A DNA stretch of 64,000 nucleotides from Lysobacter arseniciresistens ZS79 (GTDB lineage: Bacteria; Pseudomonadota; Gammaproteobacteria; Xanthomonadales; Xanthomonadaceae), in the NCBI RefSeq assembly GCF_000768335.1, contig NZ_AVPT01000004.1, positions 1 through 64,000 of the forward strand, read 5' to 3'. Of this stretch, positions 1-64,000 are shown in pieces. The stretch's first letter is position 1, and every line of letters begins with the position of its first letter. The notes under the pieces were generated by a model, which was not told the origin of the DNA, did not search any database, and saw nothing but the letters and a program-made list of their open reading frames with translations. Made by a program: the position numbers and the translations under genes.

Positions 1-8
1 CGAAGACA

Positions 9-76
9 CAAGCGGCTTCAGCCGCGATCGGCAATCGTGCAGCCGCGGCGGCCGCTGATCGGGGCTGAAGCCGGCC
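9..76. repeat. Paired REP-like palindrome at window edge
   Basis: Two inverted copies of a short motif around GGCTTCAGCC (about 11-30) and its complement GGCTGAAGCC (about 62-74) are separated by about 30 bases. They lie just downstream of the rnfB stop codon. The unit resembles common gammaproteobacterial REP palindromes and belongs to a different family from the GTAG-headed copies elsewhere in the window. The left boundary may lie outside the window. Confidence 0.45.
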
Positions 77-493
77 CTAAAGCGGCTGTGCGCCTGACAC
101 CATCACGATGCAGTCCACCGGGCACGCGGGTACGCACAGCTCGCAGCCGGTGCACAGCGGCTCGATCACCGTATGCATGTGCTTGGCGCCGCCGATGATG
201 GCGTCGACCGGGCAGGCCTGGATGCACTTGGTGCAGCCGATGCAGTCGTCCTCGACCACCAGCGCGACTTCGCCGGGCCGGTACACGCCACGGCTGCGGT
301 CGTAGGAGCGGGGCGGCCGGCCCAGCAGGGCTGCCAGCGCCAGCGCGCCGTGGTCGCCACCCGGCGGGCAGCGGTCGACGTCGGCCTCGCCGGCGGCCAT
401 CGCTTCCGCGTAGGGCCGGCACCCCGCGTACCCGCACTGGCCGCACTGGGTCTGCGGCAACAGGCGGTCGAGGCGTTCGACAAGGTCCTGCAT
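77..493 (-). CDS. rnfB: RnfB-like soluble ferredoxin (4Fe-4S)
   Basis: A 138-residue electron-transfer protein. The N-terminal part has the cysteine pattern of the RnfB/RsxB 4Fe-4S domain (C17, C20, C25, C42). Two classical ferredoxin motifs follow (C84-x2-C-x2-C-x3-CP and C114-x2-C-x2-C-x3-CP), so it should hold three 4Fe-4S clusters. The hydrophobic N-terminal anchor of true RnfB is absent, which suggests a soluble protein. It follows metG on the same strand, 64 bases after its stop. I chose the ATG at 493; an in-frame ATG at 523 would add ten residues. No other rnf/rsx gene is visible here, so a role in a membrane Rnf complex is only inferred from the family name. Confidence 0.8.
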
Positions 494-557
494 GGTGATG
501 GCGACGGAGCGGTGGTAGTGCATCCGGGCGCGACGGACCCGCCGCCGCGCATGGTCC

Positions 558-2624
558 TCAGCGGACCGGCATGCCGGCCTGCGCGGCGGTATCGGCGTCG
601 AGCAGCGCCAGCGCGCCGGCATCGAAACCGGCCGACAGGATCATCCCCTCGCTCAGGCCGAAGCGCATCTTGCGCGGGGCGAGGTTGGCGATGAACACGA
701 CGTTGCGGCCGACCAGCTTTTCCGGCTCCGGGTAGGACGCGCGGATGCCGGAGAAGATCTGCCGCTGGCCGAGTTCGCCGGCGTCGAGCTGGAAACGCAG
801 CAGCTTGTCCGAGCCGTCCACGAACGCGCATTCGAGCACCTTGCCGATGCGCAAGTCGAGCTTGGCGAAGTCGTCGATGCCGATGGTGGCGGGTGCCTCG
901 TCACCGCTCTTAGCCGGTGCGGTGGCCGGCGCGGCCTGAGCCGTTCCCGCAGGGGCGGAGCTGTCGGTCGACTTCATGGATTCCTTGCTTGCTTCGGTCA
1001 TGGCTTCGATCAGTTTCGGGTCGATACGGGTGAACAGCGGGGTGTAGGTGGCGATGCGGTGGGCGGTCAGCGGCGCGGCGATCGCGTCCCACCCGGCCAC
1101 CGGGGCATCGAGGAAGGCCTCGGCCTGCGCGGTCACGCGCGGCAGCACCGGCTTGAGCGCGGTGTTGAGCACGCGGAACAGGTTCAGCGCCTGGGTGCAG
1201 ACCGCCTGCAGCTGCGCGTCGGCGCCGTCCTGCTTGGCGATCACCCACGGCTTGTGCTCGTCGATGTAGCGGTTGGCCTCGTCCGCCAGCGCCATCGTCA
1301 GGCGCAGCGCGGCGGCAGCCTCGTTGCGGGCGTAGGCGTCGGCGATCGGCTGCAGTTGCTCGACGAAGCGCGCGTACATCGCCGGGTCCGGCAGCGCGTC
1401 GGCCAGGCGGCCGTCGAAGCGCTTGGCGATGAAACCCGCGCTGCGGCTGGCGAGGTTGACGAACTTGCCGACCAGGTCGGAGTTCACCCGGGCGACGAAG
1501 TCGGAAAGGTTGAGGTCGACGTCGTCGACGCCGCCGGCGGTCTTGGTGGCGAAGTAGTAGCGCAGCGCCTCGGGGTCGAGGCCGGCGTCGAGGTAGGTGC
1601 GCGCCATCACGAAGGTGCCGCGCGACTTCGACATCTTGGCGCCGTCCACGGTCAGGTAGCCGTTGACGTGCAGCCGGGTCGGCGCGCGGAAGCCGGCGCC
1701 GTGCAGCACCGCCGGCCAGAACAGGCCGTGGAAGTTGACGATGTCCTTGCCGATGAAGTGGTGCAGCTCGGCCTGGCTGTCACGCGCGAGGTAGCTGAAG
1801 AAGTCCAGACCCTCGCGCTCGCACAGCGCCTGGAAGCTCGACAGGTAACCGATCGGCGCGTCGATCCACACGTACAGGTACTTGCCCGGGTGTCCCGGGA
1901 TCTGGAAGCCGAAGTACGGCGCGTCGCGCGAGATGTCCCAGGCGCGCAGGCCGCCCTCGGCGTCCAGCCATTCGCGCAGCTTGGCCTTGACCCCCGGTGC
2001 GGCGACGTCGCCCGCCAGCCACTCGCGCAGGAACGCCTCGAAGTCGCCGACCTCGAAGAAGAAGTGCTCCGACTCGCGCAGTTCCGGCGTCGCGCCGCTG
2101 ACCACCGAGCGCGGCTCCTTCAGTTCGGTCGGGGCGTAGGTTGCGCCGCAGTGCTCGCAGTTGTCGCCGTACTGGTCGGGCGTGCCGCAGTTGGGGCAGG
2201 TGCCCTTGACGAAGCGGTCCGGCAGGAACATGCCCTTGACCGGGTCGTACAGCTGCGCGACCGAGCGGCGCTTGATGTGGCCGTTGTTGTCGAGCTTGGC
2301 GTAGATCGCCTCGGTCAGAGCCCTGTTGCGCGGCGAGTTGGTGGAGTCGTAGTGGTCGAAGGCGACGCCGAAGTCGGCGAAGTCGCGCTCGTGGCTGGCC
2401 TGGATGCCGGCGATGTAGGCCTCCGGGGTCATCCCGGCCTTCTCGGCGGCGAGCATGATCGGGGTGCCGTGGGTGTCGTCGGCGCAGACGAAATGCGCGG
2501 TGTGGCCGGACAGGCGCTGCGCCCGCGCGAAGATGTCGCCCTGGATGTAGCCGACCAGGTGACCCAGGTGCAGCGGGCCGTTGGCGTAGGGCAGGGCGCA
2601 GGTGACGACGAGCTCGCGGGACAT
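558..2624 (-). CDS. metG: Methionyl-tRNA synthetase
   Basis: Cytoplasmic class I enzyme that charges tRNA-Met and tRNA-fMet with methionine. The 688-residue protein shows the HIGH signature as HLGH (19-22), a zinc knuckle with cysteines at about 143, 146, 156 and 159, and the KMSKS loop at 330-334. An Ala/Pro-rich linker then leads to a C-terminal OB-fold tRNA-binding domain (about the last 110 residues, [12 protein letters not shown] region), the usual dimeric long form. The ATG at 2624 gives the conserved [17 protein letters not shown] start; upstream codons in the open frame look non-coding and no good ribosome site is seen. It is divergent from mrp, the pairing also known from E. coli and Pseudomonas, with one small gene in between. 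Confidence 0.97.
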
Positions 2625-2710
2625 GGGCGTGGCGTGGCTGGGGTAGCCGGCGATTATCGCATGGGCCGGCCGCCGGCCCGGAGCCGGCGTGCGCGGCGGC
2701 CGCAACGAAA

Positions 2711-2734
2711 ACGGCCCGCCAAGTGGCGGGCCGT
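2711..2734 (-). terminator. Terminator of the DUF2147 gene
   Basis: A perfect 10-bp stem (ACGGCCCGCC with GGCGGGCCGT, loop AAGT) lies 28 bases past the stop of the minus-strand DUF2147 gene. In that direction it is followed by TTTCGTTG, a weak T-tract. It separates this gene from metG. Confidence 0.7.
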
Positions 2735-2761
2735 CGCGTGTCGATGTGCCGGGGCGTGGCG

Positions 2762-3202
2762 TTACTTGCGCACCCAGGTCTGGGTCTTGCCCAGCAGCGA
2801 GAAGCCCATGAAGCCGCGGACCTCGAGCTTGGCGCCACCTTCGACCGGCCGCATCTTCACCGAGTAGACCTTGCCGCTGGCGGGGTCCAGGATCTTGCCG
2901 CCCTCCCAGGTGTCGCCGTCGCGGGTCACGCCCCACAGGATCACCATGCCCTCGATCGGCTGGTTCTTGCGGTCGCCGTCGCACTCCTTGCACACCGGGT
3001 TGTCGCCCTGGGTCGACTGCAGAACCTCGACCACGCGGCCGGCGAGGCTGCCGTTGCGGGTCTCGTAGATCTCGACGGTGGACTTGGGCTGGTTGGTCTT
3101 GTCGTCGATCGTGGTCCAGGTGCCGACCGGCGTCTCCTGCGCGAACACGGAGAACGACAGCGCCAGCAGCGGCAGCGCGAGCAGGGTGGTCAGTTTGCGC
3201 AT
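2762..3202 (-). CDS. DUF2147 secreted protein
   Basis: A 146-residue protein with a clear Sec signal peptide (MRKL, then a hydrophobic core, cleavage after SVFAQ at about residue 22), so periplasmic or outer-membrane associated. The mature part, with [10 protein letters not shown] near the start, a CKEC pair and [13 protein letters not shown], matches the DUF2147 family of small beta-rich proteins. Some members are described as fatty-acid-binding-like; the function is unknown. A very good ribosome site (GGAGGAATC) precedes the ATG at 3202, and a terminator follows the gene. It is a single-gene unit divergent from mrp. Confidence 0.85.
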
Positions 3203-3265
3203 GATTCCTCCGGGGATTCGTGGTCGTTCGTTCGGCGGGCCTCGCGGCGCGGGCCGATCGCGCCC

Positions 3266-3271
3266 TTTATA
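3266..3271 (-). promoter_or_regulatory. Candidate -10 for the DUF2147 gene
   Basis: On the minus strand TATAAA is followed by GGGCGCG, about 65 bases upstream of the start codon. No matching -35 hexamer is visible at 16-18 bases. It shares the GC-rich segment after the -10 with other candidates in this window. Confidence 0.3.
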
Positions 3272-3405
3272 CCGCATCCGTACGGGCCCGCACCGCCGGT
3301 GGACGGGCCGGGGTTCAGCCTCATGAAGCCGGCCCGGCCCCTGACCTGGATCAGGGGGCCGGCGGGCGATCCTGCGACAATGGCGGCACCCCAAGGAGGC
3401 CCCAC

Positions 3406-4470
3406 GTGAGCGACCCGCTGCAGAACCGAATCGAAGCCCTTTCCATTCCCGGCACGGCCATCGCCGTCAGCGAAGCCGCGGGGCGCGTCCGGGTGGCGCG
3501 TGCCGACGGCGCGGCGGCGGTCTCGATCGAACTGGGCATGCCGGTCGCGGGGCTGCAGGCCGATCTGCAGGAAGTGGTGTCGGCGCTGGTGGCGCAGGAG
3601 GGCTTGTCACTGTCGCGGCTGGAGCTCGCCCAGCGGATCACCGCGCACGCGGTCCAGCCCAAGCTGTCGCCGCTGCAGAAGGTGCGCAACATCATCGCGG
3701 TCGGTTCCGGCAAGGGCGGGGTCGGGAAGTCGACCACCGCGGTCAACCTCGCCCTGGCGCTTGCGGCCGACGGCGCGCGGGTGGGCGTGCTGGACGCGGA
3801 CGTGTATGGCCCGAGCGTGCCGATGATGCTCGGTATCAGCGGCCGCCCTGACAGCCCCGACGGCAAGAGCATCGAGCCGATGCGCGCCCACGGCGTGGAG
3901 GCGATGTCGATCGGCATGCTGGTCGAACAGGACACGCCGATGATCTGGCGCGGCCCGATGGCCACCGGCGCGCTGACCCAGTTGCTCAACGACACGCGCT
4001 GGGGCGACCTCGACTACCTCGTCGTCGACCTGCCGCCCGGCACCGGCGACATCCAGTTGACCCTTGCGCAGAAGATCCCGGTGGCCGGCGCGATCATCGT
4101 CACCACCCCGCAGGACGTGGCGACGCTGGACGCGAAGAAGGCGCTGAAGATGTTCGAGAAGGTCGAGGTGCCGGTGCTCGGCCTGGTCGAGAACATGGCG
4201 GTGCACGTCTGCAGCAACTGCGGCCACGCCGAGCACGTGTTCGGCGAAGGCGGCGGCCAGCGCATGTCCACCCAGTACGGCGTGCCGCTGCTGGGCAGCC
4301 TGCCGCTGGAGCTGGCGATCCGCGAGCAGGGCGACGCCGGCGTGCCGGTGGTGGCGGCGCAGCCGGACTCCGCGGCGGCACAGGCCTACCGGACGGCCGC
4401 GCGGCAGGTGGCGGCGGCGTTGGCGACCCGTCCCCGGGTGACGCCGTCGATATCGGCGTCGCTGCTGTAG
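3406..4470 (+). CDS. mrp: Mrp/ApbC family Fe-S cluster carrier ATPase
   Basis: A 354-residue P-loop ATPase that delivers Fe-S clusters to apoproteins in the cytoplasm. The N-terminal 90 residues form the MIP18/DUF59-like domain. The deviant Walker A GSGKGGVGKST is at 100-110, the Mrp signature DADVYGPSVP follows, and the cluster-binding CxxC is at C269/C272. The GTG start at 3406 has an excellent ribosome site (AAGGAGG, six bases away); the open frame extends further upstream without support. It is divergent from metG, an arrangement conserved in gammaproteobacteria. In Pseudomonas dcd follows directly, as I recall; here two accessory genes intervene. Confidence 0.95.
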   Translation: MSDPLQNRIEALSIPGTAIAVSEAAGRVRVARADGAAAVSIELGMPVAGLQADLQEVVSALVAQEGLSLSRLELAQRITAHAVQPKLSPLQKVRNIIAVGSGKGGVGKSTTAVNLALALAADGARVGVLDADVYGPSVPMMLGISGRPDSPDGKSIEPMRAHGVEAMSIGMLVEQDTPMIWRGPMATGALTQLLNDTRWGDLDYLVVDLPPGTGDIQLTLAQKIPVAGAIIVTTPQDVATLDAKKALKMFEKVEVPVLGLVENMAVHVCSNCGHAEHVFGEGGGQRMSTQYGVPLLGSLPLELAIREQGDAGVPVVAAQPDSAAAQAYRTAARQVAAALATRPRVTPSISASLL

Positions 4471-4486
4471 CGACTCGCCGCCGCGT

Positions 4487-4492
4487 TAGGAT
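4487..4492 (+). promoter_or_regulatory. Weak candidate -10 for the sulfotransferase gene
   Basis: TAGGAT lies 28 bases before the start codon in the 50-base gap after mrp. No -35 is recognisable, so the gene could also be read through from mrp. Confidence 0.2.
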
Positions 4493-4520
4493 CATCCGAT
4501 TCCCAAACGTGGTTTCCGGA

Positions 4521-6095
4521 ATGAATGAGCCTGCTCACCAGTATGCGCGAGCGGTGGATGCCCTGAATCGCGGCGACTGGCGCAGCGCCCAGGTGCGGGC
4601 GGAAGAGTTGTTGTCCGTTGCCTCCGGCCACGCCGGCGTCCAGTTCGTCGCCGGCGTGGCGGCCCTCCACCTGCAACAGCTGCCGAGGGCGCTGCGCCAT
4701 CTCGAAGCATCGGTCAGGCTCAATCCCGCCCGCGCGGACTACGCGGCGCAATGGGCGCGCGCGCTGGCGTCCGCGGCGATGACCCGCGAAGCGCTCGAGG
4801 TTGCGCGACGGGCGGCGGATCGGAACCCGCGGGACACGATGACCCTCGACACGCTGGGCGTGGTGTTCACCCTCTGCAATGCCCACGAGGACGCGGTGCC
4901 GGTCTTCCGGCGGGCGTCGGCGATGAACCCCGACGTTGCGAGCTACCACTTCAATCTCGCAACCTCGCTGAGCATCATCAACCGAATGGAAGAGGCCGAG
5001 CAGGAGTACGAGGCCTGCCTGGGCCGCGATCCGAAGTACTGGAAGGCGCACCTTGCGCTCGCCCAACTGCGCCGCCAGAGCGAGGCATCCAACCATCTCG
5101 ATCGCCTGCGGGCGTTGCACGCGGATGTGGGCGGCGACCACCAGGGCCGGATGTACGTCAACCTTGCATTGGCCAAGGAGCTGGAGGATATCGGCGAGTA
5201 CCGGCAATCGCTGGAGCATCTCCGGGAAGGGAAACGTGCCGGGAGAGAGGGGCGCGGCTACAGCTTCGAGCGCGATCAGGCGCTGTTCGACGCGCTGGTT
5301 GACGCATTCCCGGTCCCGATCGATCCGGTTGAAGGACATGACAGCCAGGAGCCGATCTTCGTGATCGGCATGCCGCGAACCGGTACGACCCTGGTGGATC
5401 GGATACTGAGCAGCCATCCGGACGTGCAGAGCGCCGGGGAGTTGCCTAACTTCGGCTTCCTGCTGAAGCGGATGTCGGGCAGTCGGACACCGGCCCTGCT
5501 GGATGCCGACACGCTCGCATCCGCGCAGGGCCTCGATCATGCGGCGCTTGGTCGTGCGTACGTGGACAGCACCCGGCCAGGTACCGGCCAGCGCCGGCAC
5601 TTCGTCGACAAATTGCCCCACAACTTTCTGTATGCCGGACACATTGCCCGGGCCCTGCCGCGGGCACGGATCGTCTGTCTGCGTCGCAATCCGGTCGACA
5701 CCTGCCTCAGCAATTTCCGGCAGCTGTTCGCGCAGGGGTCCCAGCACTACGACTATTCGTTCGATCTCCTGGATACGGGCCGTTACTTCCTCCAGTTCGA
5801 GCGCCTGATGGCGCACTGGAAGCGAGTGCTGCCCGGCCGCATCCTCGAGGTGGATTACGAAGCCCTTGTCGAGCAGCAGGAGCCCGAGACCCGACGGTTG
5901 CTGGAGTTCTGCGGGCTGCAGTGGAACGACGCATGCCTGGCGTTTGAACGCAACGCGGCGCCGGTGGCCACAGCCAGCCTTGCCCAGGTTCGGTCGCCGT
6001 TGTATCGGACGGCGGTCGGGCGCTGGAAGCGTCACGAAGACCAGCTGGGAGACCTGCTGGGACTGCTTGAGCAGGGCGGCGCAGCCATCCGGTGA
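4521..6095 (+). CDS. TPR-repeat sulfotransferase
   Basis: A 524-residue protein of two parts. Residues 1 to about 265 are tetratricopeptide repeats (several ALxHLEASVRLNP-like helices). The rest is a PAPS-dependent sulfotransferase fold: the 5'-phosphosulfate loop reads GMPRTGTT at 283-290, and the 3'-phosphate-binding segment begins near R383 (CLRRNPVDTCLSNF). No signal peptide is seen, so it is probably cytoplasmic. The substrate is unknown; TPRs suggest a protein or peptide partner. It faces a TonB-dependent receptor gene across a shared terminator, a pairing that suggests a functional link (inference). The start at ATG 4521 was chosen over a GTG 12 bases upstream. Confidence 0.85.
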   Translation: MNEPAHQYARAVDALNRGDWRSAQVRAEELLSVASGHAGVQFVAGVAALHLQQLPRALRHLEASVRLNPARADYAAQWARALASAAMTREALEVARRAADRNPRDTMTLDTLGVVFTLCNAHEDAVPVFRRASAMNPDVASYHFNLATSLSIINRMEEAEQEYEACLGRDPKYWKAHLALAQLRRQSEASNHLDRLRALHADVGGDHQGRMYVNLALAKELEDIGEYRQSLEHLREGKRAGREGRGYSFERDQALFDALVDAFPVPIDPVEGHDSQEPIFVIGMPRTGTTLVDRILSSHPDVQSAGELPNFGFLLKRMSGSRTPALLDADTLASAQGLDHAALGRAYVDSTRPGTGQRRHFVDKLPHNFLYAGHIARALPRARIVCLRRNPVDTCLSNFRQLFAQGSQHYDYSFDLLDTGRYFLQFERLMAHWKRVLPGRILEVDYEALVEQQEPETRRLLEFCGLQWNDACLAFERNAAPVATASLAQVRSPLYRTAVGRWKRHEDQLGDLLGLLEQGGAAIR

Positions 6096-6120
6096 CCGGG
6101 CCCGCGGGGGCCGCGCATGG

Positions 6121-6150
6121 AAAGGCCCCGCCGAGGCGGGGCCTTTATTT
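6121..6150. terminator. Bidirectional terminator between convergent genes
   Basis: An 11-12-bp stem (AAAGGCCCCGCC with GGCGGGGCCTTT) with a minimal loop is flanked by T-rich sequence on one side and A residues on the other. It lies 25 bases after each convergent stop codon and should end both the sulfotransferase and the receptor transcripts. Confidence 0.85.
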
Positions 6151-6174
6151 GGCAACGTCAGGTCGATCCGGCGA

Positions 6175-9063
6175 TCACTTGCCGAAGTTGTAACGCGCCT
6201 CCACATACATCGAACGACCGTACACGCTGTAGTTCCCGCTGTTGTACGGAGCTCCGCTCGTGCCCGGGAACGTGGCGTCGTAGGGAGGCATCTCGTCGGT
6301 GAGGTTGTTCACCAGGAACGACAACTCCAGCGTGTCGAGCGGGCGATAGCTGACACTGGCATTGAAGGTCGTGGTGGAGTCGAGCTTGGCTGCGCCTTCC
6401 GCGTCGTAGCCCGAGGTGCTGACCAGGGCGCGGTAGTTGGGCGTCTCACCGATCCAGTTGGCATACAGCGTGGTCGACCACTTGTCGCGGTTCCACGATG
6501 CCGACAACGTGGCCCGGTCCGCCGGGTCGCCGCTGTAGTACGGATCGTCGAGGTAGTCCAGCACCGGGTCACCTTCATACACGATGCGGTCATGCTTCAG
6601 GATGCGGGTGTAGTTGCCGTCGAAGGAGAAGGTGCCAGCACCGTCGGTCGGCATCACGTAGTTGAAGGCTGCGGTTGCGGCCTGCATCTCGCGCTTGGAC
6701 ACGTTGATCTTCGGGGTGAAGATCTCGACGACGTAGTTGTTGCTGTCCTGACGGGTGACCTGGGACAGCGTCTGCACGCAGGTCGGCGAGTTGATGTCGT
6801 CGATGCCCGCGCGGCAGCGGTAGTCCTGCATCATCAGCGCATCAGTGCTCTGCTGCGTGACTTCGTTGTCGATCTCCCAGCTGTAGTAGTCGGCCGTGAA
6901 GGACAGGCGGTTGGTCGGCGCCCAGACCACGCCGGCGTTCCACACGTCGGCGTTGATCGGCTCCAGGTCCACGTTGCCCGCCTGGGTACCGAACACCTGC
7001 CGGCTGGAGAACTGCGACGGGCACGCGTCGATCTGCGCCGGATCGGCCGGGTCATACCCGGCTTCACTGCACAGGTAGTAGTCGGTCACGAACGTGTAGA
7101 AGCCGCTGCGTCCCTGGAACTGGTCGGACAGCGTCGGCGCGCGGAACGCGGTGCCGTACTTGCCTCGCAGCATCAGGCTCTCGAGCGGACGGAACTCGAC
7201 ACCCAGGCTGTAGGTCGACTTGCTCAGTGTGCTGCCGCCGTCGGGCGAGAACGAGTCATAGCGTCCCGACCCGGTGACCGTCAGCATGTCGACGATCGGC
7301 ATGCGCAGCTCGGCGGTCGCCGCATAGCGGTCGCGCTCGCCACCGCCGGCCACCGCCGTGGTGCCCCAGATCGAACCATCGAGATAGCGGGGATCCGGAT
7401 CGTAGTTCCAGGTCTGCCGACCGCTTTCCAGTGCGATAGCGACACCGGCGTCGCCGCCGGGCAGCGAGAACAGCGAACTGTTGGTCACCTGTGCCCGGAC
7501 CATCGCATCGGTGGTCTTGCTGCGACTGGTCGCATAGCCGGTGAAGCTGGCGAAGTCTTCCGCGGAGATGGGCTGGTAGAAGGCACCATAATCCGGGGTA
7601 AATACCGGATAAGCGCCGAAGTACGGATCCCAACCCTGTTGCGGACCCAGTACCCGGTCCTGGAAGTAGTCGTTGATGGCATCGGCCCAGCGGACAAAAC
7701 CCTTCTCTTCCAGCTCGTAGCGCGTGTAGGTGCCACCGAAGTCGTAACTCCAGTCCGAGTCCCCGAAGTAGCCGTTGACGCCCAGCGCCGTCTGGTATGC
7801 GTCGCTCTGGTCGAAGCTCATCGAGTTGCGGAAACCCTCCGGCCCCATGTCCTCGGGGGCGAAGGCGCGCTGCAGGTTGATCAGGCCGTCCACGTCGGGG
7901 TCGTAGTAGTAACCCCACTTCACACCGGTGCCCCACCAGGTGTAGTTGGAACCGATGTGATAGCCGACCTCCTCGGTGCTGTAGAGAAGATCGGCATACA
8001 GCTGTGCGTTGTCGTTGAAGTCCCAGGTCACGTGGCCGACGAACTGGGCGGCTTCCTTCTCGTTGAGGATGGTGCGGTAGCCGGGCGTGAAGAACGAACC
8101 GCAGTATTCACCGGAACCAGGACGCACCTGCGGACCTTCAGTGCCGCCGAAGAAGTGGTCGACGTTGGAACACTCCGCGGCTTCCGGGGGCAGGTCGACG
8201 TAACCGAAGTTGCCGAAGCGGAACTGGCTGATGCCCTTGTAGCCGTACACCAGGAAGTCGCGGCTCGCGATCGGGGGCGAGGCGCCATTGGTATTGAACT
8301 GCCTTGTGAGGTCGCGCTGGTAGGCCCAGATCGGGTCGCGCTGCTCGAACTGCACGCCCATCAGGCCGTTCAGGCGCCCACCAATGGCCGAGAAACCATC
8401 GGCGATGCTGGCCCGGAAGCTCGAGCCGCCGCCATCCGAGTACCAGCCGCCGCGGACGCCAATGCTCGTGCCATCGGTGCGCTTCTTGAGCTTGATGTTG
8501 ATGACGCCGGCGATCGCGTCCGAACCGTAAAGCGAGGATTGACCACCCGGCAGGATCTCGATCGTTTCGACCAGGTCGATCGGGATGTTGCTGATGTTGT
8601 TGAACGTGTCGCTGCCGTTGTACAGGGCCGGGAAGTTGGCCATCGGGCGGCCGTCGATCAGGTACTTGGTGTAGCCCGGATCAAGGCCGAACATGCCGAT
8701 GGTCTCGGCGCCCTGGGTGAACGACGCGGAGCTCTGCGCGCCCTGGGTACCGCCGGTGGAGACCGCGTTTTCCTGCAGGACTTCGGCGACCGAGGTGAAG
8801 CCGCGGGAACGAATGTCCTCCGCGGTGATGGTCATGACGGGCGAGAAGGTCTCGATTTCCGTCTGCGGGATCAGGGAGCCGGTCACCAGGACCCGGTCAA
8901 GATTGGTGGCGCGCGACTCCGCCGTCTGGGAGGTGCTGTCCTCCGCTTCCGTACTCGTATCGGTGTCCTGTGCCATCACCCCGGTGGACACCGGTATCAC
9001 CAAAGCCGCAATCAGGGCTGCACTCAAACGGCTGCGCTGCAGCCGGGAACTCTTAACTGCCAT
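6175..9063 (-). CDS. TonB-dependent outer-membrane receptor
   Basis: A 962-residue protein with a signal peptide (positive MAVKSSRLQRSR, hydrophobic stretch, cleavage near VMAQ at about 32). A linker with a possible TonB box (DRVLVTGSL, about 57-65) follows, then a plug domain (TITAEDIRSRGFTSVAEVLQ onward, with the RIDGRPM-like IDGRPMANFP and IEILPGGQSSLYGSDAIAGV segments). The long beta-barrel ends in a terminal strand with ARYNF close to the C terminus. It imports an unknown ligand across the outer membrane using TonB-ExbBD energy. No regulator or periplasmic permease is adjacent; the only partner is the convergent TPR-sulfotransferase. An ATG at 9063 fits the signal peptide; the upstream 13 codons are unlikely to be translated. 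Confidence 0.93.
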   Translation of the reverse strand: MAVKSSRLQRSRLSAALIAALVIPVSTGVMAQDTDTSTEAEDSTSQTAESRATNLDRVLVTGSLIPQTEIETFSPVMTITAEDIRSRGFTSVAEVLQENAVSTGGTQGAQSSASFTQGAETIGMFGLDPGYTKYLIDGRPMANFPALYNGSDTFNNISNIPIDLVETIEILPGGQSSLYGSDAIAGVINIKLKKRTDGTSIGVRGGWYSDGGGSSFRASIADGFSAIGGRLNGLMGVQFEQRDPIWAYQRDLTRQFNTNGASPPIASRDFLVYGYKGISQFRFGNFGYVDLPPEAAECSNVDHFFGGTEGPQVRPGSGEYCGSFFTPGYRTILNEKEAAQFVGHVTWDFNDNAQLYADLLYSTEEVGYHIGSNYTWWGTGVKWGYYYDPDVDGLINLQRAFAPEDMGPEGFRNSMSFDQSDAYQTALGVNGYFGDSDWSYDFGGTYTRYELEEKGFVRWADAINDYFQDRVLGPQQGWDPYFGAYPVFTPDYGAFYQPISAEDFASFTGYATSRSKTTDAMVRAQVTNSSLFSLPGGDAGVAIALESGRQTWNYDPDPRYLDGSIWGTTAVAGGGERDRYAATAELRMPIVDMLTVTGSGRYDSFSPDGGSTLSKSTYSLGVEFRPLESLMLRGKYGTAFRAPTLSDQFQGRSGFYTFVTDYYLCSEAGYDPADPAQIDACPSQFSSRQVFGTQAGNVDLEPINADVWNAGVVWAPTNRLSFTADYYSWEIDNEVTQQSTDALMMQDYRCRAGIDDINSPTCVQTLSQVTRQDSNNYVVEIFTPKINVSKREMQAATAAFNYVMPTDGAGTFSFDGNYTRILKHDRIVYEGDPVLDYLDDPYYSGDPADRATLSASWNRDKWSTTLYANWIGETPNYRALVSTSGYDAEGAAKLDSTTTFNASVSYRPLDTLELSFLVNNLTDEMPPYDATFPGTSGAPYNSGNYSVYGRSMYVEARYNFGK

Positions 9064-9417
9064 TCTGGATCCCCAAAGTTGAGCGTGCGCGTGTATCGGC
9101 ATTCCGTTGCCAGCGACGCACGAAATGTCAAGTCTCCCTCCGGACGGCTCGACCTTAACATGGCATTAATGAGGTTGTCACAGTTCCGCTGGAGGCCTTG
9201 ATTCCAGAGGCTTTCAGCTGGGTCGGGGCGTGTTCTGACACGGCCCTTCCCAAGGCCTGGCGACGCGGGAAGGCCCGTGCGCCAGGCGGGTGTCCCGGGT
9301 GCGATCGGGTTGATCTGTTTCAGGTGGGTCAGGGTGCCGTTGCGGGCCGCATTCCCTACAATCGCGGGTCCTGCCAGCGGCGCGGATCCGTGCCGGGCAC
9401 AGCCTTCCGGGAGCCGC
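9064..9417. other. Divergent intergenic region, receptor and dcd
   Basis: About 350 bases without a gene. On the minus strand a perfect TTGACA (9131-9126) could be the -35 of the receptor promoter, but the spaced -10 is poor (AACGGA). Around 9243-9275 there are matching CCTTCCC and GGGAAGG arms that could form a small hairpin. On the plus side only a candidate dcd -10 (9357-9362) is seen. No Fur box or other named operator could be recognised. Confidence 0.4.
9357..9362 (+). promoter_or_regulatory. Candidate -10 for dcd
   Basis: TACAAT followed by CGCGGG, 56 bases before the dcd start. No convincing -35. It belongs to the set of -10 elements with GC-rich discriminators seen across this window. 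Confidence 0.35.
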
Positions 9418-10005
9418 ATGAGCATCAAATCCGACCGCTGGATCCGTCGCATGGCCGAGCAGCACGGCATGATCGAGCCGTACGAGCCGGGTCAGGTGAA
9501 GTTCGCCGACAAGGGCGGGGCCGAGGGGCAGCGGATCGTCAGTTACGGCACGTCCAGCTACGGTTACGACGTGCGGTGCTCGCGCGAGTTCAAGGTGTTC
9601 ACCAACATCAACTCGACGATCGTCGACCCCAAGCACTTCGACCCGGGAAGCTTCGTCGACGTCGAGGCGGACGAGTGCATCATCCCGCCGAACTCGTTCG
9701 CGCTGGCGCGCACGGTGGAGTATTTCCGGATCCCGCGCGACACGCTGGTGGTGTGCCTGGGCAAGAGCACCTACGCGCGCTGCGGGATCATCGTCAACGT
9801 GACGCCGCTGGAGCCGGAGTGGGAGGGCCACGTGACGCTGGAGTTCTCCAACACCACGCCGCTGCCGGCGCGCATCTACGCCAACGAGGGCGTGGCGCAG
9901 ATGCTGTTCTTCCAGGCCGCGGCCGACGATGTCTGCGAGACGTCCTACAAGGACCGCGGCGGCAAGTACCAGGGCCAGCGTGGCGTGACCTTGCCGCGGA
10001 CCTGA
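9418..10005 (+). CDS. dcd: dCTP deaminase
   Basis: Converts dCTP to dUTP, the main route to dUMP for thymidylate synthesis in many bacteria; a cytoplasmic homotrimer. The 195 residues match the usual family length (about 190). Recognisable parts are [13 protein letters not shown] at the start, [20 protein letters not shown], the catalytic loop [17 protein letters not shown] with its glutamate, and the C-terminal [11 protein letters not shown] that closes over the nucleotide. The start at ATG 9418 follows GGGAG. It is convergent with the HIT gene, with 35 bases between stops. Confidence 0.96.
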
Positions 10006-10040
10006 CTGCAAGCGTCAGTGCACCACGCGGCGACGCGTCG

Positions 10041-10487
10041 TCAGGCCGTGCCGGTCGCCTTGCCCAGCGCGGCCTGCAGCGCCGCGACTCGCTCCACCAG
10101 CATCTCGGCCGAATAGGGCCGCGCCGTGGCCGAGCCCCAGACGGGCCGCGGCCACGCGATGTCGTCGCGGAAGCGGGCGATCACGTGGATGTGCAGCTGC
10201 GGGACCATGTTGCCCAGCGCCGCGACGTTGAGCTTGTCGGGCTTGAACAGTGCCTGCAGCGCCCGGCTGACGGTGGTTATCTCCGCCGACAGCTCGGCTT
10301 GGCCGGCGGGATCAAGATCGATCCACTCGATGGCGCCTTCCACGCGCGGCACGAGGATCAGCCACGGGTGGTTGGCATCGTCCATCAGTCGCAGTTCGCT
10401 CAGGCCGAGGTGGGCGACCGGGTGGGTGTCGGCGGCGAGTTGCGGGTGCAGTTCCCAGCCGGATGCGGGCGGGCGGCGCGGGTTCAT
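10041..10487 (-). CDS. HIT-domain protein with degenerate triad
   Basis: A 148-residue member of the histidine triad superfamily of nucleotide hydrolases/transferases. The core motif reads PQLHIHVIARF: relative to H-x-H-x-H the first histidine is glutamine, while the central (catalytic) and last histidines remain. Upstream it has the HPWLILVPRV strand typical of the fold. The substrate is unknown. It starts at ATG 10487, ten bases after the dienelactone hydrolase stop, so the two are probably co-transcribed. The Q substitution may be normal for this subfamily; I cannot check that here. Confidence 0.82.
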   Translation of the reverse strand: MNPRRPPASGWELHPQLAADTHPVAHLGLSELRLMDDANHPWLILVPRVEGAIEWIDLDPAGQAELSAEITTVSRALQALFKPDKLNVAALGNMVPQLHIHVIARFRDDIAWPRPVWGSATARPYSAEMLVERVAALQAALGKATGTA

Positions 10488-10497
10488 GGCGGGGGCC

Positions 10498-11163
10498 TCA
10501 TCGCAGGTTGTCGGTGAAGAACGTGGTGGTGCGTTCCCACGCGATCGCGGCGGATTCGGGGGCGAAATCCTGCCCGCGCAGTTCGCAGTTGAAACCGTGG
10601 CCGGCGGGGTAGACGTGGATGGTCGCGCCGGGGTGTTTCTCACGATGCAGCGCGACGTCCGCCGGCGGAATGATCGTGTCGTGCTCGCCGAAGTGGAACA
10701 GCATCGGTGCGCGCAGCGGTTCGTCCAGGAACGGCACGCTGCGCCCGCCGTAGTAACTCACCGCCGGCAGCCCGAGCCGGGTGTTGGCCAGCATCGCCAG
10801 GGTGCCGCCCCAGCAGAACCCGACCGTCCCGGTGCGCAGGCCTTCCGCCTGCAGCGAGTGGGCCGCGGCGCCGACCAGGTCGACCGCCCGGTCGAAGCCC
10901 AGTTTCGCCGTCAGCGCGCGGCCCCGGTTGATGCCGGCGCGGTCGTAGTCGAGTTCGACACCGCGCTCGACCGGGTCGAACAGCGCCGGGGCGAGGGCGA
11001 GGAAACCGGCGTCCGCGAAGCGGGCGGCCACGTCGCGGATGTGGCTGTTCAGGCCGAAGATTTCCTGCACCACGACCACCGCGCCGCGGGAAGGACCGGC
11101 GGGTTCACAACGCCAGCCGCGGATGGGGCCGTGCGGGGTTTCGAGGTCGATCCAGCGGTTCAT
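10498..11163 (-). CDS. Dienelactone hydrolase family protein
   Basis: A 221-residue alpha/beta hydrolase of the dienelactone hydrolase family. Visible features are the VVVVQEIFGLNSHIRD segment with the conserved glutamate, the nucleophile elbow GFCWGG with cysteine, EHDTIIP with the acid, and AGHGFNC with the histidine, a complete Cys-Asp-His triad. No signal peptide; cytoplasmic. The family cleaves cyclic lactones, but many members are general esterases, so the substrate here is not known. It starts at ATG 11163, is divergent from rimO, and is followed within ten bases by the HIT gene. Confidence 0.88.
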   Translation of the reverse strand: MNRWIDLETPHGPIRGWRCEPAGPSRGAVVVVQEIFGLNSHIRDVAARFADAGFLALAPALFDPVERGVELDYDRAGINRGRALTAKLGFDRAVDLVGAAAHSLQAEGLRTGTVGFCWGGTLAMLANTRLGLPAVSYYGGRSVPFLDEPLRAPMLFHFGEHDTIIPPADVALHREKHPGATIHVYPAGHGFNCELRGQDFAPESAAIAWERTTTFFTDNLR

Positions 11164-11220
11164 CGCGATTCCGTTCAGTTGCGGGCCGGGAACGGCTCCG
11201 GCCAGTCTAGCCCCGGGGGC

Positions 11221-11226
11221 TATAAT
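11221..11226 (+). promoter_or_regulatory. Candidate rimO promoter -10
   Basis: A perfect TATAAT followed by CCGCGCCCGC, 90 bases upstream of the rimO start and in the gap to the divergent hydrolase gene. No -35 consensus is present at the right distance. The GC-rich discriminator matches the other candidates of this type. Confidence 0.4.
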
Positions 11227-11315
11227 CCGCGCCCGCCCGCGCCGATCGCGCCCCGCCCGTGAAGGGCACGGGGCGCGTCGTGCTTGCCGGCTCCATCCGC
11301 ACACCCCGGTACCCC

Positions 11316-12689
11316 ATGTCCATCCAGTCCGCCCCGTCCAGCAATCCCAAAGTCGGCTTCGTCAGCCTCGGCTGCCCCAAGGCGCTGGTCGACTCCGAGC
11401 GCATCCTTACCCAGCTGCGGGTCGAGGGCTACGACCTGGTACCGACCTACGACGACGCCGACGTGGTGGTGGTCAACACCTGCGGCTTCATCGACTCGGC
11501 GGTGGCCGAATCGCTCGACGCGATCGGCGAGGCGATGGCCGAGAACGGCAAGGTCATCGTGACCGGCTGCCTGGGCAAGCGCGAGGAGGTGATCCGCGAG
11601 GCGCACCCGGGCGTGCTGTCGATCAGCGGGCCGCAGGACTACGAGAGCGTGCTGGGCGCGGTGCACAAGGCGCTGCCGCCCAAGCACGATCCGTTCACCA
11701 GTCTCGTCCCGCGTCGGCCTCTCGAGGCCGACACAGACACGGTCGGCATCAAGCTGACGCCGAAGCACTACGCCTACCTGAAGATTTCAGAGGGCTGCAA
11801 CCACCGCTGCAGCTTCTGCATCATCCCGTCGATGCGTGGCGACCTGGTCTCGCGTCCGGTCGACCAGGTCCTGCGCGAGGCCGAGAAGCTCGCGCTGAAC
11901 GGCGTGCGCGAACTGCTGGTGATCTCGCAGGACACCTCGGCCTACGGCGTCGACCTGCGCTACGCCGAGCGCGAGTGGCGCGGCAAGGCGTACCAGACCC
12001 GCATGAAGGCGCTGTGCGAGGGCCTCGGCGAGCTCGGCCTGTGGACGCGGTTGCACTACGTCTACCCGTACCCGCACGTGGACGACGTCATCCCGCTGAT
12101 GGCGGAAGGGAAGATCCTTCCGTACCTCGACATCCCGTTCCAGCACGCCAGCCCGCGCGTGCTGAAGCTGATGAAACGCCCCGGTGCGGTCGACAAGACG
12201 CTGGAGCGCATCCAGCGCTGGCGCGCGATCGCGCCCGACATCACCATCCGCTCGACCTTCATCGTCGGCTTCCCGGGCGAGACCGAGGCGGAGTTCGAGG
12301 AGTTGCTCGACTTCCTCGACGAGGCGCAGCTCGACCGTGTCGGTGCGTTCGCCTATTCGCCGGTGGAGGGCGCGAAGGCCAACGAGCTGCCCGATCCGGT
12401 GCCGGAGGAGGTCAAGCAGGAGCGGCTGGCGCGCTTCATGGAGCGGCAGGCGGCGATCAGCGAGGCCAAGCTCGAAGCCAAGGTCGGCACGGTGCAGCGC
12501 TGCATCGTCGACGCGGTCGACGGCGAGCTGGCGATCGCGCGGTCGATGGCGGATGCGCCGGAGATCGACGGCCTGGTGCAGATCCAGAACGGCTATTTCG
12601 CAGGCCTGAAGCCGGGCGATTTCTGCGACGTCGAGATCATGGGCAGCGACGAGCACGACCTGTTCGGCGAGGTGGTGTTCGGCGACTAG
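11316..12689 (+). CDS. rimO: Ribosomal protein S12 methylthiotransferase
   Basis: A radical-SAM enzyme that adds a methylthio group to the aspartate of ribosomal protein S12. The 457 residues show an N-terminal UPF0004 domain with cluster cysteines ([29 protein letters not shown]). The radical-SAM CxxxCxxC is at C161, C165 and C168 ([13 protein letters not shown]). A C-terminal TRAM domain binds the substrate. It needs two 4Fe-4S clusters. The ATG at 11316 keeps a short non-conserved N terminus before [11 protein letters not shown]. It is convergent with greB across a paired palindromic repeat. Confidence 0.96.
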
Positions 12690-12740
12690 CCGCGGGAGCG
12701 GAGCCGCCGCCGCGTCGGACGCAGGAGCTGCGTTCGCGTG

Positions 12741-12896
12741 GTAGGAGTGACGTAAGTCGCGACCCGCCGAAGTTGTCCGGAGAGGACGCCGGCAGGATGC
12801 GGCGATGGCACGAGGCGGATTCAGGAAGCATCGCCGTTCGCCGACCCTCCACCGCCCCCGCAGGGGCGTGCCGGTCGCGACTTACGTCGCTCCTAC
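12741..12896. repeat. GTAG-headed paired palindrome, divergent copy 1
   Basis: Left arm 12741-12764 and right arm 12873-12896 are inverted copies of the same 24-base unit beginning GTAGGAG, each with an internal ACGTAAGT palindrome. Unlike the other three copies in this window, which span 73 bases, the arms here are separated by about 108 bases of unrelated sequence. The right end covers the greB stop codon. It lies between the convergent rimO and greB genes and could work as a transcript-end hairpin. Confidence 0.8.
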
Positions 12897-13396
12897 ACGG
12901 GATAACCGACGTCCACGATCGCGAACCGCCGCGCGCCACCCGGCAACTCCGCCTCGAACTCGTCATCCAGCCGCTTCTTCAGCATCGCCCGCGCCAGCGG
13001 TGAGTCGATGCTGATCCAGCCGGCCTTGGCGTCGGTCTCGTCGGGGCCGACGATGCGGTAGCGGCGGGTGTCGCCGCTGTCCACGTCCTCCACCTCGACC
13101 GTCGCGCCGAAGAACACCGCGGCCGGGTCGGCGGGTGCCTCGTCGACCACGCGCAGCGCCGGCACGCGCTTGCTGAGGTAGCGCACGCGGCGGTCGATTT
13201 CGCCCAGCTGCTTCTTGCGGTAGGTGTACTCGGCGTTCTCCGAGCGGTCGCCCTCGGCCGCGGCGGCGGCGAGGGCCTTCACCACTTCCGGCCGCTTGAC
13301 CCGCCACAGCTCGTCGAGTTCGGCCTTGAGGCGTTCGTGGCCGGCGCGGGTGATCAGCGCGGTGCTCTTTTCTGCGGGGGGACGCCAGCGGCCCAT
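12893..13396 (-). CDS. greB: Transcription elongation factor GreB
   Basis: Rescues backtracked RNA polymerase by stimulating transcript cleavage in the secondary channel. The 167 residues have the N-terminal coiled coil ([32 protein letters not shown]) with the tip acidic motif GDRSENAEY, and a C-terminal FKBP-like domain ([11 protein letters not shown], near the end). The extra basic residues and the lack of ordinary GreA spacing favour GreB. The ATG at 13396 follows GGAAG. Its TAG stop codon is formed by the GTAG head of the adjacent palindromic repeat, so the last codons border the repeat insertion. Confidence 0.92.
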
Positions 13397-13520
13397 CGGT
13401 ACTTCCGGTGTGTTCGAACGGGGCTTATGCCCCAGCCGCGGCGGGCATTCAAGCCGCGCGTGCTTGCGCCGCGGGCGCGGGATCGCCGAGTCTTGCGCGC
13501 AACCGACACGGACGCCACCC

Positions 13521-15008
13521 ATGCTGATCCTGCCCCTGCATCGCCCGATCAACCGCGCCACCTTCCCGGTGGTCACCGTGCTGCTGATCATCGTCAACGT
13601 GCTGGTGTTCTTCGGCTGGCAGGCCGGCGACGACGCGGCGATGCAGCGCGCGAGCCACCACTACGTCGCCAGCGGGCTGGCAGGGCTGGAGGTCCCGGCC
13701 TACGAGCGGCACCTGGTCGAGACATCGCAGGTCGACGTGCTGGAGGAGTTTCGCGGCGTTCCCGACGGCATCCGTGGCGATTACGTCGCCCAGCGCACCT
13801 TCACCGACGTCGCCTTCCTCGACGCCCTGCGCAGCGGCGCGTTGTTCGACGACGCGGCGACGCTGGAGGCATGGCGGCCGTTGCGCGCGGACTACGACGC
13901 CGAACTCGGCGAAGTGTTCACCCTGCGCCACATGCTGCGCAGCTCCGAGGTCGATCCGTGGCGGATGCTCGCCGCGGCGTTCCTGCACGGCGGGGTGATG
14001 CACCTGGTCGGCAACATGCTGTTCCTGCTGGCGCTGGGGTTGCTGGTGGAGGGTGCGCTCGGGCCGGGGCGCTACCTCGCGCTGTACCTGCTGGGAGCGG
14101 TCGGGTCGAGCGCGTTCTCGTTGATGTGGCGCTGGGGCGAGGTCGGTGGCGGGCTCGGCGCGTCGGGCGCGGTGGCGGCGCTGATGGGCGCGTTCTGCGT
14201 GGTCTGGGGGCGCCAGCCGGTGCGGTTCTTCTACTGGCTGTGGGTGGTGTTCGACTACGTGCGCGCCCCGGCGATCCTGCTGCTGCCGGCGTGGCTGGGC
14301 TGGGAGGTGCTGAACCTCAACCTCAACGGCGACAGCAACGTCGGTTTCGACGCGCATATCGGCGGGTTGCTCGCCGGCGCGCTGATGGGCGCGGTGCTGG
14401 TGGCCACGGGGCAGGTGCGGCAGTCCTTCATCCGCGACGACGGCGGGGTGGCGGTGGATGACCGGCTGGCGCGCGCGCAGGCCTCCATCGGCCGCATGCA
14501 GCTGGTGGAGGCGGACAGCCTGCTGGAGGAGCTGGCGCGCGAGCAGCCCGGAAGCTTCGAGATCAAGCTGCTGCGCTACCGCGTTGCACGCAACGGTGGC
14601 CGGGTGGCGGCCACGGCGGAGCGCGCGGCCGACGTGCTCGCGGCCGTTGCGCCCGATGCCGACGCGATCCGGGCGCAGGGCGACGTGCTGGCCGAGCTGC
14701 ACGGCACCCCCCTCGCGCCGGCGATGGGCGATCGCCTGCGGCTGGCCGGGCGCTGGCTTGAGGCGGGCGCGCTGGACACGGTCGAGGCCGCGCTGAAGCC
14801 GGTGGCCGGTGACGACGGGGCCGAGACTGCGGCGCGGTTGTGGTTCCAACTGGCGCTGGCCCGGCGCGATCGCCACCAGGACGACGCCCACCGGCGCGCG
14901 TTGAGCCAGCTGGTCGAGCGATACCCGGCCCAGCCGCAGGCGGCGAAGGCGCGGTTCCTGCTGGGCGAGCCGGAGCCCGTGGACGGAGCGACGCAGCCGG
15001 CCACCTGA
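13521..15008 (+). CDS. Rhomboid-family intramembrane serine protease
   Basis: A 495-residue membrane protein. A first membrane segment (about 14-34) is followed by a long soluble loop of over 110 residues. The rhomboid core follows: [14 protein letters not shown] with the conserved His and Asn, the catalytic serine S215 in GASGA, and histidine H279 in DAHIGG. After the last membrane span (about 300) a soluble helical tail of nearly 190 residues resembles TPR repeats ([22 protein letters not shown]). It probably cleaves membrane-anchored substrates; the tail may select partners (inference). The start at ATG 13521 is directly before [11 protein letters not shown]. It is convergent with another membrane/TPR protein. 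Confidence 0.87.
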
Positions 15009-15035
15009 GCGGGCCGCGTCGCCCGCCCTCGACCG

Positions 15036-16292
15036 TCAGGCGGTGACCGGAACCTGCACGGCCTTCAGCGCGGCTTCGATCTTCGCCTGCAGCGCTTCGT
15101 CCTCGCAGCGCTCCAGCGCCTGTTCCAGCAGCGCGCGGGCCTCGTCGTCGCGGCCGCTGCGGTCGACCAGGAGCAATGCCGCGTCCAGACCCCAGCGCGG
15201 CGCGTCGGGGTGGCGCGGGTGCGCCTTCAGCAAAGCGCGGAGCGTGTCGGCCGCCAGTTGGCCTTGGCCGGCGAGGCGGGCGCGTTCGGCCAGCTGGCGG
15301 CCGTGCTCGACCTGTGCCGGGGCGAAGTCCGGGTCGGCGTCCAGCGTCTCGCGCAGCAGGCCCAGCGCACGCCGGTCCTGGCGCTCCAGCATCAGCAGGT
15401 TGAGGTACTGGCCGGCGTGTTCAGCCAGCGCCGCGGTGTTGCCGGACTGGCGCAGCAGGCGGTGGTAGAGCTCGTGCACGTCCAGGCTGACCGCGCGGCT
15501 GCGGGTCTCGGCGCGCAGCAGTTCCAGCGCCGTGTCGAGGTGGCCTTCGCGCACGTGGGCCTCGGCCTCGCCGAGCAGGTCGGCATCAGGCGCGTGGCGC
15601 GACGGCAGGCCGGCCGCGCCCGTGGGCTCGTAGCCCAGCGCCTCGTGGTACTGGTAGATCAGGTAGCCCATCAGGTGGAAGGCGGCGAACAGACCCCAGA
15701 ACGACACCGCGGTCACCGCCAGCTCGGCCAGCACCGGCGGCATCCACAGCGCCAGCCATACGCTCGCGGTCAGCGCGCTGGCCTGGATCACGAACAGCAG
15801 GCCGAATACCGCCAGGTACGGCCAGCCGATCCGGCTGACAATCTCGAACGGCGTGGACGGATTGAGTGCGTGCGACAGGCTGCCGTCCATCGCCAGCGAC
15901 ATCACGCAGCCCGGCTGCAGGAAGGTCACCAACGCCAGCACCGCCAGCCCGATGATCGGCCCGCCGATCAACAGCGCCGCCACCACCACCACGATGAAGA
16001 CCAGCTGCATCGCCACCAGCCGCAGCACCACGCCGTCGCCGGTGCCGATCACCACCTCCGGCGCCTCCATCCGGCCATCGGCGGTGGTGCGCAGGATCTC
16101 GAACGCGAACTTGTAGGCGCCGATCCAGACCAGCAGCGAAATGATCCAGCCGACGACCGGGATCAGCCCGAGCAGGCTGGCCAGTGTGAGCACGACCAGG
16201 CTGGCGAGCGCGGCGCCGCGGAAGGGGTAGAGGGTGATCGCGCGCAGGCGGTGCCAGAACGGCTCCGGCGTGTGGGTCTGGATGGACGACAT
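15036..16292 (-). CDS. Multi-span membrane protein with TPR tail
   Basis: A 418-residue protein of unknown function. Residues 1 to about 225 hold roughly six hydrophobic segments (for example ALASLVVLTLASLLGLIPVV and LVFIVVVVAALLIGG). The remaining C-terminal half is soluble and built of TPR-like helices (LLGEAEAHVREGHLDTALELL onward). The membrane half resembles the DUF4013-type proteins often found in xanthomonads, but I am not certain. AGGGAG precedes the ATG at 16292. Both this gene and the convergent rhomboid gene combine a membrane core with helical repeats, which may point to shared partners (inference). Confidence 0.75.
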   Translation of the reverse strand: MSSIQTHTPEPFWHRLRAITLYPFRGAALASLVVLTLASLLGLIPVVGWIISLLVWIGAYKFAFEILRTTADGRMEAPEVVIGTGDGVVLRLVAMQLVFIVVVVAALLIGGPIIGLAVLALVTFLQPGCVMSLAMDGSLSHALNPSTPFEIVSRIGWPYLAVFGLLFVIQASALTASVWLALWMPPVLAELAVTAVSFWGLFAAFHLMGYLIYQYHEALGYEPTGAAGLPSRHAPDADLLGEAEAHVREGHLDTALELLRAETRSRAVSLDVHELYHRLLRQSGNTAALAEHAGQYLNLLMLERQDRRALGLLRETLDADPDFAPAQVEHGRQLAERARLAGQGQLAADTLRALLKAHPRHPDAPRWGLDAALLLVDRSGRDDEARALLEQALERCEDEALQAKIEAALKAVQVPVTA

Positions 16293-16421
16293 CGGCTTCG
16301 CTCCCTGAACAAGGCGTTCATTCTGCGGGGGCGTGATGCGTCGTCACAATCCCCGGCCGGCAAATGACCGCCGACCGGGAGTGAAACACGGCCGTCGCGA
16401 GGGCGGCGGCCGCGGCTGCGA

Positions 16422-16916
16422 TCAACCGGCCGGCTGGCGGTCGAGGCCGTAGTCCAGCCCGCTTTCGGCCGGCTGGCCATCGGCACCGAGCTGGGTGATG
16501 TGGTCGTTGGAGTCGATCGCGAACAGGCGGTCCTGCTCCGACTTGCTGTTGGGGTCGAGCAGGATCTGCGTGCCGTCCGCCTCGGCGGTCCAGGTCCCGT
16601 CCATCTGCGCCGGCGCGCCGGCTTCGTCCTGGTAGGTCTCGGTGATGGCGTAGGTGCCGTCGGGGTTGAGCACCAGGGTGGTGTCGATGCCGGGGCAGCT
16701 GGCGCACGGCAGGGTGCCGCTGAAGGTGCCGGCAAAGGCGCGGACGTCGAACTCGGCGCCCGCGGGGTCCGCGCCGGTGGGGACGATATCGACCGCGGCC
16801 GGCGCGGTGTCGGTCGCGGCGGGTGTGGTGTCGGTGGGCGCGGCCGGTTCTTCCTGCTTGCACGCACTGACGGCGAGCACGGTCAGGCAGGCGAGGGTGA
16901 GCAGTCGATGGGTCAT
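16422..16916 (-). CDS. NlpE-like lipoprotein
   Basis: A 164-residue lipoprotein with a lipobox at LAVSAC (Cys at about 19) and a low-complexity Thr/Pro/Ala linker. An NlpE N-terminal-type domain follows, with the hallmark LPCASCPGIDTTLVLNPDGTY (CxxC followed by PGIDT). NlpE in E. coli is an outer-membrane sensor for lipoprotein trafficking, copper and adhesion stress through Cpx. Only the N-terminal domain is present here and no cpx genes are near, so a signalling role is not shown. It lies between the membrane/TPR gene and the HerA-like ATPase gene on the same strand. Confidence 0.82.
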   Translation of the reverse strand: MTHRLLTLACLTVLAVSACKQEEPAAPTDTTPAATDTAPAAVDIVPTGADPAGAEFDVRAFAGTFSGTLPCASCPGIDTTLVLNPDGTYAITETYQDEAGAPAQMDGTWTAEADGTQILLDPNSKSEQDRLFAIDSNDHITQLGADGQPAESGLDYGLDRQPAG

Positions 16917-16988
16917 GCGGGGACTCCTGTCAGTCGAGGGGCTTGGGGGAACGGGTCCGTGGCCGCCGCGGCCGCCACGGCAAACGGG

Positions 16989-18524
16989 TCAGCGGCCCTT
17001 GCCGAAGATGCCGCCGAGCAGGCCGCGCAGGATCTGCCGGCCGATCTGGCTGCCGATGGTGCGGGCGGTCTGCTTGGCCATGGTTTCGACCATGCCCTGC
17101 CGGCGGCTGGTGCCGAACACCGCGTTGCGCACGGCCTGGCCGAGCCCGCCTTCCTCGTCGTCGGCCTCGGCGCCCTTGGCCGGCGGCGCCGCGGCCTGTT
17201 CGGTGGCGGCCTCGGCCTTGCGAGCGAGCATCTCCTCGGCGGATTCGCGGTCGACGCGGGTGTCGTACTTCGCGCCCACCGGGCTGCCGGCGCGCACCGC
17301 GGCGCGCTCGGCGTCGGTGATCGCGCCCATCCGGCAGCGCGGCGGCGCGACCAGCGTCTGCTCGACCGGCATCGGCACGCCCTTGGCCTGCAGCGTCGAC
17401 ACCAGCGCCTCGCCGGTCCCGAGCCTGGCGATGGCTTCGGCGACGTCCAGCGCCGGGTTCTGCACGAAGGTTTCCGCCGCCGTGCGCACCGCCTTCTGGT
17501 CGCGCGGGGTGAAGGCGCGCAGCGCGTGCTGCACGCGGTTGCCGAGCTGGCCGAGGATGTCGTCGGGCACGTCGTCGGGGAACTGCGAGCAGAAGTACAC
17601 GCCCACGCCCTTGGAGCGGATGATCCGGACGACCTGTTCGACGCGCTGCACCAGCGCCGGCGGCGAGTCCTCGAACAGCAGGTGCGCCTCGTCGAAGACG
17701 AATACCAGCTTCGGCCTGTCGAGGTCGCCGACCTCCGGCAACTGCTCGAACAGCTCCGACAGCAGCCACAGCAGGAACGACGAATACAGCCGAGGCTTCA
17801 GCACCAGGCTGTCGGCGGCGAGGATGTTGATCACGCCGCGGCCGGTGGTGGTGGTGCGCATCAGGTCGGCCAGCTCCAGCGCCGGTTCGCCGAAGAACAT
17901 CCCGCCACCGTCGGACTCCAGCCGCAGCAGCGCCCGCTGGATCGCGCCGATCGACGGCGTGCTGACCAGCCCGTACTCGGTCGACACGCTCTTGCGCTCC
18001 TCGGCGACGAGGTTGAGCAGGGCGCGCAGGTCGTCGAGGTCGAGCAGCAGCAGGCCGCGGTCGTCGGCCAGCTTGAACACGATGTCGAGTACGCCGGACT
18101 GGGTGTCGTTGAGCTCCAGCATGCGCGACAGCAGGGTCGGGCCGATCTCGCTGACGGTTGCGCGCACCGGGTGGCCGAGCTTGCCGTAGAGGTCCCAGAA
18201 CACCACCGGGCTGCCTTCGCTGGTGTAGCCCTCGATGCCGATCTGGTCGATCCGCGCCTGCAGCTTGTCGTTGAGCGTGCCCGGCACCGCCAACCCGGCG
18301 ACGTCGCCCTTCACGTCGGCCATGAACACCGGCACGCCGATCCGCGAGAAGCCCTCGGCGAGCGTCATCAGGGTGACCGTCTTGCCGGTGCCGGTGGCGC
18401 CCGCCACCAGGCCATGGCGGTTGGCCAGGCGCGGCTGCAGGAAGACCCGGCCGCCGGTGTCCGGCAGTGCATCGGGGGTGGTGACGGCTTTGCCTACGAG
18501 GATCGACGGGGTGTCCTGCGCCAT
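16989..18524 (-). CDS. HerA-like ATPase (DUF853 family)
   Basis: A 511-residue P-loop ATPase. Walker A is GATGTGKTVT near residue 42-51 and Walker B is LVFVFDEAHLLF (about 272). The C terminus is Gly/Arg-rich (RQILRGLLGGIFGKGR). The family (DUF853, close to HerA/VirB4) is widespread in proteobacteria, usually as a stand-alone gene, and its role is unknown. No NurA nuclease, Sir2 or other defence partner is adjacent, so there is no reason to call it a defence gene. The ATG at 18524 follows GGAAG at good spacing. Confidence 0.88.
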   Translation of the reverse strand: MAQDTPSILVGKAVTTPDALPDTGGRVFLQPRLANRHGLVAGATGTGKTVTLMTLAEGFSRIGVPVFMADVKGDVAGLAVPGTLNDKLQARIDQIGIEGYTSEGSPVVFWDLYGKLGHPVRATVSEIGPTLLSRMLELNDTQSGVLDIVFKLADDRGLLLLDLDDLRALLNLVAEERKSVSTEYGLVSTPSIGAIQRALLRLESDGGGMFFGEPALELADLMRTTTTGRGVINILAADSLVLKPRLYSSFLLWLLSELFEQLPEVGDLDRPKLVFVFDEAHLLFEDSPPALVQRVEQVVRIIRSKGVGVYFCSQFPDDVPDDILGQLGNRVQHALRAFTPRDQKAVRTAAETFVQNPALDVAEAIARLGTGEALVSTLQAKGVPMPVEQTLVAPPRCRMGAITDAERAAVRAGSPVGAKYDTRVDRESAEEMLARKAEAATEQAAAPPAKGAEADDEEGGLGQAVRNAVFGTSRRQGMVETMAKQTARTIGSQIGRQILRGLLGGIFGKGR

Positions 18525-18676
18525 GTCCGCTTCCGTGGTGGGGTCGGCCGATTCTATGGCCTAACGCGCGCCGGTTCCGCCGCCGCGCGGGCAGCGTGAC
18601 GGCGCGCGTGAAGAAGGGGCGTGCTCGATTGCCGGGTCACGATGGCGCGGCTAACCTGCAGAGCGTTCCACCCCCA

Positions 18677-20191
18677 GTGAAAGCCGTGCCTGTCCGACTG
18701 TCCCGAAGCCTCGCTCCGCTGCTCGTCCTCCTGCTTGCCGCCGTGTCCGCCGATGCCGCCGCCCAGTCGCGCCGCGACCGCGCCGCGACCGAAGCGCTGC
18801 AGCAGCGGATGCAGGAGGCGGAAACGCGTTACCGCGAGGCGATCGTGGCGATCGGCAACCACGACCCGGAAGGCGCGGCCCACGCCGACGCCGCGCTGGA
18901 GGACATGGAGGATGTGGTCACCGCCTGCGTCGGCCAGCGCGGTTGCTCCGTCACCACCATGCTCACCACCTACGAGCGGCTGCTCAAGCTCGGTGCCGAC
19001 ATCGAGGGCGGCGAGGGGCTGGAGGAGGAAGACCCGGACGCCGAATCGCACCACGCCGCGGCGATCGCCCGCGACGTGCCGGAGGCCGCGCGCGCGGCGG
19101 CGTTGCTGGGCGACGAACACGACTTCGACCACATGGTCCAGTACAACCCGGCGGTGCAGGAGGGCATCCGCCGCTGGCTGACCGACATGCGCGACGAATT
19201 CCTGACCAGCCACGAGAACTACCAGTACCTGCGCCGGTTGATGTGGCCGCAGTACCAGCGCGCCGGGCTGCCGGAGGCGCTGCTGTTCGGCATCCTCGCC
19301 AAGGAGTCCAACGGCCGGGTGCACTCGACCTCGCGCGCCGGCGCGTCGGGGCCGATGCAGTTCATGTACGCCACCGGGCGCCGCTTCGGCCTCGGCGAGG
19401 ACGGCACCGGCTTCGACACCCGCTACGACCCGTATGCCGCTTCGGCCGCCAGCGTCGCCTACCTCAACGAGCGTATGGGCGAGCTCAACCGCAACATCGA
19501 GCTGGCGCTGGCGGCCTACAACGGCGGCGAGGGCCGCGCGCGCCGGGTGCACCGGGCCAACCCGGGCAAGAGTTTCTGGCACGTCGACGTCTACAACGAG
19601 TTCCCCCCGGAGACGCGTGACTACGTGCCGATGGTGATCGCCGCGGCATGGCTGTTCCTGCATCCCGACGAGTACGGGCTGAGCCTGCCGAAAGTGGACG
19701 CGCGGCCGGCCAAGCTGCAGCTGCAGCAACCGGCGTCGATCTACCAGCTGACGATCTGCCTGGGCAACCGCGGCGTGCGCGACGGCTACATGCGGGCGCT
19801 GCGCAACCTCAACCCGCGTTACCGCGCCGACGACATGCTGCCGGCCGGTGCCGTGCTCGACGCGACCCCGAAGATCGCCGGGCTGTACCGGCGGCACTGC
19901 GTCGACGGCTCGCGCGCGCGGCTGGCACGCGAACTGGTGGCCAGCGACCCGAGCCGGGCGATCGTGCGTGGCGGCCCGGATGCGCCGGTCGTGGTCGCCG
20001 CGGCAGTGCCCGCGCCCGTGCAGACCGCGGCGCCAGCGACCTACCGCGTCCAGCGCGGTGAAACCCTGAGCTCGATCGCGCGCAAGTTCGAATGCCGTGC
20101 CACCGAACTGGCCCAGGCCAACGGCATCCGCGGCCCGCGCTACACCATCCGCCCCGGCCAGCAGATCGAGCTGGCCGGCTGCGCCAATTGA
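18677..20191 (+). CDS. Membrane-bound lytic transglycosylase with LysM (MltD-like)
   Basis: A peptidoglycan lytic transglycosylase of about 504 residues, exported by a signal peptide (RLSRSLAPLLVLLLAAVSADA). After a charged N-terminal region the SLT domain carries the catalytic glutamate E210 in AKESNGRVHS, followed by GASGPMQFM and the NIELALAAYNGGEGR motif. A C-terminal LysM repeat (TYRVQRGETLSSIARKF to the end) binds glycan strands. There is no lipobox, unlike E. coli MltD. No ATG fits, so GTG 18677 was chosen; GTG 18686 is equally possible. The stop lies four bases from the convergent psd stop. Confidence 0.88.
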   Translation: MKAVPVRLSRSLAPLLVLLLAAVSADAAAQSRRDRAATEALQQRMQEAETRYREAIVAIGNHDPEGAAHADAALEDMEDVVTACVGQRGCSVTTMLTTYERLLKLGADIEGGEGLEEEDPDAESHHAAAIARDVPEAARAAALLGDEHDFDHMVQYNPAVQEGIRRWLTDMRDEFLTSHENYQYLRRLMWPQYQRAGLPEALLFGILAKESNGRVHSTSRAGASGPMQFMYATGRRFGLGEDGTGFDTRYDPYAASAASVAYLNERMGELNRNIELALAAYNGGEGRARRVHRANPGKSFWHVDVYNEFPPETRDYVPMVIAAAWLFLHPDEYGLSLPKVDARPAKLQLQQPASIYQLTICLGNRGVRDGYMRALRNLNPRYRADDMLPAGAVLDATPKIAGLYRRHCVDGSRARLARELVASDPSRAIVRGGPDAPVVVAAAVPAPVQTAAPATYRVQRGETLSSIARKFECRATELAQANGIRGPRYTIRPGQQIELAGCAN

Positions 20192-20195
20192 GCCG

Positions 20196-21038
20196 TCAGC
20201 GCAGCGTCGCCAGCCGCTGGCCGAGCTTCACCGCCGACTCGGCGCACAGGCCGGCGGACAGCTCGGCCACGCCCGCCGGCAGCAGCACGATCACGGTCGA
20301 GCCGTAGTTGAACCGCGCCATCTCCTCGAAGCGCTCGATCGTGATGCCCTCGCCGCGGTAGTCGCGGGTGGTCACCCGGCTGCCGTAGGCGGGAATCTCC
20401 TCGCCGGCCCAGACCGTCTCCACGCCCGACACCAGCAGGGCGCCGACCATCACCACCGCCATCGGGCCGAAGTCGGTGTCGAAGTGGCAGACCAGCCGCT
20501 CGTTGCGCGCGAACAGCCGCGGCACGTGCCGCACCGCCGCCGGACCGACGCTGAACAGCCGCCCGGGCACGTGCACGGTCTCGCGCAGGGTGCCGGTCCA
20601 CGGCATGTGCACGCGGTGGTAGTCCTTCGGCGAGAGGTAGACGGTCGCGAACAGGCCGTGCTCGTACGGCTGCGCCGCCCCGGTGTCGCCCAGCAGCTCG
20701 GTGGCGGTGAACGACTGCCCCTTGGCCTGGAATATCCGGCCGGCCTCGATCGCGCCGCACTGGCTGATCCGGCCGTCGGCGGGCATCAGCAGCGCGCGCG
20801 GGTCCGGGTCGGCGACACGCACGCCCGGCCGCAGCGCGCGGGTGAAGAACGCATTGAAGGTCGGGTAGGCGGCCGGGTCGGGCTGCGCCGCCTCGGCCAG
20901 GTCGACGCCGAACCTGCGGGTCACGTTGTCGATCAGCCAGCGCCGCACGCGCGGATGGTCGGAGTACGCCAGCCGGCGGGCCAGCGACGACAGCAGGCGG
21001 TGGGGCAGCGCGTAGGTGAGTCGGGTGGCGAGGCTCAT
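20196..21038 (-). CDS. psd: Phosphatidylserine decarboxylase proenzyme
   Basis: Makes phosphatidylethanolamine from phosphatidylserine at the inner membrane. The 280-residue proenzyme self-cleaves at the GST motif (FNYGSTVIV, serine S247), giving a small alpha chain with an N-terminal pyruvoyl group. The usual active-site segments are visible: [23 protein letters not shown] with two histidines, and NERLVCHF. The site reads YGST rather than LGST. A good ribosome site (AGGAG) precedes the ATG at 21038. It follows the Sco-like gene by 22 bases on the same strand, so the two may share a transcript. Confidence 0.95.
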
Positions 21039-21060
21039 CGGGGCTCCTGCATCGCACCGG

Positions 21061-21708
21061 TCAAGGCGCAGCGGCCTGGGTCAGCGCGGCGAGGTCGGCG
21101 GCGATGAGGTTGGGGTCGAACGGCGGCTGCACCAGCCCGGACATGCGGCCCTGTGGGTCCAGCACCGCCATCGAGGCGCTGTGGTCGACCGAGTACTGGT
21201 CGGCCGGCGCGCCATCCTCCGGCGGCACCTTGGCGAACACCATGCTCAGCGATGCGGCGAACTTCTCCAGCGCCGGGATGTCGGCGGTGGCCGCCAGCGT
21301 GTCCTTGTGGAAGGCGTGGGCGTACTCGCCGATGCGGTCGGGGCTGTCGCGTTCGGGGTCGACCGAGACGAACAGCACGCGCGGACGGATCGACTCTGGG
21401 ATCGCCTCCCACTGCTTCTGCGCCTGCGACAGCTGTGCCAGCGTCATCGGGCACACGTCCGGGCAATGGGTGAAGCCGAGGAACACCAGGGTCCAGTGGC
21501 CCTTGAGCTCGCCCGGCACCAGCTGGGTGCCGTCGGACTGGCGGAGGCTGAAATCGGGCAGCTCGCGCGGGGGCTGGAACAGCCGCACCGCCTGCGTCTG
21601 CGGCCAGCCGGTCACAGCCGGCGAGGCGAAGTATTTCTGCGAGGCCCACAGGCCCAGGCCGGCGGCGACCGCGGCGATCAGGATGACGAGGGTGGTGCGG
21701 TTGAACAT
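21061..21708 (-). CDS. SCO1/SenC family protein
   Basis: A 215-residue thioredoxin-fold protein anchored by an N-terminal membrane segment ([18 protein letters not shown]), with the soluble part in the periplasm. The copper-binding motif is CPDVCP in [11 protein letters not shown], and the distal histidine is in SVDHSAS. SCO proteins insert copper into the CuA site of cytochrome c oxidase, or act as thiol-disulfide reductants for it. No oxidase genes are nearby. It starts at ATG 21708; the open frame runs much further upstream, but only as a non-coding shadow of prmB. It is upstream of psd in a probable two-gene unit. Confidence 0.93.
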
Positions 21709-21779
21709 GGAGACCTGCGGGCGGCGCCCGGGCGCGTCGCGTTCGGGCAGTGGCCGCCATGATAGCGGGCGTCGGCCGC

Positions 21780-21785
21780 TATAAT
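21780..21785 (+). promoter_or_regulatory. Candidate prmB promoter -10
   Basis: A perfect TATAAT followed by CGGCGCCCC, 61 bases before the prmB start, in the 138-base gap to the divergent sco gene. No -35 is recognisable. Sequence context (GCTATAATCGGCG) nearly repeats the rimO element. Confidence 0.4.
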
Positions 21786-21846
21786 CGGCGCCCCTCCGCC
21801 TCCCCGAGCGCGCGCCGGCCGACCGCCGACGTGCCGACCGCACCGC

Positions 21847-22794
21847 ATGGCCACTCCGCGCGCCGATTTCACCGACACCGCCTTCGAGCAGCTCTCCATC
21901 ATCGACCTGATCCGCTTCGGTGGCAGCCGCTTCGCCGAGGCCGGGCTGACCTTCGGCCACAGCTACGACAACGCCCTGGACGAGGCGACCCAGCTGGTGC
22001 TGCACGCGCTGTCGATGCCGCACGACCTGAGCCCGGTGTACGGCGCCTCGCGCGTCAGCCGCGAGGAAAAGGCGAAGGTGCTGGCGCTGTTCGAGCGCCG
22101 CATCAACGAGCGCATCCCGGCCGCGTACCTGACCGGCGAGGCGTGGTTTGCCGGCCTGAGCTTCAAGTCGGACCCGCGCGCGCTGGTGCCGCGCTCGCCG
22201 ATCGCCGAGCTGATCGAGAACGGCTTCGAGCCGTGGCTGGGCGGGCGCGAGGTGTCGCGCGCGCTCGACCTGTGCACCGGCTCGGGCTGTATCGCCATTG
22301 CGACCGCCCACTACCACCCGGACTGGCAGGTGGTCGGCATCGACATCAGCGACGACGCGCTGGCGCTGGCGGCCGAGAACAAGGCACGCCTGCACGCCGA
22401 CAACGTCGAGTTCCGCAAATCCGACCTGTTCGCCGGCCTGCAGGGCGAGGTGTTCGACCTGGTCGTCACCAACCCGCCGTACGTCACCCACGAGGAGACC
22501 GACGCGCTGCCGGCCGAATATGCGCACGAACCCGAGCTGGGCCTGCGCGCCGGCGACGACGGCCTGGACCTGGCGCTGCGGATCATGCGCGACGCCCCCA
22601 AGCACCTGAGCGGGGACGGCCTGCTGATCTGCGAGGTCGGCGAGGCCGAGCGCGCGCTGGTCGAGCTGCTGCCGGAACTTCCCATGGCCTGGGTCGAGTT
22701 CAAGGTCGGGCAGATGGGCATCTTCGTGGTGGAGCGCGCCGACCTGGTCGCGCACCATGCGAGGATCAAGGCGCTGGCCGACGCGCGCGGCTGA
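21847..22794 (+). CDS. prmB: Ribosomal protein L3 glutamine methyltransferase
   Basis: SAM-dependent enzyme that N5-methylates a glutamine of ribosomal protein L3. The 315 residues have the N-terminal helical substrate domain, the SAM motif LDLCTGSGCIAIA, VVGIDISDDALALAAEN, and the catalytic NPPY (VVTNPPYV), then the conserved YAHEPELGLRAGDDGLD. The latter segment and the overall length fit PrmB (YfcB) rather than PrmC. An ATG at 21847 is the only good start. It is followed by a GTAG-headed repeat and then aroC, the prmB-aroC order known from E. coli and xanthomonads. Confidence 0.95.
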   Translation: MATPRADFTDTAFEQLSIIDLIRFGGSRFAEAGLTFGHSYDNALDEATQLVLHALSMPHDLSPVYGASRVSREEKAKVLALFERRINERIPAAYLTGEAWFAGLSFKSDPRALVPRSPIAELIENGFEPWLGGREVSRALDLCTGSGCIAIATAHYHPDWQVVGIDISDDALALAAENKARLHADNVEFRKSDLFAGLQGEVFDLVVTNPPYVTHEETDALPAEYAHEPELGLRAGDDGLDLALRIMRDAPKHLSGDGLLICEVGEAERALVELLPELPMAWVEFKVGQMGIFVVERADLVAHHARIKALADARG

Positions 22795-22803
22795 CGCCAC
22801 CCC

Positions 22804-22876
22804 GTAGGAGCGACGCAAGTCGCGACCTGTACATCGCCTCCACCGCTCGGCGGGTCGCGACCTACGTCGCTCCTAC
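22804..22876. repeat. GTAG-headed paired palindrome, copy 2
   Basis: 73 bases made of two inverted 24-base arms (22804-22827 and 22853-22876), each beginning GTAGGAGCGACG on its own strand and holding a small palindrome. The 25-base interior contains TGTACATCGCCTCCA and CGGCGGG. It fits a REP doublet (REPIN). It begins nine bases after the prmB stop and ends 32 bases before the aroC start. Confidence 0.85.
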
Positions 22877-22908
22877 ACAGAAGCCATACGACAACCGCAG
22901 GAATCGCA

Positions 22909-24009
22909 GTGGCCAGCAACACCTTCGGAAAACTGTTCGCGGTCACCACCTTTGGCGAAAGCCACGGGCCGGCGATCGGCTGCGTGGTCGACGGCTGTCC
23001 GCCGGGGCTTGCGCTGGCACCGGAGGACTTCCGCCACGACCTGGAGCGCCGCGCGACCGGCCGCACCCGCCACACCTCCGCCCGCCGCGAAGCCGACGAG
23101 GTCGAGATCCTCTCGGGTGTATACGAGGGCATCACCACCGGCACGCCGATCGCGCTGCTGGTCCGCAACACCGACGCGCGCAGCAAGGACTACGCGAAGA
23201 TCGCCGATCAGTTCCGCCCCGGCCACGCCGACTACACCTACTGGCAGAAGTACGGCGTCCGCGACCCGCGCGGCGGCGGCCGCTCCTCGGCGCGCGAGAC
23301 CACGATGCGCGTCGCCGCCGGCGTGATCGCCCGGAAATGGCTGGCCGGGCGCCACGGCGTCCGTGTGCTGGGCTACATGTCGCAGCTGGGCGAGGTGACG
23401 CCGGGCCGTCGCGACCTCTCGGCCGTCGAGGACAACCCGTTCTTCTGGCCCGACGCCACCCAGGTGCCGGCGCTGGAGGCCTACATGGACGCCCTGCGCA
23501 AGTCCGGCGACTCGGTCGGCGCGCGGGTCGACGTGATCGCCACCGGGCTGCCGCCGGGCTGGGGCGAGCCGGTCTACGGCAAGCTCGATGCCGAACTCGC
23601 CGGCGCGCTGATGGGTATCAACGCGGTGAAGGGCGTCGAGATCGGCGACGGCTTCGCCTCGGTCGCCCAGCGGGGCAGCGAGCACCGCGACGCGATCGAC
23701 GCCGCAGGGTTCGCCTCCAACCATGCCGGCGGCGTGCTCGGCGGCATCAGCTCCGGCCAGCCGCTGCGCTGCTCGGTCGCATTCAAGCCGACGTCCAGCC
23801 TGCGCCTGCCGGTCGACAGCCTCGACACCGACGGCAACCCGGTCGAAGTGGTCACCACCGGCCGCCACGACCCCTGCGTCGGCATCCGTGCCACGCCGAT
23901 CTGCGAGGCGATGGTCGCGCTGGTGCTGATGGACCAGGCCCTGCGTCACCGCGCCCAGTGCGGCGACGTGGGCGACGTCACCCCGCGGGTGCCGCCGGGT
24001 AAACCGTAG
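22909..24009 (+). CDS. aroC: Chorismate synthase
   Basis: Last step of the shikimate pathway: 5-enolpyruvylshikimate-3-phosphate to chorismate, using reduced FMN. The 366 residues match the usual length. The three family signatures are present: [18 protein letters not shown] near the start, [14 protein letters not shown] followed by [17 protein letters not shown], and [15 protein letters not shown] near the end. The GTG start at 22909 has CAGGAA upstream. The gene is flanked on both sides by GTAG-headed palindromes. Chorismate feeds tryptophan synthesis, for which trpF, trpB and trpA lie further downstream. Confidence 0.97.
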
Positions 24010-24015
24010 CCGCCT

Positions 24016-24088
24016 GTAGGAGCGACGTCGGTCGCGACCTGAACATCACTCCAAGCGTTCGGCGGGTCGCGACTGATGTCGCTCCTAC
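24016..24088. repeat. GTAG-headed paired palindrome, copy 3
   Basis: 73 bases with arms at 24016-24039 and 24065-24088 and the same interior layout as copy 2 (GAACATCACTCCAAGC). The inner parts of the two arms differ (ACGTCGGT and ACTGATGT), so the copies have drifted while the GTAGGAGCGAC head and GTCGCGACC are kept. It lies six bases after the aroC stop and 47 bases before asd. Confidence 0.85.
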
Positions 24089-24135
24089 AAGAACTCCCCT
24101 CCAGAAACCGGCCCCGGCCCAGCAGGAACTCCCAG

Positions 24136-25155
24136 ATGACCCAGTCCCCCAACGTAGCCATCGTCGGTGCCACCGGTGCCGTCGGCGAGACCATGCTGAA
24201 GATCCTCGCCGAGCGGAAATTCCCGGTCGGGCGGCTGCACGTGCTCGCCAGCGAGCGTTCGGCTGGCGGCAAGGTCGAGTTCGGGGCGAAGAAGATCGTG
24301 GTCGAGGACCTGGCCACGTTCGACCCGGCGGGCATCGACATCGCGCTGTTCTCGGCCGGTGGCAGCGTCTCCAGGGAGTACGCGCCAAAGTTCGCCGCGG
24401 CCGGCGCGGTGGTGATCGACAACTCCTCGGCGTTCCGCCAGGACGACGACGTGCCGCTGGTGGTGGCCGAGGTGAATCCGGACGCGGCGCGCAACCGCCC
24501 GCGCGGGATCATCGCCAACCCCAACTGCTCGACCATGCAGATGCTGGTCGCGCTGGCGCCGATCCACCGCGCCGCCGGCATCGAGCGGATCAACGTCGCC
24601 ACCTACCAGTCGGTGTCCGGCACCGGCCGCCGCGCGCTGGAGGAGCTGGGCCGCCAGACCGCCGGCATGCTGAACTTCCAGGACCCCAGGCCGGAGGTCT
24701 ACCCGGTGCAGATCGCCTTCAACGTGATCCCGCACGGCGGCGATTTCTGCGACAACGGCTACACCACCGAGGAGATGAAGCTGGTCTGGGAGACCCGCAA
24801 GATCCTCGGTGATGACTCGATTGCGGTGAACGCCACCGTGGTGCGGGTGCCGGTGTTCTACGGCCACTCCGAGGCGGTCCACCTGGAAACCCGCGACAAG
24901 CTGTCGGCCGCAGACGCCCGCGCGCTGCTGGAGGCCGCGCCGGGCATCGAGGTGGTGGACGCGCCGGAGGGCGGCGGCTACCCCACGCCGGTCACCCACG
25001 CTTCCGGCAAGGACCCGGTCTATGTCGGCCGCATCCGTGACGACATTTCCCATCCGCGCGGCCTGTCGCTGTGGGTGGTGGCCGACAACATCCGCAAGGG
25101 CGCCGCGCTGAATGCGGTGCAGCTGGCCGAACTGGTGCTCGCAGAACGCTCATGA
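24136..25155 (+). CDS. asd: Aspartate-semialdehyde dehydrogenase
   Basis: NADPH-dependent reduction of aspartyl phosphate to aspartate semialdehyde, the branch point to lysine/diaminopimelate, threonine and methionine. The 339 residues show the dinucleotide loop VGATGAVGETML at the start, SAGGSVSREYAPKF, and the catalytic cysteine C131 in NPNCSTMQ. QSVSGTGRRALEEL and the RVPVFYGHSEAVHLE segment with the active-site histidine are also present. The ATG at 24136 has AGGA nine bases upstream; upstream codons fall in the palindromic repeat and are not used. It is followed by fimV, as in Pseudomonas. Confidence 0.97.
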   Translation: MTQSPNVAIVGATGAVGETMLKILAERKFPVGRLHVLASERSAGGKVEFGAKKIVVEDLATFDPAGIDIALFSAGGSVSREYAPKFAAAGAVVIDNSSAFRQDDDVPLVVAEVNPDAARNRPRGIIANPNCSTMQMLVALAPIHRAAGIERINVATYQSVSGTGRRALEELGRQTAGMLNFQDPRPEVYPVQIAFNVIPHGGDFCDNGYTTEEMKLVWETRKILGDDSIAVNATVVRVPVFYGHSEAVHLETRDKLSAADARALLEAAPGIEVVDAPEGGGYPTPVTHASGKDPVYVGRIRDDISHPRGLSLWVVADNIRKGAALNAVQLAELVLAERS

Positions 25156-25192
25156 ATGTCTCGCAAGGCATTGAAATAGCGACGGGATCGCA

Positions 25193-25221
25193 TTGCCGCG
25201 GGGCGCGCCGGTCGCTAGAGT
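25193..25221 (+). promoter_or_regulatory. Candidate fimV promoter
   Basis: TTGCCG (25193-25198) and TAGAGT (25216-25221) are spaced by exactly 17 bases, followed by CGCGCC, with the fimV start 29 bases downstream. Both hexamers deviate from consensus, so support is moderate. Confidence 0.4.
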
Positions 25222-25249
25222 CGCGCCAGGGGATGCAGCAGGAGTACCG

Positions 25250-27073
25250 GTGAATCGATTCGCGCAAACCGCCCTGGCACTGGCGCTGGCTCTGGCCAGC
25301 AGCTCGGCGGCCGCCCTCGGGCTGGGCCAGCTGGAGCTGAAGTCCAAGCTCGGCGAGCCGCTGGTGGCCGAGATCCGGATCATCTCCAACGATCCGGCCG
25401 AGCTGGAGCGCCTGCGCGCCGGGCTGGCGTCGCCGGAGACCTTTGCCCGGATCGGGCTGGAGCCGCCGCGCGGCGTGGTCGCCAACCTGCAGTTCGTCTC
25501 GGCGCTGGATGCCAGCGGCCGCCCGGTGATCCGCGTCACCAGCAGCGAGCCGATCCAGCAGCCGCTGCTGACCTTCCTGGTCGAGGTGGACTGGGGGCAG
25601 GGCCGGCTGGTGCGCGAGTACTCGGCGCTGCTGGACGCGCCGCGCACGGTGTCGGCACCGATGCAGCCGCCGATCGAGGCACCGGTGCTGGCGCCGTCCA
25701 ACACGATCGTGCGTGAGCCGGAGCCGCTGCCGCCGGAACCGGAAGCCGAGGCGGAACCCGCGGATCCGGTCGCCGCGACGCCGGCCCCGGCCGAGGAAGC
25801 GCCGCAGCCATCCGCGATCACCCCGACCGCGCCGCCCCCGGCTCCGGTCGTCGCGCCCGGGTCGCGACCCCGCACCACCGAGTACGGAGCGGTCCTGCAG
25901 GGCGAGACCCTGTCGGAGATCGCCAGCTCGCTCGACCTCGGCGTCAATCTCGACCAGGCGATGATCGCGCTGCTCAACGCCAACCCGGACGCCTTCATCG
26001 ACGGCAACGTCAACCTTCTGCGCCAGGGTGCGGTGCTGCGGGTCCCGGACCGCGACGAGATGCAGGCCACGTCGGTGGCGCAGGCGATGGCCCAGGTCCG
26101 CGAGCAGACCCGCGCCTGGCGCGCGATGCGTGCGCCGACCCCGCAGCCGGTGCTGGCCGACGCCGCCCCGGCACCGACGCAGGCGGACCAACAGACTGCC
26201 GCGGCCCCGGTGGGCACCACGACCGCCGACGCACGGCTTGAAATCGTCCCGCCCGGCGCAGGCGACGCATCGCAGGCGGGAAACCAGTCCGGCACCAGTG
26301 CCGGCGGCGAGGGCGACACCATGAGACAGGACCTGCAACAGACCCGCGAGACCCTGGCCGCGCGCGACGCCGAGCTGGCCGAGCTGCAAAGCCGGGTCGC
26401 CGAACTCGAGAAGCTGCAGTCCGACCAGCAGAAGCTGCTGGAGATGAAGGGCAACGAGTTGAACGCGGTGCAGGCGCAACTGGCGAATGCCGACAAGGCC
26501 GAGCAGGCGGCGCGTGGTTCGGGCCTGCCGTGGGTGCTGGGCGGTGCCGCGCTGCTGCTGCTGGCACTGCTGGGCGGCTGGTGGATGCGCCGGCGTCCCG
26601 CTGCGGCACCGTCGTTCCGGCCGAAGACGGCGCCGCCTTCGCCGCTGGCTGCCGGGTTCCCGGGTGCGACCGCCGTGCCAGCCGCGCCAGCCGCGACCAT
26701 GCCGCGGGAAAGCCCTGCGTCCGACGTGGCGGACGAGCCCGCCGTGGCCGTGCAGCCACTGCACGCGTCGCCCGCACCCGTGCCGGCGACGCCGCCGCAA
26801 CCGGCTGCCGTGCCGACCTGGCATCCGGGCAGCGCCGCTCGCAAGGAACCTGCCGCGCCCGTCGCACCGCACATCGCCCCCGGCCTCGACTTCGGCAATC
26901 CACCGGAGCCGTCGGACAGCGAAGCGCCGGGGCGTGAGCGGCTCGAACTGGCCCGCGCCTACCTCGACCTTGGCGACCGCGACAGCGCCCGCCAGCTGCT
27001 CGACGAAGTCGTGATCCATGGTGACCTGGCCGCGCGCCAGGAAGCGGCGCGGATGCTGCGCGACCTCGACTGA
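25250..27073 (+). CDS. fimV: FimV-like peptidoglycan-binding polar hub protein
   Basis: An inner-membrane organiser of polar functions, needed for type IV pilus twitching in Pseudomonas. The 607 residues begin with a signal peptide, then the FimV N-terminal domain ([20 protein letters not shown]). A Pro/Glu/Ala-rich linker is followed by a LysM-like motif (about 210-265) and a coiled coil (about 360-420, [19 protein letters not shown]). One membrane span (about 425-446) leads to a cytoplasmic Ala/Pro-rich tail ending in a FimV C-terminal TPR-like helix pair (about 561-607). The GTG at 25250 with AGGAG upstream is the best start. It is shorter than Pseudomonas FimV, mainly in the cytoplasmic part. 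The asd-fimV-truA order supports the call. Confidence 0.9.
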
Positions 27074-27077
27074 CGCC

Positions 27078-27926
27078 GTGCCTGTCGAACCCGACCCGCC
27101 ACCCGCCGGACCCGCCCGGCAGCCATCCGCGCGCCGGCGCTTCGCGCTCGGCGTGGAGTACGACGGCAGCGGATTCTCCGGCTGGCAGCGGCTCAACAAG
27201 CCCGGCGAGCCCGGGCGTCGCGACGAACCGACCGTGCAGGCGGCGCTTGAGCAGGCGCTGTCGTTCGTGGCGGGGGAGGCGGTCGAGGTTGTCTGCGCCG
27301 GGCGCACGGATGCCGGCGTGCACGCGGCCGCGCAGGTCGTCCACTTCGACGGACCGGCCCGGCGCGACCCGCGCGGCTGGGTGCTGGGCACCACCAGCCG
27401 CCTGCCGCCGGCGATCTGCGTGCGCTGGTGCGTACCGGTGGCCGACGACTTCCACGCGCGTTTTTGCGCGCGTGCGCGCCGCTACCGCTACTCGATCCTC
27501 AACCGGCCGGTGCGGCCCGCGCTGCAGCGCCAGTACCTGAGCTGGGAGCGTCGCCCGCTGGATGCCGACGCGATGCATCGCGCCGCCCAGGCGCTGGTCG
27601 GCGAGCACGATTTCTCCGCGTTCCGCACCGTGCATTGCCAGGCACCCCACGCGCGGCGCGACCTGCAGCATATCGACGTCAGCCGCGCCGGCGAGGTCGT
27701 CACCATCGAGGTGCAGGCCAACGCGTTCCTGCACCACATGGTCCGCAACATCGTCGGCAGCCTGCTGCCGGTGGGCCGGGGCGAACGGCCGGAGGGCTGG
27801 GTCGGCGAGCTGCTGACCGGCCGCGACCGCACCGCCGCCGGGCCGACCGCGCCGTCGGCCGGGCTGGTGTTCCTCGGGCCGCGCTACCCTGCACAATGGG
27901 GGCTTCCCGCCGAGGTCGAGCTGTGA
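27078..27926 (+). CDS. truA: tRNA pseudouridine(38-40) synthase
   Basis: Forms pseudouridine at positions 38-40 of the anticodon arm of many tRNAs. The 282-residue protein shows [15 protein letters not shown], the catalytic aspartate D78 in [10 protein letters not shown], and the RRYRYSI, HDFSAFR and [11 protein letters not shown] segments of the family. A poorly conserved Pro-rich N terminus of about 20 residues precedes the core. The GTG at 27078, four bases after fimV, was chosen; a later start is not excluded. It overlaps trpF by four bases (GTGA), so translation is probably coupled. Confidence 0.95.
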
Positions 27927-28582
27927 ACCGCATTCTTTTCCGCACCCGCATCAAGTTCTGCGGCTTCACCCGCCCCGGAGACGTGCGCCTGGCCTGCGAG
28001 CTGGGCGCCGACGCGATCGGCTTCGTGTTCGCGCGAAGCAGCCCGCGGCGGATCGAGCCGGAGGAGGCGAGGGCCATGCGCCAGGCGCTGGCGCCGCTGG
28101 TCGATGCGGTCGCGCTGTTCATGGACAACCCGGTCGACGAGGTGCGCGACGTCGTGCGCCAGATCCGCCCGAGCCTGCTGCAGTTCCACGGCGACGAGGA
28201 CGACGCGTTCTGCCGCGGCTTCGGCGTGCCGTACCTGAAGGCGATCCCGATGGGCGGCGAACTCACCCAGCAGCACCCGGCCGCGCTGCACGCGCGTTAC
28301 CCGGGGGCGGCCGGGTTCCTGTTCGACAGCCACGCCGCGGGCAGCGGTGGCGGCAGCGGCCGGACGTTCGACTGGGGACGCATCCCGGCCGGCGTGCAGA
28401 AGCCCTACGTGCTGGCCGGCGGGTTGACCTCCGACAACGTGTTCGACGCGATCATCGCCACGCTGCCGTGGGCGGTGGATGTTTCCAGCGGCATCGAGAG
28501 CGGGCCGGGCCTCAAGGACGGCGACAAGATGCGCCGCTTCGTCGAGGAAGTGCGCCGCGCCGACTGCCACGTGCTCGACTGA
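27923..28582 (+). CDS. trpF: Phosphoribosylanthranilate isomerase
   Basis: Third step of the tryptophan branch, an Amadori rearrangement in a TIM barrel. The 219 residues have the catalytic cysteine in [12 protein letters not shown] near residue 12, [25 protein letters not shown], the phosphate loops [10 protein letters not shown] and VDVSSGIES with the general-acid aspartate. It stands alone (not fused to TrpC). The GTG at 27923 overlaps the truA stop. trpB begins 62 bases downstream. No Trp-codon leader peptide is seen in front of trpF or trpB. Confidence 0.96.
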
Positions 28583-28644
28583 GCCTGTCCTGTTGCCACC
28601 GGCACCGCGATGCGGCGGCCGGGCGGCATTGTTGAAGAGCCCAC

Positions 28645-29858
<1,214 letters not shown>

Positions 29859-29859
<1 letters not shown>

Positions 29860-30695
29860 TGTCGACCTCGCCGGATACCCGCATGAGCCGTATCGACACC
29901 CGTTTCGCCGCCCTGCGCGGCGCTGGCCGCAAGGCACTGGTGCCCTTCATCACCGCCGGCGACCCGTCGGACACGGCCACCGTGCCGGTGATGCACGCGC
30001 TGGTGGAGGCGGGCGCCGACGTGATCGAACTCGGCGTGCCTTTTTCCGACCCGATGGCGGATGGCCCGACCATCCAGCGCAGCTCCGAGCGGGCGCTGGC
30101 GCGTGGCGTGGGCATGGCGCGGGTGCTGGAGTACGTCGCGGAGTTCCGCCGGCGCGACGACGCCACGCCGGTGGTGCTGATGGGCTACCTCAACCCGGTC
30201 GAGATCCGCGGTGCCGGGGCGTTCGCCCGCGCCGCGTCGCAGGCTGGTGTCGACGGCGTGCTGCTGGTCGACCTGCCGCCGGAGGAGGCGGCCGGGTTCC
30301 GCGAGGCGTTCGATGCGCAAGGGGTCGCCCTGATCCTGCTGGCCGCCCCGACCAGTTCCGACGAGCGCCTCGCCCTGCTGCGGGACGCCGCCTCGGGCTA
30401 CCTCTACTACGTGAGCTACGCCGGCGTCACCGGCGCCGACCACCTCGACACCGGCCTGGCCGGCCAGCGCCTGCGCGCTTTGCGCGAGGGCAGCCCGGTG
30501 CCGGTGGTGGCGGGCTTCGGCATCAAGGACGCCGACAGCGCCGCCGGCATGGCCGTCGAGGCCGACGGCGTGGTGGTCGGCAGCGCGCTGGTGGCTGCGA
30601 TGGCCGACGTCGCCGACGATGCGGCGGCCGCCCGCGCGGGCGCCGCGTTCCTCGCGCCGCTGCGCGCCGCGCTGGACCGGCACCCTTGCGCGTGA
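29859..30695 (+). CDS. trpA: Tryptophan synthase alpha chain
   Basis: Cleaves indole-glycerol phosphate to indole, which is tunnelled to TrpB. The 278 residues show ALVPFITAGDPS, ELGVPFSDPMADGPTIQ with the catalytic glutamate and aspartate, GVLLVDLPPEEA, YYVSYAGVTG and the phosphate site PVVAGFGI. The ATG at 29859 overlaps the trpB stop; an in-frame ATG eight codons later (MSRIDTRF) is the more conserved N terminus and may be the real start. It is followed by accD after 80 bases. Confidence 0.96.
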
Positions 30696-30775
30696 AGCCC
30701 CTGCGCTAAACTGACCTGATCGCCCGCCGTCCAGACGGCGGCCGCCTGTATTGCCTGAACGGAACCACCCAACGC

Positions 30776-31666
<891 letters not shown>

Positions 31667-31682
31667 GCGCGGAGGAGAGCCT

Positions 31683-33026
31683 ATGAGCCGCAAGTATTTC
31701 GGCACCGACGGCATCCGCGGCCGGGTCGGTGAAGGCCCCATCTCGGCCGACTTCGTGCTGCGCCTGGGCAACGCCTACGGCCACGCGCTGGCGCGCAACG
31801 CCTGGCGCAAGCCGCTGGTGGTCATCGGCAAGGACACCCGCATCTCGAACTACATGTTCGAGGCCGCGCTGGAGGCGGGCCTGGTCGCTGCCGGCGTCGA
31901 CGTGCAGCTGATGGGGCCGATGCCGACGCCTGCGGTCGCGCACCTCACCCACTCGTTGCGCGCCGACGGCGGGATCGTGATCTCGGCGTCGCACAACCCG
32001 CATTTCGACAACGGCATCAAGTTCTTCTCGGCCCAGGGCGAGAAGCTCGACGACGCCACCGAACTGGCGATCGAGGCCGCGCTCGAGCAGCCGTTCCGGA
32101 CCGTGCCGTCCGAGCAGCTCGGCAAGACGGTGCGCACCCGTGACGCGGTCGGCCGCTACGTCGAGGCCTGCAAGAACTCGGTGCCCAGGGGGTTCGACCT
32201 CGGCGGGCTGAAGATCGCGATGGATTGCGCCAACGGCGCGACCTACCAGATCGGCCCGCTGGTGCTGCGCGAGCTGGGTGCCCGGGTCGACGCCATCGGG
32301 GTCGAGCCCAACGGACTCAACATCAATGACGGCGTGGGCTCGACCCACCCGGAGACGCTGGCCGCGCGCGTGCGCGAGACCGGCGCCGACCTCGGCATCG
32401 CCTTCGATGGCGACGGCGACCGGGTGATGTTCGTCGATGGGCAGGGCGCGGTGTGCGACGGCGACGACCTGCTGTACATCCTCGCCCGCGACTGGCAGGC
32501 CAGCGGCCGGTTGCGTGGCCCGGTCGTCGGCACCCTGATGACCAACTACGGGCTGGAGCAGGCATTCGCGCAGGCGGGCATCGGCTTCATCCGCGCGAAG
32601 GTCGGCGACCGCTACGTGCACCAGCAACTCGTCGCCAACGGCGGCGTGCTGGGTGGCGAGGCGTCCGGCCACCTGCTGTGCCTGGACCGCGCCAGTACCG
32701 GCGACGGCATCGTCAGCGCGCTGCAGGTGCTGGAGGTGCTGTCGCGCCGCGGCATCGGGTTGCGCGAGGCGCTGGCCGGGCTGAGCCGGGTGCCGCAACG
32801 CACCGTCAACGTGCGCTTCGGCAGCGGTGCCAAGCCGGCCGAGGCCGAATCGGTGCAGGCCGTGCTGGCCGAGGTGCAGGCGGCGGTGCAGGGCAGGGGG
32901 CGCGCCTTTCTGCGCCCGTCGGGCACCGAGCCGGTGGTGCGGGTGACGGTCGAGGCCGACGACGCCGCGCTCGTGCAGGCCAACCTCGACCGTCTGGCCG
33001 AGGCCGTGCGTGCGGCGGCAGGTTGA
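31683..33026 (+). CDS. glmM: Phosphoglucosamine mutase
   Basis: Interconverts glucosamine-6-phosphate and glucosamine-1-phosphate for peptidoglycan and LPS precursors. The 447 residues have the [10 protein letters not shown] start, the catalytic phosphoserine loop SASHNP (S103), the magnesium site DGDGDRV, the sugar-specificity loop GGEASGH and the C-terminal phosphate loop [12 protein letters not shown] strong ribosome site (GGAGGAG) precedes the ATG at 31683. It is upstream of the tpiA-secG region, as in Pseudomonas and E. coli (glmM-secG), here with two extra genes between. Confidence 0.97.
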
Positions 33027-33093
33027 GCCACCCAACCCGCCGTACAGCATCCGCCCCCGATCATTTCCGAAGTCCTTCCGTGGTATCGCCCGC

Positions 33094-34035
33094 ATGCCCC
33101 CGTCCCGCATTCCGACCCTCGACATCCGCCGTTTCGACACCGACCGGGACGCGTTCGTCGCCGAGCTTGGCGCGGCCTACCGCGAGTGGGGCTTCGCCGG
33201 CATCCGCGGGCACGGTATCCCGGCCGGGCAGATCGATGCCGCCTACGACGTGTTCCGGCGCTTCTTCGCACTGCCCGATGAAGTCAAGCGCAAGTACCAC
33301 GTACCGGGCGGTGGCGGCGCGCGCGGCTACACCCCGTTCGGGGTGGAGACCGCCAAGGGCGCGCAGCATTTCGACCTCAAGGAGTTCTGGCACGTGGGCC
33401 GGGAGATCCCGCGCGACTCCAAATACGCCGGCGTGATGCCGCCCAACCTGTGGCCGGAGGAGGTCCCGGAGTTCCGCGAAGTCGCCTACGGGCTGTACCA
33501 GGCGCTTGACGGTCTCGGCTCGCGGGTGCTGTCGGCGCTGGCGCTGCACATCGGCCTGCAGGAGGATTTCTTCGCCGACAAGACCGACAGCGGCAACTCC
33601 ATCCTGCGGCCGATCCACTACCCGCCGATCACCGCGCCGGAAGTCCCAAACGTGCGCGCCGGCGCGCACGAGGACATCAACCTCATCACCCTGCTGGTCG
33701 GTGCCAGCGCCGAGGGGCTGGAGGTGCGCTCGCACCAGGGCGAATGGGTGCCGTTCACCGCCGACGCCGACACCATCGTGGTCAACATCGGCGACATGCT
33801 GCAGCGCCTGACCAACCACGTGTACCCGTCGACCACCCATCGCGTGGTCAACCCGCCGGGCGAGAAGGCCCGCCAGCCGCGTTACTCGACGCCGTTCTTC
33901 CTGCACCCCAACCCGGACTTCCTGATCGACGTGCTGCCGTCGTGCACCGGCGCCGAAAACCCGAGCCGCTATCCCGAGCCGATCACCGCGCAGGGTTACC
34001 TCGAAGAGCGCCTGCGCGAAATCAAGCTGAAGTGA
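33094..34035 (+). CDS. Isopenicillin N synthase-like 2OG-Fe(II) oxygenase
   Basis: A 313-residue non-haem iron dioxygenase of the isopenicillin-N-synthase/flavanone-hydroxylase type. The N-terminal DIOX_N part (PTLDIRRFDTDRD, YREWGFAGIRGHGI) is followed by the double-stranded beta helix with the iron ligands H192-x-D194 (AHEDINLITLL) and H249 (THRVVN). The 2-oxoglutarate-binding R263-x-S265 is in QPRYSTPFF. All catalytic residues are intact. The substrate is unknown; relatives act on amino acids, peptides or secondary metabolites. The ATG at 33094 lies 67 bases after glmM; an earlier in-frame start overlaps glmM and is not needed. Confidence 0.88.
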   Translation: MPPSRIPTLDIRRFDTDRDAFVAELGAAYREWGFAGIRGHGIPAGQIDAAYDVFRRFFALPDEVKRKYHVPGGGGARGYTPFGVETAKGAQHFDLKEFWHVGREIPRDSKYAGVMPPNLWPEEVPEFREVAYGLYQALDGLGSRVLSALALHIGLQEDFFADKTDSGNSILRPIHYPPITAPEVPNVRAGAHEDINLITLLVGASAEGLEVRSHQGEWVPFTADADTIVVNIGDMLQRLTNHVYPSTTHRVVNPPGEKARQPRYSTPFFLHPNPDFLIDVLPSCTGAENPSRYPEPITAQGYLEERLREIKLK

Positions 34036-34627
34036 CGCCCGCCTCGCGCAGGGCGTCGCGCCAGGCGGCGAGCTTGGCGTCGACGCGTTGTGACGCGTTG
34101 GCCGGACTGGTCGACGGCAGCCGGCGGTAAATCAGTCCGTCGCGCGCCAGCGACGGCCGCACCAGCCGGCGGAAGCTCGCTTCGGCCTTGCCGCCGTTGA
34201 ACAGCACCATGCCGATCCGCGGATACGCGTCGAACAGCGCGGCGAAGTCGTTCGGCCGGGCGGTCTCGTCACGGATCGCCGAGTCCAGGCTGCCCTCGCG
34301 CTCGCAACTGGCGAGCACGTCCCACACGGCCACGCCGGCCTCGACCAGCCGTCGGCAGCGGTGCGGGTAGGGCAGTTCGAAGCCAGCGCCCAGCAGTTCG
34401 CCCATGAACGGCCAGAAGCGGTTCTGCGGGTGGGCGTAGTAGCGACTGGCCTCCAGCGAACGCACGCCCGGCATGCTGCCGAGCACGAGCACCCGCGCAC
34501 CGGCGCCGATGATCGGCGGAAAACTGCACACCACCGGCCCAGCGGGTTCCGCCGCGACGGGCGCGCGATGGCCCCGCCGCCGGACGCCTGCGCTAGAATC
34601 GCCGCTTTCATTGTCAGGGTGGGTCAT
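34022..34627 (-). CDS. DNA-deoxyinosine/uracil glycosylase family protein
   Basis: A uracil-DNA-glycosylase-superfamily protein of the DNA-deoxyinosine glycosylase type, likely removing deaminated bases from DNA. Diagnostic segments are ARVLVLGSMPGVRSLEASRYY, HPQNRFWPFM and the C-terminal RRLPSTSPANAS. The start is uncertain: the ATG at 34627 gives 201 residues, but the first 30 look non-conserved and cover the tpiA -10. GTG codons at 34534/34531, just before CSFPPI, give a more typical length of about 170. Its 3' end overlaps the end of the oxygenase gene by 14 bases, tail to tail. Confidence 0.8.
   Translation of the reverse strand: MTHPDNESGDSSAGVRRRGHRAPVAAEPAGPVVCSFPPIIGAGARVLVLGSMPGVRSLEASRYYAHPQNRFWPFMGELLGAGFELPYPHRCRRLVEAGVAVWDVLASCEREGSLDSAIRDETARPNDFAALFDAYPRIGMVLFNGGKAEASFRRLVRPSLARDGLIYRRLPSTSPANASQRVDAKLAAWRDALREAGVTSA
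34594..34599 (+). promoter_or_regulatory. Candidate tpiA promoter -10
   Basis: TAGAAT followed by CGCCGC, 26 bases before the tpiA start. It has no clear -35. It resembles the infB and rimO elements (GCTAnAAT with a GC-rich run after). Confidence 0.35.
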
Positions 34628-35378
34628 GGCTCGTCGCAGGATCGTCGCGGGGAACTGGAAACTGCATGGCGATCGCCGCTTTGCCGGCGAATTGCTCGAT
34701 GCGGTTGTCGAGGCCGTCGTACCGGCCGGGGTCGAGCGCATCATCCTGCCTCCGCTGCCCTACCTGGGTGAACTGGCCCACCAGTACGGCTCCCGCGGCG
34801 TCGCGTTCGGCGCGCAGGATGTCAGCGCCAATGCCAAGGGTGCCTACACCGGCGAGGTGTCGGCGGCGATGCTGGTCGACGTGGGCGCGCATTACGCGCT
34901 GGTCGGCCATTCCGAGCGCCGCCAGTACCACGGCGAGACCAGCGAGCTGGTCGCGGCCAAGTTCCTCGCCGCCCGGGCCGCCGGTCTGACGCCGGTCCTG
35001 TGCGTCGGTGAAACCCTCAGCCAGCGCGAGGACGACCAGACCTGGTGGCGGCTGGAAAAGCAGCTCGCACCGCTGCTCGCGCAGGGCGCGGAGGTGTTCG
35101 ACGGCGCCATCGTGGCCTATGAGCCGGTCTGGGCGATCGGTACCGGCAAGACCGCCACGCCGGCGCAGGCGCAGGAGGTCCACGCATTCATCCGTAGCGA
35201 AATCGCCGCGCACGATGCTAGAATCGCTGGCTCGCTGCCGATCCTTTACGGCGGCAGCGTGAAGGCCGACAACGCCGCCGAGCTGTTCGCGCAGCCCGAT
35301 GTCGACGGCGGCCTGGTCGGCGGGGCCTCGCTGGTGGCCGCCGACTTCAACGCCATCGCAACCGCGGCGGCACCCTGA
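34626..35378 (+). CDS. tpiA: Triosephosphate isomerase
   Basis: Glycolytic and gluconeogenic enzyme interconverting dihydroxyacetone phosphate and glyceraldehyde-3-phosphate. The 250 residues have the lysine in AGNWKLHG (about 11-13), the catalytic histidine in GHSERR, the catalytic glutamate in AYEPVWAIGTGK with the mobile loop, and the phosphate site LYGGSVKADNA. AGGGTGGG precedes the ATG at 34626. That ATG lies in a CATG that is also a possible start codon of the divergent glycosylase gene. secG follows after 49 bases, the standard order. Confidence 0.97.
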   Translation: MARRRIVAGNWKLHGDRRFAGELLDAVVEAVVPAGVERIILPPLPYLGELAHQYGSRGVAFGAQDVSANAKGAYTGEVSAAMLVDVGAHYALVGHSERRQYHGETSELVAAKFLAARAAGLTPVLCVGETLSQREDDQTWWRLEKQLAPLLAQGAEVFDGAIVAYEPVWAIGTGKTATPAQAQEVHAFIRSEIAAHDARIAGSLPILYGGSVKADNAAELFAQPDVDGGLVGGASLVAADFNAIATAAAP

Positions 35379-35427
35379 CCGGTATCGGGCCCGCCCGTTA
35401 CCGACTCAATACGAGAGTTTTTTGCGA

Positions 35428-35862
35428 ATGATGCTGTTCCTCACAGTCATCTATGTGCTGGTCGCGATCGCGATGGTCGCGCTGATCCTGATGCAGCGCG
35501 GCGCGGGTGCGCAGGCCGGCTCGGGCTTCGGCGGGGGCGCCTCGGCGACCGTGTTCGGTGCGCGCGGCGCGTCGAGCTTCCTGTCCAAGGCCACCAAGTG
35601 GCTTGCCATCACCTTCTTCGCGATCAGCCTGTTCATGGCGTGGCACGCGACCGATCGCAGCCGCGCCGAAGGGCAGGCCGTCGATCTCGGCGTGATGTCG
35701 CAGGTTCCGGTGGCGCCGGCTGCGCCGCAGGGTGACGCGGCGGTTCCGGTCGCGCCGGCGCAGGCGGTTCCCGCCCCGGCGGCGGAGGTTCCTGCGGCGC
35801 CGGTTACCGATACCGTGCCCCAGTCGCCGGAATCGGCACCGTCCGAACCTGCTGGCGAGTAA
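35428..35862 (+). CDS. secG: Preprotein translocase subunit SecG
   Basis: Small inner-membrane subunit of the SecYEG channel. The 144-residue product has two membrane helices (about 3-23 and 52-72) flanking the conserved cytoplasmic loop with LMQRGAGAQAGSGFGGGAS and a Phe/Gly-rich patch. It has a long Pro/Ala/Val-rich periplasmic or cytoplasmic tail, typical of xanthomonad and pseudomonad SecG. Two adjacent ATGs (35428, 35431) are possible starts. It sits between tpiA and tRNA-Leu, the arrangement also seen in E. coli and Pseudomonas. Confidence 0.93.
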   Translation: MMLFLTVIYVLVAIAMVALILMQRGAGAQAGSGFGGGASATVFGARGASSFLSKATKWLAITFFAISLFMAWHATDRSRAEGQAVDLGVMSQVPVAPAAPQGDAAVPVAPAQAVPAPAAEVPAAPVTDTVPQSPESAPSEPAGE

Positions 35863-35872
35863 CACAACACGA

Positions 35873-35878
35873 TACAAT
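35873..35878 (+). promoter_or_regulatory. Candidate tRNA-Leu promoter -10
   Basis: TACAAT just after the secG stop, followed by GCGG, about 100 bases before tRNA-Leu. The spaced -35 is poor (TGCTGG). A perfect inverted repeat (CCGGTCAT-G-ATGACCGG) lies between it and the tRNA at 35913-35929. Confidence 0.35.
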
Positions 35879-35979
35879 GCGGTTCATGACGCCCGGCAAG
35901 GAAGTCGGGGGTCCGGTCATGATGACCGGAGCGGCGGCCCAGCGATGGGTGGCCCGATCAGGGAGATGCTGGAACATGT

Positions 35980-36064
35980 GCCCAGGTGGCGGAATTGGTA
36001 GACGCACTACCTTGAGGTGGTAGCGGCTTCGGTCGTGGGGGTTCGAGTCCCCCCTTGGGCACCA
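35980..36064 (+). tRNA. leuU: tRNA-Leu(GAG)
   Basis: An 85-base class II tRNA with encoded CCA. The acceptor stem GCCCAGG pairs with CTTGGGC with one G-U. The anticodon stem CTACC/GGTAG encloses the loop TTGAGGT, anticodon GAG. A long variable arm follows and the T loop reads GTTCGAGTC. It corresponds to E. coli leuU, which also lies after secG. No T-rich terminator follows, so its transcript may run into nuoA. Confidence 0.95.
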
Positions 36065-36163
36065 CTCCAGTTGCACAACAGAACGGCATCCCGTGCCGAC
36101 CGCGGCACCATCGATGCCGCCGAGCCAAGGCCGCGGGGACGCGGCGTAGCCGAGAGAACACAA
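36065..36163 (+). other. nuo operon leader
   Basis: About 100 bases between tRNA-Leu and nuoA. They hold two small hairpins (GTGCCG-ACCG-CGGCAC at 36093-36108 and GCCGCG-GGGA-CGCGGC at 36130-36145), neither followed by a T-tract. No promoter with both hexamers could be found, so nuo transcription may start upstream of, or within, the tRNA region. Confidence 0.45.
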
Positions 36164-36520
36164 GTGCTGGCCGAATACCTGCCGACCCTGCTGTTCCTGA
36201 TCGTCGCCAGCGTCATCGGCGTCGCCCTGCTCGTGGTGGGTCACACCCTCGGACCCAAGCGCCCCACGCTGGAAAAGCTCTCGCCCTACGAGTGCGGATT
36301 CGAGGCCTTCGAGAGCGCGCGCATGCAGTTCGACGTGCGCTACTACCTCATCGCCATCCAGTTCATCATCTTCGACCTGGAAATCATCTTCATCGTGCCG
36401 TGGGCGACCGTGTTCCGTGACCTCGGGATCGTCGGCCTGATCGAGATGGGCATCTTCGCGAGCATGCTGCTGCTCGGTTTCATCTACGTGTGGAAGAAGG
36501 GAGCGCTGGAATGGGAGTGA
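36164..36520 (+). CDS. nuoA: NADH-quinone oxidoreductase subunit A
   Basis: Membrane-arm subunit of complex I, which couples NADH oxidation to proton pumping. The 118 residues form three membrane helices. The conserved loop [16 protein letters not shown], close to the quinone channel, and the [20 protein letters not shown] helix are present. I chose the GTG at 36164 ([14 protein letters not shown]), with GAGAGAA upstream; no ATG fits. First gene of the nuo operon; nuoB starts ten bases before its stop. Confidence 0.95.
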
Positions 36521-37104
36521 GCGAGTCCAGGACCCTGGGCGATCGCGTCTCGGGCCTGATGCACAACCCGGTCCCGGAAGGGCGGCTCGACGACATCCTC
36601 CGCCCCGACGGCGACAACCCGCTGCTGCAGCAGGGCTTCGTCACCACCAACCTCGACACCCTGTGGAACTGGGCCCGCACCGGTTCGATGTGGCCGATGA
36701 CGTTCGGCCTGGCCTGCTGCGCGGTCGAGATGATGCACGCCGGCGCCTCGCGCCTTGACCTGGACCGCTACGGCGTGGTGTTCCGCCCGTCGCCGCGCCA
36801 GTCCGACGTGATGATCGTCGCCGGCACGCTGGTCAACAAGATGGCCCCGGCGCTGCGCAAGGTCTATGACCAGATGCCCGACCCGAAATGGGTGATCTCG
36901 ATGGGCAGCTGCGCCAACGGCGGCGGCTACTACCACTATTCCTACTCCGTGGTGCGCGGCGTCGACCGCATCGTGCCGGTGGACGTGTACGTGCCGGGCT
37001 GCCCGCCGACCGCGGAAGCGCTGGTGTACGGCATCCTGCAGCTGCAGAAGAAGATCCGGCGCGGCACCAATTTCGGCGAGAACCGGCAGGGCATGCGCGG
37101 ATGA
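36511..37104 (+). CDS. nuoB: NADH-quinone oxidoreductase subunit B
   Basis: Peripheral-arm subunit that carries the terminal 4Fe-4S cluster N2, the electron donor to quinone. The 197 residues contain the cluster ligands: the tandem cysteines in [23 protein letters not shown] and [12 protein letters not shown]. The [13 protein letters not shown] segment is also conserved. The ATG at 36511 overlaps the end of nuoA by ten bases and nuoC begins in the stop (ATGA), so expression is translationally coupled. Confidence 0.97.
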
Positions 37105-37838
37105 GCAGCGAAGGCATGAATCCGGCGGCGCTGTCGGAGCGCCTGCACGCACGCTTCCCCGAGGGGGTGGTCAGCCTCGCGCAGCCGCGTGGCGAGATCA
37201 CCCTCGACGTCGAGCCGGCCGCCTGGCTGGCCGCGGCGCGCGTGCTGCGCGACGAGTTCGGCTTCGACACGCTGGTCGACGTCAGCGGCGTGGATTATCT
37301 GGGCTACGGCACCGACGAGTGGAACACGGAGCCGTCGTCCGAGGGTTTCTCGCGCGGCGTCGAGGGCAAGGGGCCGGGCCGCTTCGTCTGGGGCGAGTCG
37401 CCCAACGGCGCGGCGGACGCACCCGAGCGCCGCTTCGCCGCGGTGGCCCACCTGCTGTCGGTCGAGCACAACACCCGCGTCCGGCTGCGCACTTTCGCCG
37501 CCAACGACGACCTGCCGGTCGTGTCCTCGCTGACCTCCGTCTGGCCGGGCGCTGACTGGTTCGAGCGCGAGGCGTTCGACCTCTACGGCATCGTGTTCGA
37601 GGGCCATCCGGACCTGCGCCGGATCCTCACCGATTACGGTTTCGTCGGCCATCCGTTCCGCAAGGACTTCCCGCTGATCGGCAATGTCGAAGTGCGCTAC
37701 GACGCCGACCGGCAGCGCGTGATCTACCAGCCGGTCTCGATCGAGCCGCGCGTGCTGGTGCCGCGGGTGATCCGTGACGACGCGCGCTATGAGACCGCCG
37801 TGCGCGAGTCGGCCCAGCGCCGCGAGGTGAAGCAATGA
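37101..37838 (+). CDS. nuoC: NADH-quinone oxidoreductase subunit C
   Basis: 30-kDa-type subunit of the peripheral arm, separate from NuoD here, unlike the fused NuoCD of E. coli. The 245 residues include the family signature [23 protein letters not shown] and the end [10 protein letters not shown]. Between DYLGYG (about 67) and [10 protein letters not shown] (about 113) there is a Gly/Glu-rich insertion of some 45 residues that many NuoC proteins lack. Starts at ATG 37101 in a four-base overlap with nuoB and ends in a four-base overlap with nuoD. Confidence 0.95.
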
Positions 37839-39172
37839 GCACCCAGGTCCGCGACGACGCGACCCAGATCCCGCCGCCGGCGGACTCCATGCCGCTGGTC
37901 AATACCTCGGGCCTGAAGAGCGCCGAGATCCGCAACTACAGCCTCAACTTCGGCCCGCAGCACCCGGCCGCGCACGGCGTGCTGCGCCTGATCCTGGAGA
38001 TGGACGGCGAGGTCGTGCAGCGTGCCGATCCGCACATCGGCCTGCTCCACCGCGGCACCGAGAAGCTGGCCGAGTCCAAGCCGTTCAACCAGTCGATCGG
38101 CTACATGGACCGGCTCGACTACGTGTCGATGATGTGCAACGAGCACGCCTACGTCCGCGCGATCGAGTCCCTGATGGGGATCGAGGCGCCGGTGCGTGCG
38201 CAGTACATCCGCACGATGTTCGACGAGATCACGCGCATCCTGAACCACCTGATGTGGGTCGGTTCCAACGGGCTCGACCTCGGCGCGATGGCGGTGTTCC
38301 TGTACGCCTTCCGCGAGCGCGAGGAACTGATGGACTGCTACGAGGCGGTCTCCGGTGCGCGCATGCACGCGACCTACTACCGCCCCGGCGGCGTCTACCG
38401 CGACCTGCCGGAGCGGATGTCGAAGTACCGCGAGTCGCCGTGGCGCAAGGGCAAGGACCTCAAGCGCTTCAACGCGTGGCGCGAGGGCTCGCTGCTGGAC
38501 TACCTCGACGCCTTCTGCGACGAGTTCCCGAAGCGCGTCGACGAGTACGAGACGCTGCTGACCGACAACCGCATCTGGAAGCAGCGCACCGTCGGCGTCG
38601 GCGTGATCAGCCCCGAGACCGCCAAGGCCTGGGGCATGACCGGCCCGATGCTGCGCGGCTCCGGCGTCGCCTGGGACCTGCGCAAGATGCAGCCGTACGC
38701 GAAGTACGCCGAGGTCGACTTCGACATCCCGGTCGGCACCAACGGCGACTGCTACGACCGCTACCTGGTGCGCGTCGCCGAGATGCGCGAGTCCACCCGG
38801 ATCATCAAGCAGTGCGTGAAGTGGCTGAAGGCCAACCCGGGCCCGGTCATGGTCGACAACTACAAGGTCGCGCCTCCCTCCCGCGAGGAGATGAAGGACG
38901 ACATGGAAGCGTTGATCCACCACTTCAAGCTGTTCACCGAGGGCTACTGCGTGCCGGCCGGCGAGACGTACTGCGCGGTCGAGGCGCCGAAGGGCGAGTT
39001 CGGCTGCTACCTGATCTCCGACGGTGCCAACAAGCCGTTCCGGGTCAAGCTGCGCGCGCCCGGTTTCGCGCACCTGTCGTCGATGGACACGGTGGTGAAG
39101 GGGCACATGCTGGCGGACGTGGTGGCGATGATCGGCACCTACGACGTCGTGTTCGGCGAGATCGACCGCTGA
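37835..39172 (+). CDS. nuoD: NADH-quinone oxidoreductase subunit D
   Basis: 49-kDa-type subunit that forms the quinone pocket with NuoB. The 445 residues carry [15 protein letters not shown] with the quinone-site histidine, [13 protein letters not shown], and [17 protein letters not shown] with the partner tyrosine. [17 protein letters not shown] and the C-terminal [18 protein letters not shown] are also present. Related to NiFe hydrogenase large subunits but without the metal-binding cysteines. Overlaps nuoC by four bases; nuoE follows after 44 bases, the second largest gap inside the operon. Confidence 0.97.
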
Positions 39173-39216
39173 TCCCGCCGGGAACGGCGGCGATCGGCTG
39201 AGGACCTATTGAAGAA

Positions 39217-39744
39217 ATGAAAGCGACCGGAAATTTCGAGGCTTGCCGAGACGTCGACCCGATGGTGGCGCTGTCGGACAAGACCCGTGCGCACATCGAC
39301 CATTGGCTCACCAAGTTCCCGCCCGACCGCAAGCGTTCGGCGGTGCTGCAGGGGCTGCACGCGGCGCAGGAGCAGAACGGCGGCTGGCTGAGCGACGAGA
39401 TCATCGCCGCGGTCGCGCGTTACCTGTCGATCCCGCCGGTGTGGGCCTACGAGGTCGCCAGCTTCTATTCGATGTTCGAGACCGCACCGGTCGGCCGCAA
39501 CAACGTCGCGTTCTGCACCAACATCAGCTGCTGGCTCAACGGCGCCGAGGCGCTGGTCGAGCATGCCGAGAAGAAGCTCGGCTGCAAGCTGGGCGAGTCC
39601 ACCGCCGACGGCCGCGTCTTCCTTAAGCGCGAGGAAGAGTGCGTGGCCGCGTGCTGCGGCGCGCCGGTGGTCGTCATCAACGGCCATTACCACGAGAAGC
39701 TCGACACCGCGAAGGTCGACGAGCTGCTGGACGGGCTGGAGTAG
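39217..39744 (+). CDS. nuoE: NADH-quinone oxidoreductase subunit E
   Basis: 24-kDa-type subunit with the 2Fe-2S cluster N1a, in the NADH-oxidising module. The 175 residues have a helical N-terminal domain (RKRSAVLQGLHAAQEQNGGW, VWAYEVASFYSMF). The four cluster cysteines lie in AFCTNISCWLNG and EECVAACCGAPVV (one of the three cysteines in the second group is extra). An ATG at 39217 with AGAA upstream starts the frame. nuoF begins three bases after its stop. Confidence 0.96.
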   Translation: MKATGNFEACRDVDPMVALSDKTRAHIDHWLTKFPPDRKRSAVLQGLHAAQEQNGGWLSDEIIAAVARYLSIPPVWAYEVASFYSMFETAPVGRNNVAFCTNISCWLNGAEALVEHAEKKLGCKLGESTADGRVFLKREEECVAACCGAPVVVINGHYHEKLDTAKVDELLDGLE

Positions 39745-39747
39745 GGC

Positions 39748-41100
39748 ATGGGGCACCACGATTACAGCAAGGGCTACGGCCCGGTCGGCCCGGCGCCGCA
39801 GGAGCACAACGTCGTCTATACGACGCTGCACTTCGACAAGCCCTGGTCGTACGAGAACTACCTGAAGACCGGTGGCTACAGCGCGCTGCGCAGGATCATC
39901 GACGAGAAGATGGACGGCGCCGCGATCATCGAGATGATCAAGCAGTCCGGCCTGCGCGGCCGTGGCGGCGCGGGCTTCCCCACCGGGCTGAAGTGGAGCT
40001 TCATGCCCAAGCACGATGGCGAGAAGTACATCCTGTGCAACTCGGACGAGTCCGAGCCGGGCACCGCCAAGGACCGTGACATCCTGCGCTACAACCCGCA
40101 CGCGGTGATCGAGGGCCTGGCGATCGCGTGCTACGCCACCAACACCAAGGTCGCCTACAACTACCTGCGCGGCGAGTTCCACCACGAGCCGTTCGAGCAC
40201 CTTGAAGAGGCGACCCGCGAGGCCTACGCCAACGGCTGGCTGGGCAAGAACATCCTCGGCAGCGGCATCGACATCGACATCTACAACGCGCTGGGCGCGG
40301 GCGCCTACATCTGCGGTGAGGAAACCGCGCTGATGGAGTCGCTGGAAGGCAAGAAGGGCCAGCCGCGCTACAAGCCGCCGTTCCCGGCCAACTTCGGCCT
40401 GTACGGCAAGCCGACCACGATCAACAACACCGAGACCTACGCCTCGGTGCCGGCCATTGTCCGCAACGGAGCGGAGTGGTTCCTCAACCTCGGCAAGCCC
40501 AACAACGGCGGCGCCAAGGTGTTCTCGGTGTCGGGCCACGTCGCCCGCCCGGGCAACTACGAGATCCGCCTCGGCACGCCCTTCGCCGAGCTGCTGGAGA
40601 TGGCCGGTGGCATCCGCCCGGGCCGCAGGATCAAGGCGGTGATCCCGGGTGGATCGTCGATGCCGGTGCTGCCGGGCGAGACGATGATGGGCCTGACGAT
40701 GGACTACGACGCGCTGCAGAAGGCCGGCTCCGGCCTGGGCTCGGGAGCCGTCATCGTGATGGACGACACCGCGTGCATGGTCCGCGCCTGCCGGCGCATC
40801 GCGCGCTTCTACATGAATGAAAGCTGCGGCCAGTGCACCCCGTGCCGCGAGGGCACCGGCTGGATGTACCGGATGGTCAACCGCATCGCCAACATGGAGG
40901 CGACCCTCGACGACCTGGAAATGCTGCGCACCGCGGCCGGCCAGATCGAAGGCCACACCATCTGCGCGTTCGGCGAGGCCGCGGCGTGGCCGATGCAGGG
41001 CTTCCTGCGGCATTTCCGCCCCGAGTTCGAGTACGCGATCGTGAACAAGCGGTTCCTCGTCGACGACCAGGCGGCCGGCCTCGTGGAGAAGGCCGCATGA
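39748..41100 (+). CDS. nuoF: NADH-quinone oxidoreductase subunit F
   Basis: 51-kDa-type subunit that binds NADH, FMN and cluster N3, the entry point of electrons. The 450 residues show the glycine-rich FMN/NADH site [50 protein letters not shown] and the 4Fe-4S ligands in [17 protein letters not shown]. Four-base overlap with nuoG (ATGA). Confidence 0.97.
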
Positions 41101-43328
41101 GCGCACAGCCGGAAAACCCCAACGTGCCCGCCGACCACGTCACCATCCAGATCGACGGCGTGGAGATGCACGCGCCCAAGGGCTCGATGATCATCCAGGC
41201 CGCCGACAAGGCAGGCATCCCGATCCCACGCTTCTGCTACCACGACAAGCTGAGCATCGCGGCCAACTGCCGCATGTGCCTGGTGGACGTGGAGAAGATG
41301 GGCAAGCCGGCGCCGGCCTGCGCCACGCCGGTGATGGACGGGATGAAGATCAGCACGCGCAGCGACAAGGCGCTGGGCGCGCAGCGCAACGTGATGGAGT
41401 TCCTGCTGATCAACCACCCGCTCGACTGCCCGGTCTGCGACCAGGGCGGCGAGTGCGAGCTGCAGGACCTGTCGCTGGGTTACGGGCGCTCGGTGAGCCG
41501 CTTCGTCGAAGGCAAGCGTTCGGTGGCCGACGAGGACATCGGTCCCCTGGTCGCGACCGAGATGACGCGCTGCATCCACTGCACGCGCTGCGTCCGTTTC
41601 ACCGCCGAGATCGCCGGCACCTACGAGCTGGGCGGCATGTACCGCGGCGAGAACCTGCAGATCGGCACCTACGACGGCAAGCCGTTGACCACGGAGCTGT
41701 CGGGCAACGTCATCGACGTCTGCCCGGTCGGCGCGCTGACCAACAAGCCGTTCCAGTTCAAGGCCCGCGCGTGGGAGCTGGTGGCCCGCGAGTCGCTGGG
41801 CTACCACGACGCGCTGGGCAGCAACCTGTTCCTGCACGTCCGTCGCGGCCAGGTGCTGCGCTCCGTCCCGCGCGACAACGACGCGGTCAACGAGTGCTGG
41901 TTGTCGGACCGTGACCGCTACTCGAACCAGGGCCTGTACGCCGACGACCGCGCGACCGCGCCGATGGTCAAGGACGGCGGCCAGTGGCGCGAGGCGAGCT
42001 GGGACGAGGCGCTCGCGCGCGCCGCGAAGATCCTGCGCGAGAACGGGGCCGACGGCCTCGGCATGCTCGTCCACCCGGCCACCTCGAACGAGGAAGGCGC
42101 GCTGCTGGCGCGGCTGGCCGATGCGCTGGGCAGCGGCAACATCGACCACCGCATCTCGCAGCACGATCTGTCCGACGCGGCCGTCGCCGCGACCTTCGCG
42201 ATGCCGGTCACCCAGATCGAGAAGGCCGACCTGGTCGTCCTCGTCGGTGCCAACCTGCGCCACGAACTGCCGCTGGTGAACGCCCGCGTGCGCAAGGCGT
42301 GGCTGGGCGGCGCCAAGGTGCACGTGGTCAACCCGGTCGACTTCGAGCAGACCTTCGACGTTGCCGGCAAGCAGATCGTCGCGCCCTCGGCGATTGCCGG
42401 TGCGCTCGGCAACGCCGGGCTGCGCGAGGCGGCGACGTCGGCCTCGCGGGCGGTCGTGATCGTCGGTGCGCTGGCCGAGAACGGCCTGCACGCCGCCGCG
42501 ATCCGCGCGGCCGCCGCCGACTTCGCGCGTGCTACCGGCGCCGCGCTGTGCCGCATCCCGCAGGGCGCCAACGCGGTCGGCCTGTCCGACCACGGCGTGC
42601 TGCCGACCGGCCGCGACGCGGGGGGGATGCTCGCCGAGCCGCGCACCGCGTACGTCGTCTACGGCATCGAGCCGGGCCTTGACTTCGCCGACACCGGTGC
42701 CGCGATGACGGCGCTCGGCGGCGCCCAGGTCGTGGCATTCAGCCAGTTCGCCTGCGAGTCGACCCGCGCGGTTGCCGACGTGATCCTGCCGATCGGCCTG
42801 CTGCCGGAAATCGACGCCACCCTGACCAACCTCGACGGCCGCGAGCAGGTCGTGGTCGCCGGCGGCAAGCTGCCGGGCGAGGCGCGTGCCGGCTGGCGCG
42901 TGCTGCGTGCGCTGGGCGGGCTGCTGGAGGCCGAAGGCTTCGACTTCACCGACCTGGCCGGCCTGCGCGCCGGCATCGCCAAGCGCGATGTCAACGTCGC
43001 CGCCGGTCGTGCGCCGCAGCAGTCCGGTGACGGTGCCGAGCTGGCTTCCAGCGTCGGCATCTACCGCAGCGACGCGGTGGTCCGCCGCGCCGCCGCACTG
43101 CAGGCGCATCCGCTGAACCGCGCGCCGCAGGCGGTGATCCATCCGGCCGACGCCGAAACGTTCGGCCTCGCCGACGGCGTAACCGGCCGGTTCACCACCG
43201 CGCAGGGCACTGCGACGCTGCCGGTGTCCACCAGCGACCGGATCGCGCGCGGCACGGTCTGGGTCGAAGGCGGGCATGGCGCCACCGCGCCGCTTGCCGC
43301 CGGCCGCGTGCAGGCGGGGAGGGCTTGA
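41097..43328 (+). CDS. nuoG: NADH-quinone oxidoreductase subunit G
   Basis: 75-kDa-type subunit that relays electrons through clusters N1b, N4 and N5. The 743 residues begin with a 2Fe-2S ferredoxin domain ([22 protein letters not shown]). The His-Cys cluster ([18 protein letters not shown]) and a 4Fe-4S site ([20 protein letters not shown]) follow, then a molybdopterin-oxidoreductase-like domain. The region where E. coli NuoG has the extra N7 cysteines (after [14 protein letters not shown]) has none of the CxxCxxxC ligands, so this is the mitochondrial-like form. GTG/ATG choice is clear: ATG 41097. Confidence 0.96.
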
Positions 43329-43330
43329 GC

Positions 43331-44392
43331 ATGGTGTCGGGCATGATCGACGCGATCCACGACGGTTTCCTGTCCTTCGGCATGCTGGGCGAGGGCGCCT
43401 GGATCGTGCTGAAGATCCTGCTGATCGCGATGCCGGTGATCATCGCCGTCGCGTTCTACGTGCTGTGGGAGCGCAAGCTGATCGGCTGGATGCACGCACG
43501 CCACGGGCCGATGTATGTAGGCATGGGCATCCTGCAGACTTTCGCGGACGTCTTCAAACTGCTGTTCAAGGAAGTCATCCAGCCGTCCAGTGCCTCGCCG
43601 TTCCTGTACCGCCTGGCACCGCTGCTGGTGCTGGTGCCGTCGTTCGCTGCGTGGGCGGTGGTGCCGTTCGACGCGCAGCTGGTGCTGTCCAACGCCAATG
43701 CCGGCCTGCTTTACCTGCTGGCGATGACCTCGCTGGGCGTGTACGGGATCATCCTCGCCGGCTGGGCATCCAATTCGAAGTACGCCTTCCTCGGCGCGAT
43801 GCGTGCCGCCGCGCAGATGGTGTCCTACGAAATCGCGATGGGCTTCGCGCTGGTCGGCGTGATGGTCGCCGCCGGGAGCCTCAACCTCAGCGAGATCGTG
43901 ATGGCGCAGGCCGGCAACGGCGGCCTGTTCGAGTGGTTCTGGCTGCCGCTGCTGCCGCTGTTCGTCATCTACTTCGTATCCGGCGTGGCCGAGACCAACC
44001 GTGCGCCGTTCGACGTGGTCGAGGGCGAGTCGGAGATCGTCGCTGGCCACATGGTCGAGTACTCGGGCGCCTCGTTCGCGCTGTTCTTCCTGGCCGAGTA
44101 CGCCAACATGATCCTGATCAGCTTCCTGGTCTCGATCTTCTTCCTCGGTGGCTGGCTGAGCCCGTTCCAGGGTCTGGGCATCCCGCTTCTGTCAGTCGAT
44201 GGCTGGTGGTGGCTGTTCGCCAAGGTATTCATCTTCGCCAGCGCCTACATCTGGTTCCGCGCCACGTTCCCGCGCTACCGCTACGACCAGATCATGCGGC
44301 TGGGCTGGAAGGTGTTCATCCCGCTGTCGATCGCGTGGATCGTCGTCGCCGCACTGATGGCGTACTACGGCGTGTTCCTGCCGGGGCAATGA
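43331..44392 (+). CDS. nuoH: NADH-quinone oxidoreductase subunit H
   Basis: ND1-type membrane subunit at the junction with the peripheral arm; contributes the quinone entry tunnel. The 353 residues hold about eight membrane helices, with the conserved [18 protein letters not shown] loop, DVFKLLFKE and the long acidic loop [28 protein letters not shown]. The ATG at 43331 starts two bases after the nuoG stop; an ATG four codons later is also possible. Confidence 0.96.
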
Positions 44393-44399
44393 GACTGAG

Positions 44400-44903
44400 A
44401 TGAGCAATTACGCGCCAAACAAGATCGTGTCGTACTTCCGGAGCCTGCTGCTCATCGAGCTGCTCCAGGGCATGAAGCTGACCCTCGGCTACCTGTTCAA
44501 GCCGAAGTACACGCTGATGTACCCGATGGAAAAGACCCCGCAGTCGCCGCGTTTCCGCGGGATCCACGCGCTGCGCCGGTATCCCAATGGCGAGGAGCGC
44601 TGCATCGCCTGCAAGCTGTGCGAGGCGGTGTGCCCCGCGCTGGCGATCACGATCGACTCGGAGAAGCGCGAGGACGGCAGCCGCCGCACCACGCGCTACG
44701 ACATCGACCTGTTCAAGTGCATCTTCTGCGGCTTCTGCGAGGAGTCGTGCCCGGTGGACTCGATCGTCGAGACCCACATCCACGAATACCACTTCGACCA
44801 GCGCGGACAGAACATCGTCACCAAGCCGCAGCTGCTGGCGATCGGCGACCGGCTCGAGGCCGAGATCGCCGAGCGCCGCGCCGCCGACGCGCCCTACCGC
44901 TGA
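44400..44903 (+). CDS. nuoI: NADH-quinone oxidoreductase subunit I
   Basis: 23-kDa-type (TYKY) subunit with two 4Fe-4S clusters, N6a and N6b, in the path to N2. The 167 residues contain the motifs [16 protein letters not shown] and [16 protein letters not shown] and the preceding [18 protein letters not shown]. An amphipathic N-terminal helix ([18 protein letters not shown]) lies against the membrane. The ATG is at 44400, seven bases after nuoH. Confidence 0.97.
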
Positions 44904-44912
44904 GTGCCCGAC

Positions 44913-45569
44913 ATGGACCTCGCTTTCATCGCCTTCCTCGTCTTCGCCCTGACCGCGGTCGCCGCCGCGATCGGCGTGATCAGCTTCCGCAACCCGGTGC
45001 ATGCGGCACTGTCGCTGGTGCTGACGTTCTTCTCCGTGGCCTGCGTGTGGCTGATCGCCGGCGCGGAGTTCCTTGGCGTCGCGCTGGTGCTGGTCTACGT
45101 CGGTGCGGTCATGGTGCTGCTGCTGTTCGTCGTGATGATGCTCGACATCGACGTCGCGCCGCTGTGCGAGGGCTTCGTGCGCTACCTGCCGCTGGGCCTG
45201 GCGGTGGCGGTAGTGATGCTGGTGGAGATCCTGCTGCTGATCGGCGTCAAGGCGCAGGTCTCGACGCCGCTGGCGGTCGACCCGACCGCCGGGATCTCCA
45301 ATACCGCGTGGCTGGCGCGTGCGCTGTTCACCCGTTTCCTGCTGCCGTTCGAGACCGCCGCGGTGATCCTGACCGTGGCCGTGATTGCCGCGGTGATGCT
45401 GACCCTGCGCCGCCGCGAGGGCGCCAAGCACCAGAACCCGGGTGACCAGGCCCGCGTGCGTGCCGGCGACCGCCTGCGGATGGTCAAGGTCGACGCGGTC
45501 CGGCCGGCGCCGGAGCTGCCGCCGCGTTCGCTCGATGAGTCCGCGTCCGACGTGGAGGTGAAGCCGTGA
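44913..45569 (+). CDS. nuoJ: NADH-quinone oxidoreductase subunit J
   Basis: ND6-type membrane subunit, about 218 residues with five membrane helices. The conserved segment [24 protein letters not shown] contains the pi-bulge helix that links quinone reduction to pumping. The C-terminal tail (about 50 residues, charged) is soluble. I prefer the ATG at 44913; a GTG at 44904 directly after the nuoI stop would add three residues. The stop overlaps the nuoK GTG. Confidence 0.94.
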
Positions 45570-45883
45570 CCCTGTTCGCCCTGACCCCGGGCCATTTCCT
45601 CGCGCTGGGCGCCGCGCTGTTCTGCATCAGCGTCGCCGGCATCTTCATCAACCGCAAGAACGTCATCGTCCTGCTGATGTGCCTGGAGCTGCTGCTGCTC
45701 GCGGTCAACATCAACTTCGTGACGTTCTCGCGGCAGTTCGGCGACCCGGCCGGCCAGGTGTTCGTGTTCTTCATCCTGACCGTCGCCGCGGCCGAGGCTG
45801 CCATCGGCCTGGCGATCCTCGTCACGCTGTTCCGCAACCGGCGCACGATCAACGTCGCCGAAATCGACACGATGAAGGGCTGA
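45566..45883 (+). CDS. nuoK: NADH-quinone oxidoreductase subunit K
   Basis: ND4L-type membrane subunit of the proton path. The 105 residues form three helices with the conserved glutamates in [17 protein letters not shown] and [17 protein letters not shown]. The GTG start at 45566 overlaps the nuoJ stop by four bases; nuoL follows after seven bases. Confidence 0.96.
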
Positions 45884-45890
45884 GCCGGGT

Positions 45891-47948
<2,058 letters not shown>

Positions 47949-47961
47949 CAAGGACCGCGAC

Positions 47962-49488
47962 GTGAATCCTGTGCCTGCATCAAGCACGCTGCCCTTGCTG
48001 AGCCTGCTCGTCTGGCTGCCGATCATCGGCGGCTTCGCCACCCTCGCGTTCGGCAACGGGCGCGCCAACGCGGCGCGCTGGTTCGCCACCGCGGTGGCCG
48101 CGCTGACCCTGCTGCTGACCCTGCCGCTGTTCACCGGCTTCGACATGGCGACGCCGGCCATGCAGTTCGTCGAGGACCACGCGTGGATCCCGGCGTTCGA
48201 CATCCGCTACAACCTCGGCGCCGACGGCATCTCGGTCGCGCTGGTCGGCCTGACCACGTTGACCTCGCTGCTGGTGCTGATCGGCGCGTGGAACGTCGAC
48301 AAGCGCGTCAGCCAGTACTACGCGGCATTCCTGATCCTCGAAGGCCTGATGGTCGGCGTGTTCGCCGCGCTCGACGCGATGCTGTTCTACGTGTTCTTCG
48401 AGTGCATGCTGATCCCGATGTTCATCATCATCGGCGTCTGGGGCGGCCCGCGCCGGGTGTACGCGTCGATCAAGTTCTTCCTGTACACCTTCCTCGGTTC
48501 GCTGTTCATGCTGGTGGCGCTGATCTACCTGTTCATGAAGGGGGGCAGCTGGCAGCTGGCCGACATGTACGCGCTGCCGCTCACCGCGACCGAGCAGATG
48601 TGGATCTTCTTCGGATTCCTGATCGCGTTTGCGGTGAAGGTGCCGATGTTCCCCGTGCACACCTGGCTGCCGGACGCGCACGTGGAAGCGCCGACGGCGG
48701 GCTCGGTGATCCTGGCCGCGATCATGCTGAAGATCGGTGGCTACGGCTTCCTGCGCTTCGTGCTGCCGATCGTCCCCGACGCCGGTGCCGAGTGGGCGTG
48801 GCTGGTGGTCGCGGCCAGCCTGGTGGCCATCGTCTACGTCGGTCTGGTGGCGCTCGCCCAGGACGACATGAAGAAGCTGGTCGCTTACTCGTCCGTGTCG
48901 CACATGGGCTTCGTGACCCTCGGCGTGTTCATCGCGTTCGCACTGGTGCGTGACTACGGCAACCTCGACGGCGCGCGCCTCGGCCTGCAGGGCGCCATGG
49001 TGCAGATGATCAGCCACGGCTTCATCTCCGGCGCGATGTTCACCTGCATCGGCGTGCTGTACGACCGCATGCACACGCGGCGGATCTCGGACTACGGCGG
49101 TGTGGCCAACTCCATGCGCTGGTTCGCGCTGTTCTACGTGCTGTTCGCGATGGCCAACTCGGGCCTGCCGGGCACGTCGGGCTTCGTCGGCGAGTTCATG
49201 GTGATCATGGCGAGCTTCCAGAAGCACCCGCTGATCGCGTTCTTCGCCGCGCTGACGCTGATCATCGGCGCCGGTTACACGCTGTGGCTGGTCAAGCGCG
49301 TGTTGTGGGGCCCAGTGGCAAACGACAACGTCGCCAGCCTCAAGGACATCGACGGCCGCGAGTGGACCGTGCTCGGTGTGTTCGCCATCGGCACGCTGCT
49401 GGTGGGCGTGTGGCCCAAGCCGTTGACCGACCTGATGGAACCGTCGATCGCCAACCTCGCGATGCAGATCGCGGCCTCCAAGCTGTAA
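47962..49488 (+). CDS. nuoM: NADH-quinone oxidoreductase subunit M
   Basis: ND4-type antiporter-like pump subunit of about 508 residues and fourteen helices. Conserved elements include FYVFFECMLIPMFIIIGVWGG with the pump glutamate, KVPMFPVHTWLPDAHVEAPT, the lysine helix and YSSVSHMGFV. The GTG start at 47962 follows AAGGA at proper spacing. It is separated from nuoL by 13 bases. Confidence 0.97.
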   Translation: MNPVPASSTLPLLSLLVWLPIIGGFATLAFGNGRANAARWFATAVAALTLLLTLPLFTGFDMATPAMQFVEDHAWIPAFDIRYNLGADGISVALVGLTTLTSLLVLIGAWNVDKRVSQYYAAFLILEGLMVGVFAALDAMLFYVFFECMLIPMFIIIGVWGGPRRVYASIKFFLYTFLGSLFMLVALIYLFMKGGSWQLADMYALPLTATEQMWIFFGFLIAFAVKVPMFPVHTWLPDAHVEAPTAGSVILAAIMLKIGGYGFLRFVLPIVPDAGAEWAWLVVAASLVAIVYVGLVALAQDDMKKLVAYSSVSHMGFVTLGVFIAFALVRDYGNLDGARLGLQGAMVQMISHGFISGAMFTCIGVLYDRMHTRRISDYGGVANSMRWFALFYVLFAMANSGLPGTSGFVGEFMVIMASFQKHPLIAFFAALTLIIGAGYTLWLVKRVLWGPVANDNVASLKDIDGREWTVLGVFAIGTLLVGVWPKPLTDLMEPSIANLAMQIAASKL

Positions 49489-49536
49489 ACCCGGACCCGG
49501 TTCGGCGCACCACGCCGACCCTTCAGAGATTTGCCC

Positions 49537-50979
49537 ATGATTGCAGTACGTTCCGCCGCCGAGTTGATGCCACTGCTGCCCGAGCTGGTGCTGGTCTGTG
49601 GTGCCTTCGCGCTGCTGATGCTCGACCTGTTCCTGCCGGCCGGGCGCCGGGTGGTGACCCACCTCGGTGCGATCGCTCTGCTGCTTGCGGTGGTGGTGCT
49701 GGTGGTCTGCGGTGTCGGCGGCCATGGCGACGTGCTCGGCGGCATGTTCGTGCGCGACACCGCGGCCGACGTGATGAAGATCTCGATCGCCGGCATCGGT
49801 GCGCTGGCGATGGTCTACCTGTGGCCGTACCTGCGCGAGCGCGGGCTATACCAGGGCGAAGTGTCGGTGCTGATGCTGTTCGCCACCCTCGGCATGATGC
49901 TGCTGGTGTCGGCCGGTTCGCTGGTGATGGTCTATGTCGGCCTGGAGATGCTGGCGCTGTGCTCGTACGCGCTGGTCGCGCTGGACCGCGACAGCCCGTT
50001 GGCCTCCGAGGCCGGCATCAAGTACTTCGTGCTCGGCGCGCTGGCGTCGGGCCTACTGCTGTACGGCCTGTCGCTGGTCTACGGCTCGACCGGCACGCTG
50101 GATCTCAGCGAGATCGCGGTCGCGGCGCAGGCCAGCGGCGCGTCCACCATGCTGGTGACCGGCGTCGTCTTCATGGTCGCCGGCATCGCCTTCAAGTTCG
50201 GCGCGGCGCCGTTCCACATGTGGCTGCCGGACGTCTACCACGGCGCGCCGACCCCGATCACGCTGTTCATCGGCTCGGCGCCGAAGCTGGCGACTTTCGG
50301 CATGACCTACCGCCTGCTCGAGGTCGGCGTCGGCCCGCTGGACGACCACTGGCGCCTGATGCTGGCCGGCCTGGCGGTGCTGTCGCTGGCGCTGGGCAAC
50401 CTCGGCGCGCTGGTGCAGACCAACTTCAAGCGGATGCTGGCGTTCTCGACCATCTCGCACGTCGGCTTTCTGTTCCTCGGCTTCGCCGGGGGCGGGGCGG
50501 ACGGCTTCGCGGCGGCGCTGTTCTACGCGATCAGCTACGCGATCATGGCCACCGCCGCGTTCGGCGCGATCGTGGTGATGTCCAGCCGCGGCTTCGAGGC
50601 CGACCGCATCGACGACTACAAGGGCCTCAATGCCCGTAGTCCGTGGCTGGCGTTCATGATCCTGGTCACGATGGTGTCGCTGGCCGGCGTGCCGCCGTTC
50701 CTCGGCTTCTGGGCCAAGCTCGCGGTGCTGCAGGCCGCGATCGAGGGCGACATGCTGTGGCTGGCGATCGTCGGCATCGTGTTCGCGGTGGTCGGCGCGT
50801 TCTACTACCTCCACGTCGTCAAGGTCATGTACTTCGACGAGCCCGAAGGCGCGATGCCGGCACCGAGCGGCAACCGCCCGATGCGCATCGTGTTCGGCGT
50901 CAACGCGCTGGCGCTGCTCGCGCTGGGCCTGGCCTGGAATCCGATCATGGCGTGGTGCCAGCGCGCCTTCGCGGGCTGA
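49537..50979 (+). CDS. nuoN: NADH-quinone oxidoreductase subunit N
   Basis: ND2-type antiporter-like subunit, the last gene of the operon. The 480 residues have about fourteen helices, with YVGLEMLALCSYALVAL, FKFGAAPFHMWLPDVYHGAP, NFKRMLAFSTISHVGFLFLG and the broken helices typical of the family. The ATG at 49537 lies 48 bases after nuoM, the largest gap in the operon. The operon end has no strong terminator before the tRNA-fMet promoter. Confidence 0.96.
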   Translation: MIAVRSAAELMPLLPELVLVCGAFALLMLDLFLPAGRRVVTHLGAIALLLAVVVLVVCGVGGHGDVLGGMFVRDTAADVMKISIAGIGALAMVYLWPYLRERGLYQGEVSVLMLFATLGMMLLVSAGSLVMVYVGLEMLALCSYALVALDRDSPLASEAGIKYFVLGALASGLLLYGLSLVYGSTGTLDLSEIAVAAQASGASTMLVTGVVFMVAGIAFKFGAAPFHMWLPDVYHGAPTPITLFIGSAPKLATFGMTYRLLEVGVGPLDDHWRLMLAGLAVLSLALGNLGALVQTNFKRMLAFSTISHVGFLFLGFAGGGADGFAAALFYAISYAIMATAAFGAIVVMSSRGFEADRIDDYKGLNARSPWLAFMILVTMVSLAGVPPFLGFWAKLAVLQAAIEGDMLWLAIVGIVFAVVGAFYYLHVVKVMYFDEPEGAMPAPSGNRPMRIVFGVNALALLALGLAWNPIMAWCQRAFAG

Positions 50980-51022
50980 CACGGGGATCCACGCGGCCGG
51001 CAGGAAAATTTCCTGTTCAGGC

Positions 51023-51051
51023 TTGCGAAGTTCGAAGTCCGTCGCTATCAT
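51023..51051 (+). promoter_or_regulatory. Promoter of tRNA-fMet and the nusA operon
   Basis: TTGCGA (51023-51028) and TATCAT (51046-51051) are spaced by exactly 17 bases. The tRNA begins 12 bases after the -10. It is preceded by an AT-rich inverted repeat (CAGGAAA-A-TTTCCTG, 51001-51015) at the place of an UP element. Confidence 0.7.
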
Positions 51052-51062
51052 GGACGGCCTGA

Positions 51063-51139
51063 TGCGGGGTGGAGCAGTCTGGCAGCTCGTCGGGCTCATA
51101 ACCCGAAGGTCGCAGGTTCAAATCCTGCCCCCGCTACCA
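51063..51139 (+). tRNA. metY: Initiator tRNA-fMet(CAT)
   Basis: A 77-base tRNA with encoded CCA and anticodon CAT. It has the initiator hallmarks: bases 1 and 72 do not pair (U1 and U72) and the anticodon stem carries three G-C pairs (TCGGG with CCCGA). The remainder closely follows E. coli tRNA-fMet. As with E. coli metY, it opens the rimP-nusA-infB operon. Confidence 0.96.
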
Positions 51140-51172
51140 GCTTCGGCGCAGCTTTTTTAAAGCTGGATGAGG

Positions 51173-51199
51173 AAGCCTCTTCGCGAGGCTTTCTTTTTT
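51173..51199 (+). terminator. Terminator between tRNA-fMet and rimP
   Basis: A 7-bp stem (AAGCCTC with GAGGCTT, loop TTCGC) followed by TTCTTTTTT. A second, AT-rich hairpin (AGCTTT-TTT-AAAGCT, 51150-51164) sits just ahead. In E. coli a readthrough terminator controlled by NusA is found at this place. Confidence 0.8.
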
Positions 51200-51383
51200 A
51201 AGCCGGCGGCTCGGGCTAGGCGACGCGTTCTGCTCACGCGTCGCACCGACATCCAGCGGTACGGACAAGGGGCCCTCGGGCCCTTTGTCGTTTCCGGCCT
51301 TCGGGCCGGGGTTTCCGCCCCTGCCTCGCCGTCGTGCGGCACCGCAGGAATATTCGCCAGTCGCAACCGCAGGAGTGCAGCGC
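51200..51383 (+). promoter_or_regulatory. Structured rimP leader
   Basis: After the terminator the leader holds three more stable hairpins: GCGACGCGT with ACGCGTCGC (51220-51244), GACAAGGGGCCC with a near-complementary GGGCCCTTTGTC (51264-51289), and CCGGCC-TTCG-GGCCGG (51294-51309). The rimP ribosome site AGGAG (51371-51375) follows. The series of hairpins between tRNA and first gene suggests antitermination or attenuation control (inference). Confidence 0.5.
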
Positions 51384-51986
51384 GTGACGGACAAAGCGAC
51401 CGAGATTTCCCGCCTGCTGGCCCCGACCGTCGAGTCGCTGGGGCTGGAGCTGCTGGGTATCGAGTACCTGCCCGCACCGGGTGGGGCAGTGGTGCGCCTG
51501 TACATCGACGTTCCGGCGGAAACGGCGGGCGAGGGCGACGGCGAGGAGCCGCGCGCGGTCGGCATCGAGGACTGCGAGGCGGTCAGCCGGGAGGTGTCCG
51601 CCCAGCTCGACGTCGAGGACCCGATCAGCGGCAACTACACGCTCGAGGTGTCGTCGCCCGGGCTGGACCGCCCGCTGTTTACGCTCGCGCATTTCCAGCG
51701 CTTCGTGGGCGAGACCGCGAAGGTGACCCTCAAGCTGCCGCAGGACGGCCGTCGCCGGCTGACCGGCACGATCGCCCGCATCGAGGGCGGCGACATCGTT
51801 TTCCTGGTCGACGGTGCGGAGTTCACCGCGGCGTTCGACAACATCGACAAGGCGCGCCTGGTCCCCGACTGGGCCGCGCTGGGGCTCGCCCCCGCAAAGC
51901 CCGGCGGCAAGCGTCGCCAGGACAACCCGCAATCCGACAAACCAACCAACAAGCCGGCGGCCGACAAGCCGACCCCGGCGGAGTAA
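51384..51986 (+). CDS. rimP: Ribosome maturation factor RimP
   Basis: Assists assembly of the 30S subunit. The 200 residues include the N-terminal domain ([19 protein letters not shown]), the [31 protein letters not shown] signature, and an SH3-like C-terminal domain. A Lys/Pro/Asn-rich tail of about 30 residues extends beyond the usual end. The GTG at 51384 with AGGAG eight bases upstream fits best; a GTG three codons earlier overlaps that site. nusA starts four bases after the stop. Confidence 0.94.
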
Positions 51987-51990
51987 CGAG

Positions 51991-53478
51991 ATGAGCAAGG
52001 AACTGTTGCTGGTCGTGGACGCGGTCGCCAACGAGAAGGGCGTGCCGCGTGAGGTGATCTTCGAGGCGATCGAGGCCGCATTGGCGTCCGCCGCCAAGAA
52101 GCGTTACCACGACGAGGACGTGCTGGTGCGCGTGTCGATCGACCGCAAGGACGGCAGCTACGAGACCTTCCGTCGCATGGAAGTGGTCGCCGACGACGTG
52201 GTGATGGAGTCGGTCGACCGCCAGGTGCGTCTGATGGACGCGGTCGACGAGGTCGAGGGCGTGGAGGTCGGCGACTACATCGAGGAACAGATCGAGAACC
52301 CGGATTTCGGCCGCATCGCCGCCCAGGCCGCCAAGCAGGTGATCGTGCAGCGCGTCCGCGAGGCCGAGCGCGCGCAGGTCGTCGACCAGTGGAAGGACCG
52401 CGTCGGCGAGCTGGTCACCGGCATCGTCAAGCGCGTGGAGCGCGGCAACATCTACGTCGACCTGGGCGGTAACGCCGAGGCGATCATCCCGAAGGACAAG
52501 GGCATCCCGCGCGACGTGCTGCGCGCCGGCGACCGTGTCCGCGGCTTCCTGTTCGACGTGCGCAGCGAGCCGCGTGGCCCGCAGCTGTTCATCAGCCGCG
52601 CCGCGCCGGAATTCATGATGGAGCTGTTCAAGCTCGAGGTGCCGGAAGTCGGCCAGGGCCTGGTCTCGATCATGGCCTGCGCGCGTGACCCGGGTGACCG
52701 CGCCAAGATCGCGGTGCTGGCGCACGACAACCGCACCGACCCGATCGGCGCCTGCATCGGCATGCGTGGTTCCCGCGTGCAGGCGGTGACCAACGAGCTC
52801 AACGGCGAGCGCGTCGACATCGTGCTGTGGTCGGACAACCCGGCACAGTTCGTGATCAACGCGATGGCGCCGGCCGAGGTGCAGTCGATCATCGTCGACG
52901 AGGAGAAGCACTCGATGGACCTGGCGGTCGCCGAGGACCGCCTCGCCCAGGCGATCGGCAAGGGCGGCCAGAACGTGCGCCTCGCCAGCCGCCTGTCGGG
53001 CTGGCAGCTCAACGTGATGACGCAGGACCAGGTCACCGCCAAGTCGGAAGCCGAGCAGGGTGCCGCGCGCGAACTGTTCCAGGCCAAGCTCGAGGTCGAC
53101 GAGGAGATCGCCGGCATCCTGGTGGCCGAGGGCTTCAGCACGGTCGAGGAAATCGCCTACGTGCCGGTCGGCGAGCTGCTGGCGGTCGAGGGCTTCGACG
53201 AGGACATCGTCGAGGAACTGCGCGCCCGTGCCCGCGACGCGCTGCTCAACGAGGCGCTGGCGGCCGAGGAGGAGCTCGACGAGCACCAGCCGGCCGAGGA
53301 CCTGCTGACGCTGGAAGGCATGGACGACGAGCTGGCGTACGCGCTCGCCGGCCGCGGCGTGACCACCCGCGACGACCTGGCCGACCTCGCCACCGACGAG
53401 CTGACCGACATCGACGGCGTCGACGAGGCCCGTGCCGCCGCGCTGATCATGGAAGCGCGCAAGCACTGGTTCGAGTAA
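51991..53478 (+). CDS. nusA: Transcription termination/antitermination factor NusA
   Basis: Binds RNA polymerase and nascent RNA and modulates pausing, termination and antitermination. The 495 residues show the N-terminal polymerase-binding domain, an S1 domain (GELVTGIVKRVERGNIYVDLGG), two KH domains (IGMRGSRVQAVTNEL and AIGKGGQNVRLASRLSGW), and two acidic C-terminal repeats (about 365-420 and 440-495) as in other gammaproteobacteria. The ATG is at 51991 with GGAG upstream. NusA autoregulates this operon in E. coli, possibly through the hairpins upstream of rimP. Confidence 0.97.
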   Translation: MSKELLLVVDAVANEKGVPREVIFEAIEAALASAAKKRYHDEDVLVRVSIDRKDGSYETFRRMEVVADDVVMESVDRQVRLMDAVDEVEGVEVGDYIEEQIENPDFGRIAAQAAKQVIVQRVREAERAQVVDQWKDRVGELVTGIVKRVERGNIYVDLGGNAEAIIPKDKGIPRDVLRAGDRVRGFLFDVRSEPRGPQLFISRAAPEFMMELFKLEVPEVGQGLVSIMACARDPGDRAKIAVLAHDNRTDPIGACIGMRGSRVQAVTNELNGERVDIVLWSDNPAQFVINAMAPAEVQSIIVDEEKHSMDLAVAEDRLAQAIGKGGQNVRLASRLSGWQLNVMTQDQVTAKSEAEQGAARELFQAKLEVDEEIAGILVAEGFSTVEEIAYVPVGELLAVEGFDEDIVEELRARARDALLNEALAAEEELDEHQPAEDLLTLEGMDDELAYALAGRGVTTRDDLADLATDELTDIDGVDEARAAALIMEARKHWFE

Positions 53479-53541
53479 GGGGCGCGGCGATGCAGGACAT
53501 CCGCCCATGAACACGGGACTGCGCCCATGAGGTAGCAGGGC

Positions 53542-53579
53542 TAGAATTGAACGATCACGCGCGGGGCCGGTCCCCGCGC
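53542..53579 (+). promoter_or_regulatory. Possible internal promoter and hairpin before infB
   Basis: In the 120-base nusA-infB gap, TAGAAT (53542-53547) has no good -35. A strong hairpin (GCGCGGGG-CCGGT-CCCCGCGC, 53559-53579) lies 19 bases before the infB start and close to its ribosome site, where it could limit translation initiation. Confidence 0.35.
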
Positions 53580-53598
53580 CACAGGACACGGAAACCGA

Positions 53599-56169
53599 AT
53601 GTCGCAGCAAACCACCATCCGCAAGCTGGCCACGCTGGTGAACACGCCGGTCGAGAAGTTGCTGGAGCAGCTGGCAGAGGCCGGCATGCCCTTCAACGAC
53701 CCCGACCAGGCCGTCTCCAGCACCGAGAAGGTCAAGTTGCTCGGCTTCCTGCGTCGCACCCACGGCAAGGCCGAAAAGCCGGCCGACGATGGCGTTGCGC
53801 CGAAGAAGATCACGCTCAGCCGCAGCCGCAAGCAGGAGCTCACCGTCGGCGGTGGCAAGAGCCGCGCGACGGTCGACGTCGTGGTGCGCAAGAAGGTGAC
53901 CGTCGTCCGCCCCGATGCCGAGCAGCCCGAGCCGACCGACGAGCGCGCCGAGATCCTGCGCAAGCTGGAGGAATCCAAGCAGCGCAACCTCGCCGAGCAG
54001 CAGGCGCTGGCCGAGGCCGACAAGCGCCGCGCCGAGGAGGCCGAGGCCGCCAAGCGCGCCGCCGAGGAGGCCGAGCGCCTGAAGGCCGAGGTCGCCGCCG
54101 CGGCCGAGGCCGGCGCGGTGGAGGAGGAAGTCCCGGCAAAGGCGGCGACCAGCCATGGCCATGGTCATCCGAAGCCGGCCCCGGCCCGCACCGACGACCG
54201 CGCCAGCCCGCGCCACAAGACCCGTGGCTCGCACGCGATGACCGCCGGCGTCGAGGACGACGACCGCACCAAGCGGTTCGCCGGCCAGATGCACCTGAGC
54301 GCGTCCGACCGTGCGCGCCGCACCAGCAGCACCCGCGGCCGCGCCAAGCCGCGCCGCCACGCCGACCAGGCACGCTCGGGCACCGGTTTCACCCGCCCGA
54401 CCGCGCCGATCGTGCGCGATGTCGCCATCGGCGAGACCATCACCGTCGCCGACCTCGCGCAGAAGATGGCGCTCAAGGGCGGCGAAGTGGTCAAGGCGCT
54501 GTTCAAGATGGGCGTGATGGCCACCATCACCCAGTCCATCGACCACGACACCGCCGCTCTGGTGACCGAGGAGCTCGGCCACAACGTGGTCCGCGCCGAT
54601 GCCGCCGACGTCGAGAACGAGCTGCTGGCCCACGTCGAGGACGTGCAGGGCGAGAAGGTCGCGCGTCCGCCGGTGGTCACCATCATGGGCCACGTCGACC
54701 ACGGCAAGACCTCGCTGCTGGACTACATCCGCCGCACCAAGGTCGCCACCGGCGAGGCCGGCGGCATCACCCAGCACATCGGCGCCTACCACGTCGAAAC
54801 CGGCAAGGGCGTCATCAGCTTCCTCGACACCCCGGGCCACGCGGCGTTCTCGTCGATGCGCGCCCGCGGCGCCAAGCTCACCGACATCGTGGTGCTGGTG
54901 GTCGCGGCCGATGACGGCGTCAAGCCGCAGACGATCGAGGCGGTGCAGCACGCGAAGGCGGCCGGTGTGCCGCTGATCGTGGCGGTCAACAAGATCGACA
55001 AGTCCGACGCCGACCCGATGAAGGTCAAGAACGAACTGCTCGAGCAGGAAGTCGTGGCCGAGGAGTTCGGTGGCGACACCCAGTTCGTCGAGTTGTCGGC
55101 CAAGACCGGCCAGAACATCGACAACCTGCTCGATGCGATTTCGCTGCAGGCCGAGGTGCTGGAACTGCAGGCCGTCGCCGAGGGGCGCGCCAACGGCGTG
55201 GTCATCGAGTCCGCGCTCGACCGTGGCCGTGGCCCGGTTGCCACGGTGCTGGTCCAGCAGGGCGAGTTGAAAAAGGGCGACTACCTGGTCTGTGGCGTGC
55301 AGTACGGCCGCGTGCGTGCGCTGTTCGACGAGACCGGGTCGCAGGTCGAGTCGGCCGGCCCGTCGATCCCGGTGCAGGTGCTCGGCCTGTCGGGCGTGCC
55401 CGATGCCGGCGACGACTTCGTCGTGGTCGAGGACGAGCGCCTGGCCAAGGACGTCGCCCAGCAGCGTGATGCCAAGCGCCGCGAGTCGCGCCTGGTCGCG
55501 CAGGGCGGCAACCGGATGGAAGACATCATGGCCCAGCTCGGCCAGGGCGAAGGCCAGCTGAGCCTGCCGCTGATCGTCAAGGCCGACGTGCAGGGCTCGG
55601 TGCAGGCGCTGAAGGAGGCGCTCACCGCGCTGTCGACCGACGCGATCCGCATCAACGTGATCGGCTCGGGCGTCGGCGGCATCACCGAGTCCGACGCGCA
55701 ACTGGCGTCGACCTCCAAGGCGACCATCATCGGCTTCAACGTCCGTGCCGATGCGTCGGCGCGCAAGGTCATCGAGACCAACGGTGTCGACCTGCGCTAC
55801 TTCTCGATCATCTATGACGTGATCGACCAGGTGAAGCAGGTGGCCTCGGGCATCCTGGGCGTGGAAATCCGCGAGGACATCATCGGTACCGCCGAGGTCC
55901 GCGACGTGTTCCGCAGCTCCAAGTTCGGCGCGGTTGCCGGCTGCATGGTGGTCGAGGGCGTGGTCAAGCGGAACAAGCCGATCCGCGTGCTGCGCGACAA
56001 CACCGTCATCTTCGAGGGCGAGCTGGAGTCGCTGCGCCGCTTCAAGGAGAACGTCGACGAGGTCCGGGCCAACACCGAGTGCGGCATCGGCGTGAAGCAG
56101 TACAACGACGTCAAGCCGGGCGACCAGATCGAGTGCTTCGAGCGCGTCGAGGTCCAGCGGACGCTGTAA
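53599..56169 (+). CDS. infB: Translation initiation factor IF-2
   Basis: GTPase that brings fMet-tRNA to the 30S subunit and promotes subunit joining. The 856 residues have an N-terminal IF2_N domain ([20 protein letters not shown]), a long charged coiled-coil region rich in Ala, Glu and Lys (about 115-180) and an Arg/His-rich linker, then a second IF2_N-like domain. The G domain has GHVDHGKT at 364-371, DTPGH, NKID and SAK. The C-terminal domains bind fMet-tRNA. Starts at ATG 53599. rbfA follows after three bases. Confidence 0.97.
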
Positions 56170-56172
56170 CCG

Positions 56173-56544
56173 ATGCCCAAGACCTTCCACCGCACCGATC
56201 GCGTTTCCGCCCAGCTCCGCAGGGAGCTGGGCGCTCTCGTGCACGACGCCGTGCGCGAGCACGGACTGCCGTCGGTCAGCGTGTCCGACGTCGAGGTGAC
56301 CCGCGACCTGGCCCACGCCAAGGTGTTCGTGGTGGCACTGCAGCCGGAACGCTCGGCCGAGGCGATGAAGGGCCTCAAGGAACTCGCCAAGCCGCTGCGC
56401 TACGAACTCGGCCGCGCGGTCAAGCTGCGCCACGTGCCGGAGCTGCACTTCCACTACGACGACTCGTTCGACCGCGGCGAGCGCATCGACAACCTGTTGC
56501 GCGAGAACCCGCCAGCGGCGTCGGACGACGACGAGCCGGCCTGA
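56173..56544 (+). CDS. rbfA: Ribosome-binding factor A
   Basis: Cold-shock and 16S maturation factor that binds the 30S subunit. The 123 residues form a KH-like domain: [33 protein letters not shown] and the C-terminal [21 protein letters not shown]. Length matches the family. It lies three bases after infB, and a GTAG-headed palindrome separates it from truB. Confidence 0.96.
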
Positions 56545-56589
56545 TCCAAGGTGCGTTGCCAGTCAGGTCGTCGTGCGTGCAGGAGCTTT

Positions 56590-56662
56590 GTAGGAGCGAC
56601 GTCAGTCGCGATCTGTACATCGCCTCCAGCGTTCGGCGGGTCGCGACCGACGTCGCTCCTAC
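56590..56662. repeat. GTAG-headed paired palindrome, copy 4
   Basis: 73 bases with arms at 56590-56613 and 56639-56662 and an interior (TGTACATCGCCTCCAGCG, TTCGGCGGG) almost identical to copy 2. It lies inside the rbfA-truB intergenic gap of 182 bases, within an otherwise compact operon. The transcript would fold into a long hairpin here. Confidence 0.85.
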
Positions 56663-56726
56663 AACGGGGCTGCGGCTCTGGCGATCGCGCCATGTCCCAA
56701 GCAATCGCGAGATTCCCCAGACGCGA

Positions 56727-57668
56727 ATGACCAGGCGCCCGCGCACCATCTTCCGCCCGCTCGACGGCCTGCTGCTGCTCGACAAGCCTGCCGGGCTCAG
56801 CTCCAACCAGGCGCTGCAGCGGGTCCGCCACCTGTTCCGCGCCGAGAAGGGCGGCCACACCGGCAGCCTCGACCCGCTGGCCACCGGCCTGTTGCCGATC
56901 TGCTTTGGCGAGGCGACCAAGATCGCCGGGCTGCTGCTGGGTGCCGCCAAGGCCTACGAGACCGTCGCCGTGCTCGGCGTTACCACCGACACCGACGACG
57001 CCGATGGCCGCCCGTTGCGCGAGCGCGGGGTGCCGCAACTCGACGCCGCCGCGATCGAAACGGCGCTGGCCGCGTTGCGAGGCCCGATCGTGCAACGCGC
57101 GCCGATCTACTCGGCACTGAAGCAGGGCGGGGAACCGCTGTACGCCAAGGCCCGTCGCGGCGAGGCGATCGAGGCGCCCGAGCGCGAAGTCGTCGTCCAC
57201 GCGCTGGAGCTGCTCGAGCACGACGGCAACCGCCTGCGGCTGCGGGTGGAATGCGGCTCGGGCACCTACGTCCGCAGCCTCGTCCGCGATCTCGGCGAAG
57301 CCCTGGGATGCGGCGCCCACGTCGAGGTCCTGCGACGGCTCTGGGTGGACCCGTTCAGGCAGCCCGCCATGCACACCCTCGATGCGCTGCAGGCGCTGGC
57401 CGGGGCCGGCGGGACCGGCCTGGATGCCTGCCTGCTGCCGGTCGAGGCGGGACTGGTCGATTTCGCCAGCGTGCGGCTGGGACCGGACGAGGCGCGGCGC
57501 TTCGGCCAGGGCATCCAGCTGCATCCCGCCGGCCCCGCTGCGCCGGCCGACCCGGTGGCGGTCTACGACGGCGACGGGCGGGTGCTCGGGCTGGGCCGGG
57601 TCGACCCTGAAGGGCGGTTGCACCCCCGGCGCCTGTTCACATGGGCCACGCCGCACGCCGGCGGCTGA
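56727..57668 (+). CDS. truB: tRNA pseudouridine(55) synthase
   Basis: Makes the T-loop pseudouridine 55 in nearly all tRNAs. The 313 residues start with [19 protein letters not shown], then the catalytic aspartate D49 in [17 protein letters not shown]. The family segments [34 protein letters not shown] and [19 protein letters not shown] follow, with a C-terminal PUA-like extension. ATG 56727. The operon position between rbfA and rpsO is as in E. coli. Confidence 0.96.
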
Positions 57669-57687
57669 CGGACGGTGCCCGCGCGGC

Positions 57688-57716
57688 TTGTGACGCCGGT
57701 CCCGCGCGGCTACAAT
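57688..57716 (+). promoter_or_regulatory. rpsO promoter
   Basis: TTGTGA (57688-57693) and TACAAT (57711-57716), spaced by exactly 17 bases and followed by TCGCGGGC, lie 124 bases before rpsO. In E. coli too rpsO has its own promoter after truB. Confidence 0.65.
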
Positions 57717-57840
57717 TCGCGGGCTTTTTCAAGCAAACCTGCAACATTCTTCCAGCAAGCGGCGGACCGTGCGGTGCGTCGGCGTCGGCATTTCCGGCGA
57801 CGACTGCGTTCTGCGGGTCGCGCATCACGAGGCAATACAG

Positions 57841-58101
57841 ATGTCCATCGACACCAGCAAGATCATTGAAGACAACAAGCGCGGCGACAAGGACACCGGC
57901 TCCCCGGAAGTCCAGGTCGCCCTGCTCACCGCGCGCATCGAGCAGCTCCAGGGTCACTTCAAGGAGCACAAGCAGGACCACCACAGCCGTCGTGGCCTGC
58001 TGATGATGGTCAACCGTCGTCGCAGCCTGCTCGACTATCTGCATCGCAAGGACGCCGAGCGCTACAAGGCCCTGATCGCCAAGCTCGGTCTGCGCCGCTG
58101 A
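57841..58101 (+). CDS. rpsO: 30S ribosomal protein S15
   Basis: Binds 16S rRNA early in 30S assembly. The 86-residue all-helical protein contains [20 protein letters not shown], the [19 protein letters not shown] rRNA contact loop and [17 protein letters not shown]. The ATG at 57841 gives the standard length; an upstream in-frame start has no conserved residues. The 124-base leader may hold the S15 autoregulatory structure known in E. coli, which I could not fold by eye. Confidence 0.97.
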
Positions 58102-58113
58102 TCGAAGTACCCA

Positions 58114-58145
58114 CCGCGGCGCAGTGATGCGCCGCGGTTGTTTCC
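58114..58145 (+). terminator. Terminator between rpsO and pnp
   Basis: A perfect 9-bp stem (CCGCGGCGC with GCGCCGCGG, loop AGTGAT) followed by TTGTTTCC, 12 bases after the rpsO stop. The T-tract is short, so readthrough into pnp is likely, as at the equivalent E. coli site. Confidence 0.65.
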
Positions 58146-58199
58146 GGGGTCGGCCGACACAACGGCCGGCCGTCCCCCAGGTCGCGAGCCGGCGACCGA

Positions 58200-58225
58200 C
58201 CGGACAGGGCAAGGGCGCTGTCCGG
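58200..58225 (+). promoter_or_regulatory. pnp leader hairpin
   Basis: An 8-bp perfect stem (CCGGACAG with CTGTCCGG, ten-base loop) ends 16 bases before the pnp ribosome site (AGGAA). Its position matches the E. coli leader stem cut by RNase III, through which PNPase represses its own messenger; the function here is inference. Confidence 0.45.
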
Positions 58226-58252
58226 ACCGCACCGAACCGATAGGAACCCAAC

Positions 58253-60361
<2,109 letters not shown>

Positions 60362-60388
60362 GCCGGAGCGTTGCATCGCTGGACACGG

Positions 60389-60417
60389 AAAAGCGGGCTT
60401 CGGCCCGCTTTTTCTTT
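60389..60417. terminator. Terminator after pnp
   Basis: A 10-bp stem (AAAAGCGGGC with GCCCGCTTTT) closed by a TTCG tetraloop and followed by TCTTT. The A-run on the other side makes it usable also for the convergent aldehyde dehydrogenase gene, whose stop lies 12 bases away. Confidence 0.9.
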
Positions 60418-60429
60418 GGCTGGAGCAGG

Positions 60430-61806
60430 CTAGAGCAGCTTCCGCAGCAGCGCCGCCTTGAACCGCGAATACGGCGGGTAGGCGAACCGAAGCGTGTCCA
60501 GCAGCGTGCCTTTCGAGAACACCGGCCGCAGCTGGCTGAAGGTGTCGAACGAATGCCGGCCGTGGTAGCGGCCGATGCCGCTGGCGCCGACGCCGCCGAA
60601 CGGCAGGCCGGGCACCGCGAGGTGGGCGGCGCACACGTTGACGCCGATCGCGCCGGCGCGGATGCCGCGTTCCACGGCCTCGCGCACCCCGGCGCTCCGG
60701 GTGAACACGTAGGCGGCCAGCGGTGGCTCGTCGCGGTTGACCTGCGTGATCGCGGCCGCGAGGTCGGGCACCCGCAGCACCGGCAGGATCGGCCCGAAGA
60801 TTTCCTCGCGCAGCAGCGGCGAGTCCGCCGGCGGGTCGACCACCACGGTCGGCGCGATATGAAGCCGTTCGCGATCATGGTCGCCGCCGATCGCCACGCG
60901 GGCGTCGCCCAGCGCCGCGACCAGCCGGTCGAAATGGCGGTGGTCGACGATCCGGCCGTAGTCGGGGCTGGCCGCCGGATCGGGGCCGAAGAACTCGACC
61001 AGCACCGCGCCCAGGTGCCGGACCAGTTCGTCGGCAAGTGGCTCCAGCACCAGCACGTGGTCGGGCGCGACGCAGGTCTGGCCGGCGTTGAGGAACTTGC
61101 CGTGGACGATGCGCCGGGCGACCGCGCGCAGGTCGCCGTCGTGGACGATGGCCGGCGACTTGCCACCGAGTTCGAGCGTCACCGGCGTGAGGTGGCGCGC
61201 CGCGGCGGCCGCGACGACCCGCGCCACCCGCGCGCCGCCGGTGAAGAAGACATGGTCGAAGCGCTGCTCCAGCAGCGCGGTGGCGGTATCGGCATCGCCT
61301 TCGACCACGGCCACCGCGCCGGGGTCGAGGTAATGCGGAATCCATTCGGCGAGCGCGCGCGAGGTGGCCGGCGCCATTTCGCTCGGCTTGAGCAGTGCGC
61401 AGTTGCCGGCCGCCAGCGCGCCGCACAGCGGCGCCAGCAGCAACTGCAGCGGGTAGTTCCACGGCGCGATCACCAGCACCACGCCGAGCGGCTGCGGTTC
61501 GACCCGGGCGCGCGCCGGCTGCAGCGCCAGCGGCACGGCCACCCGTGCGCCGGCGGCCCAGCGGCGCAGGTGTCGCAGCGCGTGGTCGATTTCGCCGATG
61601 GTGAAGCCGATCTCGGTGACGAAGCTTTCCAGTGCCGGCTTGCCAAGGTCGCGCTGCAGCGCCGCGGTGAACTCGTCCTCGCGTTCGACCAGCATCCGCC
61701 GCAGGGCCTGCAGCTGCCGGCGACGCCAGGCCAGCGGCCACGTGCGGCCGTCGCGGAAGGTTGCGCGCAGGCGTTCGACCGTGGCGGCCGGCGACTCGGC
61801 GATCAT
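60430..61806 (-). CDS. Aldehyde dehydrogenase (coniferyl/fatty aldehyde type)
   Basis: A 458-residue NAD(P)-dependent aldehyde dehydrogenase of the class-3/coniferyl group. Visible are VVLVIAPWNYPLQLLLAPL, LKPSEMAPATS, FFTGGARVARVV, LELGGKSPAIV with the general-base glutamate, the nucleophile in NAGQTCVAPDH, and EEIFGPILPVL. The C-terminal YPPYSRF is typical of the membrane-associated short forms. The ATG at 61806 overlaps the stop of the upstream dehydrogenase gene, so the two are translationally coupled. Together they could oxidise an alcohol to an aldehyde to an acid (inference). Confidence 0.9.
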   Translation of the reverse strand: MIAESPAATVERLRATFRDGRTWPLAWRRRQLQALRRMLVEREDEFTAALQRDLGKPALESFVTEIGFTIGEIDHALRHLRRWAAGARVAVPLALQPARARVEPQPLGVVLVIAPWNYPLQLLLAPLCGALAAGNCALLKPSEMAPATSRALAEWIPHYLDPGAVAVVEGDADTATALLEQRFDHVFFTGGARVARVVAAAAARHLTPVTLELGGKSPAIVHDGDLRAVARRIVHGKFLNAGQTCVAPDHVLVLEPLADELVRHLGAVLVEFFGPDPAASPDYGRIVDHRHFDRLVAALGDARVAIGGDHDRERLHIAPTVVVDPPADSPLLREEIFGPILPVLRVPDLAAAITQVNRDEPPLAAYVFTRSAGVREAVERGIRAGAIGVNVCAAHLAVPGLPFGGVGASGIGRYHGRHSFDTFSQLRPVFSKGTLLDTLRFAYPPYSRFKAALLRKLL

Positions 61807-62633
61807 CGCTGCACCTGTCGCCCGGTGAAGTGGTCCATCGACGAGTAGACCCGGAACACCCGGCCGGCCAGCCAGTCCCACGCCGGTTGTGGCAGCAGGC
61901 CGCGCAGGGCGCCGCTGAGCGCGACGGTCCACGGCAGCATCACCCGCGCGCGGCCGCGCTTCATCGCCGCCCAGGCGGTGTCGACCACGTGGTCCGGTTC
62001 CAGCAGCGGTGTCAGCAGGGGCGCGCGCGCACCGTCGAACATGCCGGTCTTGATGTAGCTGGGGATCAGCGTGGTGACCCGGACGTGCCCGTGGCCAGCG
62101 CGCAGCAACTCCAGCCGCACCGAATCGCTCCAGCCGATCACCGCCCACTTCGATGCGGTGTAGACACTCATCATCGGCACAGACAGCATCCCCGATGCCG
62201 AGGCCACGTTGAGCAGGCGCGACGCGCGGCCGCCGGCGACCATCGCCGGCAGGAACTCGCGGGCGACGTGCATCAGCGCCAGCGTGTTGATGCGGATGAC
62301 GAACTCGGTGTCGCGCACCGGGTCGTGCTCCCAGAAGTGTTTGCTGCGGACCACGCCGGCGTTGTTGATGACGATGTCGGGGTCGCCGACCTCGCTGCGC
62401 ACCCGGGCGGCAGCGGTGCCGATGTCGGCCAGCGAGGCGAGGTCGACCACGTGGGCGTGGACGTTGCCGCCGAGCCGGACCAGTTCGTCGCGGGTGGCGG
62501 CCAGCGCCTCGCCGTCGACGTCCCACAGCACCACCGCGGCGGCGCGTTCGGCCACGGCGCGTTCGGCGTACAGCCGGCCCATCCCCATGGCCGCCCCGGT
62601 AACCAGGACGATCCTGCCTTCGACGGTCCGCAT
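61803..62633 (-). CDS. Short-chain dehydrogenase/reductase
   Basis: A 276-residue Rossmann-fold oxidoreductase of the classical SDR family. The cofactor loop is VTGAAMGMGRLYA near the N terminus, with the acidic residue in VVLWDVDG suggesting NAD preference. VINNAGVV, the catalytic serine in NVASASGML and the YTASKWAV motif with Tyr and Lys follow. The C terminus resembles enzymes acting on lipid-like or sterol-like alcohols, but the substrate is unknown. It starts at ATG 62633 and is the middle gene of a three-gene minus-strand group; the aldehyde dehydrogenase follows with overlap. Confidence 0.88.
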   Translation of the reverse strand: MRTVEGRIVLVTGAAMGMGRLYAERAVAERAAAVVLWDVDGEALAATRDELVRLGGNVHAHVVDLASLADIGTAAARVRSEVGDPDIVINNAGVVRSKHFWEHDPVRDTEFVIRINTLALMHVAREFLPAMVAGGRASRLLNVASASGMLSVPMMSVYTASKWAVIGWSDSVRLELLRAGHGHVRVTTLIPSYIKTGMFDGARAPLLTPLLEPDHVVDTAWAAMKRGRARVMLPWTVALSGALRGLLPQPAWDWLAGRVFRVYSSMDHFTGRQVQR

Positions 62634-62703
62634 GCGGTTCTCCCCTTGGTGCGATCGATTATGCATCGACCGGGCCGGCCCCATGCGCCGGCGTACTGGA
62701 GGG

Positions 62704-63450
62704 TCAGTCCAGCAGCCAGCGGAAGGCGCGGCGCAGCTCGGCGGCGCCGTCGCGCTCGTACCAGCGGCCGTGGGCGAGGATCACGCGTTCGGGGTTCCAC
62801 GCGATCATCTGTTCGACGGCGTCCTTCAGCGCGGCCCGCTGCGGCCCACGGAAGGTCAGGCGCATGTCGCGCGGCATCTGGCCGTCGGGGTCGCGCGAAC
62901 CGGCAAAACGGGTAAGCCAGCGCGCCGGAAGTTCGAGCTTGCCGGGCTCGAAGTTCTCGATGAAATCGGTCAGCACCAGGGTGCGGCTGGGGCGATGGAA
63001 GAACTCGACCTCGGTCATGAAGCTGCCGGAGACAGGGAGGGTCGCGACCGTGGCGTCCCAGGGGTAACCGCGGGGGCGGTCGAGCTCGGAGGCGGGAAAG
63101 TCGATGCGGCCGTCGGCCTGCTCGCGGATACGCGGGGCGAGGTACACGCGGGCGTCGGGGAAGACTTCGTGCCACTCCGGGATCCACCAGTAGTGGATGC
63201 GGTTGGGGCCGACGATCCAGCGCGGCGTGCCGATGGCTTCCACCTCACGCATCAGTCCGCGGGTGAGCGGCGTCGGCGAGTGGATCAGCAGGTCGTCGCC
63301 GATGCGCAGCACGGTCATGCGGGTGGGGAAGCGCATCTTCGGCCACGGCATGCCGAACTCGATCGCCGGGCCGTCGACGATCCAGACGTCGTCGGCGACC
63401 GGCTTGAGGGTGTCGAGCGGCGGATAGGTGACGGGGTCGTGGCGGGTCAC
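62704..63450 (-). CDS. DUF4336 protein, metallo-hydrolase-like
   Basis: A 248-residue protein of the DUF4336 family, distantly related to metallo-beta-lactamase-fold hydrolases. Typical segments are VADDVWIVDGPAIEFGMP, FPTRMTVLRIGDDLLIHSPTPL, VGPNRIHYWWIPEW and the late AHGRWYE. The HxHxDH metal motif of true metallo-beta-lactamases is not visible, so activity is unclear. The start is GTG 63450 with GGGAG upstream. The SDR gene begins 70 bases downstream; all three genes probably form one unit. Confidence 0.82.
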   Translation of the reverse strand: MTRHDPVTYPPLDTLKPVADDVWIVDGPAIEFGMPWPKMRFPTRMTVLRIGDDLLIHSPTPLTRGLMREVEAIGTPRWIVGPNRIHYWWIPEWHEVFPDARVYLAPRIREQADGRIDFPASELDRPRGYPWDATVATLPVSGSFMTEVEFFHRPSRTLVLTDFIENFEPGKLELPARWLTRFAGSRDPDGQMPRDMRLTFRGPQRAALKDAVEQMIAWNPERVILAHGRWYERDGAAELRRAFRWLLD

Positions 63451-63558
63451 GGGGTCTCCCTTGGCTGGCGCGGCGAGGAGTGTCCGGCGGTTCCGCGGGG
63501 CGATGTCGCCGGCCGGACGATTCCATCATGCCATCGACGGGTTACGCAGCCCGCGTCG

Positions 63559-64000
63559 TCAATGGAAATCGCGCGAGCGTGCATCGAGGCCGCCCAGCAG
63601 CGGCGTCAGGTTCTCGAGCCGGTGGGCGACCAGGTGCTGCACGCCGTCGCGGCGTTCCAGCCGGCCCTCGACCGCGAGCAGGCGCGACTCCAGCAGCTCG
63701 CGCCGTTGCCGCTCGACGAGGCTGCGCCAGACCACCACGTTGGTCATGCCGTCCTCGTCCTCCAGCGTCATGAAGACCACGCCGCTGGCGGTCTGCGGGC
63801 GCTGGCGCAGGGTCACCAGCCCGGCGACGCGCACGGTGCGGCCGTGCGGCAGCTTCGCCACCTCGCCCGAACGCCGGCAGCGCCGTGCCGTCAGGACCTT
63901 GCGGAGCATCGCCAGCGGATGCCGGCCGAGTGTGGTGCCGACCATCGCGTAGTCGGCGCGCACGTCCTCCCCGGCGCTGGGCAGCGGCAGCACGACCGGG
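63559..64000 (-). CDS. dnaE2: Error-prone DNA polymerase DnaE2, C-terminal part
   Basis: Partial gene; the reading frame runs off the right edge, and only the C-terminal 146 or so residues are seen. The sequence ([33 protein letters not shown], an OB-fold with [15 protein letters not shown], and the ending ARSRDFH) is typical of the C terminus of DnaE2/ImuC. This is the damage-inducible translesion polymerase that works with ImuA and ImuB. Those partners would be expected further right, outside the window. The first codon visible is in mid-protein, so no start is assigned. Confidence 0.88.

Follow-up and report, generated by a model that had tools for sequence, protein, structure and literature searches.

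Recurrent pairing of a TPR-sulfotransferase with TonB-dependent receptors, and receptor loop tyrosines as candidate sulfation sites

Introduction

In Lysobacter arseniciresistens ZS79, a gene for a sulfotransferase with a tetratricopeptide repeat (TPR) front half faces the gene for a large TonB-dependent receptor (TBDR). This arrangement raises the question of whether the two genes belong together and, if they do, what the enzyme sulfates. The window in which we studied them is a stretch of 64,000 nucleotides (contig NZ_AVPT01000004.1, positions 1 to 64,000).

According to the part of PMC9372746 that we consulted, bacterial protein-tyrosine sulfation has been described for RaxX, and genes for protein-tyrosine sulfotransferases (TPST) are called sparse in bacteria. 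The closest statement to our subject that we found is an unpublished observation, reported in the same part of that paper, that genes for extracytoplasmic proteins are often the neighbors of TPST genes in bacteria. The genomic logic is that of the window pair, but receptors, TPR enzymes and TBDRs are not mentioned in the passage. A full-text literature search, with papers judged mostly by title and the start of the abstract and with subscription papers and preprints outside its scope, returned no description of a TPR-sulfotransferase/TBDR pairing. PMC4110880 and PMC3071791, two papers that mention both, deal with polysaccharide genes, with RaxST and with xylan genes in the parts consulted.

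Results

A convergent pair between mrp and dcd

The first-pass annotation described a TPR-sulfotransferase and a TBDR that converge between mrp and dcd. Both genes were found at the positions given in Table 1, and the Pfam assignments agree. The mechanically called open reading frame (ORF) of the sulfotransferase opens at GTG 4509; the ATG at 4521 agrees with relatives. The two genes are separated by a gap of 79 bp, which contains an 11-bp GC hairpin (z-score of the region on folding, -2.4). This hairpin makes the shared terminator suggested by the first-pass annotation plausible, but a scan of the locus for consensus promoters and terminators listed none, and the hairpin was not among its calls.

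The composition of the pair differs from that of its flanks. GC3 is 0.81 for the sulfotransferase and 0.86 for the TBDR, compared to 0.94 to 0.95 for metG, mrp, dcd and a radical-SAM gene, and the GC content of the pair is 64 to 65%, compared to about 70%. These lower values fit an accessory origin. The earlier view of both genes as an accessory insertion therefore holds for their foreign-looking composition but not for the distribution of the receptor, which is common at this site across the family: in many family loci fetched, an orthologue of the TBDR adjoins the metG-mrp block, even in loci that lack the enzyme (e.g., L123, L124, L128, L131, L133 and L135 to L137). The gene order in the relatives L081 and L086 is metG, DUF2147 gene, sulfotransferase, TBDR, mrp, dcd. 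The window differs in having mrp between the DUF2147 gene and the pair, which reflects a local rearrangement.

The sulfotransferase is its own sole match in the window genome at an E value of 0.001. The same genome has 24 TBDR-barrel matches in 3.09 Mb, 23 of them above the cut-off. It also encodes an APS kinase, so PAPS synthesis is possible.

Table 1. Positions of the pair, of its candidate functional sites and of the neighboring genes in the window
Feature	Position (nt, unless aa)	Strand	Basis or remark
metG	558-2624	-	Pfam
DUF2147 gene	2762-3202	-	Pfam
mrp-type NTPase gene	3406-4470	+	Pfam
TPR-sulfotransferase, 524 aa	4521-6095	+	Pfam: TPR repeats and Sulfotransfer_3
N-terminal TPR helices of the sulfotransferase	about aa 4-262		Pfam and AF2 model
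TPST-like PAPS sulfotransferase domain	about aa 278-520		Pfam, AF2 model, PDB sequence and fold matches
5'-PAPS motif PRTGTT, aa 285-290	5373-5390	+	Conservation and TPST alignment
E307, aligned with second Glu of TPST CGEE	5439-5441	+	Invariant in 45 sequences
K364 (DKLP), aligned with TPST NKDP	5610-5612	+	Invariant in 45 sequences
R389, presumed 3'-phosphate-binding region	5685-5687	+	Invariant in 45 sequences; putative role
S397, with R389 in presumed 3'-phosphate-binding region	5709-5711	+	
11-bp GC hairpin, possible bidirectional terminator	6121-6131/6136-6146		Between the convergent genes; folding of the strand
TonB-dependent receptor (TBDR), 962 aa	6175-9063	-	Pfam plug and barrel; AF2 model
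Predicted extracellular loop L4, aa 459-507	7543-7689	-	DSSP of model; loop/turn assignment by reading
Y481 in DPYFGAYPVF, first candidate sulfation site	7621-7623	-	Codon confirmed; tree test
Y385 in GYYYDPDVD, loop L3, second candidate site	7909-7911	-	Column comparison of groups W and N
Y273, loop L2, tracks enzyme presence	8245-8247	-	Tree test
dcd	9418-10005	+	Pfam
Radical-SAM gene	11316-12689		Used in GC3 comparison

The enzyme resembles protein-tyrosine sulfotransferases

Pfam assigned the sulfotransferase to Sulfotransfer_3 (PF13469) with an E value of 3.2e-54 and 184.9 bits, above the cut-off of 27, and the AF2 model had a mean pLDDT of 94.5. Full-length profile matches were mostly TPR proteins. 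The catalytic half was closest by sequence to protein-tyrosine sulfotransferases, with 8w5z first (E 1.9e-11) and TPST2 and TPST1 following. The top Foldseek matches of the model were 8w5z and 3ap1, and identity to TPST in the structure match was 21 to 25%.

Conservation was assessed in 45 sequences. Within the 5'-PAPS motif, P285, R286 and G288 were invariant, and T289 and T290 were present in at least 90% of the sequences. The three residues that mark the TPST active site, R286, E307 and K364, were all invariant. We take the TPST residues aligned with them to be the 5'-PSB Arg, the catalytic Glu and the active-site Lys, respectively; the catalytic Glu would be the second Glu of CGEE, opposite E307. 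Together, the likeness in sequence and in modeled fold suggests that the TPR-sulfotransferase is a TPST-like enzyme, with sulfate transfer to protein tyrosine as its predicted reaction.

No signal peptide was apparent by eye on the sulfotransferase, and PAPS is cytoplasmic; the enzyme therefore probably acts before export. RaxST is likewise described as acting before export in the consulted part of PMC9372746.

Enzyme and receptor are paired more often than expected by chance

In a survey of the xanthomonad family, the enzyme was matched at 1e-30 in 180 of 247 genomes (6 candidates scored per genome) and the receptor at 1e-100 in 155 of 247 (3 scored per genome). We took 40 family loci around the best enzyme places; four places in the Xanthomonas-like genus g6 (G138, G156, G237 and G065) were passed over and fetched later. 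A TBDR lay directly beside the enzyme in 24 of the 40 loci, with one small called ORF between them in L099 and L117. Nine loci had the TBDR 3 to 6.2 kb away, past an rnfB-like/metG/DUF2147 block or a larger insert. The other seven showed neither arrangement; one of these reaches a contig end, and one has a TBDR past an S9 peptidase gene. More distant pairs, at about 35 to 41% identity, were present in 13 loci (L141 to L153), all convergent and at other sites, with glycyl-tRNA synthetase and TamA genes or a ThiC gene as neighbors. Pairs in L114, L116 and L117 lay close to an Hsp33 gene. Within the family, the pair occupies at least four genomic sites.

Several family loci depart from the simple pair. 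L111 carries two tandem sulfotransferase copies beside one receptor (6138-9375). In L088, L091, L098, L119 and L132, the enzyme or the receptor is accompanied by a further TBDR (about 30% identical), by an S9 peptidase gene or by both, and M13 peptidases occur near other family pairs. In L112, L113 and L115, which belong to the genus of the window, a related enzyme (52 to 55%) sits between genes for fructose-bisphosphatase and a biopterin-dependent hydroxylase, with no TBDR near.

We then turned to a cross-species scan of 84,980 species genomes, which confirmed 492 relatives; the best 80 loci among them were analyzed. A TBDR lay within 1.1 kb of the enzyme in 56 of these 80 loci, a set that is skewed to relatives of the query, an enzyme alignment mixing paired and unpaired enzymes. 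The custom profile used to locate TBDRs missed at least one Oar-like receptor. Hosts of paired loci included xanthomonads, Nevskiaceae, alteromonads, Haliea types, sphingomonads, Phenylobacterium and others, and convergent, tandem and divergent orientations were all seen.

An even draw of 398 Pseudomonadota genomes is the fairer sample. Here the enzyme was found at 1e-80 in 151 genomes (3 candidates scored per genome). At the 40 best-scoring enzyme places outside the window genome, a TBDR lay within 1.5 kb in 22 cases, and in 15 of the first 19; these loci extend about 5 kb per side, and several stop at contig ends. The chance expectation of adjacency is about 5 to 9% (about 5.5% in the window genome, from its TBDR matches and size), and at an assumed 9% the binomial p for 22 of 40 is 2e-13. 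Two further rows of the draw had the enzyme beside an Oar-like TBDR (row 17), which the profile had missed, and beside an autotransporter.

The partner receptors were mainly of two kinds, families a and b. Their blastp similarity was nearly nil (one marginal 43-bit match), and their profiles aligned in the plug only (hhalign; family-b profile of 3 rows). Queried from the receptor side, family b gave 13 matches in 12 of the 398 genomes (2 scored per genome). Twelve of the 13 were within 1.4 kb of an enzyme, and the 13th was 12.7 kb away; all 12 genomes also carry the enzyme (2 to 3 candidates scored per genome).

Enzymes with no near TBDR made up 24 of the 80 loci at 1.1 kb and 18 of the 40 places at 1.5 kb; L112, L113, L115 and L118 are examples. 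The 13 genomes behind 14 loci with no adjacent TBDR were searched for a family-b receptor. Three sphingomonads carry one, at 73 to 75% identity, on the same contig and 12.6 to 12.9 kb from the enzyme; of the remaining genomes, two had a distant family-b match and eight had none. Linkage at 12.6 to 12.9 kb is kept in four sphingomonad-type genomes.

Adjacency is thus above chance from the enzyme side and from the receptor side. The neighborhood survey that the first-pass annotation called for, with chance-level pairing as the outcome that would speak against a module, gave the opposite result in the 80 loci, in the 40 places and in the receptor query.

The two genes share their history

Distances between sulfotransferases and between TBDRs remained correlated when neighboring genes were taken into account. 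The partial r was 0.36 given metG (n=18), 0.89 given dcd (n=12) and 0.88 given mrp (n=13), with a Mantel p of 0.0002 in each case. This correlation shows a shared history, including shared transfer; by itself it is not coevolution. It contradicts the independent inheritance against which the module idea had been set, and that idea now has behind it pairing above chance in both directions and shared divergence beyond the neighbor genes.

Could the two genes be linked but share no function, through tolerant insertion sites or joint transfer? The composition of the window pair and the few favored sites in relatives would fit such an origin. The partners, however, are dissimilar TBDRs, found in several orders, in three orientations and at different sites; the long-range linkage in the four sphingomonad-type genomes has been kept; and receptor residues track the enzyme, as described below. 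We consider this explanation very improbable.

No widely recurring third gene of at least 80 aa

Within 6.5 kb of the enzyme, no third gene of at least 80 aa recurred widely in the 80 loci, in 77 of which the gene caller recovered the enzyme itself. TBDRs formed families present in 50 and 14 of the 80 loci, and the next families were present in at most 9. Genes of at least 80 aa for biosynthesis, export or a precursor were likewise not widely recurrent with the pair in this set. A precursor peptide gene in the window was considered and rejected, as the gap of 79 bp leaves no room for it. Small genes beside unpaired enzymes in L118, L157 and L160 were also considered as precursors; they belong to the GFA and ExbD families instead.

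Some less frequent neighbors were seen. An ExbD/TolR gene stands head to head with an unpaired TPR-sulfotransferase in L118 (7962-8324), L157 (7942-8343) and L160 (7646-8047), assigned by Pfam for L160 and by membership of the same cluster for the other two. ExbD/TolR is part of the machinery that energizes TBDRs. Where the profile found no TBDR, other outer-membrane barrels could lie beside the TPR-sulfotransferase, namely, autotransporters in L320 (6785-9433) and L167 (2299-4014). The neighbor in L354 (1852-4815) is an Oar-like TBDR, and in L230 (7931-8596) it is a protein that matches a porin model below the cut-off.

FA_hydroxylase-family genes are found close to the enzyme in 9 of the 80 loci, all sphingomonad (e.g., L163, 3764-4648, where the gene sits between TBDR and enzyme, and L188, 8069-8962); they would suit a lipid or small-molecule substrate. 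Family-b pairs are often near amidohydrolase, amidase/allophanate-hydrolase or hydantoinase-like genes (L200, L201, L204, L206, L210, L212, L214, L215, L217, L235 and others). The first two types were identified by Pfam for one member each and occur in 7 of the 80 loci each; the hydantoinase-like genes were recognized by eye. Such neighbors hint that a ligand could be an amide or a peptide.

These genes bear on the main rival to receptor sulfation. According to it, the enzyme sulfates a small peptide, lipid or other metabolite in the cytoplasm, and the product leaves the cell and is taken up again in the manner of a siderophore; or else it sulfates an imported compound. The loop tyrosines described below would then co-vary as ligand contacts. 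The FA_hydroxylase-type, amidohydrolase and amidase/allophanate-hydrolase genes would find a place in this scheme, as would the S9 and M13 peptidases near several pairs. It is harder to reconcile with the lack of widely recurring biosynthetic, export or precursor genes of at least 80 aa and the narrow gap, with TPST-like catalytic residues and a TPR superhelix, which suit a polypeptide, and with partners whose receptor barrels are dissimilar. We regard sulfation of a ligand as unlikely, though it deserves serious consideration.

Receptor tyrosines in the outer loops track the enzyme

The window receptor has the Plug (PF07715) and barrel (PF00593) domains of a TBDR by Pfam. Its AF2 model had a pLDDT of 71.8, with 22 barrel strands as read from the model. 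Naming it as a siderophore, B12 or heme TBDR by NCBIfam was rejected, the best match being 77.8 bits against a cut-off of 316.85. For one family-b receptor, no NCBIfam ligand name was above the cut-off among the best 25 matches inspected.

We divided the family-a receptors into those with a linked enzyme (W, 32), those from genomes in which no TPR-sulfotransferase was detected (N, 16; up to 55 candidates scored per genome in calling absence) and the remainder (O, 19). The last group comes mostly from genomes with only other TPR-sulfotransferases and also holds two receptors that are second copies and one with its enzyme at another place in the genome. In the comparison of W with N, Y385 headed the 490 columns, being present in 31 of 32 and 1 of 16 receptors, respectively.

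Since group N is dominated by one genus, a tree was built. The tree test covered the 120 of 480 columns with the largest frequency difference, with N and O together as the contrast and G059, the genome with the enzyme elsewhere, moved to W. Y481 ranked first of the 120 columns (27 of 33, compared to 2 of 34), with 6.2 independent pairs for the association and 0.5 against. Its sign test gave a median p of 0.03, a nominal and uncorrected value obtained before the relabeling of G059 and for a column picked after scanning many. Y273 ranked second, Y208 fifth, Y248 twelfth and Y385 sixteenth.

Neither leading position follows the enzyme in every case. Y481 is missing from the receptors of 6 of the 33 enzyme-bearing genomes, which have Leu (five) or Met (one) instead. 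Four of the six belong to g6, in which three other enzyme-bearing members keep the tyrosine. Y385 as the sole site was rejected, as it is not significant alone on the tree. It is kept in 15 of the 19 O receptors, mostly from genomes with only other TPR-sulfotransferases, and four g6 genomes with no close enzyme keep Y385 and lack Y481.

The enzyme-tracking tyrosines map to the long loops L1 to L4 of the receptor model or to their margins; we take these loops as extracellular, and most of the top 20 tracking columns are in them as read from the model. Outer-loop tyrosines are thus associated with the enzyme. This evidence suggests, short of proof, that the TBDR itself is the enzyme's target. 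Besides tyrosines, the tracking columns cover many other loop positions and, in the plug, positions 106, 114 and 121, as a change of ligand would give, and in this respect they favor the ligand-sulfation alternative.

The loop location also raises the prospect that the enzyme serves chiefly to shut out TBDR-dependent phages or bacteriocins, as a resistance device and not as a part of uptake. TBDRs are common phage and bacteriocin receptors. The patchy presence of the enzyme, which is absent from some receptor-bearing genomes, would agree with such a role. On the other hand, we noticed no defense gene among the recurrent neighbors in the 80 loci, and an enzyme present in all 12 family-b receptor genomes of the 398 drawn would be odd for an optional mask. 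Masking, which is a variant in effect of receptor sulfation, appears to us quite improbable as the main role.

A tyrosine-rich loop motif in paired receptors

Y481 lies in the context DPY[YF]GAYP. Family-b receptors mostly have an LDYGYEEFP-like segment at a loop, and other pairs have YYGDYPR or EYYGYPVY. A pattern chosen after the data were seen, Y..[YF]P, was present in 48 of 60 TBDRs adjacent to a sulfotransferase (58 from the 80 loci and 2 from plasmid records; some partial), compared to 1 of 27 TBDRs from three genomes that lack the sulfotransferase (30 control loci, 27 with a usable ORF, several of them partial at 399 to 577 aa). Among TBDRs more than 1.1 kb from the sulfotransferase, 3 of 16 had the pattern (L168, L190 and L238). 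These three are family-a or family-b members in loci with no nearer TBDR; several other TBDRs, 1.9 to 4.9 kb from the sulfotransferase, lack it. Within family a, it occurred in 25 of 32 W, 7 of 19 O and 3 of 16 N receptors.

The carriers are not independent, as 41 of the 48 belong to one homologous receptor family; no unpaired form of this 41-member family was found. The remaining 12 of the 60 adjacent TBDRs lack the pattern, and so do many pairs of more distant enzyme clades (e.g., rows 24 to 36 of the 40 places in the draw). The window receptor itself fails the strict form, its segment being DPYFGAYP, with Phe at the second place. A profile alignment of the two receptor families, examined for common descent of the motif, aligned only the plug.

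Discussion

Our computations show a conserved pairing of enzyme and receptor, shared divergence, a TPST-like sequence and fold, and an association of loop tyrosines with the enzyme. From here on we infer: the receptor as substrate, the tyrosine modified, the timing and the effect. We propose that the pair is a receptor-modification module, in which the enzyme sulfates tyrosines in the outer loops of the receptor before export, and we give this proposal about an even chance of being right. The TPR-sulfotransferase would be a cytoplasmic protein-tyrosine sulfotransferase whose TPR superhelix binds the neighboring TBDR while the receptor is still an unfolded precursor. Its TPST-like active site would transfer sulfate from PAPS to one or more TBDR tyrosines, with Y481 in loop L4 as the first candidate target, followed by Y385 and Y273. 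The sulfated precursor would then undergo Sec export and outer-membrane assembly. Sulfotyrosines lining the outer mouth of the receptor may alter the binding of its ligand, or of a phage or bacteriocin.

A broader proposal, which we advance tentatively and with somewhat less confidence, is that there exists a widespread, so far unrecognized class of bacterial outer-membrane receptors with sulfotyrosine in their extracellular loops, put in before export by an adjacent, dedicated TPR-TPST. TBDR families unlike one another would have been recruited independently as substrates, as would Oar-like receptors and autotransporters in places, and Y-x-x-[YF]-P, often preceded by Asp or Glu, may be the recognition site in several of them.

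Parts of this scheme have precedents. Animal TPST1 and TPST2 are not known to carry TPR repeats. Represented by PDB entries 3ap1, 5wri and 8w5z, they offer the closest catalytic domain, and R286, E307 and K364 align with their residues; they are Golgi-anchored (the part of PMC9372746 consulted) and share 21 to 25% identity with the window enzyme. O-GlcNAc transferase and SPINDLY fuse a TPR superhelix to a protein-modifying transferase, and the TPR half of the window enzyme matches both. These two enzymes, however, transfer sugar, whereas sulfate is predicted for the window enzyme, and their catalytic domain is not known to be related to its own. Autotransporter heptosyltransferases of the TibC/AAH type are cytoplasmic enzymes encoded beside an outer-membrane protein that is modified before export. 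Their way of working is similar to the one proposed here, but they glycosylate passenger domains and belong to another enzyme family.

The RaxST-RaxX system of Xanthomonas, as presented in the consulted parts of PMC6637879 and PMC9372746, has in common with the window pair a cytoplasmic bacterial TPST-like enzyme, PAPS and an export-bound protein substrate. That substrate, however, is a peptide of 60 residues that leaves the cell through a type I system, whereas the window pair has a TPR half, a TBDR partner and no peptide gene in the gap. A RaxX-type small precursor and a RaxAB-type exporter are both absent at the window locus, with its narrow gap and its mrp and dcd flanks, and no such gene of at least 80 aa recurred widely in the 80 loci.

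What is new here is the breadth of the pairing, the swapped receptor partners and the loop tyrosines as candidate sites. If the enzymes act on their receptors, Gram-negative bacteria would commonly use tyrosine sulfation to tune nutrient receptors, which form the surface of which phages, bacteriocins and siderophore-linked drugs take advantage. The annotation "tetratricopeptide repeat-containing sulfotransferase family protein" would, if this is true, gain a substrate.
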